Assembly (NCBI GenBank): GCA_900143615.1
Contig: FREU01000007.1
Span: 25,200-89,199 of the forward strand
DNA length: 64,000 nt
Origin: Rhodobacteraceae bacterium Alg231-30
GTDB taxonomy: Bacteria > Pseudomonadota > Alphaproteobacteria > Rhodobacterales > Rhodobacteraceae
Reading direction: 5' to 3'
Below are positions 1-64,000 of the stretch, one piece after another; position 1 is the stretch's first letter; each line of letters opens with the position of its first letter. The notes beneath the pieces were generated by a model. The model did no database searches and was not told the DNA's origin. It was given only the letters and a program-made list of their open reading frames with translations. A program made the translations under genes and the position numbers.

Positions 1-678
1 CTGCCTGGCGCCCATGCCACAAAACCCGGCTCCGCCATGAAGCCGTTCTTTGGCGTCAAACCCGTCGTGCTGGACCCGACCGCGGGCACAGTGATCGAGG
101 GGAATGACGTCGAAGGTGTGCTCTGCATCGGGGACAGCTGGCCCGGCCAGATGCGCACCGTTTGGGGAGATCACGAGCGCTTTGAGAAGACCTATTTCTC
201 CGACTACAAAGGCTACTACTTTGCCGGTGACGGCTGCCGCCGCGATGCGGATGGCGACTATTGGATCACCGGTCGTGTGGATGATGTGATCAACGTGTCC
301 GGTCACCGCATGGGCACCGCCGAAGTGGAGAGCGCATTGGTGGCGCATGCTGCCGTGGCCGAGGCGGCTGTGGTCGGCTATCCCCATGACATCAAGGGCC
401 AAGGTATCTATTGCTATGTCACCTTGATGAATGACCGCGAGCCCTCTGACGAGCTGATGAAAGAGCTGCGCACTTGGGTGCGCACCGAAATCGGCCCGAT
501 CGCATCGCCTGATCTGGTGCAATGGTCCCCCGGTCTGCCCAAAACCCGCTCCGGCAAGATCATGCGCCGCATCCTGCGCAAGATCGCAGAAAACGACTTT
601 GGCGCACTCGGCGATACATCCACTCTCGCAGACCCCTCCGTCGTCGATGACCTCATCGAAAACAGAATGAACCGCTAA
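1..678 (+). CDS. acs: Acetyl-CoA synthetase, C-terminal part (5' end outside window)
   Basis: The frame is open from base 1 and runs 225 codons to a stop, so this is the C-terminal third of an AMP-forming acyl-CoA synthetase, most like acetyl-CoA synthetase, which turns acetate, ATP and CoA into acetyl-CoA. Visible are the hinge region [17 protein letters not shown] and, near the end, [15 protein letters not shown]. That second motif holds the catalytic lysine, which in this family is switched off by acetylation. The N-terminal A3 and A5 motifs are not in the window, so the substrate (acetate or propionate) rests on overall similarity. A strong terminator follows at 723-752. Confidence 0.93.
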
Positions 679-722
679 GAACTTCCCTGAGAATGGTGCT
701 GGTCAGCGCTGCTCTCACTATT

Positions 723-752
723 ACGGGCTGGTCTCTACCAGCCCGTTTTTTT
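723..752 (+). terminator. Rho-independent terminator of acs
   Basis: ACGGGCTGG (723-731) pairs with CCAGCCCGT (738-746) across a 6-base loop and is followed directly by a run of T. It lies 45 bases after the acs stop. Confidence 0.9.
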
Positions 753-819
753 TGCGAATTACAAATCCTCAAGACAACCTTTAATTGCATAACACGTTAA
801 CACCCCCTAGCGTGATCCT

Positions 820-1728
820 ATGGCTCAGGATCGCCCCCTTCTCGGAATTGTACTCATGCTGGGGTTTTGTATCCTGGCCCCTCTTGGTGATGCAGTAGCA
901 AAGATCCTGTCGACAGCCGTGCCATTGGGGCAGTTACTGTTTGTCCGCTTTGCCATTCAAGCCGCAGTGCTCTTTCCAATAATTCTTGCCACGGGGCGTC
1001 CGTGGCGGATGCGCGGACGCGTCTTAAAACTCGTGTTTGTCAGAACCTTGCTGCACATGCTTGGCATCGGCGCCATGTTCACAGCTCTGCGCTATCTGCC
1101 GCTAGCAGACGCAGTGGCCATCGCGTTTGTCATGCCCTTTTTTATGCTGTTGCTGGGTCGCTTCATTTTACATGAAGAAGTTGGCCTACGTCGTTTATGC
1201 GCCAGCATTGTTGGTTTCATAGGAACTTTACTTGTCATTCAGCCAAGTTTTGTCTCTGTTGGATGGCCTGCCTTTTTGCCACTGGTGGTGGCCGTAGTAT
1301 TTGCCTTCTTTATGCTCATCACACGTCAAATCGCAAAGGAAACTGACCCCATTTGCCTACAAGCAATAAGCGGATTAATGGCATCGGCCATGATCATTCC
1401 GGCACTGATCTTTGGGGCACACAACAATTGGCGTGAACTAACGATGATCCAACCGGATGTTCCCACAGTCTGGCTTCTCGTAATCATTGGCTTGCTGGGC
1501 ACTCTGGTACATCTCTTAATGACCTGGGCGCTACGTTATGCCCCTTCAACAACACTTGCCCCAATGCAATATCTTGAAATCCCTTTCGCCGCTCTGATCG
1601 GCTGGCTATTTTTTGGAGACTGGCCGAACCAATTGGCAGGGGTTGGGATTTTGATCACTGTGGCCGCAGGGTTATATGTTGTTTTCCGAGAGCGGGCCAC
1701 GTCGCGGGCTGCTCCGCCAATTCCTTAA
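820..1728 (+). CDS. DMT-superfamily (EamA) transporter
   Basis: This 302-residue protein has about ten hydrophobic helices in two EamA repeats (roughly residues 8-140 and 150-290), the usual layout of drug/metabolite transporters of the inner membrane. Motifs such as ALRYLPLADAVAIAFVMPF in the first half and APMQYLEIPFAALIGWLFF in the second half fit the family. The substrate cannot be read from the sequence. The last 74 bases overlap the 3' end of the convergent thiamine pyrophosphokinase gene. Confidence 0.85.
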   Translation: MAQDRPLLGIVLMLGFCILAPLGDAVAKILSTAVPLGQLLFVRFAIQAAVLFPIILATGRPWRMRGRVLKLVFVRTLLHMLGIGAMFTALRYLPLADAVAIAFVMPFFMLLLGRFILHEEVGLRRLCASIVGFIGTLLVIQPSFVSVGWPAFLPLVVAVVFAFFMLITRQIAKETDPICLQAISGLMASAMIIPALIFGAHNNWRELTMIQPDVPTVWLLVIIGLLGTLVHLLMTWALRYAPSTTLAPMQYLEIPFAALIGWLFFGDWPNQLAGVGILITVAAGLYVVFRERATSRAAPPIP

Positions 1729-2365
1729 CCACGATCTCCAGCCAGTTTTTCGGCAGAATAGCCAACATCTTTGCGCTGCTAAATTGCAAGGTCACCTTGC
1801 CCTCTGCTTGATTGGAAGTCCCAATCCGTCCGTCCGGCGTAAACTTCAGCCCGTCAATCGGCCAGCTAAGCCCTTCTGAAACACCTTCAACCGGTCCCAT
1901 AGGAAATAGTGACACCCGCGTGCCAGCCACAAGCGGTAACTCCAGCTTAGGAGGCGCTAGAAACGCAATGTCGGTATCGCTGATCAGAATACAGCGCTGC
2001 TGAGGTTGGGACACCAGCGCATTAAAACAAGCCAGCTGATGATCCAGACGCGCACCGGTAAATCCGACACCTAACAAAAGAGGTGATGCGACACTTCTGA
2101 GAGCCTTTTCAAAGTCTGTGCTCTCCTGTTCGGTAATATGCTGGATTCGTTCTGCAGGCACCTTTGCGATACTTTCAGCATGCAACGAATCCAAATCTCC
2201 GATAACCAAATCGGGCACAATACCATGGTGCAGCGCGTGGTCCGTGCCACCATCCACGGCCACAAGCCGCGGAGCAATCTTTAGACACCGAACGAAATCA
2301 GCGGCCAGTACCGGTCCAGCACCGACCAAAGTGATTGGCTCCAAATCCCGAACAATCGCGGCCAT
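1655..2365 (-). CDS. thiN: Thiamine pyrophosphokinase
   Basis: The 236-residue protein should transfer pyrophosphate from ATP to thiamine to make the cofactor ThDP in the cytoplasm. The N-terminal catalytic domain shows AVDGGTDHAL and PDLVIGDLDSL, the Asp-rich metal and nucleotide site of the family, followed by a TDFEKAL segment. A beta-rich thiamine-binding half follows. The final 20 or so residues (after LEIVVKE) are encoded antisense to the transporter C-terminus and look like an added tail. It is convergent with the EamA gene, so the two are not co-transcribed. Confidence 0.88.
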   Translation of the reverse strand: MAAIVRDLEPITLVGAGPVLAADFVRCLKIAPRLVAVDGGTDHALHHGIVPDLVIGDLDSLHAESIAKVPAERIQHITEQESTDFEKALRSVASPLLLGVGFTGARLDHQLACFNALVSQPQQRCILISDTDIAFLAPPKLELPLVAGTRVSLFPMGPVEGVSEGLSWPIDGLKFTPDGRIGTSNQAEGKVTLQFSSAKMLAILPKNWLEIVVKELAEQPATWPALGKQHITLRPQ

Positions 2366-2506
2366 TTTCCTGCATTACCCTCAAATTGAAATGAGACGTC
2401 ACATTTTCGCCCCAAAATGATACCCTGCTTTCCACAGAATCGGTCACGTTTCGACGCTCCTGTCGTGGTAAACAGAAAGTCGAGCAGCGCAAAGGACCTG
2501 AATTCC

Positions 2507-4798
2507 ATGGTGACGAATAACAAAGTGCTAACGGTCTCTTACGGCACCTTCTCATGTACGCTTGAGGGGTTTGAAGAGTCCTTTGATACGATGAAAGCGA
2601 TCGCGGAGTATTTTCGCGATCTGGCTGGCGACGATCGATATTTCGGCGCAGAACCCCCAACGCCCGACGCAGAAATGCTGGCACGTATTGCAGAGCGCGA
2701 GATTGAGCGCCGTGTAAGTGCTCGGATGGACTCTGGTGCGATTGTACTAAGTGCAATGCCCGGCGCAGCCGCGCAGGCAGAAGAGGTAAAGACACCTCAG
2801 TCAGAAGAAACATCAATCATTGCTAAAGATGACGCGAGTGTTGTTGCTGATTCTGTCAAAGAACCTGACGCATCCGAAGACCTGGACGAAACCGACTTTG
2901 ATTCCGAAGTAGCGGAAGAGGAAAGTGCTGTCCAAGAAGATGTCGTGGAAGCCGTTGAGGTCGAGGAGACTCTTATTGAAACGCCCGTCGAAGCGGAAGA
3001 CATCGAACAAGCTCAAGCCGATGAAGCCGACATCGAAATCACTGATGCCGTAGCAGCAGAAATCGCAGACGATTATGCGGACAGTGTTCAAGACATCGAG
3101 GACGTTGCTGAACCTGTTGCTGAAATTTCCGAAACTGAAGAAGCTGTTTTGGACGAAGCAGAATCCCTTGAGGACTTCGTTGAGGTTGCAGAAGACGAGA
3201 CAGCATTCGCAATCGACGCCGAGCGCGCAGATGTTGCTGAAGAAACCCCGCTCGATGCTCAGCAGGAAGACCAGATAAAAGACGCCGCCGAGCTATTCGC
3301 TTTGGCAGATGAAGAAAACAGCGAGGACAGCTTTTTTGATGACTTCCCGGAAGCTCTTTCAGAAGAGGACGAGCTTCAAGCCGACAATAGCGCAGCGTCT
3401 GAGGACTTTGGCTTTTCGGATTGGGAAGATCAAAAAGACGACGTTCCTCCACAGTTTGAAGAAAACTCAATTGCGGCCAAGCTAGAGCGTATTCGCGCAG
3501 TGGTCGCCCGCGTTGATGCACAGCCAGACGAAGAGGATTTTTCTGAGGATGAGCATGCTGAAGCCGTTGAACCACAGGATGTGTCCAACGAAAAAACTCT
3601 AGAGCGGATCGAAGCTGCCGTTGCGGAAAACGTCTCAGAGCATGAAGAGCTTGAGGACGCGTTTTCTGCCGAACCTATTGGAGAGGACGTTGCTCAGGAC
3701 GAGTTGCTGGACAAAACGGAAGATGAAGTGGACACACCAGCACCTCTTCGTGCCCGTGTCGTACGGATGAAAAAGGCCGATTTCGAACAAGCGGTTTCCT
3801 CCGGTCTGCTGGAAGCTGAACCTGTCGAAGATGACGAAGTCGAGCCAGAGTCTACGGAAACAGGGCTCACGGCAGAAGACGAAGCTGACCTCATGGCGGA
3901 ACTCGCCGAAGTTGAAGCCGAACTGGCTCCAGAAACACTGGAGTTGGAAGAGGACACCTCTGCACAAGACGCGGCCTTTGAAGCGGACCCAATTGAGGAC
4001 GCTGCGGAATTGGCAGAAACCGAGATCTCGGTTGATGACATCGACACCGGCAGCCAGGTTCTTGCGGACCAGCCCAGCGGTGACAAAGACATTTCTCGCC
4101 TGATGGACAAAGCAAACACGGAAATGGAAGAGCCCGAGGGCAACCGCCGTCGTCGTGCGATTGCACATCTTCGCGCCGCTGTTGCAGCTACGAGAGCCGA
4201 GAAAGAAGCCGGTCAGGACACCGGCCCCAAAGATGGCACCACCGCCTATCGCGATGATCTCGCCAGTGTCGTACGTCCCGTTCCCGGTGGAAACCCAGTT
4301 TCACAGCCAAAAAGCGAGCGTCCTGCGCCCGCCCCGTTGAAGTTGGTCGCCGAACAGCGCATTGACACTCCGGTCGAGGAGCCTGAGCAACCACAAGAGG
4401 AGGCTGTGCCCTCTGCTGCCGTGCGTCCGCGTCGCGTCTCTGCCGATCAAATCGATCGCGTAGAAGTCGCCCGCGCCGCAACTCCTGTCGGATCAAACGC
4501 GGCTATGCAAAGCGACTTTGTCGAATTTGCCAGCGACGTTGGCGCGACACGGCTGCCCGACACACTGGAAGCCGCCGCATCCTACCTCACCTACGATCAA
4601 GGTATGGATCGCTTCTCCCGCGCAATGCTGGTCCGTCTGGCACGCGAGTGTAACGAAGCCGAATTCACTCGCGAAGATGGCCTACGCAGCTTCGGGCAAT
4701 TGTTGCGGTCTGGGAAAATCAAGAAAATTGCCGGTGGCAAATTCACCGCAGATCCATCCATTGGGTTTCGCCGCGACGAAGGCCGCGCCGTCGGCTAA
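2507..4798 (+). CDS. Large acidic protein of unknown function
   Basis: 763 residues. I place the start at the ATG at 2507, ten bases after AAAGGA, rather than at the in-frame ATG at 2417, because the conserved-looking domain begins at MVTNNKVLTVSYGTF. Three regions are visible: a folded N-terminal part (about 1-75, containing FDTMKAIAEYFRDLAGDDRYFG), a very long Glu/Asp/Ala-rich low-complexity stretch (about 85-600), and a compact C-terminal part (about 665-763) with helices and LRSGKIKKIAGGKFT, which looks like a small winged-helix or protein-binding domain. I recognise it as a conserved roseobacter hypothetical but know of no assigned role. No signal peptide or membrane helix is seen. Confidence 0.85.
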   Translation: MVTNNKVLTVSYGTFSCTLEGFEESFDTMKAIAEYFRDLAGDDRYFGAEPPTPDAEMLARIAEREIERRVSARMDSGAIVLSAMPGAAAQAEEVKTPQSEETSIIAKDDASVVADSVKEPDASEDLDETDFDSEVAEEESAVQEDVVEAVEVEETLIETPVEAEDIEQAQADEADIEITDAVAAEIADDYADSVQDIEDVAEPVAEISETEEAVLDEAESLEDFVEVAEDETAFAIDAERADVAEETPLDAQQEDQIKDAAELFALADEENSEDSFFDDFPEALSEEDELQADNSAASEDFGFSDWEDQKDDVPPQFEENSIAAKLERIRAVVARVDAQPDEEDFSEDEHAEAVEPQDVSNEKTLERIEAAVAENVSEHEELEDAFSAEPIGEDVAQDELLDKTEDEVDTPAPLRARVVRMKKADFEQAVSSGLLEAEPVEDDEVEPESTETGLTAEDEADLMAELAEVEAELAPETLELEEDTSAQDAAFEADPIEDAAELAETEISVDDIDTGSQVLADQPSGDKDISRLMDKANTEMEEPEGNRRRRAIAHLRAAVAATRAEKEAGQDTGPKDGTTAYRDDLASVVRPVPGGNPVSQPKSERPAPAPLKLVAEQRIDTPVEEPEQPQEEAVPSAAVRPRRVSADQIDRVEVARAATPVGSNAAMQSDFVEFASDVGATRLPDTLEAAASYLTYDQGMDRFSRAMLVRLARECNEAEFTREDGLRSFGQLLRSGKIKKIAGGKFTADPSIGFRRDEGRAVG

Positions 4799-4820
4799 AA
4801 AATAACAGATAGCCAAACAA

Positions 4821-4852
4821 AAAACGCCCGAACCAAGTTCGGGCGTTTTTTT
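4821..4852. terminator. Bidirectional terminator
   Basis: AAAACGCCCGAAC (4821-4833) and GTTCGGGCGTTTT (4837-4849) form a 13-bp stem with a 3-base loop, with T runs on both strands. It separates the acidic protein from the convergent DUF2842 gene. Confidence 0.93.
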
Positions 4853-4877
4853 GTATATGATCGTCAGTTGGCGCTTT

Positions 4878-5114
4878 TCAGCGATCCAAACTGTCGTCGG
4901 GTGCGTCAGGGTCTGCTTGCCCAATGCCCTTGAAAACCGACTTAAACGGCACGATCCAAACGATACCTAGCCCGATATAAATCGCCAAAGTCAGCAGAAA
5001 GGACTCAGAGGCGATTGTGGTCGCAAGAACGCTCGCCACAAGGATATAAATCGGCAGGCCAACCACTAGGATCACGATCGACCATCTTTTTCGAGCTTTA
5101 TAACTTAACGCCAT
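4878..5114 (-). CDS. DUF2842 small membrane protein
   Basis: 78 residues with two hydrophobic helices (about 12-32 and 38-60) between a basic N-terminus and an acidic C-tail. The sequence matches the DUF2842 family of alphaproteobacteria, whose function is unknown. It lies 29 bases downstream of purA on the same strand and may be co-transcribed with it. The shared terminator at 4821-4852 closes the unit. Confidence 0.8.
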   Translation of the reverse strand: MALSYKARKRWSIVILVVGLPIYILVASVLATTIASESFLLTLAIYIGLGIVWIVPFKSVFKGIGQADPDAPDDSLDR

Positions 5115-5143
5115 AGCGCAAACTTCCTAACCGACTAAGTCAA

Positions 5144-6457
5144 TCAATCCGCGAAGGGATCAGTTACAAGAATGGTATCTTCACGCTCAGGCGACGTCGA
5201 CAACAGCGCGACAGGGCATTCAATCAACTCTTCCACGCGACGCACATATTTGACAGCATTTGCGGGCAAATCGTTCCAGCTGCGCGCACCTTCTGTAGTT
5301 TCCGACCACCCTGCGATCTCTTCATAGATCGGCACACAACGCGCCTGCTGATCTGCCGCTGTCGGCAGGTAATCCAAACGCTTTCCGTCCAAATCATAGC
5401 CAACACAGATTTTCAGCGTGTCAAAGCCATCCAGAACGTCAAGTTTGGTCAAGCAGATGCCTTTGATGCCCGATGTAGCACATGTCTGACGCACCAAAGC
5501 AGCGTCAAACCAGCCACAGCGGCGCTGACGTCCGGTGGTGGTACCAAACTCATGCCCACGGGTCCCGAGCCGTTCACCATCTGCATCCGGTGTGCCATCA
5601 TCTTTCAACAGCTCAGTCGGAAAAGGCCCTTCACCCACACGGGTTGTATAGGCTTTCACAATGCCCAACACATAGTCGATGGACCCTGGACCGATACCGA
5701 CACCTGTCGCAGCTTGTCCCGCGATCACGTTGGAAGAGGTCACAAAAGGATATGTGCCAAAATCAATGTCCAACAGCGCGCCCTGCGCGCCTTCAAACAG
5801 GATACGTTTGCCTGCTTTGCGCTTTTCATTCAGCACTTTCCAAACCGGAGCGGCATAGGGCAAAATATCGACAGCGATATCTTTGAGCTGCTGGATCAAC
5901 GCATCGCGATCAATGGGCTCCACCCCCAGACCTTTGCGCAACGGATCATGGTGCTGCAATGCCCGATCAACGCGCGCTTCCAGCGTTGTTTCATCCGCCA
6001 GATCCGCAACGCGGATCGCACGGCGTCCAACTTTGTCCTCATATGCCGGGCCAATACCGCGACCTGTTGTGCCAATCTTGGTCCCTTTGGACGCAAATTC
6101 CTCGCGCGCACGATCCAACTCGCCATGGAACGGCAGGATCAACGGGGTGTTTTCAGCAATCATCAAAGTTTCCGGCGTGATCTCCACACCCTGCTGGCGT
6201 ACTTGGCCAATTTCGGCCATCAAATGCCACGGGTCTAAAACAACACCGTTGCCGATCACACTCAACTTGCCGCCGCGCACCACACCAGATGGCAGTGCAT
6301 GCAACTTATAAACAGCTCCATCGATCACCAGCGTGTGGCCAGCGTTATGCCCGCCTTGAAAGCGCGCGATGATATCGGCTCGCTCACTCAGCCAGTCAAC
6401 GATCTTGCCTTTTCCTTCGTCACCCCATTGGGCGCCCACAACGACGACATTGGCCAT
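5144..6457 (-). CDS. purA: Adenylosuccinate synthetase
   Basis: 437 residues, the normal length. The enzyme joins IMP and aspartate with GTP to give adenylosuccinate, the first committed step from IMP to AMP. The N-terminus carries the GTP-binding loop WGDEGKGK (11-18). [10 protein letters not shown] and [14 protein letters not shown] follow, then [19 protein letters not shown] near the IMP and aspartate sites. AAGGAC precedes the ATG at a good distance. The product is cytoplasmic. Confidence 0.98.
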
Positions 6458-6602
6458 GGCTGAGTCCTTTTTTCGATGTCAAACCGCGCTCTTTTAGCCA
6501 TGTTGGGCAGAACACGAAACCTCAAAGTCACCTCAAGACTAGACAGATGGCCCCTTTTTGCGCAAGGAAGGCACAAAAAAGATAAAATGCGAGGGGTATG
6601 AG

Positions 6603-6998
6603 ATGGGGCTGTTGCTGCGTTGGGTGTTTGCGTTCTTGCTTTTAGCGCTGACTTTCAACCCGACCGATTACAATTACGTGCATTGGAGCCACGACAATTA
6701 CGTCGAGGAACTGCCGCTGACCGTGTTGTTGGGGCTCCTGCTTGTCATTGGCTACATCATCTACCTGCGCGCCACGCTGCGCTCGATTGGCAGCTTTGGC
6801 ATGGCACTCGTGCTCTCAGTAGTCGCTGCTCTGGCTTGGGTGCTTTACGATTGGGGCATGCTCAATCTGGACAATGAGGCGATCCAAATCTGGATCGCAA
6901 TTGTGGCGCTGTCAATTGTGCTCGGAATCGGCATGGGTTGGTCGCATGTGCGCCGCATGCTGTCGGGGCAATATGACGTGGATGATGTGAACGGATAA
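6603..6998 (+). CDS. DUF6524 membrane protein
   Basis: 131 residues from the ATG at 6603, which has a GAGGGG ribosome site a few bases upstream; the in-frame ATG at 6558 would add 15 hydrophilic residues and lacks such a site. Four hydrophobic helices are visible (about 2-18, 38-56, 66-84 and 95-113), with a conserved FNPTDYNYVHW segment after the first. This fits the uncharacterised DUF6524 family. It is divergent from purA. The function is unknown. Confidence 0.78.
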   Translation: MGLLLRWVFAFLLLALTFNPTDYNYVHWSHDNYVEELPLTVLLGLLLVIGYIIYLRATLRSIGSFGMALVLSVVAALAWVLYDWGMLNLDNEAIQIWIAIVALSIVLGIGMGWSHVRRMLSGQYDVDDVNG

Positions 6999-7059
6999 AG
7001 CGACGGAAGAGGCTCAGAGCGGCGTATAAGTCTAAGCACTCACACAACGGACTTACGTC

Positions 7060-8334
7060 ATGCGCCGAATACTCACTGCCCTCTCCCTTTTGACCTTCCC
7101 TGCCCTCGTCTCAGCGCAGCCCAACATTCTTCTGGTGATCGCAGATGACATGGGCGTGGATGTCAGCCCTTGCCATGCGCAAGGCAGTAACATGGTCCGC
7201 ATGCCAACACTTAAGTCGCTCTGTGACACGGGGCTGGTGTTCGAAAACGCGCACGCCCATCCGACCTGCTCCCCCACCCGCGCCAATATTGTGACGGGTC
7301 AATACTCCAGCAACACAGGCATCGGCGCTGTCGTCTCTGAGCGCGCACCAGATGGGTTGAGCACTCAAACCCTCAGCCTGTTTGATGTGCTCAATGAAAA
7401 TACCAACTACGCAACCGCCGTGGTTGGCAAATGGCACCTTGGCCCGCAAAAGCGTGACCTGTCTCATCCTGCAAAAATGGGGGTCGGCACATATTACGGC
7501 GTTCCCAGTGGCGGTGTAAAAAATTATTTCAGTTGGCGCGGCGTGCAAAACGGCCGCCCCTTTCAAAGCACCACCTATATCACCACAGATCTCACCAACT
7601 ATGCAGCCGATTGGATTTCCAAACAGGATCAGCCCTGGATGCTTTGGATGGCGCACATCGCGCCGCACTCTCCGTTTCACGCGCCTCCTGAGGAATTGCA
7701 CAGCTTTAAAGGGCTCAGTACTGCGGCCCTGCGCCCACGCGACGATCCCAGCGCACATTATTTTGCCATGTTAGAGGCTCTGGACACCGAACTGGCGCGC
7801 TTGCTTGACGGGCTCCCGAAAGCTCAGCGCGACAATACTGTGGTGATTTTCATTGGCGACAACGGCTCGCCGGGTCAAATCACCCGCCGCCTGAATACCT
7901 CCCGCGATGCCAAAGGTTCGATCCGGGATGGCGGCACGCATATTCCACTGGTCATTTCGGGGGGCGGCGTGCCGCGTGGGCGCAGCGACGCGCCAGCACA
8001 GGTGACCGATCTCTTCGCCACCATACTTGGGCTTGCAGAGGTTGGCGGGCAATACAGTGACAGTTTCGACTTGCTCAATGGCTCCCCCCGTGAGGCAACG
8101 TTGATTGAGCACTTCAACGCGGACGGTACGCGTGGTCAGGTGGTTCAAGGCTGGGCTATGAGTGACGGCAGCTACAGCCTGATTGCGCCCCAAGACGGCC
8201 CGCTTGAACTATATGACGTGGCGCGTGACCCTCGTCAGGCCAACAACCTGCTCAATAAACCCACAGCAGAGCACACATCTGTCGCTCAGCGCTTCAACCA
8301 GTTGCGCGACACGTATCTGCAGCCGTCAAACTAA
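7060..8334 (+). CDS. Secreted sulfatase (arylsulfatase family S1)
   Basis: 424 residues with a signal peptide ending near VSAQ (residue 20), so it is probably periplasmic. The alkaline-phosphatase fold is marked by ILLVIADDMG, with paired Asp metal ligands, and by the sulfatase signature CSPTR at 70-74, where Cys70 would be oxidised to formylglycine. KWHLG (about 126-130), HIAPHSPFHAP and FIGDNGSPG supply further active-site residues. It should hydrolyse a sulfate ester; the natural substrate is not deducible. No sulfatase-maturing enzyme is in the window. The 3' end overlaps the convergent nitrile hydratase accessory gene by 41 bases. Confidence 0.9.
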   Translation: MRRILTALSLLTFPALVSAQPNILLVIADDMGVDVSPCHAQGSNMVRMPTLKSLCDTGLVFENAHAHPTCSPTRANIVTGQYSSNTGIGAVVSERAPDGLSTQTLSLFDVLNENTNYATAVVGKWHLGPQKRDLSHPAKMGVGTYYGVPSGGVKNYFSWRGVQNGRPFQSTTYITTDLTNYAADWISKQDQPWMLWMAHIAPHSPFHAPPEELHSFKGLSTAALRPRDDPSAHYFAMLEALDTELARLLDGLPKAQRDNTVVIFIGDNGSPGQITRRLNTSRDAKGSIRDGGTHIPLVISGGGVPRGRSDAPAQVTDLFATILGLAEVGGQYSDSFDLLNGSPREATLIEHFNADGTRGQVVQGWAMSDGSYSLIAPQDGPLELYDVARDPRQANNLLNKPTAEHTSVAQRFNQLRDTYLQPSN

Positions 8335-8632
8335 CCGGATCACCGTGGGGCGTGCTGAGATAGGCGCGCTCCCAAGCGGCGCGAGTCGCCTCAACCGCAT
8401 CCCCTTCGGCCATGCCACGCTCTTGAAGGTACATCTCAAGCGTTTCCAGCCAAGCGTTAAAGTAGTCCTCGCCTCCATCCAGCTCTTTGTTCAGACCGTG
8501 GCGCTGTAAAGTTGCGCTAAATCTTTGAACCCACTCGGCCCATTCAAAATAGCCCGCCTCGTTCAAATGGACGGTCAATGCAAAGACCTGCGCGTGCCAA
8601 GGCGCGTCAAATGCTGGCTCTGGTCGGTTCAT
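8294..8632 (-). CDS. Nitrile hydratase accessory protein
   Basis: 112 residues from the ATG at 8632, which overlaps the beta-subunit stop as ATGA. The sequence (PEPAFDAPWHAQVFALTVHL, then FEWAEWVQRF and YFNAWLETLE) fits the small activators encoded after cobalt nitrile hydratase subunits. These resemble the beta-subunit N-terminus and are thought to escort alpha during cobalt insertion. It is third in the alpha-beta-accessory operon. The upstream in-frame codons to 8659 lie inside the beta gene and are not needed. Confidence 0.87.
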   Translation of the reverse strand: MNRPEPAFDAPWHAQVFALTVHLNEAGYFEWAEWVQRFSATLQRHGLNKELDGGEDYFNAWLETLEMYLQERGMAEGDAVEATRAAWERAYLSTPHGDPVSLTAADTCRATG

Positions 8633-9300
8633 GACGTGGCCTCCAAATAGCTTTCCCACATATCCAGCACCACCTCGTCATGCTCTGATGCCTCAGCCCC
8701 CCACAATTCACGCGCAGTAAACCGCACCGCATACAACGGCTGCGCTGCCTCTCCCTGATAGTGCCCGTGGCTGTCAGGAAAGACATGCGCACCGTGATAG
8801 ATGACAATTTCACCTGATGCGCCCGCAGAATACCCGGGTTGGCGGGTGTGGCCGCCATCAAAAGTCTCATTGCGCGCCGGCCGGCGGGTTTTCACCCGAT
8901 CACCGACTGCAAAACTTGGCGGCGCGCCCTCCCGAACATAGGGGCTGCCTTTTGCCAGAACCGCCTGAACATTCTCTGCGCGTAGGGTTTTATGCGCCAT
9001 TTCTGATACGCCGTCGCCTCGACCAGCTTTTAGCTCTTCCTCGGTGACCAAACCTCGATCCACCAACAAGTCAGCCAGCGCAGCCATCCATTTTTCATAA
9101 TAAGAAAAGCGGCCATAATCCTTGCTTCCAAGCAATTCGCGCATGTGACGTGAACTGTCGATATTCCAAGCTCCGGCAGCCCCAGCCGCGACAGTCATAG
9201 CCAACGCGCGCTTATGCCATTCTTTTTCAAAAGTCGCGTTATCCTCGGGATCAACTGGCCCATCACCGAACCGCCCGCCCATATCATGTACGCGGCTCAT
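8629..9300 (-). CDS. nthB: Nitrile hydratase, beta subunit
   Basis: 223 residues, normal for the family. The protein starts with MSRVHDMGGRFGDGPVDPE, the conserved N-terminal arm that wraps around the alpha subunit. The C-terminal SH3-like barrel (about 115-223) contains FAVGDRVKTRRP, HTRQPGY and VRFTARELWG. With alpha it forms the enzyme that hydrates nitriles to amides. Its start codon overlaps the alpha stop (ATGA, 9297-9300), so translation is probably coupled. Confidence 0.95.
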   Translation of the reverse strand: MSRVHDMGGRFGDGPVDPEDNATFEKEWHKRALAMTVAAGAAGAWNIDSSRHMRELLGSKDYGRFSYYEKWMAALADLLVDRGLVTEEELKAGRGDGVSEMAHKTLRAENVQAVLAKGSPYVREGAPPSFAVGDRVKTRRPARNETFDGGHTRQPGYSAGASGEIVIYHGAHVFPDSHGHYQGEAAQPLYAVRFTARELWGAEASEHDEVVLDMWESYLEATS

Positions 9301-9920
9301 GATTGCGGCTCCTTTGCCAGACCAGTGCCGATCATCGAATCGCGTGTCACCAAAGCGGCCAGCTCTTGTTCACTCAATCCTTCTGAGCCTTTGGGACGTT
9401 GCGGCACGACCAGATATCGAATTTCCGCGGTCGAATCCCAAACCCGTACTTTGGTCGTCTCCGGTACCTCGACACCAAATTCGGCTAAAACTTTGCGCGG
9501 TTCACGCACCACGCGTGCACGATAGGCATCCGATTTGAACCAACCCGGTGGAATGCCCAACAACGGCCACGGATAACAACTGCATAATGTGCAAACGACA
9601 AGATTGTGGACCGTATCGCTGTTTTCCAAGAACACCATGTGTTCGCCCTGGCGCCCATAAAGACCCATTTCTTCTAGCGACGGCATTGGATCGCTCAGCA
9701 TTTCTTGGCGAAACGCTTCATCCATCCACATCTTGGCCACAACGGTCGCGCCGTTCTTTGGGCCAATTTGATTTTGGTAAGTATCGATTATCTCATCCAG
9801 CGCCGCCGGATCGATCAGACCTTTGTCAGTTAAAATTGTCTCAAGCGCGCGAACTCGCAGGGCAGGTTCAGGCGGCAAAAGCGCGTGCGGGTGATCATGG
9901 TCATGGTGGTCATGTGGCAT
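9297..9920 (-). CDS. nthA: Nitrile hydratase, alpha subunit, cobalt type
   Basis: 207 residues from the ATG at 9920. An in-frame ATG at 9950 is possible but has a poor ribosome site and would exceed the usual length. The metal site VCTLCSC spans residues 109-115 with Cys110, Cys113 and Cys115; in known enzymes two of these are oxidised. Thr rather than Ser after the first Cys marks the cobalt (not iron) form. The N-terminus is unusually His-rich (MPHDHHDHDHPH). It heads an operon with beta and the accessory protein; no amidase gene lies next to it in the window. Confidence 0.95.
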   Translation of the reverse strand: MPHDHHDHDHPHALLPPEPALRVRALETILTDKGLIDPAALDEIIDTYQNQIGPKNGATVVAKMWMDEAFRQEMLSDPMPSLEEMGLYGRQGEHMVFLENSDTVHNLVVCTLCSCYPWPLLGIPPGWFKSDAYRARVVREPRKVLAEFGVEVPETTKVRVWDSTAEIRYLVVPQRPKGSEGLSEQELAALVTRDSMIGTGLAKEPQS

Positions 9921-10060
9921 GGCGCGACCTTGGCACCGCCGACTAATCATGTCCAGATTTCAATTCCTTGCATCTTATCTCCCGAAACAACCTTGCCCCT
10001 CGCGCGAAACTTGCCTACATAGCGCGCTGAACAAACCGAATGCTCGCTGTATAGGTCCAA

Positions 10061-10432
10061 ATGGAAAACGTTGTCCTCATCATCCACCTTCTTCTCGCTC
10101 TGTCCCTGATTGGGGTAGTTCTGATGCAACGTTCCGAAGGCGGTGGCCTTGGAATGGGCAGCGGTGGCGGCGGCGGCGGCGCAATGTCAGGCCGCGCAGC
10201 AGCGACAGCGTTGGGCAGAATCACTTGGATTTTGGCCGCAGCGTTTATCTGTACGTCGATCGCGCTGACGATCATCGCGGCACAAAAGTCTTCTTCTAGC
10301 TCAGTGTTTGATCGCTTGGGCACATCGGCTCCGGCCCAAGAAGAAACAATTGATCCAGCTCTGCCGGGCGGCGACTCGCTGTTGCCGCCAGCTGAAGGCG
10401 ACAACAGCCCGCTGGTCCCAACAGCCGACTAA
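10061..10432 (+). CDS. secG: Protein translocase subunit SecG
   Basis: 123 residues. The layout is the SecG one: helix 1 (about 3-21), a glycine-rich cytoplasmic loop (LGMGSGGGGGGAMSGR), helix 2 (about 50-68), and a variable acidic and proline-containing tail. SecG assists SecYE in protein export across the inner membrane. The C-tail is longer than in E. coli, as is common in alphaproteobacteria. It is divergent from nitrile hydratase and upstream of pyrG. Confidence 0.92.
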   Translation: MENVVLIIHLLLALSLIGVVLMQRSEGGGLGMGSGGGGGGAMSGRAAATALGRITWILAAAFICTSIALTIIAAQKSSSSSVFDRLGTSAPAQEETIDPALPGGDSLLPPAEGDNSPLVPTAD

Positions 10433-10456
10433 AATGCGCAAATTTTGAACTACCAA

Positions 10457-10478
10457 CGCGGTCCTAATCAGGGCCGCG
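10457..10478 (+). terminator. Hairpin after secG, weak terminator
   Basis: CGCGGTCC (10457-10464) pairs with GGGCCGCG (10471-10478) with one wobble and a 6-base loop. No T run follows, so it may be a processing or Rho-assisted site rather than an intrinsic terminator. Confidence 0.35.
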
Positions 10479-10665
10479 TACTACTTTGGGGCCATCTTAG
10501 GGCCATCACCACAGTTTGAGGCACATATCCTGATCGCAACAGCATCTTGCGGTCCGGTTGCCAAATTGCTGCGAATCCTATATGACTTTAGTCCCGTGAT
10601 GCTGGGGCAGTTTTTGCTGTTTTCGGGCTATTACAACATCTACAATCACGGGAGATGCCACAGGC

Positions 10666-12309
10666 ATGGCACGCTATATTTTCATCACTGGTGGGGTTGT
10701 TTCGTCGCTCGGAAAAGGGCTGGCGTCTGCTGCTCTTGGCGCGTTGCTTCAAGCCCGAGGCTACACTGTGCGTTTGCGCAAACTGGATCCGTATCTCAAC
10801 GTTGATCCCGGAACTATGTCTCCGTTTGAGCATGGCGAAGTATTTGTCACTGATGATGGTGCTGAAACCGACCTCGACCTTGGCCACTATGAGCGTTTCA
10901 CTGGCGTGCCTGCGCGAAACACCGACTCGGTCTCTTCTGGTCGCATCTATTCCAACGTCTTGGAAAAAGAACGCCGCGGTGATTACTTGGGCAAAACCAT
11001 TCAGGTTGTCCCCCACGTCACCAACGAAATTAAAGACTTCATCAACGTCGGCGACGACGAAGTAGATTTCATGCTGTGCGAAATCGGCGGCACCGTCGGT
11101 GACATTGAAGGACTGCCATTCTTCGAAGCCATCCGCCAATTCAGCCACGACAAACCGCGCGGCCAGTGTATCTTTATGCACCTGACCCTGCTGCCGTATC
11201 TGGCAGCCTCTGGCGAGCTCAAAACCAAGCCCACCCAACACTCGGTCAAGGAACTCCAGTCAATCGGTATAGCGCCTGACATTCTGGTGTGCCGCTCCGA
11301 ACATCCGATCCCCGAAAAAGAGCGCAGCAAAATTGCTCTGTTCTGTAACGTGCGCAAAGAATCTGTGGTCGCCGCCTATGACCTCAAGTCAATCTACGAA
11401 GCGCCGCTAGCCTATCACCGTGAAGGCCTGGATCAAGCAGTTCTGGATGCCTTTGGCATCGCTCCTGCCCCACGCCCCGATCTGCGTGTCTGGCGCGATG
11501 TGAATGACCGCATCCACAACACCGATGGCAAAATCAACGTCGCCATCGTCGGCAAATACACCCAGCTTGAAGACGCTTATAAGTCCATCAAAGAAGCACT
11601 CACACACGGCGGCATGGCCAATCGCGTCAAGGTCAACGTCAGCTGGGTTGATGCCGAAGTGTTTGACGATTCTGACGCGACTCCCCATCTGGAAGGCTAT
11701 GACGCTATTCTGGTCCCTGGTGGATTTGGCGAACGTGGAACCGAAGGTAAGATCAAAGCCGCGCAATATGCACGCGAGCACAAAATCCCCTATCTTGGAA
11801 TCTGCCTTGGCATGCAAATGGCTGTGATCGAAGCAGCGCGCAATGTCGCCGGTATTTCCGAAGCTGGCTCAGAAGAGTTTGACCACGAAGCCGGCGGCAA
11901 ACGCTTTGAGCCGGTGGTCTATCACCTCAAAGAATGGATTCAGGGCAACGCCAAAGTCAGACGCAAGGCGGATGACGACAAAGGCGGAACCATGCGTCTG
12001 GGCGCTTATAACGCCACGCTACAGGATGGCTCGCAAGTGGCAGAAGTCTATGGCGGCACCGCCATCGAGGAACGTCACCGCCACCGCTATGAAGTGGACA
12101 CCAAGTATCGCAAACAGCTTGAAGAATGCGGCCTGAAATTTTCGGGTATGTCCCCGGACGGGCGTCTGCCGGAAATCGTGGAATGGGAAGACCACCCTTG
12201 GTTCATCGGAGTTCAGTTCCATCCCGAACTGAAATCCAAGCCGTTTGAACCACATCCCTTGTTCCGCGACTTTGTGCGCGCCGCCAAGGAAAATTCGCGT
12301 CTGGTCTGA
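10666..12309 (+). CDS. pyrG: CTP synthase
   Basis: 547 residues, full length. The enzyme aminates UTP to CTP using glutamine and ATP. The N-terminal synthase domain starts [20 protein letters not shown] with the P-loop, followed by [16 protein letters not shown] and [19 protein letters not shown]. The C-terminal class I glutaminase domain shows [13 protein letters not shown], the nucleophile in LGICLGMQ, and the His-Glu pair in [12 protein letters not shown]. The segment from secG to pyrG (233 bases) should hold its promoter, but I could not define one. Confidence 0.98.
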
Positions 12310-12359
12310 TTTCGCGCCTGAAATTTTCCACAAAAGCGACATTTGCCCCGTATCATTTG

Positions 12360-12389
12360 CCCCGAAACGCCGTTTCGGGGTAACTTTTT
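12360..12389 (+). terminator. Terminator of pyrG
   Basis: CCCCGAAAC (12360-12368) pairs with GTTTCGGGG (12372-12380), loop GCC, then TAACTTTTT. It ends just before the start of the next gene at 12393. Confidence 0.78.
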
Positions 12390-12392
12390 GAT

Positions 12393-13058
12393 ATGCGATG
12401 GATCATCAGTGTTGCCTTGCTCACAAATTTCCTAGCGCAGCCGGCACAGGCCTGCGACGCGCCCATATGTCTTGTGGACGCCGAGACCCTTGCCTTGACA
12501 CGCATTGTGACCTTCGACGATCAACCCAGCTCCTTTGGGGTTGGTCGAGAAGTCAACACCATCCTTGTGCAACCCGGTGCTAGTTTCGGAGAGCGTTTCC
12601 TCGGTCAGACCCTCAGCTACGACGGCCCCTTTGATCAGGTGACAGGAACGCCCTTTGCGCCGCTCACATTGATACCCGGGTCACAGGGCCAAACCCTTGG
12701 CATTCTTCGCATGATGGCGACGACGGTATTGCACGGCCAAGGACCGATCGGTTTCCCTGACCCCAACGCAACTGGCGAAGGCGCGATTTCAGTCCTTTTT
12801 GAAATAGATCAATCGGCCCTCAGCTTTGAGATTCGCGGCGGCGAAGCCGGAACCGCACAGGTCGTTTTTTTGCGCCGCGACGGCAGCACGATCCACACAA
12901 TGGACATAGGACCGCTCGCAGAAGCCAGCTATGGTTTTCAGCGCAGCAACGCAGTTTCCGACATCGCTGGATTTGTGCTGCAAAACACCGACCCTGACGG
13001 TATTGCGGTCGACAATTTACGCTTTGAAAGCGCACCCGTCCTAGGCTGGTTGCGGTGA
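12393..13058 (+). CDS. Secreted protein of unknown function
   Basis: 221 residues. A signal peptide ends near AQA (about residue 20), followed by two nearby cysteines (CDAPIC) that could form a disulfide. The rest is predicted beta-rich, with IVTFDDQPSSFGVG and a C-terminal GFVLQNTDPDGIAVDNLRFE that recalls the end of lectin-like secreted domains. That resemblance is weak. The gene starts immediately after the pyrG terminator. I do not recognise a family with a known role. Confidence 0.7.
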   Translation: MRWIISVALLTNFLAQPAQACDAPICLVDAETLALTRIVTFDDQPSSFGVGREVNTILVQPGASFGERFLGQTLSYDGPFDQVTGTPFAPLTLIPGSQGQTLGILRMMATTVLHGQGPIGFPDPNATGEGAISVLFEIDQSALSFEIRGGEAGTAQVVFLRRDGSTIHTMDIGPLAEASYGFQRSNAVSDIAGFVLQNTDPDGIAVDNLRFESAPVLGWLR

Positions 13059-13158
13059 TTGGAAAACAGCAAATTCCCGCCTTCTTTTCAACAACGCTTG
13101 CCAAACCTGCCGCGCACAAGGCACGCTACAGTTGAAGCGTTATGTGTAAGGAATACCA

Positions 13159-13452
13159 ATGCCCAAAGGTTACTGGATCGGGCGCGTCGACGTCGACGAC
13201 GCCGAAACCTACAAAAAGTATGTCGCGGCAAATGCAAAACCATTCGCCGAATACGGAGCGCGGTTTCTTGTACGTGGCGGCGTATTCGAAACCCCTGAAG
13301 GCACCTCTCGCAGCCGCAATGTGGTGATTGAGTTTCCAAGTTATCAGGCAGCTCTTGAGTGCTATGCCTCTGCCGCCTATCAGGCCGCCAAAGCCATTCG
13401 CGATGCGGTCAGCACCGGTGATATTGTAATTGTAGAAGGGTATGACGGTTAA
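13159..13452 (+). CDS. DUF1330 family protein
   Basis: 97 residues, the usual length for DUF1330, a small dimeric ferredoxin-like alpha/beta-barrel fold. Seen are MPKGYWIGRVDVDDAETYKKY and RNVVIEFPSYQAALECYAS, where the latter is the family's conserved core. No enzyme activity is established. The stop TAA shares a base with the ATG of the following TerB-like gene (TAATG), so the two are almost certainly co-translated. Confidence 0.88.
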   Translation: MPKGYWIGRVDVDDAETYKKYVAANAKPFAEYGARFLVRGGVFETPEGTSRSRNVVIEFPSYQAALECYASAAYQAAKAIRDAVSTGDIVIVEGYDG

Positions 13453-13877
13453 TGTGGGAAAACTTAGTAAAGCGCCTTCGCGGAATTCCAGCCACCCCAC
13501 CGCTGCCAGAGCCTGACGAAAAGCTCGCAGTTGGCGCGCTGATGGTGCGTGTTGCCAAATCGGACCACCACTATGATGCAGTGGAAATTGGCGAAATTGA
13601 TCGCATTCTGGCCGCGGCTTTCGATCTCAATCCGGTTGAGGCCGCCAAGATGCGTGCCACCTGCGAACGCCTTGAGGCTGCAGCCCCCGGAACCCCCGAT
13701 TTTGCGCTTATTATACGCCAGAATGTTGACTACCCGCACCGCCTCGAAGTTGCACGGGCATTGTGGCAGGTGGTTTTAGCAGACGGCAAACATGTCCCCG
13801 AAGAAGACGCCAGCCAGCGTGAAATAGAAGACATGCTGGGAATTGACGCCGCCGACAGCCCCTCTGTCAAAGCCTAA
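13452..13877 (+). CDS. TerB-like protein, first copy
   Basis: 141 residues, all alpha. The pattern KLAVGALMVRVAKSDHHYDAVEIGEIDRIL and later ARALWQVVLADGKHVPEEDASQREIEDMLGI matches the two Asp-containing helical repeats of the TerB/tellurite-resistance-like fold, which can bind metal. Similar proteins occur in many alphaproteobacteria without a ter operon; the role is unknown. It is paralogous to the next gene. Confidence 0.8.
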   Translation: MWENLVKRLRGIPATPPLPEPDEKLAVGALMVRVAKSDHHYDAVEIGEIDRILAAAFDLNPVEAAKMRATCERLEAAAPGTPDFALIIRQNVDYPHRLEVARALWQVVLADGKHVPEEDASQREIEDMLGIDAADSPSVKA

Positions 13878-13969
13878 GCCTCTTCACGATCCAACAAAGA
13901 GTGCACACAGTTTTGTGGGCTGCCAACTGCGTGGTTGCAGCCCCAAAGCATGGAGACTACATCAAAGCC

Positions 13970-14410
13970 ATGCTGTCTGATATTCTCAAGCGTCTCACGA
14001 CCCCCGCCCCTGCCCCGCTGAGTGAAAACGATGCGCGTTTGGCTTTGACTGCCCTTCTGGTGCGCATTGCGCGCACAGACGGAGAGTTTGCCAAAGAAGA
14101 AGCTGACCAGATCGACCGGATCACGATGGAACGCTACGGCCTTAGCCCCTTTGAAGCCACCGCCCTGCGTCGCGAAGCCGAAGAGGTTGAAACCGAAGCA
14201 CCGGACACCGTGCGCTTTACCCGCGCGATCAAAGACTGTGTTCCTCTGGAAGAACGCACCTGTGTCATAGAGGCGATGTGGAAAGTTGTCTTGGCCGACG
14301 GCCAGCGTGACGCAGAGGAAGACGCCTTGGTGCGACTGGCGGCCAACCTTCTGGGCGTGTCGGACCGCGACAGCGCTCTCGCCCGTCAAAAGGTTAGCAA
14401 CGCCGAATGA
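13970..14410 (+). CDS. TerB-like protein, second copy
   Basis: 146 residues from the ATG at 13970 (MLSDILKRL). The in-frame upstream ATG at 13901 would add 23 residues that do not match the family. The order of motifs (ARLALTALLVRIARTDGEF, then EAMWKVVLADGQRDAEED) parallels the preceding gene, so the pair arose by duplication and diverged strongly. The stop overlaps the next start (ATGA, 14407-14410). The function is unknown. Confidence 0.82.
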   Translation: MLSDILKRLTTPAPAPLSENDARLALTALLVRIARTDGEFAKEEADQIDRITMERYGLSPFEATALRREAEEVETEAPDTVRFTRAIKDCVPLEERTCVIEAMWKVVLADGQRDAEEDALVRLAANLLGVSDRDSALARQKVSNAE

Positions 14411-15141
14411 TCGCAGCACTGCCGATGTATGACAGGCCGGAAACGGCGGCGGCCAACGACCGACTTTGGTCGTTGGTGCGTGAACATCTCGGCGGTGGCC
14501 CCAAACAGCTGGTGCGCGACGGTGACCTCTGGGATATCTGGCGCGCGCCCGATCTGATGCTGGCCCAGACCTGTAGCCTCCCGTTTCGCGCACGCCTTGC
14601 TGGACAAGTCACAATCGTGGGAAGCCCTGAGTATCGACTCGGGTTTTGCCCGCCGGGGTATTACCGGTCAGTGATCGTCGCCCACAAAAGCCGTCAAGAC
14701 GCCCCCATCAAAGATTTTGACGACGCGCATCTGGCCTATAACGAGCCGCTGTCACAATCCGGTTGGGCCGCTCCTTGGCAGCATTTTAAAGATCGAAATC
14801 TGCGAATCGGGAAACGCAGCGCAACCGGATCGCACCGGAACTCCGCCCAAATGGTTGCCAACGGCAGGGCGGATTTTGCGGCAATTGACGCGCTCAGCTG
14901 GCGTATGATGTGCGACTACGACCTTTTCACCTCGGATTTGGTGGAAATTGATATCACCTCAGCAACACCAGCCCTACCTTTCATCACCTCAAAACAGCGC
15001 GACCCAGTGCCGCTGCGTCATGCGCTCAATTCCGCCATAAGCAACCTCTCGCCACTAGATAGCGCCGTGCTTGGACTTAAAGGTTTGATAGAATTGCCGG
15101 AAACCGCCTATCTGGACATACCGATTCCGCCTCAACCTTGA
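14407..15141 (+). CDS. PhnD-like substrate-binding-fold protein without signal peptide
   Basis: 244 residues resembling the PhnD/SsuA/transferrin periplasmic-binding fold: IAALPMYDRPETAAANDRLW at the start, then GTPEYRLGF-like and YNEPLSQSGW segments, and GRADFAAIDALSW in the second lobe. No signal peptide is present and translation is coupled to a TerB-like gene, so a cytoplasmic sensor or enzyme role is as likely as transport. The ABC genes downstream already have their own binding protein. Confidence 0.78.
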   Translation: MIAALPMYDRPETAAANDRLWSLVREHLGGGPKQLVRDGDLWDIWRAPDLMLAQTCSLPFRARLAGQVTIVGSPEYRLGFCPPGYYRSVIVAHKSRQDAPIKDFDDAHLAYNEPLSQSGWAAPWQHFKDRNLRIGKRSATGSHRNSAQMVANGRADFAAIDALSWRMMCDYDLFTSDLVEIDITSATPALPFITSKQRDPVPLRHALNSAISNLSPLDSAVLGLKGLIELPETAYLDIPIPPQP

Positions 15142-15264
15142 CCATTTGTGCATTTGCACCGACAAAACGGCAGATCACAGGTCTGCCTGCCCCTTTTGAA
15201 AGTTGCAATTGCGCAAATTTTCATCCCTATTGGGGCACCAGACCAACTAAAAGATGGGAATACC

Positions 15265-16041
15265 GTGCCCGAGACTGCGCCTGTTCTGCAAATACGTGAC
15301 CTTCACAAAGCTTATGGCGAGCTCGAGGTGATCAAAGGTGTCGACATCACTGCCCATCGCGGCGATGTGGTGTCTTTGATCGGATCCTCGGGATCTGGAA
15401 AATCCACCATTCTGCGCTGCGCCAATCTTTTGGAAGACAGTCAGCAAGGCGAGATCCTCTTCAAGGGTGAACCTGTGAAGTGGAAAGGCACTGGCCATCA
15501 CCGCCATCCCGCCGAACCCAAGCAGGTACTGCGCATCCGCACCAACCTCTCGATGGTCTTTCAGCAGTTTAACCTGTGGTCGCATATGACGATCTTGCAA
15601 AACGTGATGGAAGCCCCTGTTACGGTTCTGGGACGCGACAAAGACGAAGTCGAAGCCGCCGCACGTGGCTATCTCGACAAAGTTGGCATCGGCGATAAAT
15701 GCGACGTTTACCCCGCACAGCTATCTGGCGGCCAACAACAACGCGCCGCAATCGCGCGTGCGCTGGCGATGGAGCCCGAAGCGCTTTTGTTTGATGAGCC
15801 GACGTCAGCACTTGACCCAGAGCTTGAGCAAGAAGTTGTGCGCGTCATCAAAGCACTGGCCGAAGAAGGCCGCACCATGATGATTGTGACACACGATATG
15901 AAAATGGCCCATGATGTTTCAGATCACGTTGTGTTCCTGCATCAAGGTCTGATCGAAGAAGAAGGCGCGCCAGCCACACTCTTTGGAGCGCCCAAATCTG
16001 AACGGTTGAAGCAATTCCTGTCTTCGACCGACCACGGATAA
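15265..16041 (+). CDS. Polar amino-acid ABC transporter, ATPase
   Basis: 258 residues from GTG at 15265, preceded by a GATGGGA ribosome site; the in-frame GTG at 15148 would add 39 residues unlike the family. Walker A is GSSGSGKST (40-48), the signature is LSGGQQQR, and Walker B is ALLFDEPTSALDPE, followed by the H-loop in VTHDMKMAHDV. The protein is of the HisP/GlnQ type and powers uptake of histidine, lysine/arginine or similar solutes. It leads the ATPase-binding protein-permease-permease set. Confidence 0.93.
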   Translation: MPETAPVLQIRDLHKAYGELEVIKGVDITAHRGDVVSLIGSSGSGKSTILRCANLLEDSQQGEILFKGEPVKWKGTGHHRHPAEPKQVLRIRTNLSMVFQQFNLWSHMTILQNVMEAPVTVLGRDKDEVEAAARGYLDKVGIGDKCDVYPAQLSGGQQQRAAIARALAMEPEALLFDEPTSALDPELEQEVVRVIKALAEEGRTMMIVTHDMKMAHDVSDHVVFLHQGLIEEEGAPATLFGAPKSERLKQFLSSTDHG

Positions 16042-16070
16042 CCGAAAAAACCACCTAAGGGAGCAAGACT

Positions 16071-16784
16071 ATGAAAAACCTAGTTCTTTCGACTGCCATC
16101 CTCGCGCTCAGCGCAGGTCTGGCAACAGCACAAACTGTGCGTATGGGCACCGAGGGCGCCTACCCTCCGTATAACTTCATCAACGACGCTGGCGAAGTTG
16201 ACGGATTTGAGCGCGAGCTGGGTGATGAGCTGTGCAAACGTGCCGAACTAGATTGTCAGTGGGTCACAAACGATTGGGATTCAATCATTCCAAACCTCGT
16301 GTCCGGCAACTACGACACCATCATCGCGGGCATGTCGATCACCGAAGATCGCGCACAGGTCATCGACTTCACGCAAGGCTACACGCAGCCAGACCCATCC
16401 GGTTACCTGGTGATGTCTGCAGACGCTGACGTCAAAGGCGGCGTTGTTGCAGCTCAGACCGGCACTATCCAAGCCGCGTTTATTGCTGAATCCGGCGCCA
16501 CCTTGGTCGAATTCGCAACGCCTGACGAAACCGTTTCTGCCCTGCGCAGCGGTGAAGCTGACGCGGTTCTGGCGGATGATGCCTATCTGCAGCCAATCGC
16601 AGACGAAAACGATGACCTCATGATGCTTGAGCAACAGGAAATGATCGGTGGCGGTGTTGGCATGGGCCTTCGTCAAAGTGACGACGAGCTGCGCGCCAAA
16701 TTTGATGCTGCTATCGACTCGATGAAAGCGGACGGCTCGCTGAACGCACTGATCGCTAAATGGGAAATCGGCCCTGGCTTCTAA
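16071..16784 (+). CDS. Polar amino-acid ABC transporter, periplasmic binding protein
   Basis: 237 residues with a signal peptide ending at ATAQ (about residue 21). The family 3 solute-binding fold is clear: RMGTEGAYPPYNFINDAGEVDGFERELGDELCKR is the conserved start, and GMSITEDRAQVIDFTQGY is the hinge-proximal signature. The paired cysteines near residues 55 and 62 are like those of LAO/HisJ proteins, which suggests a basic amino acid. It is preceded by GGGAG and followed by a hairpin that probably raises its transcript level over the permeases. Confidence 0.93.
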   Translation: MKNLVLSTAILALSAGLATAQTVRMGTEGAYPPYNFINDAGEVDGFERELGDELCKRAELDCQWVTNDWDSIIPNLVSGNYDTIIAGMSITEDRAQVIDFTQGYTQPDPSGYLVMSADADVKGGVVAAQTGTIQAAFIAESGATLVEFATPDETVSALRSGEADAVLADDAYLQPIADENDDLMMLEQQEMIGGGVGMGLRQSDDELRAKFDAAIDSMKADGSLNALIAKWEIGPGF

Positions 16785-16808
16785 GCCCGCCACCCCATCC
16801 CGAAACCA

Positions 16809-16833
16809 GGGGCCGACCAAGTGTCGGCCCCTT
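16809..16833 (+). terminator. Intra-operon hairpin after the binding-protein gene
   Basis: GGGGCCGAC (16809-16817) pairs with GTCGGCCCC (16823-16831), loop CAAGT, with only a short T tract. In such operons this kind of hairpin commonly protects the binding-protein mRNA or partly terminates before the permeases. Confidence 0.65.
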
Positions 16834-16847
16834 CATAAATCGGCGCC

Positions 16848-17732
16848 ATGTTTTCATACTGTTCTGATCCCTCAACGCTAGAAGGTCTTAGCTGGATGTC
16901 GTGTTACCTCACGACGCCCAAGCACATGAACTTCTACACTGCCTTTGGCACCGTGCTGCTGCTGCTGGCCATCACCGCGCCGGCCTCTTTGCTATTTGGC
17001 TTTGGCGGCGCCATGCTCGCGCGACACCGCATTGCCCCGCTCAGTTGGATTGGAAAGGGCTACATCGCCATTGTGCGCGGCGTGCCCGACATCGCATTCT
17101 TCCTATTCTTTGTGATCGCGCTGGATCAGGGCATCGAATGGGTCAAACACAAAGTTGTCTGTTCCGACTGGGACCAACCCATCCGCCAAGGCAATGATTT
17201 TGTGGTCTGTGCTCAGGCCAAAGTACCGCTGGCCACCTCTGCCGAATGGATCCATGAATCATACGCTTTTGGCACCGCCGTTCTGACTTTTGCCATCGTC
17301 TTTGGGGCCTTTGCCGCCAATGTGCTATTTGGCGCGATGCGCGCTGTGCCCCGTCCCCAGATCGAAACCGCCGAAGCCTATGGCATGTCTCACCGCCAAG
17401 CCTTCTGGCGCGTCATGGTCCCGCAAATGTGGGTCTATGCCCTGCCCGGTCTGTCCAACCTCTGGATGGTGCTGATCAAGGCCACACCATTGCTGTTCTT
17501 GTTAGGGATCGAAGACATCGTCTATTGGGCACGCGAAATGGGCGGGTCTAAAACCGCGCGCTTCACCGACTACCCGCATGGCGATTGGCGCATGTGGTAT
17601 TTCCTCGCACTACTGGTCTTCTACCTCGCCTTTACCCGCGTCTCTGAAATTGTGCTTGATAGGCTCATGGTGCGCCTCAGCCGTGGTCAAGCCACCGCCG
17701 CAGGCGAAGCGCAGCGGAGGGCTGACGCATGA
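16848..17732 (+). CDS. Polar amino-acid ABC transporter, permease 1
   Basis: 294 residues, inner membrane. The EAA loop of the HisQM family is seen as IETAEAYGMSHRQAFWRVMVPQMW. Hydrophobic helices flank it, and a hydrophilic insert (about residues 98-130) with two Cys separates early helices. It overlaps the second permease by ATGA (17729-17732). The ribosome site before the ATG is weak, in line with expression coupled to the upstream genes. Confidence 0.9.
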   Translation: MFSYCSDPSTLEGLSWMSCYLTTPKHMNFYTAFGTVLLLLAITAPASLLFGFGGAMLARHRIAPLSWIGKGYIAIVRGVPDIAFFLFFVIALDQGIEWVKHKVVCSDWDQPIRQGNDFVVCAQAKVPLATSAEWIHESYAFGTAVLTFAIVFGAFAANVLFGAMRAVPRPQIETAEAYGMSHRQAFWRVMVPQMWVYALPGLSNLWMVLIKATPLLFLLGIEDIVYWAREMGGSKTARFTDYPHGDWRMWYFLALLVFYLAFTRVSEIVLDRLMVRLSRGQATAAGEAQRRADA

Positions 17733-18535
17733 GTTGCCTTATCACTATCCAAGACTACGGTCTGCGGGCTTTGGGAATAGGCGAACGGCTTCTACCCAAA
17801 GAAGACTTTACCCTGTGTCAACAGTTTACACTGATCGGCTCGGGCATGATTTGGAACGTCTACTTTGGCACATTAGCTCTGCTGGCAGGCTTCTTCTTTG
17901 CCATCACGCTGGCCATGGGCAAAGGCTCAAACAACACGCTGCTGCGCAAACCGGCTGAATGGTTCATCTTCCTGTTTCGTGGCTCGCCGCTGTTCATCCA
18001 ATTCTTCTTCGCCTACTTCCTGTTTTTATCGCTCAAACAGGTCTCGCCGATTTTTAACCCCTTTACCTCGGCGTGGCTGGGGGCTTTGGTTGTCCTGTTC
18101 TGCAACACCGCCGCCTATTCAGGTGAAATCTTCTATGGGGCGCTCAAATCAATCCCACGCGGTGATCTGGAAGCTGCGGACGCCTACGGCATGTCAGGTT
18201 GGAGCCGTTTTCGTCGCATTACCTTCCCAACGATGTTGCGTTTGGGCTGGCCCGCTTACACCAACGAGGCGATTTTTCTGTTCCACGCAACCACGTTGGT
18301 CTTTTTCTCGGGCTTCCCCGCATGGCAACAACGCGGCGATGCGCTCTACTACGCGCGCTACTTTGCGGATAAAACCTTCAACCCGTTTATCCCTTATCCA
18401 ATCTTGGCGATGTTTTTCATCATTTTGACCCTGATCGTGATCGCTATCTTTGGTGTCATCAACAAGCGGCTGAATAGACACTTGCCGCAATCATCGCGCC
18501 CCAAAATGAAGTTGCGCCCAAACTTGATTCGCTAA
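17729..18535 (+). CDS. Polar amino-acid ABC transporter, permease 2
   Basis: 268 residues with the HisM/ArtM-like EAA motif LEAADAYGMSGWSRFRRITFP. FRGSPLFIQFFFAYF is the typical conserved loop of this permease family. It forms the membrane pore together with permease 1. Translation is coupled to that gene. A terminator follows at 18560-18592, closing the transporter operon. Confidence 0.9.
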   Translation: MSCLITIQDYGLRALGIGERLLPKEDFTLCQQFTLIGSGMIWNVYFGTLALLAGFFFAITLAMGKGSNNTLLRKPAEWFIFLFRGSPLFIQFFFAYFLFLSLKQVSPIFNPFTSAWLGALVVLFCNTAAYSGEIFYGALKSIPRGDLEAADAYGMSGWSRFRRITFPTMLRLGWPAYTNEAIFLFHATTLVFFSGFPAWQQRGDALYYARYFADKTFNPFIPYPILAMFFIILTLIVIAIFGVINKRLNRHLPQSSRPKMKLRPNLIR

Positions 18536-18559
18536 TCTCTAACAGCATTTGACGGCTTC

Positions 18560-18592
18560 GCAGCGCTTCAATTTGGGGCGCTGCTTCTTTTT
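18560..18592 (+). terminator. Terminator of the ABC transporter operon
   Basis: GCAGCGC (18560-18566) pairs with GCGCTGC (18578-18584) across an 11-base loop and is followed by TTCTTTTT. Confidence 0.75.
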
Positions 18593-18650
18593 GAGCCGCC
18601 TTTGGAGCGCAGCAATGGGTCTCGCAGGCCCCTTCGCATGCTCAGCCACA

Positions 18651-18686
18651 CCGTCGTGATACCGTCGCGATACCGACGTGATACAG
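18651..18686. repeat. 11-bp unit repeated three times, copy A
   Basis: Three exact-length tandem units, CCGTCGTGATA, CCGTCGCGATA and CCGACGTGATA, followed by CAG. The same three-unit array ending in CAG recurs at 55738-55773. The unit length is about one helical turn. It lies between the transporter terminator and the amine catabolic locus. Confidence 0.85.
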
Positions 18687-18755
18687 CCTTCAATTTCCAC
18701 GCAATTTTATCCACGGCAAGAATCCGCTGGACAAACGGCCTCTGGCTCGAGATAT

Positions 18756-18765
18756 TTTGATCAAA
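18756..18765. promoter_or_regulatory. Candidate operator TTTGATCAAA, site 1
   Basis: Perfect 10-bp palindrome 20 bases before the first glutamine-synthetase-like start codon. The same palindrome occurs at 20140-20149, and a one-mismatch copy at 22255-22264, each just upstream of a gene of the same locus. It is probably the site of a local repressor; PuuR-type XRE-cupin regulators control such genes elsewhere. Confidence 0.65.
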
Positions 18766-18785
18766 TTATTGACGACAGGTGATCC

Positions 18786-20102
18786 ATGGACTTAGGCCAA
18801 TTTCGTACTTTTCGTGTCGGTATCGCCGACCTTAACGGACAAATGCGCGGCAAACGCCTGCCCTCCGCCCAAGCTGGAAAACTTGAAAAGGGCGGCGTCC
18901 GCATGCCTCTGTCCGCCTTGAACGTCGACATTTGGGGCGAAGACATTGAAGATAGCCCGCTGGTTTTTCAAACTGGCGATGCAGATGGAATCCTTATGCC
19001 AACCAAACGCGGCGCTGTGCCAATGCCTTGGCTTGCGACACCCTCCGCATTGGTTCCCATGACCATGTTCACTGAAGACGGCGCGCCTTATGCTGGAGAT
19101 CCGCGTCAGGCGCTCAAGCTGGTCTTGGATCGTTTCGCAGCGCGCGGTTGGTCGGTGATGGCCGCCACTGAAATGGAATTCACACTGGTGGATGACACTG
19201 GCGACGACTTACAGCCCCCTGTCGATCCACGCAGCGGGCGCCGTTTGTTTGCAGGAGACATTCTGGCGCTAGATGAGATCGACGCCTTTGATCCATTTTT
19301 CACCGAACTTTATGAAGCCGCTGATGCGATGGATATTTCCATCCAGACAATGACCGGCGAATGCGGGCTGGGCCAATTTGAAGTCACTCTCAATCATCAA
19401 TCCGCGCTACGTGCTGCAGATGATGCATCTCTATTCAAACTGCTCCTGCGTGGGATCGCGCGAAAACACGGTAAGGCCGCGACATTTATGGCAAAACCCT
19501 ATCTGGATGACGCCGGAAACGGGATGCACGTGCACTTCAGCGTGCTGGATGAAACAGGGACGAACGTCTTTGACAACGGCGGCTCTGAAGGCACCGACCT
19601 CTTGCTGAGCGCCATTGCTGGCTGCCTCAAAGCCATGCGCGCCTCGACCCTAATTTTTGCACCGCACGGCCCATCTTATGATCGTCTGATTCCAGGAAAC
19701 CATGCGCCAACCTCCGTGTGCTGGGCTTATGAAAACCGCACCTCGGCCGTGCGCGTTCCGGGCGGACCTACCACGGCGCGGCGTATTGAGCACCGTGTCG
19801 CTGGGGGCGACATCAACCCTTATTTGATGCTCGCAGCCATTTTGGGCGCTGCGATTGAAGGCATCGAGGAAGGCCTCACACCACCGGACCCAATCACTGG
19901 CAACGCATATGACCTGGAATTGCCGCAATTGGCCGAAAACTGGAAAACCGCGATTGATCTGTTTGAGAGCGACGAGTTTATCGCGCGCTGTCTGCCTCGC
20001 GATTTGATCGTGAATATGGTGATGACAAAGCGGCAGGAATTGAAAAGACTGCAAGGCACCAATCCAACAGAACACTGGAAAACCTATCTAGAGCGCGTAT
20101 GA
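18786..20102 (+). CDS. Glutamine-synthetase-like gamma-glutamyl-amine ligase 1
   Basis: 438 residues of the glutamine synthetase fold. The motifs AATEMEFTL (metal-binding Glu), GQFEVTLNH and GNGMHVHFSVLDE are present, as are NHAPTSVCWAYENRTSAVRVPG and the late RRIEHRVAGGDINPYL. It lacks the features of housekeeping GlnA such as the adenylylation-loop tyrosine region. With the adjacent class I amidotransferase, a second ligase and an FAD oxidase it fits a Puu/Spu pathway, where an amine such as putrescine is gamma-glutamylated before oxidation. The actual amine is not deducible. Confidence 0.88.
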   Translation: MDLGQFRTFRVGIADLNGQMRGKRLPSAQAGKLEKGGVRMPLSALNVDIWGEDIEDSPLVFQTGDADGILMPTKRGAVPMPWLATPSALVPMTMFTEDGAPYAGDPRQALKLVLDRFAARGWSVMAATEMEFTLVDDTGDDLQPPVDPRSGRRLFAGDILALDEIDAFDPFFTELYEAADAMDISIQTMTGECGLGQFEVTLNHQSALRAADDASLFKLLLRGIARKHGKAATFMAKPYLDDAGNGMHVHFSVLDETGTNVFDNGGSEGTDLLLSAIAGCLKAMRASTLIFAPHGPSYDRLIPGNHAPTSVCWAYENRTSAVRVPGGPTTARRIEHRVAGGDINPYLMLAAILGAAIEGIEEGLTPPDPITGNAYDLELPQLAENWKTAIDLFESDEFIARCLPRDLIVNMVMTKRQELKRLQGTNPTEHWKTYLERV

Positions 20103-20139
20103 ATCTCTTGCGAGGAGTCCTTTGTGGCGCTACTAATAA

Positions 20140-20149
20140 TTTGATCAAA
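20140..20149. promoter_or_regulatory. Candidate operator TTTGATCAAA, site 2
   Basis: Perfect palindrome, extended to ATTTGATCAAAT (20139-20150), eleven bases before the amidotransferase start. Its position over the ribosome site and likely transcript start suggests repression. Confidence 0.65.
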
Positions 20150-20160
20150 TATGGTGACCC

Positions 20161-20841
20161 ATGAAAATCGGTATTTTGCAGACCGGCCACGCGCCAGATG
20201 CTCTGCTAGACGACTTCGGCGACTACATCTCAATGTTCCAAACCCTTTTGGGGCAACAGGATTTCACCTTCGGCGACTGGAGTGTTGTTGATGGCGTGTT
20301 CCCGGATTCTATCAATGACGCCGACGGCTGGCTGATCACTGGATCAAAACACGGCGCTTATGAAGACCACGAATGGATCCCTCCACTGGAAGACTTCATT
20401 CGCGAAGCGGTCACCCATAAGGTTCCACTGGTAGGTATTTGTTTTGGCCACCAAATAATTGCTCAAGCGCTTGGTGGCAAAGTCGAGAAATACGCAGGTG
20501 GATGGGCCGTTGGCGCGCAGAATTATGATTTTATGGGCACCTCCATTCCCATGAATGCTTGGCACCAAGACCAAGTAACCGAATTGCCCCCGGGGGCAAC
20601 GACCGTGGCCCGCAATGACTTTTGTGAACATGCGGCCATTCTATATGGCGATCGCGCCTTTACCGTGCAGGCCCACCCCGAATTCGGGGCAAAGTTCATC
20701 GAGGGCCTGATCAACGCACGAGGGCGTGGCGTGGTTCCAGACGCGCTTCTGGACGACGCCCTGACGCGGCTGGATAAAGCTGACGTCAGCCAAACAATCG
20801 CCGACCAATTTGCGGATTTCTTCCGCCAAGAGAGGACCTGA
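20161..20841 (+). CDS. Class I glutamine amidotransferase (gamma-glutamyl hydrolase type)
   Basis: 226 residues. The triad is visible as Cys94 in VGICFGHQ, His172 and Glu174 in QAHPEF. There is no fused synthase domain. In polyamine loci, enzymes of this kind (SpuA/PuuD role) cleave the gamma-glutamyl bond of the final product to release the amino acid and glutamate; that role is inferred from neighbours. It overlaps the next gene by one base (TGATG at 20839-20843). Confidence 0.87.
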   Translation: MKIGILQTGHAPDALLDDFGDYISMFQTLLGQQDFTFGDWSVVDGVFPDSINDADGWLITGSKHGAYEDHEWIPPLEDFIREAVTHKVPLVGICFGHQIIAQALGGKVEKYAGGWAVGAQNYDFMGTSIPMNAWHQDQVTELPPGATTVARNDFCEHAAILYGDRAFTVQAHPEFGAKFIEGLINARGRGVVPDALLDDALTRLDKADVSQTIADQFADFFRQERT

Positions 20842-22199
20842 TGAGTGACTGGATCAAGAAACTGCCGCAAGCGGCGCAAGACTACTTAGGCGGACATCGC
20901 CTGGACGAGGTGGAGTGCATTATCTCTGACCTTCCAGGCATTGCCCGCGGCAAGGCAGTGCCAGCCAAGAAATTTGCCCGCCAAGGCTACTTTCACCTAC
21001 CAGACTCGATCTTTTTTCAAACCATCACTGGGGATTGGGGAGAAGCAGCGGGCTCCGGAGGCTTTATCGAACGCGACATGACCTTGCGGCCGGATTGGTC
21101 TACCACCACTGCAGCCCCTTGGACCGGCGACTGGACCGTTCAGGTGATCCACGACGCCTTTGACACTGAAGGCGAACCAGTGCCATTCAGCCCACGCAAT
21201 GTTCTCAAACGTGTGGTTGAACTCTATCGTGCCAAAGGTTGGGAACCTGTGGTGGCGCCAGAGATGGAATTCTATCTTGTGGCCCCAAACATTGACCCAG
21301 CGAAAGAGATCGAGCCGATGATGGGCCGCTCGGGTCGCCCCGCCGCAGCGCGTCAGGCTTATTCCATGACCGCCGTGGATGAATTTGGCCCCGTGATTGA
21401 CGATATCTACGACTTTGCCGAAGCCCAAGGCTTTGATATCGATGGCATCACCCAAGAAGGCGGCGCCGGTCAGCTTGAGATTAACATGGTGCATGGTGAT
21501 CCGGTCAAATTGGCAGACGAAGTTTTTTACTTCAAACGCCTGATCCGCGAAGCCGCATTGCGTCACAATTGCTACGCGACCTTTATGGCCAAACCCATTG
21601 CCGCAGAACCCGGCAGCGCGATGCATATCCATCACTCGGTGCTAGATATTGAGACCGGCGAGAACATCTTTTCCGGCCCGCAAGGTGGTGAAACGGATGC
21701 GTTTTTCCACTTCATCGCTGGTTTGCAAAACCACCTGCCCGCCGCGATTGCTGTGATGGCGCCTTATGTCAATTCCTACCGTCGTTATGTGCGTGACCAC
21801 GCAGCGCCGATCAATCTCGAATGGGGTCGTGACAACCGCACCACCGGCATTCGCATCCCGATCTCGCCACCTCAGGCGCGTCGCGTTGAAAATCGCCTCG
21901 CTGGGATGGATTGTAACCCCTATTTGGGCATCGCTGCCTCTCTGGCTTGCGGCTATCTTGGGCTCGTTGAGCAAGAGCGTCCTGACAAGCAATTCAAAGG
22001 CGACGCCTATGATGGCGAGGAAGCTATTCCACGCATTCTCGGCGGCGCGCTGGATGTCTTTGATGAAGCCACAGCCCTGCATGAAGTCTTAGGCCCCGAA
22101 TTCGCCCGCGTTTATTCCATTGTGAAACGTGCAGAGTACGAAGAATTTCTCTCGGTCATCAGCCCGTGGGAACGTGAACATCTGCTAATGAACGTCTAG
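20841..22199 (+). CDS. Glutamine-synthetase-like gamma-glutamyl-amine ligase 2
   Basis: 452 residues. Like the first ligase it carries APEMEFYL, GQLEINMVHG, GSAMHIHHSVLD and the NLEWGRDNRTTGIRIP loop, but the two are only distantly alike. They are therefore old paralogues, as in Pseudomonas spuI/spuB. It probably acts on a different amine from ligase 1. Translation is coupled to the amidotransferase. Confidence 0.88.
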   Translation: MSDWIKKLPQAAQDYLGGHRLDEVECIISDLPGIARGKAVPAKKFARQGYFHLPDSIFFQTITGDWGEAAGSGGFIERDMTLRPDWSTTTAAPWTGDWTVQVIHDAFDTEGEPVPFSPRNVLKRVVELYRAKGWEPVVAPEMEFYLVAPNIDPAKEIEPMMGRSGRPAAARQAYSMTAVDEFGPVIDDIYDFAEAQGFDIDGITQEGGAGQLEINMVHGDPVKLADEVFYFKRLIREAALRHNCYATFMAKPIAAEPGSAMHIHHSVLDIETGENIFSGPQGGETDAFFHFIAGLQNHLPAAIAVMAPYVNSYRRYVRDHAAPINLEWGRDNRTTGIRIPISPPQARRVENRLAGMDCNPYLGIAASLACGYLGLVEQERPDKQFKGDAYDGEEAIPRILGGALDVFDEATALHEVLGPEFARVYSIVKRAEYEEFLSVISPWEREHLLMNV

Positions 22200-22210
22200 T
22201 GAAAAAGCTT

Positions 22211-22234
22211 CCGGCTCCAACATAATGGGGCCGG
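22211..22234 (+). terminator. Hairpin between ligase 2 and the oxidase
   Basis: CCGGCTCC (22211-22218) pairs with GGGGCCGG (22227-22234) with one wobble; no long T run follows. It probably attenuates or processes the transcript. Confidence 0.45.
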
Positions 22235-22254
22235 ACCATCTCCTCAGACACTCA

Positions 22255-22264
22255 TTTGACCAAA
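22255..22264. promoter_or_regulatory. Candidate operator TTTGACCAAA, site 3
   Basis: One mismatch from the TTTGATCAAA palindrome of sites 1 and 2, seven bases before the FAD oxidase start. Confidence 0.45.
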
Positions 22265-22271
22265 AACAGGC

Positions 22272-23585
22272 ATGGCCCCCATGGACCTTCTTTATGCAAA
22301 CGACAGCAAAGGGGAATACCCCCAAAGCTGGTACGCCGCGACAACCCCGCCTCTGGATCCTTTTGCCCCTCTACTCGGCGAAACACGCGCCGATGTCTGC
22401 ATTGTTGGGGGTGGCTTCACCGGGCTCTCTACCGCCTTGCATTTGGCCGAACGCGGCTTTGACGTTGTTTTGCTGGAAGCTCATCGCATCGGTTTTGGCG
22501 CATCTGGGCGCAACGGAGGCCAACTTGGCTCTGGTCAACGAATGGAGCAAGATGGCCTTGAAGCTCTGATGGGGCACGATGATGCACGAAAGCTTTGGGA
22601 TCTGGCAGAAGACTCCAAAAATCTAGTCAAAGATTTGGTGACCCGTCACAACATTCACTGCGATCTTAAACCCGGCATTGCACATGCTTGCTTTAGCGAC
22701 CGCGAAGTGCGCCATGAACATGACTATGTGCAACATCTGCGCAAAAACTACGATTATGAACCAATCGAAACTCTGGATCGCGAGCAGATGCAGGCGCTCT
22801 GCCCCTCCCCTAAATACGTCGGCGGCTCGCTCGATATGGGAGCAGGCCACCTCAACCCGCTTGCTTTGGCTTTTGGACTAGGTCGCGCGGCACGCGATGC
22901 TGGTGCCCGCATTTACGAAACCACGCGTGTCGATGGCATTGAACACGGCGACAAAGTCACGATCCATACAGCCCAAGGCCAAGTGGTGGCTGATCAGCTG
23001 GTCTTGGCCTGCAATGGGTACCTTGGAGATCTGGACAGCAAAGTTGCCAAACGCGTCATGCCGATCAACAACTTCGTTGCCGCGACTGAACCTCTAGGCG
23101 ATGACGTCAAAAAGGTACTCACGCGCGACGTGGCGATTGCGGACAGTAAATTCGTGATCAACTACTTCCGGCTGTCTCCCGACGGACGTCTGTTGTTTGG
23201 CGGCGGAGAAAGCTATGGCTACCGGTTCCCGAACGACATTGAGGCCGTGGTGCGCAAGCCGATGATTGAGATTTACCCGCACCTCAAAGACATCAAAATC
23301 GACTATGCTTGGGGCGGCACGCTGGCCATTACGATGAAGCGTATGCCCTACCTGCGGCGCTTGTCGTCAAATGTGATCTCTGCCTCAGGCTATTCCGGCC
23401 ACGGCGTCGGCACAGCGACACACGCGGGCCAGTTGATCGCAATGGCGCTCTCAGGCGAAGCCGAAGGGTTTGACACAATGGCGCGCGTACCAGCCACACC
23501 TTTCCCCGGTGGGTCAGCCCTACGTAGCCCTCTTTTGGCGCTCGCCATGACGTGGTTTGCACTCCGAGACCGCTTGGGCGTCTGA
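22272..23585 (+). CDS. FAD-dependent oxidoreductase (gamma-glutamylputrescine oxidase type)
   Basis: 437 residues of the DAO/GlcD-like flavoprotein family. The Rossmann start is ADVCIVGGGFTGLSTALHLAERG, followed by GFGASGRNGGQLGSGQ, a typical flavin contact of PuuB-like oxidases; the late SASGYSGHGVGTATHAGQ also fits. It should oxidise a gamma-glutamylated amine to the aldehyde. The aldehyde dehydrogenase expected next (PuuC) is not in the window. A second in-frame ATG nine bases downstream is an alternative start. Confidence 0.88.
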   Translation: MAPMDLLYANDSKGEYPQSWYAATTPPLDPFAPLLGETRADVCIVGGGFTGLSTALHLAERGFDVVLLEAHRIGFGASGRNGGQLGSGQRMEQDGLEALMGHDDARKLWDLAEDSKNLVKDLVTRHNIHCDLKPGIAHACFSDREVRHEHDYVQHLRKNYDYEPIETLDREQMQALCPSPKYVGGSLDMGAGHLNPLALAFGLGRAARDAGARIYETTRVDGIEHGDKVTIHTAQGQVVADQLVLACNGYLGDLDSKVAKRVMPINNFVAATEPLGDDVKKVLTRDVAIADSKFVINYFRLSPDGRLLFGGGESYGYRFPNDIEAVVRKPMIEIYPHLKDIKIDYAWGGTLAITMKRMPYLRRLSSNVISASGYSGHGVGTATHAGQLIAMALSGEAEGFDTMARVPATPFPGGSALRSPLLALAMTWFALRDRLGV

Positions 23586-23609
23586 TCTCTCAAAATCGTC
23601 AGTTTTTAA

Positions 23610-23650
23610 CGCCCCGTCATGAAACATTCATGGCGGGGCGATGTTGTTTG
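23610..23650 (+). terminator. Terminator of the amine locus
   Basis: A 14-bp stem with one wobble (23610-23623 with 23627-23640), loop ACA, followed by ATGTTGTTT. Confidence 0.72.
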
Positions 23651-23713
23651 ACTGGATTTCACTTGCGCTTTGATTTACATTTTTGAAAGTCAAGCTTAAG
23701 AAAGTTGAAAACA

Positions 23714-24931
23714 ATGACACTTCCGCCCAACGTATATGACGCAGAACCTATTCCTGCCTCTGCGCGCGAAGAAATTGAGCGCCTTTTGCAAACCGGTGAT
23801 CTATTCCGCTACACCGCCGCCGAAAACGCCCCAGTCACACTGCTTGAACAAGAGTTCGCAGCTATGTTGGGCACTAAATATGCGCTGGCAGTGTCCTCCT
23901 GCTCGGCTGCGCTTTTCCTATCGATCAAAGCTTTGGGTCTGCCCCGTGATGCACGCATTCTGCTGCCCGGTTTCACCTTTGCAGCCGTGCCCTCTTCTGT
24001 AGTGCATGCCGATTGCGTACCAGTCCTATGTGAAGTGGGCGACAACTACCGCATCAACATTGCTGATTTCGAAGCACGTCTGAATGACAACATATCCGCC
24101 GTCATCATCAGCCACATGCGCGGCCATACTTCGGACATGGACGCAATCATGGCGCTGTGTGACGCACGTGACATTCCGGTTATCGAGGACGCCGCCCACA
24201 GCCTTGGCACGACGTGGCATGGCAAAAACATCGGTACTTTGGGTCGTGTTGGCTGTTTCTCATTCCAATCCTACAAGCTGGTGAACTCTGGCGAAGGTGG
24301 CATCATGGTCACCGATGATGCCGATCTGGTGGCCCGCGCGGTGATCATGTCTGGCGCTTATGAGCACACATGGCAGAAACACAAGGCGCCGGAAGGTGAC
24401 AACACGGGTGATTTGGCCGCAGCCTTTGCCCGTTGGCAGAACAAGCTGCCGCTCTATAATCTGCGCCTCTCCAATATGTCCGCCGCCATCATCCGCCCGC
24501 AGTTAAACGAAGTTCCCCGCCGCGTCCGCGACGGCCGCGCAAATCACGACTATGTCGCGGGTCTTCTAAACGCCTCTATGTGGCTGCAAGTTCCTGAAAA
24601 ACTGGCCCCCGAAGTACGCGCACCGGATTCAATTCAATTCAACACAGTTGGAATGAATGACGATCAAATCAAAGCCTTTGCGGCAGCCGCACAAGAGCGC
24701 GGTGTCAAAGTACAGGTATTTGGTCAATCCACCGACAACGCGCGCGCGTTCTGGAATTGGCAGTTCATGCCGGAAATGCCCGAGCTCCCAAATACGCGCG
24801 CCATGCTGATGCGTGCCTGTGATGTACGCCTGCCAGCGCGGCTAAAAACACCGGAACTGAACCTCATTGCAGATGCTCTGACCGGAGCCGCCGAAGACGT
24901 AATGGGCCCAATCAAAGCCTACGGCACCTAA
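23714..24931 (+). CDS. DegT/DnrJ/EryC1/StrS-family PLP aminotransferase
   Basis: 405 residues from ATG at 23714; a TTG nine bases upstream is in frame but less likely. The PLP lysine is Lys188 in FSFQSYKLVNSGEGG, and Asp159 in VIEDAAHSLG binds the cofactor. GFTFAAVPSSVVHADCVPV is the substrate-side loop. Family members usually aminate nucleotide-bound keto-sugars, but no sugar-pathway genes are nearby. A link to amine catabolism just upstream is possible but unproven, since a terminator separates the two. Confidence 0.87.
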   Translation: MTLPPNVYDAEPIPASAREEIERLLQTGDLFRYTAAENAPVTLLEQEFAAMLGTKYALAVSSCSAALFLSIKALGLPRDARILLPGFTFAAVPSSVVHADCVPVLCEVGDNYRINIADFEARLNDNISAVIISHMRGHTSDMDAIMALCDARDIPVIEDAAHSLGTTWHGKNIGTLGRVGCFSFQSYKLVNSGEGGIMVTDDADLVARAVIMSGAYEHTWQKHKAPEGDNTGDLAAAFARWQNKLPLYNLRLSNMSAAIIRPQLNEVPRRVRDGRANHDYVAGLLNASMWLQVPEKLAPEVRAPDSIQFNTVGMNDDQIKAFAAAAQERGVKVQVFGQSTDNARAFWNWQFMPEMPELPNTRAMLMRACDVRLPARLKTPELNLIADALTGAAEDVMGPIKAYGT

Positions 24932-24951
24932 CGCATTGCCGATTTTCAAAT

Positions 24952-24984
24952 AAAAAAGGGCGAGGTGTTTACCTCGCCCTTTTT
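24952..24984. terminator. Bidirectional terminator between the aminotransferase and phaR
   Basis: AAAAAGGGCGAGGT and ACCTCGCCCTTTTT form a 14-bp stem with loop GTTT (24953-24984), with T runs on both strands. It serves the two convergent genes. Confidence 0.93.
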
Positions 24985-25000
24985 CAGTATCTGATGTGCA

Positions 25001-25549
25001 TTACTTAAGCTTGGACAGCTTATCTTGGAGATCAGCCAGCTGCTGCTTGATCGAGTCAAGGTCCTCGCCCTCTTTTGCTGCGTCTTCTTGCTGCGCATCA
25101 GCAGGTCCGGTTGCGCCCCACGGCATGCCACCGGTCATCGCTTTCAAAAAGGCTTCCTGTTGGGCTTGCATGGCTTCAAGACCAGGCACTTTCATACCCG
25201 TTCCCATGCTCTCCATAACCTTGCCTTGGCTTTCGCGTAGCATGTCAAACGAAGTCTGCAAAAACTGTGGCACCATGCTTGAGGCTTGGGTCGTATAAGC
25301 CCGCACAAGATCGTTTAACACATTGACAGGCAACATGTTTTCACCACGGCTCTCGTGCTCTGCAATAATTTGCAACAGATATTGACGGGTCAGATCATCA
25401 CCGGTTTTCAGATCAACAATTTTGACCTCGCGACCATCGCGAATAAAACGGGCGATATCCTCCAGCGTCACATAATCGCTGGTCTCGGTATTATAGAGTC
25501 GACGACTAGCATACCGCTTAATCAGAAGTTGTTTTTTGTCTTCCGTCAC
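25001..25549 (-). CDS. phaR: PHA synthesis repressor PhaR
   Basis: 182 residues. The N-terminus (LLIKRYASRRLYNTETSDYVTLEDIARFIRDGREVKIVDLKTGDDLT in the sequence at residues 8-54) is the PhaR DNA-binding domain, followed by a PHB-accumulation regulatory domain. The C-tail is rich in Gln, Asp and Lys and is probably coiled. In known cases PhaR binds PHA granules and releases phaP and other promoters when polymer is present. Exact CTGC-N3-GCAG boxes upstream of phaP and phaC/phaZ support the same wiring here. Confidence 0.95.
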   Translation of the reverse strand: MTEDKKQLLIKRYASRRLYNTETSDYVTLEDIARFIRDGREVKIVDLKTGDDLTRQYLLQIIAEHESRGENMLPVNVLNDLVRAYTTQASSMVPQFLQTSFDMLRESQGKVMESMGTGMKVPGLEAMQAQQEAFLKAMTGGMPWGATGPADAQQEDAAKEGEDLDSIKQQLADLQDKLSKLK

Positions 25550-25601
25550 GAAAGTTCCCCCGCAGATTCATGCACTGCAGCAAAGCTTATGCGAGTGCAG
25601 A

Positions 25602-25636
25602 ACAAAAAGAAAGGGCAGGCCTAAAGACCCGCCCTC
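25602..25636 (-). terminator. Terminator of phaP
   Basis: On the minus strand AGGGCGGG (25635-25628) pairs with CCTGCCCT (25619-25612), one wobble, followed by TTCTTTTT. A second hairpin (CGCACCA 25643-25649 with TGGTGCG 25661-25667) lies between it and the stop codon. Confidence 0.8.
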
Positions 25637-25682
25637 TTACGTCGCACCATATGGGAGGAGTGGTGCGTGATCGCCGTAGCGA

Positions 25683-26129
25683 TTACTTAGCAGTTGCTTT
25701 TTTAGCAGCTGTTGTCACTTCGTCGGTTGCTTTTTTAACAGCAGCAGTCGCTTCTTCAGTCGCGTCTTTGCCTGCAGCCATCAGCAGCTCAACAGTTTCC
25801 ATCTGAACTTTTTTCGCAACTTCAGCGAAAGCGGCCATGTTTTCAGCAGCAACTTCAGCCTGAGCAGAAGCGAAATCAGTCATTGCTTTGGCGTAGTCAG
25901 CTGGCTCAGCTTTAACTTTGGACATGTCGCCCAGTTTCGCCAATGTGTCTTTTGTCCACTTAGAAGAGATTTCCGAAGATTTCTCAGCAGCGTCCAGAGC
26001 AACAGTGCTCAGCTTTTCGTTCAGCGAAGCAGTGTTTTTAAACGCATCTTCCATTGCAGATGTGTCTACCGGGAATGCGCCCATCATGTCTTTGAGGATG
26101 GTAGTCATGTCCTGTGGTGCTTTAGCCAT
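25683..26129 (-). CDS. phaP: Phasin
   Basis: 148 residues from the ATG at 26129, which has AAGGA at a good distance; the longer frame to 26213 has no such site and runs into the operator region. The protein is nearly all helical and Ala/Lys/Glu-rich, with the phasin core FASAQAEVAAENMAAFAEVAKKVQ and a C-terminal AAVKKATDEVTTAAKKA heptad-like tail. It coats PHA granules. Two PhaR boxes sit 66-106 bases upstream of its start. Confidence 0.93.
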   Translation of the reverse strand: MAKAPQDMTTILKDMMGAFPVDTSAMEDAFKNTASLNEKLSTVALDAAEKSSEISSKWTKDTLAKLGDMSKVKAEPADYAKAMTDFASAQAEVAAENMAAFAEVAKKVQMETVELLMAAGKDATEEATAAVKKATDEVTTAAKKATAK

Positions 26130-26194
26130 TTCTTCAGTCCTTAAGTCAATGTGCGGGCTTAGCCGCGTTTCAAGTTCTGGACCTAAAGTAGTTT

Positions 26195-26205
26195 CTGCAT
26201 CGCAG
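26195..26205. promoter_or_regulatory. PhaR box upstream of phaP, site 1
   Basis: CTGC-ATC-GCAG, an exact match to the CTGC-N3-GCAG consensus described for Rhodobacter PhaR. Confidence 0.75.
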
Positions 26206-26224
26206 CATTTCAAGATTTTTCTTG

Positions 26225-26235
26225 CTGCAATGCAG
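26225..26235. promoter_or_regulatory. PhaR box upstream of phaP, site 2
   Basis: CTGC-AAT-GCAG. Its centre is exactly 30 bp from that of site 1, about three helical turns, so both face the same side of the DNA. Confidence 0.75.
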
Positions 26236-26259
26236 AAATTTTTATCATTTCCTTGATTT

Positions 26260-28053
26260 TCAACGCGTTGCCTTGGTCATCACATAGGGACCCGGCGCAT
26301 CGGCAAGAACGGGATGTTCAGAATCACCAAACTCTCTTGCTTCAATCTTCTTACCTGAACGTGATGACAACCATGTGTCCCACCGCGGCCACCACGAGCC
26401 CTCATGGAATGTCGCACCTTCCAGCCAATCCTCGGATGTCAGCTTGGTGTCAGCGTTGGCGTAATGCCCATATTTCTTTTTGCTGGGCGGGTTCACAATA
26501 CCTGCGATGTGACCGGACTCAGACACGATAAAGGTTTTCGAGCGGCTCTTGGTTTTCTGAAAGCCCTGATAGCAATCTGCCCAACGTGCAATGTGGTCGG
26601 ATTGGCATGTGATCGAACAAATCGGGATATCCACATCACTGATGTGCAATCGCTCACCACACAGCTCGATGCCCTCATTCACAAACTGGTTTTGCTGACA
26701 CAGCTTCCGCAGATACTCATGCGCCATTTTTCCGGGTAAGCCCGATCCGTCACCGTTCCAATAAAGCAGATCAAACGCCGGAGGCGCCTCCCCCATCATG
26801 TAGCTTTTGATGGCGGGACCATAGACAAGATCGTTGGAGCGCAAGAAGCTAAAGGTGCGCTGCATGATAAACGAGCGCAGCAATCCTTCCTCCTCGATTT
26901 CATCGTCAATCCCGTCGATAAAGTCATTCTGCAAAAACGGAGTGAACTCTCCCTGATCCCCGAAATCCGTCAAAGTGGTAAAAAACGTCGCAGATTTAAC
27001 CGATTTATCGCCGCGTTGTTTCATCAACGACAGGGTCAGGTGCAGCGTCGTTCCCGCGATACAATAGCCAACCGCGTTGACCTGCTTCTGCTTCGTGATT
27101 TTTTTGGTTTCATCAATCGCCGTCAGAAAGCCTTCTTCAATATACTCACTGATCCCAACATCCGCATAACTGCGATCAGGGTTGATCCAGCTGACGATAA
27201 ACACAGTGTAGCCCTGATCAACGCACCAGCGGATCATGCTGTTTTGCTCTTTCAGGTCGAGAATGTAGTACTTGTTGATCCAGGGCGGGAAAATCACCAA
27301 CGGTATTTCGTGCACAGACTCTGTGCTTGGTGAAAACTGCAACAACTCAAACATGCGATTGCGAAACACCACCTTGCCTGGCGCCGTGGCAATGTTGCGG
27401 CCAATCTCAAACGCATTTTCATCTGCCAATCGCACGATCAGCTCGCCATCATTAGCTTCCAGATCCGCAATCAGATTTTCCAAACCGTCTACCAATGATT
27501 GGCCTTCGGTTTCCACCGCACGTTCAAGCGCGTCGGGATTGGTTCCAAGAAAATTGGTTGGCGACATCATATCGATGATCTGGCGCGAAAAATATTCAAT
27601 CCGCTGTTGGTCTTTGGGCTCCAGACCTTCCAATTCACTGACAGCGCGGGTGATCGCTTCGGAATTGAGCATGTATTGCTGCTTGAGAAAATTGAAATAG
27701 GGATGATTCTGCCACATCGGATTTGAGAATCGCCGATCGGTGGGCGTTTCGTCCTGCGGTGCAGAAACCTGCCCCTTCATCAGCACATTCTGCGCATCCA
27801 CAAAGTGTTTGACCGACTTGCTCCACAGCTCCAACTGGTTCTCCAGCACTTTACCCGGATTGGCAAACATATCTTGCCAATACGCATTAGCCGCATTCAT
27901 GAAAACTTCGGCTTCTGGGCCATTTAGCTCTTTTCTCAAAGGCTTACGGTGCGACAACACATCAACGAGACGCTTGGACAGGTCTTCAACCTTGGCCAGA
28001 TTGGCGTTCATACGTTCTAAATTTTCGCCGGTTTCTTTCTCATTAGTTGTCAT
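26260..28053 (-). CDS. phaC: Class I polyhydroxyalkanoate synthase
   Basis: 597 residues, normal for class I. It polymerises (R)-3-hydroxyacyl-CoA into PHA at the granule surface. The conserved FPPWINKYYILDL and VSWINPD motifs are followed by the nucleophile Cys331 in GYCIAGT. Asp and His of the triad are in CQSDHIARW and SGHIAGIVNPP. It is divergent from phaZ, and a PhaR box lies between the two. phaP and phaR follow downstream on the same strand, each with its own signals. Confidence 0.97.
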   Translation of the reverse strand: MTTNEKETGENLERMNANLAKVEDLSKRLVDVLSHRKPLRKELNGPEAEVFMNAANAYWQDMFANPGKVLENQLELWSKSVKHFVDAQNVLMKGQVSAPQDETPTDRRFSNPMWQNHPYFNFLKQQYMLNSEAITRAVSELEGLEPKDQQRIEYFSRQIIDMMSPTNFLGTNPDALERAVETEGQSLVDGLENLIADLEANDGELIVRLADENAFEIGRNIATAPGKVVFRNRMFELLQFSPSTESVHEIPLVIFPPWINKYYILDLKEQNSMIRWCVDQGYTVFIVSWINPDRSYADVGISEYIEEGFLTAIDETKKITKQKQVNAVGYCIAGTTLHLTLSLMKQRGDKSVKSATFFTTLTDFGDQGEFTPFLQNDFIDGIDDEIEEEGLLRSFIMQRTFSFLRSNDLVYGPAIKSYMMGEAPPAFDLLYWNGDGSGLPGKMAHEYLRKLCQQNQFVNEGIELCGERLHISDVDIPICSITCQSDHIARWADCYQGFQKTKSRSKTFIVSESGHIAGIVNPPSKKKYGHYANADTKLTSEDWLEGATFHEGSWWPRWDTWLSSRSGKKIEAREFGDSEHPVLADAPGPYVMTKATR

Positions 28054-28077
28054 ATCAAATTTATCGCCCTATTGTCG

Positions 28078-28088
28078 CTGCTGCGCAG
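28078..28088. promoter_or_regulatory. PhaR box between phaC and phaZ
   Basis: CTGC-TGC-GCAG, an exact consensus match in the 113-base divergent region, 25 bases from the phaC start and 79 from the phaZ start. It could control both. Confidence 0.7.
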
Positions 28089-28166
28089 CATAAAAAAATC
28101 TGCAGCCCTAAAATACTATAAGGGTCTTTTCAAAAGGGGGAATACCCCGACGTAAGGGAGACGCCT

Positions 28167-29444
28167 ATGCGCTACATGGCCACGTATGATCTCATGGAGA
28201 CATTTCGCAACACCAACCAATGGCTGGGTGCGACCGCCACAGCGATGGCCTCCTATCCGGCCTTTGCCTTGACGCCCAATCCCGCCCTTCAATGGATGGC
28301 AGCCTGGGGCGAAGTGACCGAAAGGGCATTTCAACGCATGGTCGCCAAACCAGACTGGGGTATCCGCACCTTCACCTGCGAAGACGGCAAGGACCATTTG
28401 GTAAGTGTTGACACTGTGGTTCAGCGCCCGTTTGGCGACTTGCTGCACTTCAACGTCGCGGGCCGCGAAACACAGCCGCGCAAAGTGCTGCTGGTAGCAC
28501 CGATGTCGGGTCACTATGCGACGCTTCTGCGCTCGACTGTCAAAAGCCTGATTGTGAATTGCGAAGTTTATATTACAGATTGGCATAACGCGCGCGACAT
28601 CCCGGTCAGCGAAGGTAAGTTCGATATCGAGGATTATACCCTCTATCTTGTCGATTTCATGAAAGAGCTGGGACCGGACACACATGTGATAGCTGTGTGC
28701 CAACCTGCCCCGCTGACCTTGGCCGCCACGGCCTATCTGGCCGAAGAAGATCCCAAGGCCCAGCCGCGTTCATTGACCCTGATTGGGGGACCAATTGATC
28801 CAAACGCAGCTGCGACAGATGTGACAGACTTTGGTCATCGCGTGACCATGGGCCAACTCGAAGAAATGATGATCCAGCGCGTCGGCTTCAAATACCCGGG
28901 TGTCGGCCGAATGGTCTATCCCGGTTTGCTACAGCTCTCCTCATTCATGTCGATGAATGGCGAGCGGCATTCCAAAGCATTCTCCGACCAAATTCAGCGT
29001 GTTATGCGCGGCGAAGCGTCTGATCATGACGCCCACAACCGGTTCTATGATGAATATCTCGCGGTTATGGACATGCCCGCCGAATTCTACCTCTCTACCG
29101 TCGAGCGTATCTTTAAGAACGGCGAAATCGCGGCGAATGAATTTGTGGTCGATGGCCGCAAGGTCGATATTGGCAAAATCACAACCGTCGCGGTCAAAAC
29201 CGTCGAAGGCGCCAAAGACGACATTACCGCCCCTGGTCAATGTATCGCGGCACTTGATATGTGCACCGGCCTGCCAGACAGCAAAAAGGCCAGCCACGTA
29301 GAACCGGGCGCAGGTCACTACGGTATCTTTGCTGGCAAAAGCTGGCGCAACAACATTCGCCCTCTAGTGCTCGAATTCATCGACGCCAACAGCGATGCGC
29401 CTAAACCGGCGCGACGCGCAAAGCCTAAAATCGCTGCCGTTTAG
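28167..29444 (+). CDS. phaZ: Intracellular PHA depolymerase
   Basis: 425 residues without a signal peptide, so it acts on intracellular granules. It belongs to the PHB depolymerase family with Cys in place of Ser in the nucleophile elbow (VIAVCQPAP). VAPMSGHYATLLRSTV and ITDWHNARDIP near the middle are typical, and the C-terminal His lies in EPGAGHYGIFAGKSWR. A strong AAGGGAG precedes the ATG. It is divergent from phaC, as in Rhodobacter and Paracoccus. Confidence 0.95.
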   Translation: MRYMATYDLMETFRNTNQWLGATATAMASYPAFALTPNPALQWMAAWGEVTERAFQRMVAKPDWGIRTFTCEDGKDHLVSVDTVVQRPFGDLLHFNVAGRETQPRKVLLVAPMSGHYATLLRSTVKSLIVNCEVYITDWHNARDIPVSEGKFDIEDYTLYLVDFMKELGPDTHVIAVCQPAPLTLAATAYLAEEDPKAQPRSLTLIGGPIDPNAAATDVTDFGHRVTMGQLEEMMIQRVGFKYPGVGRMVYPGLLQLSSFMSMNGERHSKAFSDQIQRVMRGEASDHDAHNRFYDEYLAVMDMPAEFYLSTVERIFKNGEIAANEFVVDGRKVDIGKITTVAVKTVEGAKDDITAPGQCIAALDMCTGLPDSKKASHVEPGAGHYGIFAGKSWRNNIRPLVLEFIDANSDAPKPARRAKPKIAAV

Positions 29445-29468
29445 GCATCGTTGATTATGTGAATGTAG

Positions 29469-29498
29469 CGGGGCTCTTTTTGGGCCCCGTTTTCGTTT
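29469..29498 (+). terminator. Terminator of phaZ
   Basis: CGGGGCTC (29469-29476) pairs with GGGCCCCG (29482-29489), one wobble, loop TTTTT, then TTTTCGTTT. Confidence 0.85.
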
Positions 29499-29503
29499 AA
29501 CCT

Positions 29504-30214
29504 CTAGCGCAGAACCAGCGGCATTTTTAGCCAATCTCGCAGCGCTTTCGTCGTGGCGTCGGGCTGCTCCAACACTGGCAAATGCCCAGCGCCAGCAATG
29601 ACGCGCAACTCGGCATGCGGGATCAATTCAGCCATAAAACTGTGTCGTTTCAGAGGGGTTAGCCCGTCATGTTCACCGCATAGCACCATGGCGGGTGCCC
29701 GACATTGACGCAGGGTTTTTTGCTGATCGGGCCGCCGTTGCAACGCCCGCGCCTGACGCACCAAAATCTCGGGCCCCAAATCCATGCCCATCTCAATCAT
29801 TTGAGCCAAAACCGCGCCGCGGTGCACACCCGGCGCGAGATAGTCAGGCTTCATGAAGCCACTCAAAACCTCCTGCAATCGCCCCGCTCTCGCGCCGACA
29901 ATCATCGGTTCATACGCGGCGGCCCCTTCCGGCGTTTCCGCCAAAGGGCTGGTGTCCATCAAGGCTATGCGGGTCACGCGATCTGGGGCCTTGCGCAAGA
30001 TTTCCATCGCAACAATTCCGCCCATGCTCAGACCTGCCAAGGCAAACTTGGCCGGCAATACCGAGAGCAACCCCGATGCAATTTCGCTAATCCGCTCACC
30101 CTGCGTGACGGGGGCGACGGTCACCGCATGGTCCGCCGACAAACTGGTTACTTGATGCGCAAAAAGGCGCGCGTCACACATCATTCCGGGGAGCAAAACC
30201 ACGGGTTCTTGCAT
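29504..30214 (-). CDS. Alpha/beta hydrolase
   Basis: 236 residues of the AB-hydrolase-1 group, similar in layout to pimeloyl-ACP esterase-like enzymes. VLLPGMMCDARLF forms the oxyanion region, Ser is in FALAGLSMGGIVAMEIL, Asp in LCGEHDGLTPLKR, and His in AGAGHLPVLEQPD. The substrate is unknown. It is the last of four same-strand genes (32501 to 29504), three of which are alpha/beta hydrolases, with a 77-base gap before it. Confidence 0.88.
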   Translation of the reverse strand: MQEPVVLLPGMMCDARLFAHQVTSLSADHAVTVAPVTQGERISEIASGLLSVLPAKFALAGLSMGGIVAMEILRKAPDRVTRIALMDTSPLAETPEGAAAYEPMIVGARAGRLQEVLSGFMKPDYLAPGVHRGAVLAQMIEMGMDLGPEILVRQARALQRRPDQQKTLRQCRAPAMVLCGEHDGLTPLKRHSFMAELIPHAELRVIAGAGHLPVLEQPDATTKALRDWLKMPLVLR

Positions 30215-30291
30215 GTGACATCCTCATTTCAGTTAGCTGGTACGATTGCTGCACTCTGACATAGGGCGCGCGTGGGTCAAGTCCCTGAATA

Positions 30292-30741
30292 TTATTCAGC
30301 TTTTTTAGGCTCACCATAACCATCCCAGCAAAACGCGCCCTCTTTGGACAAAGGCGCAAACGGATTGTGCGCCACTTCCCATACGTGTCCGTCCAGATCA
30401 GCGAAATAGCCAACAAACCCGCCCCAGAAGATGTCCTGCGCTGGCTTTAACAATCGCCCTCCAGCAGCAACGGCACGCTCGATAATAGGCGCCACCTCTT
30501 CAGCGCTGCGCACATTATGTGCCAACGTGATGCCGGAAAACCCTCCAATAGTATCAGCCGGAATTCCCAAATCTTCAGCCAAAGCCTTGCGTGGATACAA
30601 TCCCAGCGTCTGCCCAATCAAATCAAATGCAATAACGCCATCTGGACTAGGCACCCGCAACCAACCCAAAGCTTCGTAAAACTGTGCTGACGCCTCAATG
30701 TCGGACACGGCCAATGTAATCAGACTTACCCGTTGCTCCAC
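30292..30741 (-). CDS. VOC (glyoxalase/bleomycin-resistance fold) protein
   Basis: 149 residues starting at GTG (30741) with AAGGGGAT upstream. The two beta-alpha-beta3 modules are visible: RVSLITLAVSDIEASAQFYEALG and a second half containing GGFVGYFADLDGHVWEVAHNP. It probably binds a metal and acts on, or shields against, a small electrophile, but substrate and metal are open. It sits 19 bases after the membrane-anchored hydrolase. Confidence 0.85.
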   Translation of the reverse strand: MEQRVSLITLAVSDIEASAQFYEALGWLRVPSPDGVIAFDLIGQTLGLYPRKALAEDLGIPADTIGGFSGITLAHNVRSAEEVAPIIERAVAAGGRLLKPAQDIFWGGFVGYFADLDGHVWEVAHNPFAPLSKEGAFCWDGYGEPKKAE

Positions 30742-30760
30742 GTCTAATCCCCTTTCAAAA

Positions 30761-31744
30761 TCACTTTAACTCTTCGATAAAACCCACCATTTCGCGCACC
30801 GCTTCTGCAGTCTCGCCAGGAGATAAAATATCCCCTGCAATCACATGCGAATGTGGATCGCCCGCTTCTCCAATTTCACGCACGCCCATCACCACATTAC
30901 CACCCCAGCCCTGTGCAATTTCACGAGTCACAGCGGCGTCCACCACTTTGTCATCATCAGAAAACCAGAATAATGTTGGGATGAGATTGCCAGAATAATC
31001 TTTTTCGGCTGCAAATTTCACCAATGCGGCCATCTGCAAAACAGCTACCGTTGGATAAGAAGTTGTCCAATAAGTAGCATGCCCCTCATTTTGCGGCTCC
31101 CAACTGCGATCTGCGCCCCCAACCAGCGGCACCCAGTGGCGCGCGGCTGGCATGGTCAACAAAGCCGCCAGCGGATTGTTGATAGCAAAGTTGGGCGAGA
31201 TCAAAACCAATCCCGCAACGCGATCCATGACCTCAGACTGATCCGCCATTGCGGCTACCAAGGTTGCTCCGGTTGACGTGGCCACAATGACCACCTCATC
31301 GCCGATTTTGCGCGCCACAGCCAAAGCTTCTGCCAGATCATCTGCCCATTGCTGAACCGACGCCTGCGCCAAAGCATCGCCATCAAGCCCATGCCCCGCC
31401 AGCCGCGTGAACACCAGATTGGCGCCAAGCTCGGCTGCCACCTGATCTGGAACAGGGCGAATTTCTTCAGAGGTCGCCGAAAACCCGTGCACATAGACAA
31501 TCACTTGGTCACTGCGCGCACCTTCCTCGGCAAACCAAACTACCCGTTTCTCCACACCGGCCGTCAAACCTGCGATTTGTGCTTCTTTCGCATCCAGATG
31601 CGCGACCACATCCTCCGGTATGTCCGCATCCGTGATCTCTGAGGTCACCGATATCTTTTCATACGGTCCAAACACCCACATCAAGCCGCCAACCACGAAC
31701 AGGACAACAATCAACCGTCCCAGAAATTTCCCCACCCCACGCAT
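30761..31744 (-). CDS. Membrane-anchored alpha/beta hydrolase (S33-like)
   Basis: 327 residues from the ATG at 31744, which has GAGG seven bases upstream and starts 7 bases after the preceding gene's stop. The longer frame to 31789 lies within that gene. One N-terminal helix (about 7-25) would anchor it in the membrane with the catalytic domain outside. VIVYVHGFSATSEEIRP is the oxyanion loop, VVIVATSTGATLVAA holds the nucleophile Ser, and GDPHSHVIAG probably the His. The substrate is unknown. Confidence 0.85.
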   Translation of the reverse strand: MRGVGKFLGRLIVVLFVVGGLMWVFGPYEKISVTSEITDADIPEDVVAHLDAKEAQIAGLTAGVEKRVVWFAEEGARSDQVIVYVHGFSATSEEIRPVPDQVAAELGANLVFTRLAGHGLDGDALAQASVQQWADDLAEALAVARKIGDEVVIVATSTGATLVAAMADQSEVMDRVAGLVLISPNFAINNPLAALLTMPAARHWVPLVGGADRSWEPQNEGHATYWTTSYPTVAVLQMAALVKFAAEKDYSGNLIPTLFWFSDDDKVVDAAVTREIAQGWGGNVVMGVREIGEAGDPHSHVIAGDILSPGETAEAVREMVGFIEELK

Positions 31745-31751
31745 TTGCGCC

Positions 31752-32501
31752 TCACTTTCTCGCCAGAACCTTCTCAACACTTTTCTCAATCAAGCTCAGA
31801 CAATTGTCGTCCGAGAACCTGTGATCCGCGCCTTTCACCAGTGTCAGCCGGATGTCATCCCCTTCGGAGTGCTCCAACAGACGGATCGCGGTTTCGGTCG
31901 ACACAGCGGTGTCTTCGGTGCCCTGCAAAAACCGCACCGGCATGTCCAATCGTAACGGGGACCTTAGAACCAAGCGTTTGCGACCATCCTCGATCATCCG
32001 TTTGGTGATCACATAAGGCTCCATGTAATCTGACGGCAACTCAACTTGGCCTACACTCTCAAGCGTTGCTTTTTGCGCATCGTCAAAATTGGCCCAATAG
32101 CCATCTTCGGTAAAATCCGGCGCAGCCGCGATCCCAACCAAACCAACAACCCGCTCTGGCAACGCACGCGCCAGCAAGAGCGCCTGCCAGCCCCCCATGC
32201 TGGAGCCTACCAGCACCAGCGGCCCTTGGGTTAACGCCTCAACAGCCGCCACCGAATCCTCGTGCCAATCCCCAATGCAGCCTTCTTCAAAAGTGCCAGA
32301 GCTTTCGCCATGTCCTGAGTAATCAAAGCGCAAAAACGCCTGTCCCCGCGCCTTGGCCCAATCTTCCAGATGGATTGCTTTCGTGCCCTCCATGTCGGAT
32401 TTCAGACCGCCCATAAAAACAACGGTTGGCCCGTTGGTTCCGCTTTTGTGATAGGCAATGCGGCGGCCCTGTGGGCTGTCAAAAAACTGCGTCGTGCTCA
32501 T
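31752..32501 (-). CDS. Alpha/beta hydrolase
   Basis: 249 residues, cytoplasmic. VVFMGGLKSDMEGTKA is followed by RFDYSGHGESSG, the nucleophile elbow VLVGSSMGGWQALLLA, Asp in FLQGTEDTAVS and His in LVKGADHRFSD. It heads the four-gene minus-strand group and is divergent from thrS. It looks like a carboxyl- or acyl-esterase; the natural substrate cannot be told. Confidence 0.88.
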   Translation of the reverse strand: MSTTQFFDSPQGRRIAYHKSGTNGPTVVFMGGLKSDMEGTKAIHLEDWAKARGQAFLRFDYSGHGESSGTFEEGCIGDWHEDSVAAVEALTQGPLVLVGSSMGGWQALLLARALPERVVGLVGIAAAPDFTEDGYWANFDDAQKATLESVGQVELPSDYMEPYVITKRMIEDGRKRLVLRSPLRLDMPVRFLQGTEDTAVSTETAIRLLEHSEGDDIRLTLVKGADHRFSDDNCLSLIEKSVEKVLARK

Positions 32502-32658
32502 AGCGTCCTCGTGATCTATTTACCCAAACTCTACAGACGCCCGCACGCGTGGGAAACCCCGCTTGACTTGACTTGCCGCGAGGTTCAAAAAGCGCGCGAA
32601 CCATATACCCGCAACCGGGCGTTCCGTGGGCGCCAAACTGACGAGGAGCTAGACGCCA

Positions 32659-34608
32659 ATGGCCGATATTTCTCTTACTTTCCCTGATGGTAACGCGCGT
32701 TCTTACGCTGCAGGCATAACCGCTGCCGAAGTCGCGAAATCCATCTCGACCTCCCTTGCCAAGAAAGCAATCTCTGCAACCGTAGATGGTCAGCATTGGG
32801 ATATGCAGTGGCCAATTGATGCTGACAGCGCCATCGCGATCAACACCATCAAAGACAATGACGGCGAAGCACTTGAGCTGATCCGCCACGATTGCGCCCA
32901 CGTCATGGCGCGCGCCGTGCAAGAGATCTGGCCTGACGTCAAAGTCACCATCGGCCCAGTCATTGAGAAAGGCTGGTACTACGACTTTGATCGCAGCGAA
33001 CCGTTTACTCCCGAAGATCTCACACTCATCGAAAAGAAGATGAAAGAGATCATCAACAAACGTGAACCTGTGACCACCGAGGTCTGGGATCGTGAGCGGG
33101 CGGTCAAATTCTATGAGGCCAACAACGAACCTTACAAAGTCGAGCTGATCGACGCCATTCCCGGCGACGAGCCGCTGCGCATGTATTGGCACGGTCACTG
33201 GCAGGATCTCTGCCGCGGCCCGCACTTGCAGCATACCGGTCAAATCCCAGCAGATGCCTTCAAGTTGATGAGCGTTGCCGGCGCCTATTGGCGCGGAGAT
33301 TCAGATCGCGCCATGTTGCAGCGTATCTATGGTGTGGCGTTTAAGAACAAAGAAGACCTCAAAGCGCACCTGCACATGTTGGAAGAGGCCGAAAAGCGCG
33401 ACCACCGCAAATTGGGCCGCGAGATGAACCTGTTCCACATGCAGGAAGAAGCCCCCGGTCAGATATTCTGGCATCCAAACGGCTGGACTGTTTATACCCA
33501 ACTTCAGGACTACATGCGTCGCCAACAGTCGCGCGGCGGATATGTTGAGGTCAACACACCACAAGTGGTGGATCGCAAACTCTGGGAAGCATCCGGTCAC
33601 TGGGACAAGTACCAAGAGAATATGTTCATCGTCGAAGTGGATGAGGATCACGCCCGCGAAAAAGCCGTCAACGCGCTCAAGCCGATGAACTGTCCCTGCC
33701 ACGTGCAAATCTTCAACCAGGGTCTCAAGTCCTATCGTGACCTGCCTTTGCGCATGGCCGAGTTTGGCTCATGCGCGCGCTATGAGCCATCGGGTGCATT
33801 GCACGGCATCATGCGTGTGCGCGGCTTTACACAGGATGATGGCCACATCTTCTGCGCAGAGGATCAGATCACCTCGGAAACCAAGAAATTCATCGACTTC
33901 CTGTCCAACATCTATTCGGATCTCGGATTTGACGATTGGACCATCAAACTGTCCACGCGTCCCGAGAAACGGATTGGGACAGACGAAAGCTGGGACTACG
34001 CTGAGAAAGCGTTGGGCGACGCCTGTAATGCGGCAGGCCACGAGTTTGAAATTCTTGAAGGCGAAGGTGCGTTCTACGGACCCAAGTTGGAATTCACTCT
34101 GACTGACGCGATTGGTCGTAGCTGGCAATGCGGTACGCTCCAAGTTGATCCCAACCTGCCGGAACGTCTGGATGCGTCCTATATTGGCGCGGATGGCGAC
34201 AAACACCGCCCCATCATGTTGCACCGTGCGACTTTGGGATCGTTTGAACGCTTCATCGGTATCCTGATTGAAGAACATGCCGGTAAACTGCCGTTCTGGA
34301 TCGCACCACGTCAGGTGGTTGTCGCGGCCATCGTGTCGGATGCAAACGACTATTGTCTTGAAGTTGTTGAAGCTCTCAAGGCTGTGGGCGTGCGCGCCGA
34401 GGCCGATCTGCGCAACGAAAAGATCAACTACAAGGTCCGCGAGCACTCGGTTGGCAAAGTTCCGGTCATTTTGGCGATCGGAAAGAAAGAAATCGAAGAG
34501 CGCACCGTGTCGACCCGACGCCTTGGCGAGAAGCAAACCAAAGTCCAGTCTTTGGACGAGATCGTGAGCCAATTGTCACAAGAGGCGACTCCACCCGATC
34601 TGGCCTAA
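32659..34608 (+). CDS. thrS: Threonyl-tRNA synthetase
   Basis: 649 residues, full length. The domain order is an N-terminal TGS domain (about 1-60), the editing domain with [10 protein letters not shown] and the later [12 protein letters not shown], a class II catalytic core with [11 protein letters not shown] (Zn-binding Cys) and [15 protein letters not shown] (motif 2), and then an anticodon-binding domain (from about 545) containing [12 protein letters not shown]. It charges tRNA-Thr and removes misacylated serine. Confidence 0.98.
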
Positions 34609-34627
34609 GAATTTTTGCAACAAATAT

Positions 34628-34669
34628 ACAGGCGCGACACATCTTTTGTGCCGCGCCTGTTTCATTTTT
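34628..34669 (+). terminator. Terminator of thrS
   Basis: ACAGGCGCG plus CAC (34628-34640) pairs with GTG plus CGCGCCTGT (34648-34660), one internal A-C mismatch, then TTTCATTTTT. Confidence 0.85.
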
Positions 34670-34727
34670 GAAAGAATCCAACCTTCCAGCGCTGTAATCT
34701 TCACGAAACCGTCACGCCAGCTAACGC

Positions 34728-34762
34728 GTCTGTGACACACAGCCCCGTGATTGGTCTGTGAC
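34728..34762. promoter_or_regulatory. Direct repeats GTCTGTGAC upstream of the bufferin-like operon
   Basis: GTCTGTGAC occurs at 34728-34736 and again at 34754-34762, 26 bp apart and in the same orientation. GTCAC at 34711-34715 is an inverted half site. They lie 74-108 bases before the start of the first precursor gene and are candidates for a metal or stress regulator. Confidence 0.4.
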
Positions 34763-34835
34763 GCTTCCCTGCCCCTAAGCTTGTCTCATGCCACATCGTA
34801 AGTGGCCGAGTTTAGTAACCAAAGGGAATATGAAG

Positions 34836-35138
34836 ATGACCACAACAGTAAAAGCTTTCGCAGTCGCCGGTGCCGTAGCAGCAGCCCTGAGCGCCCACGC
34901 CACCACAGCCGTCGCCGCAGAAAAAGAGAAATGCTACGGCGTTTCTATGGCTGGTCAAAACGACTGTGCTGCAGGTGCTGGCACAACTTGCGCCGGCACT
35001 TCGACAGTAGATTATCAAGGCAACGCCTGGAAACTGGTTGACGCTGGTACATGCGCTGGCATGGAACTGCCTGCGATGGCTGACGGCTCTAAGCGTATGG
35101 GCTCGCTGGAAGCTCTGGACCGCGACATCCCTAGCTAA
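34836..35138 (+). CDS. bufA: Bufferin-like RiPP precursor 1 (DUF2282)
   Basis: 100 residues from the ATG at 34836, chosen because AAAGGGA is 8 bases upstream and because the second precursor is also exactly 100 residues; ATGs at 34788 and 34830 are in frame. A signal sequence (about 1-28, ending AVAA) is followed by a small domain with four cysteines at 33, 44, 52 and 73, in the contexts [28 protein letters not shown] and [11 protein letters not shown]2282 proteins next to MNIO enzymes are the bufferin precursors. Modification of their cysteines gives a secreted copper-binding peptide. No cargo leader other than the signal peptide is seen. Confidence 0.88.
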
Positions 35139-35147
35139 ATCCCCCGA

Positions 35148-35189
35148 GAGGCCCCGACGTATCTTACGATACACCCCTCACGGGGCCTC
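35148..35189 (+). terminator. Hairpin between the two precursor genes
   Basis: GAGGCCCCG (35148-35156) pairs with CGGGGCCTC (35181-35189), with an inner GTATC/GATAC stem. No T run follows. It probably lets part of the transcripts end or be trimmed after the first precursor. Confidence 0.5.
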
Positions 35190-35276
35190 TTACCCTCACA
35201 TTCCCACGGCATCGTTGCTCTGTTTACCAATTTTCTGGCAGACTGGCACCATATCCATCTAACACGGAGACACGGC

Positions 35277-35579
35277 ATGCCAATTTCCTCAAAAATTACC
35301 CCCTTCGCCAGCGCGGTTTTGACGGCACTTGCCGCACAAGCGCTTCCTGCCGATGCGGCCACCAAAGAAAAATGCTTCGGAGTAGCCCGTGCGGGGCTAA
35401 ATGGCTGCGCCGCTGGCCCCGGAACCAAATGCGCGGGGACGTCGACCGTGGACTACCAAGGGAACGCTTGGACGTTGGTGGACAAAGGCACCTGTCTGGA
35501 CATCGAACTTCCGGCAACGGCCGATGGATCGCCGCGCATGCCGTCACTTGAGGCAATTGATCGCGACCTCCCAGCCTAA
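35277..35579 (+). CDS. bufA: Bufferin-like RiPP precursor 2 (DUF2282)
   Basis: 100 residues. A signal sequence ends near ADA (about residue 27). The mature part has cysteines at 33, 44, 52 and 73, exactly as in precursor 1, and the shared core [14 protein letters not shown], but the signal sequence and several core residues differ ([14 protein letters not shown]). It arose by duplication and is kept, which argues for a distinct or dose role. The MNIO gene follows 32 bases later. Confidence 0.88.
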
Positions 35580-35611
35580 ACCCTTAGATTCAGCCACCTT
35601 GAAGGTCTGCC

Positions 35612-36469
35612 ATGTTTGATACTGCTCCCAACCCAGACAAACTGCCCAATGGGCCCGGCGTGGGCTACAAGCCTCAACACTACTCCGAAATCATGCAAGA
35701 TCCTGGCGCTGTTTCATGGTTGGAAGTGCACGCCGAAAACTACATGGGCGCAGGCGGACGCCCCTTGGCGCAACTGCGCCATCTCGCGGAACGATTTCCG
35801 ATGTCGGTACATGGTGTAGGTCTATCCATTGGCGGCGAAGATGCGCTGGATCCCGACCACCTTGCCCGCCTCAAACACCTCGTCAGCTGGCTCAAACCAA
35901 CAGTCTTTTCTGAACATCTAGCGTGGTCGACACATGACGGCGCCTTTCTGAATGATCTTCTGCCGCTGCCCTACACCAATGACACGTTGACGCGCGTTTG
36001 TGACCACATCGACCAATTGCAAAACACCATTGCGCGTCAAATGATGCTGGAAAATCCCTCCAGCTATCTGGCTTTTGAAGAAAGCACTTGGTCAGAGCCT
36101 GACTTTCTGCGCGAAATTGCCAACCGCACTGGCTGTGGTCTGTTGTTGGATGTGAACAATGTTTTTGTCTCTGCCACCAATCTCGACTACGATCCGCGCA
36201 GCTACATCGCAGACTACCCGCTTGATAAAGTGGGAGAAATTCACCTCGGCGGTCATGATGAAGACAAAGATGAACACGGTCATACCCTGTTAATTGACAG
36301 CCACGGCAAACCCGTTGTTGATCCCGTTTGGGCGCTGTTGGATCACACTCTGTCACTCAGCGGCCCTCGCCCAATTCTCATAGAGTGGGACAACGATGTG
36401 CCGGAATGGCCGATCTTGAACAATGAAGCTTTGCGCGCTTCTGCCGCGCTTGAGCAGGTCGCTCAATGA
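35612..36469 (+). CDS. bufB: DUF692/MNIO iron-dependent oxidase (BufB-like)
   Basis: 285 residues, a TIM-barrel multinuclear non-haem iron enzyme. The likely metal-site motifs are all present: EVHAEN (38-43), HGVG (67-70), EHLAW (101-105), LENPSSY (146-152), LDVNN (179-183), HLGGH (211-215), DSHG (229-232) and IEWD (257-260). Members of the family oxidise peptide cysteines; in bufferins this yields thiooxazole-type heterocycles. Its stop overlaps the DUF2063 start (ATGA, 36466-36469), as expected for an enzyme-partner pair. Confidence 0.93.
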   Translation: MFDTAPNPDKLPNGPGVGYKPQHYSEIMQDPGAVSWLEVHAENYMGAGGRPLAQLRHLAERFPMSVHGVGLSIGGEDALDPDHLARLKHLVSWLKPTVFSEHLAWSTHDGAFLNDLLPLPYTNDTLTRVCDHIDQLQNTIARQMMLENPSSYLAFEESTWSEPDFLREIANRTGCGLLLDVNNVFVSATNLDYDPRSYIADYPLDKVGEIHLGGHDEDKDEHGHTLLIDSHGKPVVDPVWALLDHTLSLSGPRPILIEWDNDVPEWPILNNEALRASAALEQVAQ

Positions 36470-37221
36470 GCGTCACCCAAACCGAATTCCGTTCCGCTCT
36501 GCTGGATAGCGCGCAACCGCGCCCAAAAGGGCTGGCGGATGCTGAGGGCCACGCGGCAGGACGCCGCTTCGATGTCTATCGCAACAATGTAGCCGTGTCG
36601 CTGAATGACGCGCTGGCCACGGGGTTTCCAACAATCTCCAAGTTGCTGGGTGATGAAAACTTTCGGGCCATTGCCGGTGTGTTTTTACGTAAATCCCCGC
36701 CCACTTCGCCTCTGATGATGCACTACGGCGCCGAGTTCCCCGCGTTTTTGCGCGGTTTTGAACCGCTGGCACATCTCGGATACCTCGGCGACGTTGCGGA
36801 GATGGAATTGGCTCTGCGCCGATCTTACCACGCTGCAGATGCCGATCCGATTGCGCCGGATGCCTTGGCACAAATTCCACCAGATCAGCTGGGCAATGTC
36901 GTTTTCACTTTTGCTCCCTCTGTCGAACTGCTCTCATCGCCTTGGCCAATTCACGCGATTTGGGCGTTTAACATGGCGCAGGGTCCCAAACCCGCCGCTG
37001 TGGCACAGGATGCAATTATTCTGCGTCCCGAGTTTGACCCCAAACCCCATCTTCTGGGGCTCGGCGCGCTGGCCTGTATGAACCATCTCATTGCCGGAAA
37101 AACGCTAACCCAAGCTGCACAATCAGGCACTGCAGCGCACGGCGACTTTGATCTGGGACCCCTGCTCGCACTCTTACTGAGCGGCAACGCCATAACTTCA
37201 CTCACACTCACGGACGAATAA
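36466..37221 (+). CDS. bufC: DUF2063 partner protein (BufC-like)
   Basis: 251 residues. The N-terminal DUF2063 domain is clear from RRFDVYRNNVAVSLNDALA, FPTISKLLGDENFRAIAG and FLRKSPPTSPLMMHYGAEFP. The C-terminal half (about 120-251) is more variable. In MNIO systems this protein type binds the precursor and presents it to the oxidase. The coupled start and the operon context support that here. Confidence 0.92.
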   Translation: MSVTQTEFRSALLDSAQPRPKGLADAEGHAAGRRFDVYRNNVAVSLNDALATGFPTISKLLGDENFRAIAGVFLRKSPPTSPLMMHYGAEFPAFLRGFEPLAHLGYLGDVAEMELALRRSYHAADADPIAPDALAQIPPDQLGNVVFTFAPSVELLSSPWPIHAIWAFNMAQGPKPAAVAQDAIILRPEFDPKPHLLGLGALACMNHLIAGKTLTQAAQSGTAAHGDFDLGPLLALLLSGNAITSLTLTDE

Positions 37222-37250
37222 CACTCACGGACCGAATGGGAGGTTTCACA

Positions 37251-37763
37251 ATGAACCCGATAGCATTGCATAACGAATTGGCTGACCAATTGACAAAAAA
37301 AACATGGCTAATTCCAACGCTTGCACGCGTCACATTTGTCGCGGTCCTATTCGTGTATTACTGGAATTCCGCCACCTTAAAAATCGACGGATCGATTTTC
37401 ACACCGTCTTCAGGTGCTTTCGGTCAAATTTTCCCTAAAGCCGCCGAAGCGGTCTTGTGGGATGTGAGCCAAATGAACATCTTTCAGCGGCTCGTCATCT
37501 TTTTTGGCACAGTCGCGGAATTTGCACTCCCGGTGCTGCTGCTTGTCGGGTTGTTTACCCGTCTCGCCGCATTGGGCATGATCGGCTTTGTGATTGTGCA
37601 AACTGCGGCTGACGTTTTGGGTCACAACGTCAAACTTGGTACGCTGTTTGACAGTTCACTATCCCTAATAGATCAGCGCGCCATGTGGATATTTTTGCTG
37701 CTCGTATTGGTCGCAAAAGGCGCAGGCCCCTTATCATTGGACAGGCTGCTGCGCCTCAAGTGA
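37251..37763 (+). CDS. DoxX-family membrane protein of the bufferin-like operon
   Basis: 170 residues from the ATG at 37251, which has GGGAGG 7 bases upstream; the ATG at 37236 lies before that ribosome site. Four hydrophobic helices are visible (about 22-40, 75-97, 103-120, 133-150). FFGTVAEFALPVLLLVGLFTR is the DoxX signature. DoxX proteins are common partners of DUF692/DUF2063 operons; the role may be electron transfer or export, but this is not settled. Only two bases separate its stop from that of the convergent next gene. Confidence 0.88.
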   Translation: MNPIALHNELADQLTKKTWLIPTLARVTFVAVLFVYYWNSATLKIDGSIFTPSSGAFGQIFPKAAEAVLWDVSQMNIFQRLVIFFGTVAEFALPVLLLVGLFTRLAALGMIGFVIVQTAADVLGHNVKLGTLFDSSLSLIDQRAMWIFLLLVLVAKGAGPLSLDRLLRLK

Positions 37764-37765
37764 GA

Positions 37766-38134
37766 TTAAAAATGCGCCTTTGGTTCGTCAGGTTTCCCTG
37801 CCGCTATTGCCAAAACCCCACCTAGCGCGGCAAAGCTGATCGGGAACATTGTAAAGACGTTAAAGCCAAAGGCCGCATACATTCCCGCGGCTGAAGCCAG
37901 CAACAAAACGCCACCCCACAGAGCTCGCGAGCGCGCCATAGCGCCACCTGCAATTGCCAAAAGCGGTGCTAGCAAAGCCCCAGCGCGCACCAAATTGATG
38001 TTGTCGACCTGTTCAATCAGATCTGGCACTTCGCCGACGCGGTTCACCACTTCGGTGTATCCCCAGCCGAAAAAGCCCACAATCATGCCGATCACTCCGG
38101 CAATAATCCCCAACGTCAGTGCTGCATTGCGCAT
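37766..38134 (-). CDS. Small membrane protein, DUF4064-like
   Basis: 122 residues with four hydrophobic helices: LGIIAGVIGMIVGFFGWGY at the N-terminus, then two closely spaced helices in the middle and one near the C-end. The layout resembles DUF4064 proteins, whose function is unknown. GGAG precedes the ATG. It converges with the DoxX gene without an obvious terminator between them. Confidence 0.7.
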   Translation of the reverse strand: MRNAALTLGIIAGVIGMIVGFFGWGYTEVVNRVGEVPDLIEQVDNINLVRAGALLAPLLAIAGGAMARSRALWGGVLLLASAAGMYAAFGFNVFTMFPISFAALGGVLAIAAGKPDEPKAHF

Positions 38135-38180
38135 ATTTAGTCTCCGTTCCTGTGCCCTTCACATAGGCTGCGCAATCAAA

Positions 38181-38492
38181 TTATCCAAGGGCTGCCTGCA
38201 CATCCTTGCCCCACCCCAGATAAAATGTGCCGTCCAGTTCAATCAGCGGTCGCTTCATCAATGTCGGGTGGTCCGCCAACAGCTCCAAGGCAGGTCTTGC
38301 ACGCTCATCATCGCCCAGCTGACGCCAAGTTGTTGACCGCGTGTTAAGCAAAGCGCTGTCAAATTGCGCATGGGCTTGTGCCAGAACCTCAGCGGGTATG
38401 CCGTCCGCACGCACATCAACAAACGTGACATCCCCCAATGATTTCATGGCCTTGCGGCAAGTATCACAATTTTTGAGACCGTAGAGCTTCAT
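38181..38492 (-). CDS. ArsC/Spx/YffB-like thioredoxin-fold protein
   Basis: 103 residues from the ATG at 38492, which has GGAGGA six bases upstream; the longer frame to 38516 lacks this. It begins MKLYGLKNCDTCRKAM with a CxxC pair at residues 9 and 12, then KRPLIELDGTFYLGW near the end. It belongs to the arsenate reductase-like group (YffB type) rather than to true ArsC, and probably works with glutathione. It could support thiol stress defence next to the bufferin-like genes, but that is only proximity. Confidence 0.85.
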   Translation of the reverse strand: MKLYGLKNCDTCRKAMKSLGDVTFVDVRADGIPAEVLAQAHAQFDSALLNTRSTTWRQLGDDERARPALELLADHPTLMKRPLIELDGTFYLGWGKDVQAALG

Positions 38493-38649
38493 GCTATCCT
38501 CCGTGTATCGAGGCATCTATAGCGAAGCATTAAATCGAATTCACGCTAGTTTTGCTTGCATTTTACAGTGTCCGTGCAATTCTTCGCACGGAACATTTGG
38601 TTTCAGCGTCCATTAGACGTTTTGTTTGGGTAGTTGATTTTAGATGTGC

Positions 38650-38703
38650 CTAGGCCCGCACCAGTAAATTTCTGGGTCTAGTAATTTAAGGTGAATAAAG
38701 GAG
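38650..38703 (+). promoter_or_regulatory. Structured leader and ribosome site of the cold-shock gene
   Basis: CTAGGCCC (38650-38657) can pair with GGGTCTAG (38674-38681), and CCAG (38661-38664) can pair with CTGG (38672-38675), using shared bases, so the two stems exclude each other. AAGGAG (38698-38703) follows 6 bases before the ATG. An upstream stem TCCGTGC/GCACGGA lies at 38571-38592. Switching structures of this sort regulate cspA translation in E. coli. Confidence 0.45.
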
Positions 38704-38709
38704 AACGGT

Positions 38710-38916
38710 ATGCCACGTGGTACCGTAAAATGGTTTAATACAACAAAAGGGTTCGGATTTATTGAACCCGAAGAAGGCGGAAAAGATGTTTTTGTGCACA
38801 TCTCCGCAGTCGAACGCTCAGGCCTCAAGGGGCTGGAAGACAACCAAAAAGTTGAATTTGAGATGACCCAAGGCCGTGACGGACGTGACATGGCTGGCGA
38901 GATCAAACTTGTCTAA
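38710..38916 (+). CDS. Cold-shock protein (CspA family)
   Basis: 68 residues, a single OB-fold domain. RNA-binding motifs RNP1 KGFGFIEP and RNP2 DVFVHIS are intact, and the start [14 protein letters not shown] is typical. It is an RNA chaperone of the cytoplasm. The 190-base leader may fold in a temperature-dependent way. A GC-rich hairpin follows the gene. Confidence 0.95.
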
Positions 38917-38922
38917 ACACTT

Positions 38923-38954
38923 GGGGCGCGACCATTTGTATGGCTGCGCGCCCC
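38923..38954 (+). terminator. Hairpin after the cold-shock gene
   Basis: GGGGCGCG (38923-38930) pairs with CGCGCCCC (38947-38954) across 16 bases; the T run is poor. Confidence 0.5.
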
Positions 38955-38964
38955 TCGTGATCTT

Positions 38965-39258
38965 TCAATAACAGCCCTTTTGGCCCTCAGCGCATGTCAT
39001 CTGATAGCGCTTCTTTCCGCCTGCGCGGTTATAAAATGGCTCAGACGTTGTTGGCGTCCCACAACAGATCACGCCACCCAATGTGATGGGTTGAAGGCCT
39101 GACGGGCAATAATTTGCGCTGGCCGGATAAGGATGGATCATCACCCCCTCTGGCTGATTGACCGGGCCGATTTGAGGCGCATTACTGCTCCATGTTTGCG
39201 CCCAGGTTGGTGCTGCCAACATGGCCAACACACCAGCGACATAAAATGCTCTTTTCAT
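38965..39258 (-). CDS. Small secreted cysteine-containing protein
   Basis: 97 residues with a signal peptide ending at TWAQ (about residue 21). The mature part has five cysteines, including an adjacent pair in VICCGTP and two near the C-end (MTCAEGQKGCY), suggesting disulfides in the periplasm. I know no family for it. A 10-bp stem (GCTTGCTGCA 39273-39282 with TGCAGCAAGC 39295-39304) stands directly upstream of its ribosome site GGAG. Confidence 0.7.
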   Translation of the reverse strand: MKRAFYVAGVLAMLAAPTWAQTWSSNAPQIGPVNQPEGVMIHPYPASANYCPSGLQPITLGGVICCGTPTTSEPFYNRAGGKKRYQMTCAEGQKGCY

Positions 39259-39272
39259 CGGAAATTCACTCC

Positions 39273-39304
39273 GCTTGCTGCAACTTTTGGTTAATGCAGC
39301 AAGC
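39273..39304. repeat. 10-bp inverted repeat between folA and the small secreted protein
   Basis: Perfect arms GCTTGCTGCA and TGCAGCAAGC with a 12-base loop. No T run on the minus strand, so it acts either as a folA 3' end structure or as a leader hairpin of the downstream gene. Confidence 0.6.
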
Positions 39305-39393
39305 CTAAAGCGCCATTCGGGAAACTGTCAATTTCTCGATAGGAAACAATGTGTTTCAATACTTGCTTGGACCACTCGCCTGAACACCTGTTG

Positions 39394-39873
39394 CTAAAGG
39401 CGCCGCAAGTATTCTTGCACAAAACACACAGGGTTCGCATCCTGCAAAACCCTCTTGGTGATCACGTGCCACCCAGCCGCATCAAATTGTGGAAAAAACG
39501 TATCTGCCCCGGCAATTTCAATATCTACTTCAGAGATCAACAACCGATCTGCCAGCGGCAACATTTCTTTGTAAATGCCAGCCCCGCCAATTCCGTAAAT
39601 GCGATCGTACCCTTGTTCTTTGGCTAGTGCGACCCCTGCAGCCACCGACGGCACCACCGTTTCTGCTGCCTTTTCCCGAGATGACACCACAATATTCAAC
39701 CGATTGGGCAGCGGTTTGAATGGCAGGCTATCCCACGTATTGCGCCCCATGATCACGGCACCGCCCAGCGTTTCACGCTTGAACGACTTCAGGTCTTCGG
39801 GAATATGCCAAGGGATCGTATTGTCTCGCCCGATGGCACCATTTTTTGCGCGAGCAACAATCAGTGTAATCAT
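39394..39873 (-). CDS. folA: Dihydrofolate reductase
   Basis: 159 residues. It starts MITLIVARAKNGAIGRDNTIPWHIPEDLKSFK, with the substrate-pocket W and acidic residue, followed by MGRNTWDSLPFKPLPNR and IYGIGGAGIYKEML, the NADPH-binding segments. It regenerates tetrahydrofolate used by thymidylate synthase. It lies three bases after the thyA stop on the same strand, forming a two-gene operon. Confidence 0.97.
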   Translation of the reverse strand: MITLIVARAKNGAIGRDNTIPWHIPEDLKSFKRETLGGAVIMGRNTWDSLPFKPLPNRLNIVVSSREKAAETVVPSVAAGVALAKEQGYDRIYGIGGAGIYKEMLPLADRLLISEVDIEIAGADTFFPQFDAAGWHVITKRVLQDANPVCFVQEYLRRL

Positions 39874-39876
39874 GTC

Positions 39877-40710
39877 TTACACCGCCACTGGCGCGCGGAT
39901 ACCGGGATCAGGGTCGTATCCATTGATCTCAAAGTCCTCATAGGTAAAATCAAAAATCGACGCCACATCGCGCTTGATACGCAGGCTTGGCAGCGCTTTT
40001 GGCGTACGCGACAGCTGCAATTCTACCTGCTCCATGTGATTGGAATAGATATGCGCATCCCCCAAAGTATGCACAAAATCACCCGGCTCATAGCCTGTCA
40101 CATGAGCCAACATCACCTGCAACAGAGCATATGACGCGATATTAAAAGGCACCCCAAGGAACATATCCGCCGAGCGCTGATAAAGCTGCAGGTGCAATTT
40201 TCCATTTTGAATGCGCACCTGCCACATCGTGTGGCATGGCGGCAGCGCCATGCGCGGTACATCACCAGGGTTCCATGCAGAGACAATCAGGCGGCGGCTG
40301 TCTGGTGAGGTCTTTATCATCTCAACCAACTGCGCAATCTGATCCACGCTGCGCCCTTTGAATAGCGGCTCTCCGTCCATCATCTGGCCTGTCGGCTCAA
40401 GCGCAGGAAATGCACGCCACTGATAACCATAAACCGGCCCTAGATCGCCGTTTTCATCCGCCCATTCGTCCCAGATCGAAACGCCATTGTCCTTGAGATA
40501 CTTGATGTTTGTATCACCTGACAAAAACCACAGGAGTTCATGAATGATTGAGCGCAGGTGCAGTTTTTTGGTGGTGACCAGAGGAAACCCATGCGCCAGA
40601 CGATAGCGCGACTGAAGCCCGAAATAGGACAAGGTGCCTGTTCCGGTGCGGTCACTGGACTCTTCACCGTTCTGAAGAATGGTGTTTAATGCATCGTGAT
40701 ATTGCTGCAT
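39877..40710 (-). CDS. thyA: Thymidylate synthase
   Basis: 277 residues. It methylates dUMP to dTMP with methylene-tetrahydrofolate. [17 protein letters not shown] at the N-terminus, the catalytic cysteine in [12 protein letters not shown], the paired-Arg region [12 protein letters not shown] and [16 protein letters not shown] are all present. Coupled with folA. It replaces the need for ThyX. Confidence 0.98.
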
Positions 40711-40985
40711 TTTTGCCCTCGCTCCTAGTTGCTCTGTATGGACGAGCCCCAGCCAAAATCTGAATCATCTCGCACGTGTTGCACCACCATATCTTGAGGT
40801 GTGATCCGTGAAAACCACAGGATTGTCCGCAGCTCTGCTTTTCTAACTATCGGGACCGTCCCTACCTCTTTTCGCCACCTGCACAGCCCGTTCTCTCGCC
40901 GGAGAATCCCTAAAACCAGAATAAGACTGGCAATCATCTCGCCTTGCGTGTTTTCTGTGCCAAACACGAGCAAAGGGACAATTTG

Positions 40986-41414
40986 ATGCGCGTTAAATAC
41001 CTCCACACAATGGTCCGCGTGGCTGACCTTGAAAAATCTATGGCATTTTACGAGTTGTTTGGCCTCAAACAAATCCGCCGCTACGACAGCGAGGCAGGAC
41101 GATTTAGCCTCGTTTATCTGGCCTCTGAGGGTGACCACGATTGCCCCTTGGAACTCACCTATAACTGGGACGGCGACGAAGGCCTGCCATCCGATGGTCG
41201 CCACTTTGGCCACCTCGCCTATGAAGTCGGCAATATCTACGAAATGTGTCAGCATTTGATGGACAATGGCGTTTTGATCAACCGCCCGCCTCATGATGGC
41301 CGCATGGCATTCGTGCGCTCACCGGACAACATTTCCATCGAGCTGCTTCAAGAAGGCGACGCCCTAGCACCAGCGGAACCTTGGACCAGCATGGGCAACA
41401 CAGGTCACTGGTGA
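40986..41414 (+). CDS. gloA: Lactoylglutathione lyase (glyoxalase I)
   Basis: 142 residues from the ATG at 40986, preceded by AAAGGGA. Longer in-frame ATG at 40944 is less likely. KYLHTMVRVADLEKSMAFYE and GFGHLAYEV-like HFGHLAYEVGNI carry the metal-binding His residues; LELTYNWDGDE and SIELLQEGD provide the Glu residues of the Ni/Zn site. It detoxifies methylglyoxal with glutathione. The stop overlaps the next gene's GTG (GTGA). Confidence 0.93.
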   Translation: MRVKYLHTMVRVADLEKSMAFYELFGLKQIRRYDSEAGRFSLVYLASEGDHDCPLELTYNWDGDEGLPSDGRHFGHLAYEVGNIYEMCQHLMDNGVLINRPPHDGRMAFVRSPDNISIELLQEGDALAPAEPWTSMGNTGHW

Positions 41415-42166
41415 TTTGGCGCGCGATATCCATCGCGTTCATTCTCGCGTTTAACGGTGGCCCATTATGGGCCTCCAACTGCCGCCTCGCGCTATTATTG
41501 GCCTTGGATGTATCCTCGTCTGTCAACGAGATGGAGGACCAATTGCAAAGGCGCGGCCTGGCCGCTGCCCTATTAGCCCCCGAGGTTCAGAGAGCTTTTT
41601 TCGCGACTCCTCAAACGGTGGCGCTTTCTGTGTTTGAATGGAACGGGCGCAACAATCAGGTGATTCTACAGAACTGGCGTCTGATAGAGACTCCCAAAGA
41701 CCTTTTTGACGTGTCAGCCCTACTCGCCCGATCCCAACGCAGCACCGATCAATTCCCCACCGCTCTGGGCCATGCACTTGGATTTGCGGCGACACATTTT
41801 CGCACGGCCCCAAGCTGTGCACAACATACGCTAGACGTGAGTGGCGATGGGAGAAACAACGAAGGCTTCAAGCCCAAACAGGCCTATTCGGCCTTCCCGT
41901 TTGCAGGCATCGTGGTCAACGGGCTCGCGATCAAAACGCAAGACAGCAGCAGCTCGGCACAAACCATGGTGCCGTTTGATATTGAGGCATACTACCGTGA
42001 CGAGCTGCGCCACGGCGCAGGCGCGTTTGTCGAAGTTGCCGACGGCTTTGAGGACTATGAACGTGCGATGACGCGCAAACTCAAACGAGAGTTACAGGGC
42101 CTGACGCTGGCGTCAGCCCCTGTTTCCCCCGCGATCCGTACTTGGGATGCAAAACCTGCGCGTTAA
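41411..42166 (+). CDS. DUF1194 von Willebrand A-like secreted protein
   Basis: 251 residues from the GTG at 41411, which overlaps the gloA stop. A signal peptide ends near LWAS. The VWA core shows LALDVSSSV (MIDAS DxSxS), HTLDVSGDGRNNEG and IVVNGLAIKTQD. DUF1194 proteins are common in Rhodobacterales; the function is not known, but metal-dependent protein binding in the periplasm is expected from the fold. Confidence 0.88.
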   Translation: MIWRAISIAFILAFNGGPLWASNCRLALLLALDVSSSVNEMEDQLQRRGLAAALLAPEVQRAFFATPQTVALSVFEWNGRNNQVILQNWRLIETPKDLFDVSALLARSQRSTDQFPTALGHALGFAATHFRTAPSCAQHTLDVSGDGRNNEGFKPKQAYSAFPFAGIVVNGLAIKTQDSSSSAQTMVPFDIEAYYRDELRHGAGAFVEVADGFEDYERAMTRKLKRELQGLTLASAPVSPAIRTWDAKPAR

Positions 42167-42198
42167 CATTGGATCGCGATACGCAGCTGGAATTTCCG

Positions 42199-42696
42199 TT
42201 AGTAGATATAGCGAATCTGGTCTGTCCAGTAGCGCTCAACCCGGCGCAAAGCATGGGTGATATTCTCAATCCCCTCTTCGCCCAAAACGCCTTTGCCACG
42301 CAATCCATCCGCATGACGCTCAAAGAGTGTCGCAACAACATCGCGGATGTGGCGCCCTTTTTCTGTCAAACGAACCCGCACTGACCGGCGGTCGATTTCG
42401 CAGCGCTGATGGTGCATGAACCCCATCTCAACCAACTTCTTCAAATTGTAACTGACATTGCTGCCTTGATAATATCCGCGCGATTTTAACTCGCCAGCTG
42501 TGACCTCATTATCACCAATGTTAAACAACAAAAGCGCCTGAACCGCGTTGATTTCCAACACGCCGACACGTTCGAACTCGTCCTTGATCACATCCAGCAA
42601 CAAACGGTGCAGGCGCTCAACCAGCGCCAAAGAGTCCAGATAGTCTGCCATGAACCCTTGATAGGAACCGCTCTCCATGGATGAATGAAAGCTCAT
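42199..42696 (-). CDS. MarR-type winged-helix regulator
   Basis: 165 residues from the ATG at 42696 with GGAG nine bases upstream. The winged helix runs from about residue 47 (VQALLLFNIGDNEVTAGELKSRGYYQGSNVSYNLKKLVEMGFM is residues within 49-95) with the wing in CEIDRRSVRVRLTEKG. This is the alphaproteobacterial MarR branch to which LdtR-like regulators belong. The target genes are unknown. It is downstream of, but separated by 96 bases from, sdhE. Confidence 0.88.
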   Translation of the reverse strand: MSFHSSMESGSYQGFMADYLDSLALVERLHRLLLDVIKDEFERVGVLEINAVQALLLFNIGDNEVTAGELKSRGYYQGSNVSYNLKKLVEMGFMHHQRCEIDRRSVRVRLTEKGRHIRDVVATLFERHADGLRGKGVLGEEGIENITHALRRVERYWTDQIRYIY

Positions 42697-42792
42697 TTTC
42701 GTCTCCGTCAACTTAACTTGCACCGCAAATTGGCGGAAAATGAAGAACAATCAGTTAAGTATCCCAAAAGACGTTTTAAATGCGGTTTATTT

Positions 42793-43042
42793 TTATCCGC
42801 TGATCACTACTGATATGTCCTGAATCAAATTCCGATACTGCTCAGGTGCGGGGCGTTGTCCCGTAACCCATTGATATAGGTCCTGATCATTTTCATGAAG
42901 TAGCGCGTCGTATAGATCAAGCTCGTCGGCGGTCATCCGCTCAAGGTTGTCATCTGCGTAGCGCACTAAGATGATGTCCATCTCCTTGATGCCGCGACGC
43001 ATTGACCGCATTTTCATACGCTTAAGACGGTTTTCGTGTGTT

Positions 43043-43050
<8 letters not shown>
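42793..43050 (-). CDS. sdhE: Succinate dehydrogenase flavinylation factor SdhE
   Basis: 85 residues, all helical. The diagnostic RGxxE motif is seen in MRRGIKEMDIIL, followed by LDLYDALLHENDQDLYQWVTG. It helps attach FAD covalently to SdhA. The first 8 bases overlap the 3' end of the XRE regulator gene, so the two are co-transcribed. Confidence 0.93.
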
Positions 43051-44749
<1,699 letters not shown>

Positions 44750-44767
44750 GGCATAGGATAAAATTCC

Positions 44768-45172
44768 ATGGGCGGAGATCTCCCAGACTATTATTACCGT
44801 GTGCGGGAAAACGGCGCTGCAGTGTTTCGGGTTGATACCGAAAACCGCCAGCGGCGGATCGAGATGGATCAAATCGCGGTTGTCAACATCAGGAACGGGG
44901 ATATTCGCGCCCATGGGGACCGTGAACTCTCGACTGATGATATGGATGAAATCCAGTCGTGGATGGAGTATCGCCGCAATCTGCTGGCGGAACGCGACAT
45001 CGACGACATCTTGCGCACAGTTGATCACCTCAATCTGACCACGCAATGGGCGCAATCCAAAGCTGAGCCTGATCAATTGGATGAAGTGACAGACTCACTC
45101 CTACTCGCAATGCATGATCTGCGTTCGGTGCTGGTGCGCAAAAAGGCGGATCGATTGCTCAAGGGGAAATAA
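44768..45172 (+). CDS. Conserved protein of unknown function
   Basis: 134 residues, no signal peptide or membrane helix. The N-terminal half (DYYYRVRENGAAVFRVDTEN) looks beta-rich; the C-terminal half is helical with a basic end (VRKKADRLLKGK). It follows the aminotransferase by 18 bases and is probably co-transcribed. I do not recognise a characterised family. Confidence 0.75.
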   Translation: MGGDLPDYYYRVRENGAAVFRVDTENRQRRIEMDQIAVVNIRNGDIRAHGDRELSTDDMDEIQSWMEYRRNLLAERDIDDILRTVDHLNLTTQWAQSKAEPDQLDEVTDSLLLAMHDLRSVLVRKKADRLLKGK

Positions 45173-45190
45173 CCCTTTGAGCGATTTTTC

Positions 45191-46576
45191 TTAAGCTCTG
45201 GCGGCTTTTTGGGCTGCAAAAGACGCGCGCAGACCGCGCAGCTTAGGGCCCCAGAAGCGCCACATCAGCAAAATACCAGCCGCGGTCAGTCCCAAGACCA
45301 ACCCCAGCCACACACCAACGCCGCCCATCCCAAATGTGAACCCCAACAGATAGCCACAGGGCACCCCGATGATCCAATAACTGAAAGCCGCGATGATCAT
45401 CGGTCCGCGCGTGTCTTGCACACCGCGGAGCAATCCAAGTGCGATGATTTGCGCCCCATCCATAAACTGGAACAAGGCCGCAACGAGTAACAACGACACG
45501 CCAGCGGCCAAAATGACATCACGCTGCGGATCAGACGGATCAATGAATATCCCTAATAGGAACTCAGGGAAGCTCAGGAAAATCACCACAGCAAGACTTG
45601 CGAACACCACCGACATAACGATGGCCACCCAAGCGCCGCGCGCCATATGGTCCGCATCCTTGCGCCCCATCGCATTGCCTGCGCGCACTGTGGCCGCGTT
45701 GGACAATCCCAGATGCAGCATAAACGCCAGCGAGGCCAATTGCAGGGCAATCCCATGCGCCGCCAGCTGCACTGTCCCCAGCCAGCCCATCATTAACGAC
45801 GAGGCGGCAAATAGTCCGACTTCCGCCAGATTGGTCAAACCAATCGGCACACCCAACCGGAAAACCCGTGCAAAATATTCCCAATCTGGCCGCCAGACCC
45901 GCTGAAACAACTCGTGCTGTGGCAATGCCATTACCGCATAGCCAACCACCCCGATCAACGAAACCGTTTGCACCGTGATCGAAGCTATCGCAGCACCGAG
46001 AACACCCAACTCAGGCATGCCCCAGTTGCCAAAAATCAACGCATAGTTGACAGCCATATTGGCAGGCACCGCGGCGACAGTGACCCAGAACACCACCCGC
46101 GTGCGCTCTAGTGCGGCCAGATAGGATTTCAGCACCATCACCAAAAGCGCAGGGATCAACCCCAATCCGGCAATCCTTAGATAGACCTGCGCCAACTCTG
46201 CCACATCCGGAACTTGCCCCAATCCCAATAGGATAGGGCCGGACAAAACAAACAACGGCAAAGCAACGACGCCGAAAATCACCGACAGCCACAATCCCAT
46301 GCGCGTAATGCGACGCACGCCAACTTCATCATCTTCCGCATCAGCCTCTGCAACCAAAGGCATGACCGCGATGGCAAATCCGGATCCAAGGATGAAGATT
46401 ACAAAGAAAAACGTCCCGCCCAGAACGACCGAGGCCAGTGCTTCAACAGAATACCAGCCAAGCATGATGGTGTCCGTCAACGTGATAGCAAACTGTGCAA
46501 TGTGCCCGCCGATCAAAGGCAGCCCAATGCGCAACAACGCACGTACGTGATCTGGATAGCTCATTTGAGTCGACAT
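45191..46576 (-). CDS. MATE-family multidrug exporter
   Basis: 461 residues with twelve hydrophobic helices in two MatE repeats (about 15-175 and 240-400). LPLIGGHIAQFAITLTDTIMLG in helix 1 and VGLFAASSLMMGWLGTVQLAAHGIA in the second repeat are typical NorM-like segments. It should export cationic compounds using Na+ or H+. An ATG at 46564 is an alternative start. It converges with the preceding plus-strand gene. Confidence 0.92.
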   Translation of the reverse strand: MSTQMSYPDHVRALLRIGLPLIGGHIAQFAITLTDTIMLGWYSVEALASVVLGGTFFFVIFILGSGFAIAVMPLVAEADAEDDEVGVRRITRMGLWLSVIFGVVALPLFVLSGPILLGLGQVPDVAELAQVYLRIAGLGLIPALLVMVLKSYLAALERTRVVFWVTVAAVPANMAVNYALIFGNWGMPELGVLGAAIASITVQTVSLIGVVGYAVMALPQHELFQRVWRPDWEYFARVFRLGVPIGLTNLAEVGLFAASSLMMGWLGTVQLAAHGIALQLASLAFMLHLGLSNAATVRAGNAMGRKDADHMARGAWVAIVMSVVFASLAVVIFLSFPEFLLGIFIDPSDPQRDVILAAGVSLLLVAALFQFMDGAQIIALGLLRGVQDTRGPMIIAAFSYWIIGVPCGYLLGFTFGMGGVGVWLGLVLGLTAAGILLMWRFWGPKLRGLRASFAAQKAARA

Positions 46577-46660
46577 GCCTCAGCCTTATGCCTGATAATT
46601 ATGCAGAGCAAGCGAAGCATTTGTTAAACTCGCCAGCACTTTTGTGAAAAAGGAACCACA

Positions 46661-47302
46661 ATGACGCAGGAATTTAATAGTCTGGTACCAGACGCCCGCG
46701 CCTTTCTGGAAGCCTTGGCAGCTAACAACTCTCGGGAATGGTTTCAAGAGCATAAAGCAGAATATGACGCCAGGCTCAAAGCGCCCGCATCTGCACTTTT
46801 GGATGTACTTAGCGCCGATCTACAGCGTCAAACCGGCAGGCCCGCAAAACCAAAACTCTTCCGCCCCCACCGCGATGTGCGGTTTTCCAAGGACAAAACG
46901 CCCTATCATCTCCATCTGCACATGCTTTGGTCAACACCTCCAACGGGATGGTTTTTGGGAATTTCAACTGAATATGTCTCTGTTGGTGCAGGCGTGATGG
47001 CGTTTGACAAAGCCCAACTTGACCAGTGGCGAGCAGCCATTGATGGTCACCATGGGTCAATTCTGGCCGGCGAGATTGCAGCCCTGACCAAGGCTGGCGC
47101 GCGCATTGAGGCCCCCGAGCTAAAACGCGTGCCCGCCCCCTTTGACAAAGATCACCCATATTCAGATCTGCTCAAACGCAAAAGCCTCACTCTTTGGCGC
47201 GATCTTGACACCAAGGAATTGGAAAACGGCCTGCTCCCTCAGGTGCAGGCCGTTTTTGCAAGTTTTCAATCTCTGGACACCAAGCTGCGTGCGATCTTTT
47301 GA
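46661..47302 (+). CDS. DUF2461 family protein
   Basis: 213 residues. AFLEALAANNSREWFQEHKAEYD and KPKLFRPHRDVRFSKDKTPYHLHLH are the hallmarks of DUF2461 (TIGR02453). The function is unknown. AAGGAAC precedes the ATG. It stands alone between the MATE exporter and ppk2. Confidence 0.9.
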   Translation: MTQEFNSLVPDARAFLEALAANNSREWFQEHKAEYDARLKAPASALLDVLSADLQRQTGRPAKPKLFRPHRDVRFSKDKTPYHLHLHMLWSTPPTGWFLGISTEYVSVGAGVMAFDKAQLDQWRAAIDGHHGSILAGEIAALTKAGARIEAPELKRVPAPFDKDHPYSDLLKRKSLTLWRDLDTKELENGLLPQVQAVFASFQSLDTKLRAIF

Positions 47303-47324
47303 GCGCACAAAGCATGCTCTGCGA

Positions 47325-48296
47325 CTAACGCGCGGCTGGATGCAAAGACGAGCCCAAAATGTGATCGGAGCGATGGATTACATGGCTGGCCGTATTCACG
47401 ATCAACGGATCAGGCGCGCTCACGATATTCAAATCCTTGCCCGGATAGTCCAACGAGTTGAGGAAATGCATCATACAGTTCAAACGCGCACGCTTCTTGT
47501 CATCAGACTTGATCACCGTCCAAGGCGCATCTGCTGTGTCCGTGTAAAAGAACATCGCCTCTTTAGCCTCGGTGTAATCATCCCATTTGCTTAGGCTGGC
47601 TTTATCAATTGGGCTCAGTTTCCATTGCTTTAGCGGATCGTTTTCACGGCTCTTAAAGCGACGTAGCTGTTCATCCTGTGTCACCGAGAACCAGAATTTA
47701 TAGAGCCGAACGCCCGAGCGCACCAACATCCGCTCAAGGTCCGGCGTCTGGCGCATGAATTCCAGATACTCTGCTGGCTCACAAAACCCCATGACCCGTT
47801 CAACACCGGCGCGGTTGTACCAGGAACGGTCATAGAAAACCATCTCGCCAGAGGTTGGCATTTCCTGAATATAACGCTGGAAATACCACTGCCCCCGCTC
47901 CTCATCTGTTGGCTTGTTCAGCGCAACAACCCGTGCAGATCGTGGGTTCAAATGCTCCATATAGCGCTTGATTGTGCCGCCTTTACCTGCCGCATCCCGT
48001 CCTTCAAACAGGATAACAAATTTCTGGCCGGTTTCCTGTGCCCAGTGCTGAACCTTCAACAACTCAGCCTGAAGCTTCGCCTTGGTTCGCTCATAAGAGG
48101 CACGGCTCAGCTTCTTTGAATAGGGATATTCACCAGTTTCAAAGGCGTGATGCACTTCCTCAGGCGACGGCGTCCACAAACCATTGGCTTCATCGGATTC
48201 TGCCTTTGACGGAGCGGCCTCAGCCGACGCAGCCTCGCTGGTTTTTGCTTCATTCTCTGGCGCAATGTTGAACAGCTTGCCATATTCTGATGACAT
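47325..48296 (-). CDS. ppk2: Polyphosphate kinase 2
   Basis: 323 residues. FEGRDAAGKGGTIKRYMEHL is the Walker A loop, and GQWYFQRYIQEMPTSGEMVFYDRSWYNRAGVERVMGFC holds the Walker B and lid residues in separate parts of the region around residues 130-170. The N-terminal 50 residues are low complexity (Ala/Glu/Ser). PPK2 phosphorylates nucleoside diphosphates from polyphosphate. The one-domain length fits class I. Confidence 0.95.
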   Translation of the reverse strand: MSSEYGKLFNIAPENEAKTSEAASAEAAPSKAESDEANGLWTPSPEEVHHAFETGEYPYSKKLSRASYERTKAKLQAELLKVQHWAQETGQKFVILFEGRDAAGKGGTIKRYMEHLNPRSARVVALNKPTDEERGQWYFQRYIQEMPTSGEMVFYDRSWYNRAGVERVMGFCEPAEYLEFMRQTPDLERMLVRSGVRLYKFWFSVTQDEQLRRFKSRENDPLKQWKLSPIDKASLSKWDDYTEAKEAMFFYTDTADAPWTVIKSDDKKRARLNCMMHFLNSLDYPGKDLNIVSAPDPLIVNTASHVIHRSDHILGSSLHPAAR

Positions 48297-48557
48297 AAAT
48301 ATCCCTCCTGTTTTCCTTACGACTTAGAATAATTCAGATTATAAACCGCCACTTTGAGGCACATCAAGAAATGTAACATCTTCATGACATCAACCGCACT
48401 CAAAGTACGCGCGTGCACAGCACAACAGCGACTGTGCGCTTTCGGGCAGCCGCTGTGCGCGAACTGCCTTTCCTTTCCCAAGTGAGACGCCCATATTCCA
48501 CCTAACACAGCCAGCATTACGCGAGCCGGAAATCCTCGATTCTCCCAAGGAGCTCTC

Positions 48558-48845
48558 ATGTCCCATACAGGCACAGCAACCGCGTCCACCGAACACGCCA
48601 GCCGCTATCTGCAACAGCTTTGCAAACACTGGTCACACAAATGCGAAACTGACTTTACGCCAGAAAACGGCACCGTAACTTTCCCCGAAGACCGCGGCCA
48701 ACTGGCGCTTAAGGCCTCCCCTCAAGCGCTCGACATGACCCTGACCGTGCCCGAGGGAGCTGACTTGGCAAAAATGCAGGACGTGGTCGACCGCCACCTT
48801 ATACGTTTTGCGTTCCGTGAAGAGCTGACAATCCGCTGGTCCTAA
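48558..48845 (+). CDS. DUF2218 family protein
   Basis: 95 residues. TASTEHASRYLQQLCKHWSHK and DRHLIRFAFREELTIRW match the ends of DUF2218, whose fold and role are not established. It has a very good ribosome site (AAGGAG, seven bases before ATG). A monocistronic position is likely, followed by a weak hairpin at 48880-48900. Confidence 0.88.
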   Translation: MSHTGTATASTEHASRYLQQLCKHWSHKCETDFTPENGTVTFPEDRGQLALKASPQALDMTLTVPEGADLAKMQDVVDRHLIRFAFREELTIRWS

Positions 48846-48879
48846 ACTGAGCTCATCAGTTCCACGCCCAAAAACATTC

Positions 48880-48900
48880 GCACACCGCCACCAGGTGTGC
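48880..48900 (+). terminator. Hairpin after the DUF2218 gene
   Basis: GCACACC (48880-48886) pairs with GGTGTGC (48894-48900); no T run. Confidence 0.35.
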
Positions 48901-49044
48901 GCCCAAATTCTCGACGCACCCCGATCTGACTATTAAAATGAGATCGACGACTGTTCCGTCGCATGTTGAGCAGTCGAAGCGTGCTGGAAGCAAGCTTTGC
49001 AAATTTTGAATAATTTTACGCCATCAAGAGCGGCAAACATCTTC

Positions 49045-50067
49045 TCACTCAAGGAGAGAATCCGCTCTGAAAACCCCCGGTGTTTGGCCGGTCCATCGCT
49101 TGAACGCGGCTGTAAAACCGGACTGATCCGCAAAGTTTAGGAGAAAAGCAATTTCCGCCAAAGAAAATGCCGGATCTTTTAGGTAAGTCTTGGCGAGGTC
49201 TTGACGCAAATCTTCTGACACACGTCGAAAGTTCATGCCTTGATCGCTCAGCCGTCGGGAATAGGTTCGCCGACTCAACCCAAGGTCTTGCGCCACATCT
49301 TCGGCCTCAAGCCAGCGCTGTGGCAACGCGTCCACCAGCCTCTGCTCTGTCTGCGCCACAATATCTGGTTTGTCCCGAGACCTACTTGCCAACACAGCCT
49401 CGCCTTGCTGAACTAGGAACGACAGCAGGGCTTCGTCGCAGCTGAGCACAGGTAAATCCAAGGTCGCAGGCTTTAGAATGATTTCCGTGGCGTCGCAGCC
49501 AAATTCAATGGGAAAGCCCAACTGGCGCGCCAGATCCTGGCTGGCTGAACCACGCGAATGCGCAAACCGAACCTTGAGAGGCATGACGTTTGCGCCGGTC
49601 ACTTCGCGAAACAGAGCAATCAGGCCAAAAGCAAAAAACTCGCGATGCTGAAACTGGGTCATCAGAAACCCGTCGTTGCATTCAATCGTTAAGACGCATT
49701 GATCCTCAAGGTGCTTCAATGTGAGGCTTGTCGTCGGATCAACAGCAGGCATCAGTCTGGCCCCCGCTGCCAAGCCGTTTCCCAAGGTGCGAGAGTATTT
49801 CAGCACAAAGGCCGCGACCTGAGGCGTATACTGGCCATTCATGGCGGACGAGGCGCCAAAAAACGTATATCCCGTCAGATCTGCGCAAGCCTGCAGAAAG
49901 CGCGCCTCTGCATGGATGTCTATTTTCGCATCGCTGTTGGACACATCTTCTATGGCGATCTTGGCACGCTTGGCGGCCTGTCGCACGGCCTGCTCATTGA
50001 GCTGCTGACGTAGGTCGGCGGCCCAATGGGGCACTTTGCGGTTTTGAACCAAGATGTGGTGTCTCAA
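49045..50067 (-). CDS. AraC-family regulator
   Basis: 340 residues from TTG at 50067. I prefer this start because AAGGAG lies six bases upstream and the length fits the subfamily; an in-frame ATG at 50097 is the alternative, and the much longer frame to 50442 would cover the divergent gene. The N-terminal half is an arabinose-binding-like (OruR/ArgR-type) sensor. The C-terminal double HTH is clear in AEDVAQDLGLSRRTYSRRL and SLAEIAFLLNFADQSGFTAAF, ending in RWTGQTPGVFR. The inducer is unknown. Confidence 0.85.
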   Translation of the reverse strand: MRHHILVQNRKVPHWAADLRQQLNEQAVRQAAKRAKIAIEDVSNSDAKIDIHAEARFLQACADLTGYTFFGASSAMNGQYTPQVAAFVLKYSRTLGNGLAAGARLMPAVDPTTSLTLKHLEDQCVLTIECNDGFLMTQFQHREFFAFGLIALFREVTGANVMPLKVRFAHSRGSASQDLARQLGFPIEFGCDATEIILKPATLDLPVLSCDEALLSFLVQQGEAVLASRSRDKPDIVAQTEQRLVDALPQRWLEAEDVAQDLGLSRRTYSRRLSDQGMNFRRVSEDLRQDLAKTYLKDPAFSLAEIAFLLNFADQSGFTAAFKRWTGQTPGVFRADSLLE

Positions 50068-50263
50068 AGCGTGCTCCTTGTTTCCCTCGCGGATCATCAG
50101 GCCACGAAACCCAGCCCAAGCGCAAATTGGTGTCCCGATGGCGGTTTGGCCAGTTGCCACTATAGGATGGCCAAACCGTGCAATACCAGCAACGGGCCCC
50201 CGCCTATATTTAGTAACAGAAGGCGACCAGATCGGAAGCCACACTGAGAAAAGGTTGGAAACC

Positions 50264-50548
50264 ATGACATTTACATTGAAAACAAAAGCCATCACCACTT
50301 TCGCCGCAACCCTCACCGCTCTGAGCTTGGTCGCCCTCCCAGCCAGCGCCGGACATGTCGCTGACCAAGCTGTTAAAGGTGCCGTTGTTGGCGCAGTGGC
50401 CGCCGAAGTCACAGGTGGTGATGCTTCTGAAGGCGCAGCCAAGGGTGCCGCCGTTGGCGCAGTTGTCGGAACCGTTGAAAAGAATGATTTTGAAGATGAC
50501 GCTCGGGATCGTCACGACGACCGTCACGACAATCGCAAGAACAAGTAA
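50264..50548 (+). CDS. Small glycine-zipper exported protein
   Basis: 94 residues from the ATG at 50264. A signal peptide ends near ASA (about residue 30). The middle, KGAVVGAVAAEVTGG and KGAAVGAVVGTVEK, is a Gly/Ala zipper of the kind that inserts in membranes, and the C-tail is a string of Asp, Arg, His and Lys. The frame open upstream to 50054 is antisense to the regulator and not used. It is divergent from the AraC gene and may be its target. Confidence 0.72.
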   Translation: MTFTLKTKAITTFAATLTALSLVALPASAGHVADQAVKGAVVGAVAAEVTGGDASEGAAKGAAVGAVVGTVEKNDFEDDARDRHDDRHDNRKNK

Positions 50549-51011
50549 CACACATCAACGGCCCAATGCCCTCGCCAAGCGCTCAACGCTTAGGCATTTC
50601 TCTGAAAAACCGGATAGGTTCTCCTTTCCAACCGACGCCAGAGTGTCTCTGGCGCACAAACCAAGCTCGGAGAGCAAGTTGCTCCCCGAGCTTGGTGCTT
50701 TAGAAAATGCGGTTGTTCGGGATATTGCACGGGCATCAATACTGACGATCGTTTTTGCTGTTTTGCGAGCGACAACAGAAAGTGACCGAGCTCTCTCGTA
50801 TATTGGAACAGTTTAGTATTGCCAGAGAGGTATGTCCGCCATGGGCTGGCAGCCGCCATTAGGCACACGACAGACACTCAGGTTTCACCCCGCTCTGTTC
50901 CCTTTTTTTTTGCAATTATAGCCCCACCGGCAAACTTGCCCCCACTGACGCACTCTCCCCCTTCCCCCTTTCTCGCGCTCCTGCCATAATGGCCGCCAAA
51001 CAACAGCAAGA
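50549..51011. other. 463-base gap without a convincing gene
   Basis: Open frames here look non-coding. The stretch holds one strong hairpin: ACCAAGCTCGG (50660-50670) and CCGAGCTTGGT (50686-50696) as an 11-bp stem, continued after one mismatch by GAGC/GCTC with a 5-base loop. The parE promoter probably lies in the last 150 bases. Confidence 0.7.
50660..50696. repeat. 37-base near-perfect hairpin
   Basis: Eleven paired bases, one A-C mismatch, four more pairs, loop AAGTT. It is 112 bases after the glycine-zipper gene, too far for a usual terminator and without a T run. Confidence 0.75.
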
Positions 51012-52985
51012 ATGAGCAGCCCGCGAATGTCCGACGACCTTTTGGCCGAAACACAGCCGACCGATTATGACGCCTCCTCCATCGAAGTCCTCGAAGGTCT
51101 GGAACCCGTGCGCAAACGCCCGGGCATGTACATCGGTGGCACCGACGAGCGCGCGTTGCACCATCTGGTGGCCGAAGTTCTGGACAACTCGATGGACGAA
51201 GCTGTGGCGGGTTTTGCCAACCGCATCGAGGTTGAGCTCAACGCAGACTACTCCATCACCATCCGCGACAACGGCCGCGGCATTCCTGTTGACCCGCACC
51301 CCAAGTTCCCAGGCAAATCTGCCCTCGAGGTCATCCTCTGCACCCTACACGCAGGCGGCAAATTCTCCGGCAAGGCTTATCAGACATCCGGCGGTCTGCA
51401 TGGCGTGGGTGCCTCGGTCGTGAACGCGCTGTCAGATTCCATGGTTGTGCAGGTGGCCCGCAACAAAGAGCTGTATGAACAACGCTTCTCACGCGGCATC
51501 CCCCAAGGACCGGTTGAGAAAATCGGCGCGGCCCCCAACCGGCGCGGCACCACCGTGACCTTCCATGCCGATGAGCAAATTTTCGGCTCCCACCGCTTCA
51601 AACCCGCGCGTCTGTTCAAATCGATCCGCTCCAAGGCCTATCTGTTCTCCGGTGTAAAAATCCTGTGGAAGACGGCGATTGATGATGGCGAGACGCCTGC
51701 CGAGGCCACGTTCCACTTTCCAGGCGGTCTGTCAGACTACCTTAAGGAAACCATGAACAGCGCCACCACCTATGCCGACGCGCCCTTCGCTGGCACGGTG
51801 GATTTCAAAGAGCGCTTTAATGTCCCCGGCAAGGTCGAATGGGCGATCAACTGGACGCCCTCACGCGATGGTTTCATTCAGTCTTACTGTAACACCGTGC
51901 CCACCCCCGAAGGTGGCACCCATGTCGCCGGTTTCTGGGCGGCTGTGCTCAAAGGCATCCGCGCCTACGGCGAGCTGGTCAACAATAAAAAAGCAGCTCA
52001 GATTACCCGTGACGACCTGATCACCGGCGGCTGCGCATTGGTGTCGTGTTTCATCTCGGAGCCGGAATTTGTCGGTCAGACCAAAGACCGCCTTGCGACC
52101 GTGGAAGCCCAGCGTCTGGTGGAAAATGCTGTGCGCGACCACTTTGACAACTGGTTGGCAGCCGATACCAAATCCGCAGGCGCCATTCTGGACTTTCTGA
52201 TCCTGCGCGCCGAAGAACGCCTGAAGCGGCGTCAGGAAAAAGAGACCCAGCGCAAGACTGCCACCAAGAAACTGCGCCTGCCCGGCAAGCTGGTGGATTG
52301 TTCCGCCACCAACCGCGCGGGCACCGAATTGTTCATCGTGGAGGGCGACTCTGCGGGCGGCTCGGCCAAAATGGGGCGCGACCGCAAGAAACAAGCCTTG
52401 TTGCCGCTCAAGGGTAAGATCCTCAACGTGCTCGGTGCCGCCAGCTCGAAACTTGGCTCAAATCAGGAAATCAACGATCTGGCCCAAGCGCTTGGCGTGG
52501 GGCTTGGCACGCGCTTTAATGTCGACGATCTGCGCTATGAAAAAGTCATCATCATGACCGATGCGGATGTCGACGGGGCCCATATCGCAGCCCTTTTGAT
52601 GACCTTCTTTTTCTCGCAAATGCGCCCGATGATTGATGCCGGTCACCTCTATCTGGCCTGCCCGCCGCTGTTTCGCCTGACCCAAGGCGCCAAACGTGTC
52701 TATTGTCTGGATGAAGAAGAGCGCGATAAGTGGCTGGAAAAAGGTCTGGGCGGCAAAGGCAAAATCGACGTGAGCCGCTTTAAGGGTCTTGGCGAGATGG
52801 ACGCCAAGGATCTGAAAGAAACCACCATGGACCCCGCGTCCCGCAAGCTGATCCGTGTGACCATTGACGAAGACGAGCCCGGTGAAACCGGCGATCTGGT
52901 CGAGCGTTTGATGGGCAAAAAGCCCGAGATGCGGTTCCAGTACATTCAGGAGAATGCACGGTTTGTGGAGGAGTTGGATGTTTGA
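51012..52985 (+). CDS. parE: DNA topoisomerase IV, subunit B
   Basis: 657 residues. The GHKL ATPase site is marked by AEVLDNSMDEAVAG and DNGRGIPVDPHPK, the lid by QTSGGLHGVGASVVNALS, and the TOPRIM domain by VEGDSAGGSAKMGRDRKKQALLPLKGK and DADVDGAHIAALLMTFF in separate parts. IEVLEGLEPVRKRPGMYIGGT is the ParE-type start. With ParC it decatenates daughter chromosomes. An ATG 15 bases downstream is an alternative start. Confidence 0.96.
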   Translation: MSSPRMSDDLLAETQPTDYDASSIEVLEGLEPVRKRPGMYIGGTDERALHHLVAEVLDNSMDEAVAGFANRIEVELNADYSITIRDNGRGIPVDPHPKFPGKSALEVILCTLHAGGKFSGKAYQTSGGLHGVGASVVNALSDSMVVQVARNKELYEQRFSRGIPQGPVEKIGAAPNRRGTTVTFHADEQIFGSHRFKPARLFKSIRSKAYLFSGVKILWKTAIDDGETPAEATFHFPGGLSDYLKETMNSATTYADAPFAGTVDFKERFNVPGKVEWAINWTPSRDGFIQSYCNTVPTPEGGTHVAGFWAAVLKGIRAYGELVNNKKAAQITRDDLITGGCALVSCFISEPEFVGQTKDRLATVEAQRLVENAVRDHFDNWLAADTKSAGAILDFLILRAEERLKRRQEKETQRKTATKKLRLPGKLVDCSATNRAGTELFIVEGDSAGGSAKMGRDRKKQALLPLKGKILNVLGAASSKLGSNQEINDLAQALGVGLGTRFNVDDLRYEKVIIMTDADVDGAHIAALLMTFFFSQMRPMIDAGHLYLACPPLFRLTQGAKRVYCLDEEERDKWLEKGLGGKGKIDVSRFKGLGEMDAKDLKETTMDPASRKLIRVTIDEDEPGETGDLVERLMGKKPEMRFQYIQENARFVEELDV

Positions 52986-53007
52986 GGCCTAGAGCTTCCC
53001 GTCTAAC

Positions 53008-53307
53008 GTGAAAAAGATGCCCAAACTCCAAGGTTCCAACCCCAAGGTTTTTTGGATCTATCAGCTTTGCAATCTTGCCGTTTCGGCATTTCTAAAGATT
53101 TTCTTCCCAATGACTGTAGGCGGCATAAACCTCGCCTATCCGTTGTTTGCAGCCAAAGTCATGCTGCTGATCTGGATGACCGACTATCCTCAGCGCAAAA
53201 GCCTAACGGCGCGTGCTTTTTTTGCCGTGGCTTGCCTTGATGTGTGTGCGATGATGCTTACTGGATCATTTTCCATCTTTAGCTGGCTTTGGGTATTTCT
53301 GCTTTGA
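53008..53307 (+). CDS. Possible small membrane protein
   Basis: 99 codons from GTG (or 96 from ATG at 53017), with two or three hydrophobic stretches (about 14-36, 42-56 and 70-98). There is no clear ribosome site and I recognise no family, so it may be a real small gene of narrow distribution or chance. It follows parE by 22 bases. Confidence 0.45.
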   Translation: MKKMPKLQGSNPKVFWIYQLCNLAVSAFLKIFFPMTVGGINLAYPLFAAKVMLLIWMTDYPQRKSLTARAFFAVACLDVCAMMLTGSFSIFSWLWVFLL

Positions 53308-53428
53308 TCCCTCTGATCCACTTATCTCTGTCGCAGATAGGCGCAAAGAGCGCCATCTCAAAGGATGCAGAGTGGCAATCGAGACCGTGGCGCGGCGCGC
53401 ACGATAGAACCATGAACGGGCAGGTTGA

Positions 53429-53450
53429 TGCGAAATGCCAACATTTCGCA
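53429..53450. repeat. Inverted repeat, 9-bp arms
   Basis: TGCGAAATG, loop CCAA, CATTTCGCA. Perfect arms. Confidence 0.85.
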
Positions 53451-53479
53451 TGTGGTTAAGAAGTAGCCCCAAAACACAA

Positions 53480-53542
53480 GCCCCGCGCCTGACCTTGGGG
53501 AGGGGCAAAGCGCCTTCCCGGGGGGAAGGTCAGGCGCGGGGC
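53480..53542. repeat. Inverted repeat, perfect 17-bp arms
   Basis: GCCCCGCGCCTGACCTT (53480-53496) against AAGGTCAGGCGCGGGGC (53526-53542), with a partly self-pairing 29-base middle. A further direct copy of the right arm, GGTCAGGCGCGAGGC, stands at 53696-53710 with one change. Confidence 0.9.
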
Positions 53543-53637
53543 GTGCCGCTGCGCGCCACGTCCCAGGGGGCATCCTGCCAACGCCGCTCTATAAATGTGC
53601 TCCGTTGGTTGCGAAGGGCTCCGCCCGTCCACGCCTC

Positions 53638-53659
53638 AAACGCTCCCCCCAGAGCGTTT
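53638..53659. repeat. Inverted repeat, 8-bp arms
   Basis: AAACGCTC (53638-53645) against GAGCGTTT (53652-53659), C-rich loop. Confidence 0.75.
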
Positions 53660-53789
53660 GTCCCTACGGGAACCGGCGTGAACTCCCGAAGGGACGGTCA
53701 GGCGCGAGGCGGGTCCCGTGGGTCCCTCCCCCAAGACATCCGCACTCACCCCGCTTGCTCGATCGCACTGCACCCTTTACTCTTCAGAG

Positions 53790-54218
53790 ATGCGCTTTGT
53801 CTTGATCCTTTTGCTCTGCCTACCCGCCTCGGCCCACGCCCAGGCTCGCGCAGATAGTGCGCGCCATCAGAACAACTTTATGTCCCCGCAAAGCCAGCAG
53901 GCCCGCCCGCAAAAACGCCAAACACCGCACCTACAGCAATGGCCGCAAGACCAACAACGCACCAAGCTGTTCTGTGACCAATACGCCCGCGCGGCCGGCG
54001 GCGAAACGGGCCGCAACACCGGCAGCCAGACAGGCAATACATTTGCCAAACAAACCGGCTATGTCGCCACGCGGGACCGCAAACAGGCGCGCGCGCTTGG
54101 CATGGTTGGCGGCGCGGTTGGATCATCTGCAGGGGCTGCGATTGACCAGAACTTTCAAGAGTTCCACTTTAACGAATGTATGAAGGGTGGTCGTCTGATC
54201 ACCACGCGCGGGCGCTGA
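53790..54218 (+). CDS. Exported protein of unknown function
   Basis: 142 residues from the ATG at 53790 (MRFVLILLLCLPASAHAQ), a clear signal peptide. The mature part is Gln/Arg/Asn-rich, then has a short glycine-zipper-like helix MVGGAVGSSAGAAIDQ near the C-end and two cysteines (FCDQYA, NECMKGG). The frame open upstream to 53718 lies in repeat DNA. Not a family I can name. Confidence 0.68.
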   Translation: MRFVLILLLCLPASAHAQARADSARHQNNFMSPQSQQARPQKRQTPHLQQWPQDQQRTKLFCDQYARAAGGETGRNTGSQTGNTFAKQTGYVATRDRKQARALGMVGGAVGSSAGAAIDQNFQEFHFNECMKGGRLITTRGR

Positions 54219-54275
54219 CACCGCTCTGACCCAACCGTGATCCCTGTTTCACCCAAACCGCGCTAAACTCAGCCC

Positions 54276-55019
54276 ATGGCCGAGTTCATCGACACCTATC
54301 AGCTGCAACTGATCCTCACAGCCTTTGGGCTGGGCGCGCTTTCGGCCCTCATGATTTATCGCCAGCCCGCCACCTCGCGCGCATGGGCCGTCGCCGACCT
54401 TGTCTGGGTGCTGCTTGGCGGCATCGGTGCGATCACCGCCATCGTGGCCGGCATCTATCAAGAAGACAGCACACGGCTTGAGCGGCAAATCACCGTGGCC
54501 TTTACAGCCTCGCACAGCTTTGACAGCGACGCCGCCCGCTTTCGGCTGCGCCACTGCGCCCCCGCCGATGATCCCTCGATCAAAGTGCTCTGTGAAAAGG
54601 TCGAATTCCTCTCTGCCTCAACCGCCGGCAATGCCGCCCTGCCGCTGTTTCTGTCGGTCACCCAACAGGCCGCCCCCCTAGAAGGGCTGCGCTTTCTGCT
54701 CGGCGGCGGTGATCTGGCCGAAATGCGCGCCAAAGCCAATCAATTTAACCCCGACGAGCTTTTGGTGTTTGATCCGCGTGATGTGTCCACCGTCATGGCG
54801 CTTGAGTATGTGATGCTGACCCAATCCGGTATCGCTGCCGACTACCGCGTGCTGGCGCTTAACTATGATGATCTGATCACACAGGTCTTGCGCCTCAAAC
54901 AAGATTGGGACCTGCTGCAAACCGGTCGGCCGCTGCTGATCCTGCAAATCATCGCGCTCTGCCTTGTGGCCTTTGCGGCACCCTTCCGGTTAGGTAAATC
55001 ACTGGTCTCTCTGGTCTAA
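54276..55019 (+). CDS. Membrane protein of unknown function with internal soluble domain
   Basis: 247 residues. Two hydrophobic helices at the N-terminus (about 10-26 and 40-60) and one at the C-terminus (about 222-238) flank a soluble region of about 150 residues with two cysteines (RHCAPADD, VLCEKVEF). No motif points to an activity. It is more GC-rich than the genes around 30-40 kb, like its neighbours here. Confidence 0.65.
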   Translation: MAEFIDTYQLQLILTAFGLGALSALMIYRQPATSRAWAVADLVWVLLGGIGAITAIVAGIYQEDSTRLERQITVAFTASHSFDSDAARFRLRHCAPADDPSIKVLCEKVEFLSASTAGNAALPLFLSVTQQAAPLEGLRFLLGGGDLAEMRAKANQFNPDELLVFDPRDVSTVMALEYVMLTQSGIAADYRVLALNYDDLITQVLRLKQDWDLLQTGRPLLILQIIALCLVAFAAPFRLGKSLVSLV

Positions 55020-55058
55020 ACCCCTTGCTCCGCAACCTCACGCTGCTAGGCTCACCGC

Positions 55059-55730
55059 ATGCGCGTTGCCTTTCTCTTCTGCCTTATGCTCACTGCCTGC
55101 TCGCGCCCGCTTTCTGAGGGAGAAGAGGCCTTTGCTGCCGATCTTACGGGCGACACCCTCAAGCCTGCCCCCGTGCGCTTTACCCGCGACGTGCCTCTGG
55201 GGGTGGCAACCTTCGCCTACACCAAACGCCCACGGCTTTCCTGTCGAGAACGCATCCTGCCTGAACCAACTGAAGAAGTTATAACCACATCGCCCGCAGG
55301 TGTTGTTGTGTTCAACCGCGTGTACACGTCCAAAGGTTGGTCTGCGCCCGACTACCTGCCCGACTACCCGGAACAACTGCATCTGACGGCCGCGATGTTT
55401 TTCGCCCACGAAATGGTGCACATCTGGCAATGGCAACAGCGCGAGACCACAGGCTATTCTCTGCGTGGTGCTGCGCGCGAGCATAAGGTCGAAGATGACC
55501 CCTATCAGTTCGAGTTGAAATCCGAAGTTGGATTTTTGGACTACGGCTATGAGCAGCAGGCCTCGATCGTGGAAGAGTATCTGTGTTGCAGCTTACTGGA
55601 TCCGGACGCGCCACGGACTGCGCGTCTGCAATCGCTGGTGACCGAGGTGTTTCCAACTGAAAACCTGCCTCGTCCAGAAAGCGTTTTGTTGCCGTGGGAC
55701 GGCGTCAAACTACAGGGAATTTGCAGCTAA
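55059..55730 (+). CDS. Lipoprotein with zinc-metalloprotease motif
   Basis: 223 residues. The lipobox LTAC places the lipidated Cys at residue 14. HEMVH at 117-121 is an HExxH zinc motif, and Glu165 in DYGYEQQA is a plausible third ligand. The surrounding FFAHEMVHIWQWQ is typical of such helices. It may be a small envelope peptidase, or an inactive relative. Neighbours 53790-55019 are also envelope proteins of unknown role. Confidence 0.78.
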   Translation: MRVAFLFCLMLTACSRPLSEGEEAFAADLTGDTLKPAPVRFTRDVPLGVATFAYTKRPRLSCRERILPEPTEEVITTSPAGVVVFNRVYTSKGWSAPDYLPDYPEQLHLTAAMFFAHEMVHIWQWQQRETTGYSLRGAAREHKVEDDPYQFELKSEVGFLDYGYEQQASIVEEYLCCSLLDPDAPRTARLQSLVTEVFPTENLPRPESVLLPWDGVKLQGICS

Positions 55731-55737
55731 AATCGCA

Positions 55738-55773
55738 CCGTCGCGATACCGCCGTAATACCGACGCAATACAG
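55738..55773. repeat. 11-bp unit repeated three times, copy B
   Basis: CCGTCGCGATA, CCGCCGTAATA, CCGACGCAATA, then CAG. Same architecture as copy A at 18651-18686: three units, the third starting CCGACG, and a closing CAG. It lies just after the lipoprotein gene and before the convergent lpdA end. Confidence 0.85.
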
Positions 55774-55846
55774 ACAGTGATTTTCGGGGATTTTCGGTCA
55801 GCAAAACGGGTCTGCGCCGCCCACAAAAGGGCAGCGCAGTTATGGT

Positions 55847-57586
55847 TTATTTCCGCTTTTTGGGCGGCATCAGATCGGTGATCGTGCCTTCAAACATCTC
55901 GGCAGCAAAGTTCACGGTTTCTGACAATGTGGGATGTGGATGGATGGTATGTCCAAGGTCCACAGCATCCGCGCCCATCTCGATGGCCAGCGCCACTTCG
56001 GCAATCAAATCACCTGCGTTTGGCCCAACAATACCTGCCCCAATCACGCGATCGGTCTCGTGATCAAATATGACTTTGGTGATGCCTTCCGAGCGCCCCA
56101 GAGACAGCGAACGCCCCGAAGCAGCCCACGGAAAGACGCCTTTGCCAACCTTGACACCATCCGCCTTGGCCTGCGTTTCTGTGACGCCCACCCAAGCAAC
56201 CTCGGGATCAGTATAGGCCACCGACGGGATCACCCGCGCATCAAAGAAGCGCTTGTGCCCCGCGCAAACCTCAGCCGCCACCTTGCCTTCATGCACAGCC
56301 TTATGCGCCAGCATCGGTTGCCCCACGACATCGCCAATGGCGAAAATGTGTGGCACGCCAGTACGTTGCTGGCTGTCCACCGCGATAAATCCGCGCTCAT
56401 CAACCGCCACACCGGCAGCCGCAGCATTGATTTTCGCGCCATTTGGACGCCGGCCAACAGCCACCAGTACTTTGTCAAAGGTATCGGTTTTCTCGCCGTC
56501 CGGCCCTTCCATTGTCACCTTGAGACCCTTCTTTTGGGCTTCAACAGCGGTGACTTTGGTTTTGGTCAGGATCGCCTCATAGCGACCTTCGATGCGTTTG
56601 TGCAGCGGTTTAACGATGTCTTTGTCCGCACCCGGAATGAGCTGATCCATGAACTCAACGATGGTGACATTGGAGCCAAGCGCATCATAAACGGTCGCCA
56701 TTTCCAGACCAATGATACCGCCGCCCAAAACCAGCAGACGTTTTGGAATATCTTCCAGTTCCAACGCACCGGTACTGTCGATTACACGCGGATCATCATG
56801 CGGGATAAACGGAAGCGTGACCGGTTCAGACCCCGCAGCGATGATGCATTGATCAAAGCTGACAGTGGATTTTGCGCCATCGTTGTCAACTTCGATCATG
56901 TTTGGACCAGTAAAGGTACCAAAGCCATTCACAACCTGAACCTTGCGCCCTTTGGCCAATCCGCCCAGTCCGCCAGTCAGTTGATTAACAACACTTTCTT
57001 TCCAACTGCGCAGCCCGTCGAAATCGATCTTGGGCTTGGCAAACGTGATGCCATGCTCGCCCATCTCTTCGGCTTCCGTGATCACTTTTGCCGCATGCAG
57101 CAATGCTTTGGACGGAATACATCCAACGTTCAGACAGACACCGCCAAGCGCGCTATCCTTTTCAATCAGCACCACCTTCTTGCCCAAATCTGCCGCACGG
57201 AAGGCGGCTGTGTAGCCACCTGGACCCGAGCCCAACACCACGACCTCGGCATGAACGTCACCCGCACCAGTTGCTGCGCCGGTCGCAGCCACAGCCTGAG
57301 GTGCCGTTGAAGCAGCGGGGACTGCAACCTCAGCTGGCGCAGATTTTGCACCGGCAGCGTCCAGAACCAAGATGAGCGATCCTTCAGAAACAGCATCACC
57401 TTCGGATACTTTGATCTCTTTGACCACGCCATCCGCAGGTGATGGAACTTCCATCGTGGCTTTGTCGCTCTCAACTTCGATCAACGGGTCTTCGGCAGAC
57501 ACAGTGTCGCCTACCGCAACCAAAACCGTCACAACCGGAACGTCGGAAAAATCACCAATATCAGGTACTTTTACATCCATCTTCAC
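55847..57586 (-). CDS. lpdA: Dihydrolipoyl dehydrogenase with N-terminal lipoyl domain (E3 of pyruvate dehydrogenase)
   Basis: 579 residues, about 110 longer than a plain E3 because a lipoyl domain (1-78, lipoyl Lys42 in ESDKATMEV) and an Ala/Pro-rich linker (79-110) come first. Then follow the FAD site VVVLGSGPGGYTAAF, the redox pair Cys151/Cys156 in GGVCLNVGCIPSKA, the NAD site VLGGGIIGLEMA, and the C-terminal HTIHPHPTLSE with the catalytic His. It reoxidises lipoamide with NAD+. It is the last gene of the aceE-aceF-lpdA operon. Confidence 0.97.
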   Translation of the reverse strand: MKMDVKVPDIGDFSDVPVVTVLVAVGDTVSAEDPLIEVESDKATMEVPSPADGVVKEIKVSEGDAVSEGSLILVLDAAGAKSAPAEVAVPAASTAPQAVAATGAATGAGDVHAEVVVLGSGPGGYTAAFRAADLGKKVVLIEKDSALGGVCLNVGCIPSKALLHAAKVITEAEEMGEHGITFAKPKIDFDGLRSWKESVVNQLTGGLGGLAKGRKVQVVNGFGTFTGPNMIEVDNDGAKSTVSFDQCIIAAGSEPVTLPFIPHDDPRVIDSTGALELEDIPKRLLVLGGGIIGLEMATVYDALGSNVTIVEFMDQLIPGADKDIVKPLHKRIEGRYEAILTKTKVTAVEAQKKGLKVTMEGPDGEKTDTFDKVLVAVGRRPNGAKINAAAAGVAVDERGFIAVDSQQRTGVPHIFAIGDVVGQPMLAHKAVHEGKVAAEVCAGHKRFFDARVIPSVAYTDPEVAWVGVTETQAKADGVKVGKGVFPWAASGRSLSLGRSEGITKVIFDHETDRVIGAGIVGPNAGDLIAEVALAIEMGADAVDLGHTIHPHPTLSETVNFAAEMFEGTITDLMPPKKRK

Positions 57587-57594
57587 GCCCTCCC

Positions 57595-58857
57595 TTAAAG
57601 CATCAGACGACGTACATCGCCCATCAGGTGTTTCAGGGTCGCACAGAAACGAGCCGCCAGAGCACCGTCAATTGCACGGTGATCATAGCTCAACGACAGC
57701 GGTTGCATCAGGCGTGGAACAAATTCCTCTCCGTTCCAAACCGGAGCCATCTTGCTGCGAGTGAGGCCCAGAATGGCCACTTCCGGAGCGTTTACAATCG
57801 GGGTAAAGCTGGTGCCGCCAATTCCGCCAAGGCTGGAAATTGTAAAGGTCGCGCCAGACATATCGTCGCCTTTCAGCTTACCGTCGCGCGCTTTTGCTGA
57901 CAATTCCATAAGGTCTTTGGAAATTTCAACGATTCCCTTTCGATCGGCATCCTTGATCACAGGAACCATCAATCCATTGGGCGTATCTGCTGCAAAACCA
58001 ATGTTGTAGAAGTCTTTCTTAATCAGCTTATCGCCATCTGGATGGATCGAGCTGTTAACTTCCCAATGCTGTTTCAGCGCGCTCACCGAAGCTTTGACAA
58101 CAAAACTCAGCAAGGTAACGCGATAGCCTTCCTGTTTGGCAACGCCATCGAGCTCGCGGCGATAACCGTCCAAATCAGTGATGTCGGCTTCTTCGTTATG
58201 CGTCACATGTGGAATGTTCAGCCAGCTGCGGTGCAATGCCGGCCCGCTGATCTTTTTAATGCGTGGCATCTCAACATCTTCGACAGGGCCAAATTTGCTG
58301 AAATCAACTGCAGGAATAGGCGGAATACCCATACCGCCGGATACCGCACCAGCACTGGCAGGCGCCGCTTTGGTTGCGGCTTTCAGATGCGCTGTGATGT
58401 CTTCGCGCAGAATGCGTCCTTTGCGGCCAGAGCCATTCACGGTCGCCAAATCAACTTCCAGCTGACGCGCAAACGCGCGTACAGAAGGCGATGCATGCGC
58501 CTTGCCAAAGCCTGCATCCGTCACAGCGGTTGGTGCCGGAGCCGCCTGCGCGACAGGTGCAGTTGCAGCCGAGGCCTCTGGGGCGGCCGCGGGCGTGGGG
58601 GCCTCGATGGCCCCTTCGGCCGCATCTGCCTCAAGCAGCAAGATCAGCGATCCCTCAGAAACCGCATCACCTTCGGCGACTTTGATTTCAACCACCTTGC
58701 CCGCTGCAGGGCTTGGCACTTCCATCGTGGCCTTATCGCTTTCCACTTCAATCAGCGGGTCTTCCGCGGCGACCACATCGCCAACCGAGACGAGCACGGT
58801 GACCACTGGTACATCCGAAAAATCGCCGATGTCGGGAACGTTCACTTCAATTGTCAT
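57595..58857 (-). CDS. aceF: Dihydrolipoamide acetyltransferase (E2)
   Basis: 420 residues. The order is one lipoyl domain (1-77, Lys42 in ESDKATMEV), an Ala/Pro linker, the E1/E3-binding domain (about 122-158, HASPSVRAFARQLEVDL), and the catalytic domain (from about 190) with SYDHRAIDGALAARF. It passes acetyl groups from E1 to CoA. E. coli E2 has three lipoyl domains; this one has a single copy. It is spaced 8 bases from lpdA. Confidence 0.96.
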   Translation of the reverse strand: MTIEVNVPDIGDFSDVPVVTVLVSVGDVVAAEDPLIEVESDKATMEVPSPAAGKVVEIKVAEGDAVSEGSLILLLEADAAEGAIEAPTPAAAPEASAATAPVAQAAPAPTAVTDAGFGKAHASPSVRAFARQLEVDLATVNGSGRKGRILREDITAHLKAATKAAPASAGAVSGGMGIPPIPAVDFSKFGPVEDVEMPRIKKISGPALHRSWLNIPHVTHNEEADITDLDGYRRELDGVAKQEGYRVTLLSFVVKASVSALKQHWEVNSSIHPDGDKLIKKDFYNIGFAADTPNGLMVPVIKDADRKGIVEISKDLMELSAKARDGKLKGDDMSGATFTISSLGGIGGTSFTPIVNAPEVAILGLTRSKMAPVWNGEEFVPRLMQPLSLSYDHRAIDGALAARFCATLKHLMGDVRRLML

Positions 58858-58881
58858 ATCAATGTCCTCCTGAATTCCCGA

Positions 58882-61536
<2,655 letters not shown>

Positions 61537-61577
61537 CAGGCATCTCCTCCACTGGTCGTCACAACATGTCAGGACTT

Positions 61578-61597
61578 ATAGTTTAACATTAAACTAT
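61578..61597. promoter_or_regulatory. 20-bp palindrome in the aceE promoter region
   Basis: ATAGTTTAACATTAAACTAT, with 9-bp perfect arms around a CA centre, 42 bases before the aceE start. It is AT-rich and probably overlaps the promoter, so it is a good candidate operator. Its regulator is not known from the window. Confidence 0.65.
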
Positions 61598-61734
61598 CTT
61601 GCTAGTCTTGTGAATGCATGGCTCCTATGCATCTCAGGAAACCCTATTTCAACAACTATTTCCAGCAATACACCGCTTATTTTTAGGGTCCTTGCGCACT
61701 CCCACGCCGATACGCGTCGCTAAACAGTTTTGGA

Positions 61735-61768
61735 GAAAGAAAAAAACCGGGCGTTTTTAGCGCCCGGT
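61735..61768 (-). terminator. Terminator of the NCS2 permease gene
   Basis: On the minus strand ACCGGGCG (61768-61761) pairs with CGCCCGGT (61753-61746) and is followed by TTTTTTCTTTC. The stem also has an A run on the other side. Confidence 0.88.
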
Positions 61769-61794
61769 CAAAAAACTTGTATTTAGATTAGGTG

Positions 61795-63198
61795 TTACTC
61801 GGCAGTTCCATGTCCTGCCATACCGCCGGATACTTCCTCGGTTGCCTCATCCGCGAGTTCCGTTGGCAGGATCAAGTTCAACACAATCGCAATCAAAGCA
61901 GCAGGAAGGATACCAGAAGTCGCAAGAACCTTCAGCGTACCCGGCAGATGTTGAAGTGCGCCAGGCTCAAGTTGCAGCCCCAGTCCCAACGAAAGGGCGA
62001 TGGCAAAGATTACCATGTTGCGACGGTTCCATATAACATCCGACAACATGGACACGCCTGCGGCGACTACCATGCCGAACATAACAATCACACCGCCTCC
62101 AAGAACTTCGATAGGCACTGTTGAAATGAGCGCTCCAATTTTGGGGACCAGTCCGCCAGCGATCAGGAAAATCGCACCAATAGTCACAACATGGCGGCTC
62201 ATCACACCTGTCATCGCAATCAGGCCTACGTTTTGGCTAAACGATGTATTGGGCAATGCACCAAACAATCCTGAGACAGCTGAGCCAATACCGTCTGCAA
62301 AGGTTGCACCCTGAATTTCCTTGTCTGTCGCTTCCCGACCAGCCCCACCTTTGGTGATGCCCGAAACATCGCCGACGGTCTCAACGGCCGAGACAAATCC
62401 CATCAAGCAGAAGCCGATGATCGCAGCGACTGAGAACTCGAGACCGAAATGAAGCGGATTCGGCAACGCAAAACTCGCAGCGCGACCGATGCCAGCAAAA
62501 CTAACCATCCCCATGAAGTAGGCAACGACATAACCGACGACCAACCCCAACAACACGGCAGAAACCGAAAGCATGCCGCGGGCAAAGAACTTCAACCCAA
62601 GCGTCACAACAATGACCACACAAGCCACGAACCAGTTTTGCGCCGAGCCATACTCTGGCGTGCCGATCGCGGGCACGCCCCCTGCCGCATATTGGATCCC
62701 GACCTTAACCAGTGCGAGACCAATCATTGTCACGACAAGACCAGTGACAAGTGGCGGCAATGCAAATCGAATGCGGCCGATAAAGAAACCAAGGCAAGCG
62801 TGGAACAAACCACCAACCAAAACGCCGCCCATCAAAACAGCGACGGCATCAACGCCTTTCCCAGCGACAAGAGGGATCATGATCGGAATAAAGGCGAACG
62901 AAGTCCCCTGCACAATTGGCAGCCGCGCACCGACTGGGCCAAATCCGATGGTCTGCATCAGCGTGGCGAGGCCAGCAAAGAACATCGACATCTGGATCAT
63001 ATAGATCATTTGCGGGAAATCCGGGGAATTGGAGCCAAATCCAAATCCTGCCGCGCCACAGATAATGATCGCGGGGGTAACGTTAGATACGAACATTGCC
63101 AGCACATGCTGGATGCCCAATGGGATCGCCTTGGCAAGCGGCGGTGTGTAATTCGGGTCTTTCAGCTGTTCAGCCGTCCCGATTGAAGTCTCAGCCAT
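61795..63198 (-). CDS. NCS2-family purine (xanthine/urate) permease
   Basis: 467 residues with twelve or more hydrophobic segments. The NAT signature is SQNVGLIAMTGVMSR (Q-N-x-G-x4-T-G), and GVLVGGLFHACLGFFIGRIR and FVSAVETVGDVSGITKGG are other conserved parts. Uracil permeases share the family, but the uraD-allA genes directly upstream point to urate, xanthine or allantoin-related uptake. It is coded 86 bases after allA on the same strand. Confidence 0.9.
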   Translation of the reverse strand: MAETSIGTAEQLKDPNYTPPLAKAIPLGIQHVLAMFVSNVTPAIIICGAAGFGFGSNSPDFPQMIYMIQMSMFFAGLATLMQTIGFGPVGARLPIVQGTSFAFIPIMIPLVAGKGVDAVAVLMGGVLVGGLFHACLGFFIGRIRFALPPLVTGLVVTMIGLALVKVGIQYAAGGVPAIGTPEYGSAQNWFVACVVIVVTLGLKFFARGMLSVSAVLLGLVVGYVVAYFMGMVSFAGIGRAASFALPNPLHFGLEFSVAAIIGFCLMGFVSAVETVGDVSGITKGGAGREATDKEIQGATFADGIGSAVSGLFGALPNTSFSQNVGLIAMTGVMSRHVVTIGAIFLIAGGLVPKIGALISTVPIEVLGGGVIVMFGMVVAAGVSMLSDVIWNRRNMVIFAIALSLGLGLQLEPGALQHLPGTLKVLATSGILPAALIAIVLNLILPTELADEATEEVSGGMAGHGTAE

Positions 63199-63258
63199 GT
63201 CTTCACTCTCCTGTCAGGGTTTTGTTGTGCCGCTTCTTTTTTGAGCGGCTACAATGGG

Positions 63259-63278
63259 GCAAGGCCGCATGGCCTTGC
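63259..63278. repeat. Hairpin between allA and the permease
   Basis: GCAAGGCC, loop GCAT, GGCCTTGC: a perfect 8-bp stem. On the minus strand there is no T run, so it probably tunes expression between the genes. A second stem, GCCGCT/AGCGGC, lies just beyond it at about 63230-63250. Confidence 0.55.
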
Positions 63279-63284
63279 TTGCTT

Positions 63285-63770
63285 TTATGGTTCAACAATC
63301 CGGTAAGGCGTGTCGAACCAGAATTCTTCAAGGTTTGGGCCCTCTCCAATGCGATCAACCACCGCAAACAATCCAGGCGCGTGCAATGGTGTCAAAACGC
63401 CGTGCCAAGTATTGCGATGGTAATTGATGCCCTGCCCCGCTTGCGTCAGAAAGGCCTGTGGCAGCCCCGGCTTGCCCTGCTCGTCAGGCGCAACAATCAC
63501 CAGAAACGGGTGTTGCGTCATTGGCAGAAATGTTTGTGATCCGGAAGGATGGCGCTCGACCATTTCCAACACGTAGGGCAGCTTGCGCGGTTGCGCGTCA
63601 AAAACAGACACGCCGGCTTGGCCGGAAATAAACTCCAATTGCGCAAGATCATGGTGTCGACCACATAGCCCCTGATTGATGAACTTATCGGGCGCGCCAT
63701 CTGCTTCAATAACGTCGCCAAACAGGGCAAATTTTTTGGCGGTCAGTGGAGCAATTTTAAGGTCGATCAT
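63285..63770 (-). CDS. allA: Ureidoglycolate lyase
   Basis: 161 residues. PLTAKKFALFGDVIEADGAPD at the start and YHRNTWHGVLTPL in the cupin core are family hallmarks; PMTQHPFLVIVAP also fits. It splits ureidoglycolate to glyoxylate and urea, the last step of urate use. Its start overlaps the uraD stop (ATGA, 63767-63770). Confidence 0.94.
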   Translation of the reverse strand: MIDLKIAPLTAKKFALFGDVIEADGAPDKFINQGLCGRHHDLAQLEFISGQAGVSVFDAQPRKLPYVLEMVERHPSGSQTFLPMTQHPFLVIVAPDEQGKPGLPQAFLTQAGQGINYHRNTWHGVLTPLHAPGLFAVVDRIGEGPNLEEFWFDTPYRIVEP

Positions 63771-64000
63771 GGCAATAAATCCGCAAGACGGAAGGCTGCA
63801 ATGCGTTCGACCTGTTTACAGGCCTCGTCAAACTCAACACCCGTATCTTGCCCCTTACGACGCTCAAATGCAGCCATAATTGACGATTTGTCGTGATCAC
63901 GAACAGCAATAATAAAAGGAAATCCGTGCTTTGCCACATAGTCTGAATTGAGCTGTGTGAAAGCCGAACGCTCCTCATCCGTCAACAGATCAAGACCCGC
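63767..64000 (-). CDS. uraD: OHCU decarboxylase, C-terminal part (5' end outside window)
   Basis: The last 78 codons are present; the frame is open to base 64000. DYVAKHGFPFIIAVRDHDKSSIM is the conserved core of 2-oxo-4-hydroxy-4-carboxy-5-ureidoimidazoline decarboxylase, and VERIAAFRLADLL its C-end. The enzyme yields S-allantoin in urate degradation. The His of the active site lies in the missing part. Confidence 0.93.
   Translation of the reverse strand, partial: AGLDLLTDEERSAFTQLNSDYVAKHGFPFIIAVRDHDKSSIMAAFERRKGQDTGVEFDEACKQVERIAAFRLADLLP

Follow-up and report, generated by a model that had tools for sequence, protein, structure and literature searches.

The closest described relatives of this locus are two Caulobacter operons, CC3254-3257, which encodes a DUF2282 precursor, a DUF692 protein, a DUF2063 protein and a DoxX protein in this order, and CC2907-2905, which encodes the first three of these; in the Caulobacter model they are under SigF/NrsF control with the sequence GTAACC-N16-CGAA (PMC3511200). 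Clusters with tandem bufferin precursor genes have also been reported, together with the suggestion that some MNIO enzymes act on multiple substrates (PMC12452194). In the fontiphorin system FonABC, a captophorin system, an MNIO and a DUF2063-type partner install a 5-thiooxazole on cysteine, and bufferins were placed in the captophorin class by the same authors (PMC13097082). The FonA precursor is built of EGKCG repeats, unlike the non-repeat, four-cysteine DUF2282 precursors encoded here.

The locus at 34830-37763 of the window (the whole stretch of 64,000 nucleotides that was analyzed) lies in the genome of a Shimia-like roseobacter, and profile matches, gene order and a whole-genome count support its assignment as a Buf1-type (DUF2282) bufferin operon in which one MNIO accompanies two precursors. 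Five plus-strand genes follow one another in the order bufA1, bufA2, bufB, bufC and doxX, as a sequence-only reading had listed them, and its filing of the locus under the bufferins by families and order was borne out by Pfam matches above cut-off for all five products, by the NCBIfam BufB model and by genome counts. Both precursor genes, bufA1 (34830-35138; 102 amino acids) and bufA2 (35277-35579; 100 amino acids), encode DUF2282 peptides (85.2 and 75.9 bits, respectively, against a Pfam cut-off of 22.4), and the four cysteines of BufA1 are kept in the diverged BufA2. The N-termini of both resemble signal peptides, as judged by eye. The bufA1 start is most likely at 34830 (or 34836) rather than at the longer open reading frame start at 34788, and doxX (37251-37763) most likely starts at 37251, with GGAGG upstream, rather than at 37236. 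Between them, bufB (35612-36469) encodes the MNIO (DUF692) maturase and bufC (36466-37221) its DUF2063 partner (89.2 bits, PF09836 cut-off 27.2), and the two genes overlap by 4 nt (ATGA, 36466-36469), in agreement with the translational coupling proposed earlier. The DoxX-family membrane protein is a marginal pass (24.3 bits, PF07681 cut-off 23.6).

BufB matched the MbnB_TglH_ChrH family (PF05114) with 348 bits against a cut-off of 25, and was named "MNIO family bufferin maturase" by NCBIfam model NF050167 MNIO_BufB (372.4 bits, cut-off 310). It has relatives among solved structures, and the metal-site motifs previously noted in it were recovered as His, Glu and Asp residues aligning with PDB 3bww, 8hci and 7dz9 (MbnB) over the aligned stretches only, with the 7dz9 alignment spanning residues 87-268 only. 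These residues are the presumed MNIO metal ligands. The accessory proteins stay below the cut-offs of NCBIfam equivalogs, with BufC falling short of HvfC (46 bits, cut-off 142) and the DoxX protein falling short of HvfX (27.1 bits, cut-off 80). Comparison with solved structures gave only chance-like matches for BufC (best E 0.18) and nothing below E 0.05 for BufA1.

By analogy with these published relatives, BufB and BufC would convert both central cysteines of BufA1 and of BufA2 to 5-thiooxazoles in the cytoplasm, and the modified peptides would exit via Sec, form a Cys1-Cys4 disulphide and hold excess periplasmic copper. That the operon mainly serves another metal or stress (gold, silver, mercury, oxidative or sulphur) appears quite improbable, as the literature presents bufferins as chelators of copper (PMC12452194) and lists genes of both Caulobacter operons among those copper-induced in all tested conditions (PMC8224329). 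Such a role would nevertheless fit the response of related operons to chromium and cadmium (PMC3511200), that of Cupriavidus operons to gold and silver besides copper (PMC8224329), and the bufferin-MerC fusions and DoxX proteins taken as a hint of other stresses (PMC12452194).

Only two DUF2282 matches and only one MNIO (PF05114) were found genome-wide, all of them in this operon. The proposal that two precursors are served by one enzyme therefore holds, but its novelty as such does not, since tandem precursors are already in print (PMC12452194) and the bare tandem arrangement is thus not a new variation. The novelty lies instead in the nature of the second precursor, a distinct, conserved paralogue at a distinct operon position; the main text of that report does not contain the words "hairpin" or "terminator", and its section on tandem clusters describes no paralogue lineage, hairpin or expression tiers. 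The operon thus offers a defined case for testing whether one MNIO has more than one natural substrate, a possibility raised in the same report.

To place the two precursors, relatives were drawn from 575 confirmed stretches, of which the best 80 were kept, and from the genomes of the genus, with precursors collected by a pattern plus 8 picked by hand that the pattern had passed over, so that odd second copies in the 80 loci may be missed; one partial match (G348b) was left out. At least eight genomes carried two copies, with up to 16 candidates scored per genome. In a tree of 81 of the 136 collected precursors, BufA2 falls with its relatives into a single old clade of paralogues (bootstrap 99, SH-aLRT 86) that comprises 18 tandem and 2 stand-alone copies and spans three genera, and BufA1 groups with the single-copy bufferins rather than with this clade. 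For this operon, these groupings rule out a recent dosage duplication. The two precursors are 76% identical over 70 residues, and all 41 Pfam-found precursors of the genus retain the four cysteines at the same spacing. The wider set comprises 127 distinct sequences, in which the presence of Cys1 and Cys2 is partly by construction because the collecting pattern requires them.

Conserved changes specific to the A2 clade fall at columns 43, 74 and 89. Column 43 directly precedes Cys2, which is among the cysteines that are modified in known Buf1 peptides, and holds Asp in 103 of 109 distinct non-A2 sequences; in the 18 distinct A2-type sequences it holds Gly in 14, His in 3 and Asp in a single exception (G399). 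BufA2 of this operon accordingly reads NGC at Cys2 instead of NDC. Column 89 is Gly in 104 of the 109 other sequences versus Pro in 17 of 18 A2-type sequences. Replacement of Asp by Gly or His next to this cysteine probably gives the predicted BufA2 thiooxazole another metal affinity or another partner. FonBC tolerates Ala, Arg or Thr before the cysteine and performs poorly with Glu, and Gly is not among the residues listed (PMC13097082); it is a weak guide in this case, as the main substrate here has Asp at that position. A two-cysteine peptide changed in mass by -8 Da on treatment by FonBC (PMC13097082), from which a shift of about -8 Da would be expected for each bufferin, and a further -2 Da for a disulphide.

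The bufA2 gene is under purifying selection. Over 21 pairs from seven close genomes, summed dN/dS was 1.747/21.239 for A2, 0.320/7.633 for A1 and 0.963/25.448 for bufB, and median dN/dS over usable pairs was 0.122 for A2 (37 of 120), 0.115 for A1 and single bufA (337 of 351) and 0.094 for bufB (181 of 300), rates that are rough because many dS values exceed 1. This selection, together with the conserved clade-specific columns, argues against BufA2 being a spare copy that receives the same modification, buffers copper alike, persists through weak selection for dosage and readily disappears. Its ordinary codon use and its position behind the hairpin described below, both of which fit low dosage, also count against that explanation, which we regard as unlikely. 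In its favor, and against the two-tier reading preferred below, protein change relative to silent change in the seven close genomes is about twice as high in A2 as in A1, and bufA2 is patchy. Of the 25 genomes of the genus, 14 carry bufA1 and bufA2 in tandem and 11 lack bufA2, a distribution that takes 5 changes to explain on the MNIO tree (71 rows; G100, with its MNIO cut off, omitted), so bufA2 is dispensable. The tandem form is present in the cultured species S. sagamensis (L017). A plain dosage duplicate also exists in the family, in a genome (G007) with two sister copies that share a near-identical core and both lie ahead of the hairpin. A decayed bufA2, which would point to gene loss, was considered for the 280-nt gaps of two genomes (G404 and G405) but not supported, as local alignment was no better than with shuffled sequence. 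Within this one genus, the presence of the second precursor gene in 14 genomes and its absence from 11 make up a natural series.

Behind bufA1, a plus-strand hairpin at 35146-35191 consists of an 11-bp G+C-rich stem without a U-tract (tail ACCCTCAC) and is a candidate partial terminator or mRNA stabilizer. Its stability corresponds to a z of -5.15, with 1 of 200 shuffles equally stable. A stem of at least 10 pairs was found at the same place in 27 of 27 genomes, this one included, with 21 distinct left arms; in 24 of the 27, at most 2 of 60 shuffles were as good, and 7 of 8 consensus stem pairs show changes on both sides. When a hairpin was called at a z below -2 within 60 nt downstream of the stop codon, one was present in the genus after bufA1 in 14 of 14 cases, after a single bufA in 11 of 11 and after bufA2 in 0 of 14. 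Over all rows, including those from the best 80 of 575 stretches, the counts were 18 of 20 for A1, 70 of 92 for single bufA and 0 of 18 for the A2 clade. Few of these hairpins carry a T-rich tail of at least 4 T in 8 (3 of 20 after A1, 18 of 92 after single bufA), so the hairpin is termed only a putative terminator; an intrinsic-terminator consensus scan gave no plus-strand terminator at 35146-35191, and Rfam gave no match in the window.

All five genes lie on the same strand, as expected of the single plus-strand unit proposed from the sequence, but a single uniform transcript is not a given because this G+C-rich hairpin separates bufA1 from bufA2. Were the hairpin a full terminator, bufA2-bufB-bufC-doxX would be a second unit, transcribed from a separate promoter within the spacer and regulated independently of bufA1. 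The strength of the hairpin is consistent with this arrangement, as is a TG followed by an ATACT-like stretch on which the A1-A2 spacers align. At least 16 of 18 rows have the TG, 9 of 16 tandem spacers have the longer pattern, and the TG..ATACT-like stretch might act as an internal promoter. A sigma-70 consensus scan, however, found no site in the A1-A2 spacer and only chance-level matches in the region (2 at 34500-37900 versus 1.7 expected), and with a hairpin that lacks a U-tract we consider separate units doubtful.

A parallel comes from clostridial ABC-importer operons, in which internal stem-loops that are poor in U and have long G+C stems determine product ratios; there too the stem-loop follows the first product, which is required in abundance, and the downstream genes are low (PMC9045158). 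Those operons belong to another protein family and phylum, and the effect of the hairpin here is putative. A hairpin after bufA, present in 70 of 92 single-copy rows as noted above, would also account for one operon yielding far more of a stoichiometric metal-binding peptide than of the enzyme that modifies it.

Codon usage separates the two precursors in the same direction. The codon bias of bufA1 is of the ribosomal type and that of bufA2 is that of the enzyme gene, with codon adaptation values of 0.725 and 0.519 in this operon. In every one of the 14 tandem genomes, adaptation was higher for A1 than for A2 (medians 0.721 versus 0.561, with bufB at 0.58). With bufB-like codon use as the reference, z 2 was exceeded by A1 or single bufA in 24 of 25 cases and by A2 in 0 of 14. 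From hairpin and codon use we infer a two-tier operon, which we hold to be reasonably probable, with bulk BufA1 made ahead of the hairpin and low-level, diverged BufA2 made with the enzyme. The hairpin would end or protect most transcripts after bufA1, and as a result the substrate would be in large excess over the enzyme; bufA2, behind the hairpin and directly ahead of bufB, would be expressed at about the level of the enzyme. BufA1 would then be the bulk buffer and BufA2 a minor product with its own job rather than extra buffer. The operon offers two precursors with a clean change beside a cysteine predicted to be modified, and a clear prediction on the BufA1:BufA2 ratio.

For the job itself we can offer only a tentative suggestion, that low-abundance BufA2, with the surroundings of its predicted modified Cys2 altered, delivers or senses copper instead of buffering it, so that one MNIO would supply both a bulk sink and a specialized carrier in a ratio set by the hairpin. 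Since bufA2 adjoins bufB in the genus (10-32 nt) and shares its codon use, and precursors co-purify with the BC pair in related systems (PMC13097082), BufA2 might instead be a non-buffering client of BufBC that paces or stabilizes the enzyme pair, for example by staying bound until BufA1 is made. We think this highly improbable, as 11 of 25 genomes manage without bufA2 and the stand-alone A2-clade copies (G415 and G397) sit away from any recognized MNIO; around these copies, no metal gene or MNIO was seen among open reading frames of at least 100 amino acids within 5.5 kb, judged by eye.

Finally, control of the operon seems to differ from that in Caulobacter, where each operon has one DUF2282 gene and sigma-F/NrsF control; here there are two such genes, no NrsF match in the genome and another upstream element. 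Sigma-F-like sites in the window numbered 48 versus 41 expected by chance, and the match at 34815-34840, which deviates at two positions and extends over the start codon, was rejected as a promoter, sites of this class being at chance frequency. Caulobacter SigF/NrsF regulation thus does not seem to carry over to this operon. SigF/NrsF control is a feature of Buf1 clusters, though not of all.

Upstream of bufA1, a conserved plus-strand element at 34712-34754 is a probable activator site, judging by its conservation, with the consensus GTGAnnCAC-N5-CGTGAnTGG and TnAC ahead of the core (34732-34754, GTGACACACAGCCCCGTGATTGG). With up to 2 mismatches, the core was present in 82 of 108 bufA upstream regions versus 0 of 108 shuffled regions (one shuffle each). 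In the 4.54 Mb genome it has a single exact copy, and 12 matches with up to 2 mismatches versus 3 for a reversed control; the ten sites with 2 mismatches were read as sequence, and the sole 1-mismatch match elsewhere (L146), located where a coding frame begins, was taken as chance rather than as a regulon member. Downstream of the element, TAAGCT (34776-34781, plus strand) may be the -10 element of a promoter for the operon, and TAnnnT at this distance is moderately conserved in the profile of the 82 sites.

The sequence-only reading had described a plus-strand bufferin operon in which one MNIO serves two precursors, and a Pfam profile search of the five proteins bore this out, placing every one above its cut-off, DoxX by a narrow margin. 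The operon (34830-37763, plus strand; Pfam and NCBIfam) encodes the DUF2282 precursors BufA1 (102 aa) and BufA2 (100 aa), an MNIO of 285 aa that NCBIfam identifies as a bufferin maturase (BufB), a DUF2063 partner of 251 aa (BufC) and DoxX, and is near certain to be a Buf1 bufferin operon. bufB and bufC share a four-base overlap; as the ORF beyond doxX lies on the opposite strand with its end 2 nt away, the operon was taken to end at 37763. Genome-wide (4.54 Mb in 10 contigs), both DUF2282 matches and the only MNIO match fall within this operon. Judging by the closest named MNIOs among the best 80 of 575 confirmed stretches (82% to Shimia sp.), the host is probably Shimia or a near relative.

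Tandem precursors are already in print (PMC12452194). Among 394 genomes sampled across the family, 279 contain DUF2282 and at least eight have two matches, a lower bound with at most 16 candidates scored per genome. The BufA2-type tandem accounts for three of these eight (the window's genome, G100 and G204); genome G007 carries a tandem whose members hardly differ in the core, the two copies of G327 are separated by about 800 bp, and G233, G296 and G348 have their second match on a different contig. All 25 genomes of the window's genus contain DUF2282, 14 of them as a tandem pair, and two (G397 and G415) have a third copy elsewhere. The tandem was also seen at Shimia sagamensis (locus L017) and an uncultured Shimia (L015) among the 80 named MNIO-found loci, the best 80 of 575. 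A single MNIO is present in 24 of the 25 genomes and two in G409, where the second MNIO operon (L137, C5:71000-76000) has a short multi-Cys precursor, resembling the Buf2 (6-Cys) type as judged by eye, with an adjoining DUF2063-like ORF. One of the best 80 of 575 stretches, on a contig labelled Nocardioides marinus (L027), holds a roseobacter-type bufferin operon whose MNIO groups inside the roseobacter part of the MNIO tree, reflecting either a mislabelled assembly or transfer.

BufA1 and BufA2 share 76% identity over 70 residues. In a precursor tree of limited resolution (81 of 136 collected precursors, 101 columns), one clade with a bootstrap of 99 and SH-aLRT of 86 unites 18 tandem second copies, including those of two other genera, with two stand-alone third copies. 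First copies of tandems group among single-copy bufferins, and the G007 and G327 pairs are separate duplications apart from the BufA2 clade; rows L015 and L017 match G415 and G401 exactly. On the MNIO tree (71 rows, quick method, G100 omitted), the distribution of the BufA2 type needs 5 changes versus 15.3 by shuffling, and its history would be either one gain with several losses or transfer. Genomes G404 and G405 have unusually long gaps, and a search of these for remnants of bufA2 demonstrated none. The stand-alone BufA2-clade precursors (L135, G415 C15:11178; L136, G397 C38:26144) have NHC at Cys2, the second of the four conserved cysteines, with no MNIO recognised within 5.5 kb and no hairpin below z -2.

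Columns were compared between 18 distinct BufA2-type precursors and 109 distinct others, a set made up of BufA1, single-copy precursors and the G007 and G327 second copies. Directly N-terminal of Cys2, column 43 is D in 103/109 others and G in 14, H in three and D in one of the BufA2 type; column 89 is P in 17/18 BufA2-type versus G in 104/109 others, and at column 74, which follows Cys4, all 18/18 have L while the 109 are mixed. All four cysteines are invariant in this set, for which the collecting pattern already required Cys1, Cys2 and Cys3 (or His); a cleaner count is the same spacing of four cysteines in 41/41 Pfam-found precursors of the window's genus. In Buf1, the modified cysteines are reported to be the central ones and the disulphide to join the outer two (PMC12452194). 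Because the peptide bond preceding the cysteine becomes part of the thiooxazole ring, as we read the mechanism (PMC13097082), the column 43 change bears on the surroundings of the product. The related fontiphorin enzyme pair FonBC accepts Ala, Arg and Thr before Cys and handles Glu and Phe poorly, with Gly not among the variants named (PMC13097082). The same source describes little conservation around Cys in DUF2282 sequences; the relatives sampled here comprise one set strongly conserved around Cys and another that is shifted.

Summed dN/dS over 21 pairs from seven close genomes picked by hand was 1.747/21.239 for bufA2, 0.320/7.633 for bufA1 and 0.963/25.448 for bufB. Over all usable pairs, the medians were 0.122 for bufA2 (37/120), 0.115 for bufA1 with single bufA (337/351) and 0.094 for bufB (181/300). 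By these ratios BufA2 is maintained under purifying selection while present; whether it is clearly looser than BufA1 depends on the set of pairs compared. Plain redundancy of BufA2 with BufA1 is possible; the clade-wide changes, one of them beside a modified cysteine, together with purifying selection suggest a separate function.

Silent change in bufA1 was about one third of that in bufA2 and bufB in the seven close genomes, which prompted a test of codon bias. With weights derived from four ribosomal genes in the window's genome (L2 by Pfam; S19, L22 and S11 by eye), codon adaptation was 0.725 for bufA1, against similar values of 0.519 for bufA2, 0.525 for bufB and 0.514 for bufC; bufA1 exceeds the best (0.666) of 30 window ORFs of at least 250 aa, chance ORFs included. 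Applying the same weights to every genome of the genus, bufA1 exceeds bufA2 in 14/14 tandem genomes and bufA exceeds bufB in 11/11 single-copy genomes. Compared with random draws on the codon usage of bufB, bufA1 or single bufA scores higher than z 2 in 24/25 genomes and bufA2 in 0/14.

The 60 nt 3' of each stop codon were folded and compared with dinucleotide shuffles, a hairpin being called at z below -2. Hairpins follow 18/20 first copies, 70/92 single copies, 2/20 second copies and 1/4 stand-alone or second-operon copies; both positive second copies are those of G007 and G327, leaving 0/18 in the BufA2 clade. Two first copies lack one: that of G007, whose copies have no hairpin between them, and that of G100, at z -1.77. 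Within the genus the counts are 14/14 first, 11/11 single and 0/14 second copies. In the window, the stem pairs 35146-35156 with 35181-35191 (plus strand, z -5.15), and the bufA2-bufB junction gives z 0.81; at 10-32 nt across the genus's 14 tandem genomes, the gap from the bufA2 stop to bufB is too short for such a hairpin. At the same place, 27/27 genomes (25 of the genus including the window's own, G204 and G100) have a stem of 10 or more pairs, with 21 distinct left arms, and at most 2/60 mononucleotide shuffles match it in 24/27, the exceptions being G394, G400 and G204. RNAalifold recovered 8 pairs, of which 7 show changes in both partners; the number of sequences that break or gap a pair ranges from 0 to 6.

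As a U-tract is mostly absent after the hairpin, it does not qualify as a textbook terminator. A comparable case is the intercistronic hairpin in the puf operon of Rhodobacter. Clostridial internal terminators are described as having few U and long G+C stems, with downstream genes held low (PMC9045158). Hairpin position and codon bias, two independent lines, are consistent with two expression tiers, in which BufA1 would be made in bulk before the hairpin and diverged BufA2 at a low level behind it, with the enzyme. The bufA1-bufA2 spacer (35192-35276 in the window, and relatives) contains a TG..ATACT-like stretch, the longer pattern in 9/16, a possible internal extended -10.

Upstream of bufA1, a conserved element at 34712-34754 (plus strand) contains a 23-bp core, GTGAnnCAC-N5-CGTGAnTGG, common to most sampled relatives. 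With at most two mismatches, the core occurs in 82/108 bufA upstream regions versus 0/108 shuffled (stand-alone copies and duplicate regions omitted), the remaining 26 having 3-7 mismatches. The core ends about 21 bp upstream of a moderately conserved TAnnnT and has one exact copy in the genome, that upstream of bufA; we take it for a putative activator site. Control by sigma-F as in Caulobacter seems not to apply: the core is not the sigma-F motif, and a search of the genome for NrsF found none. In G210, G402, G404, G405 and G413, the 190 nt aligned upstream of bufA diverge from the rest of the genus outside the conserved element, and the operon may lie elsewhere in these genomes.
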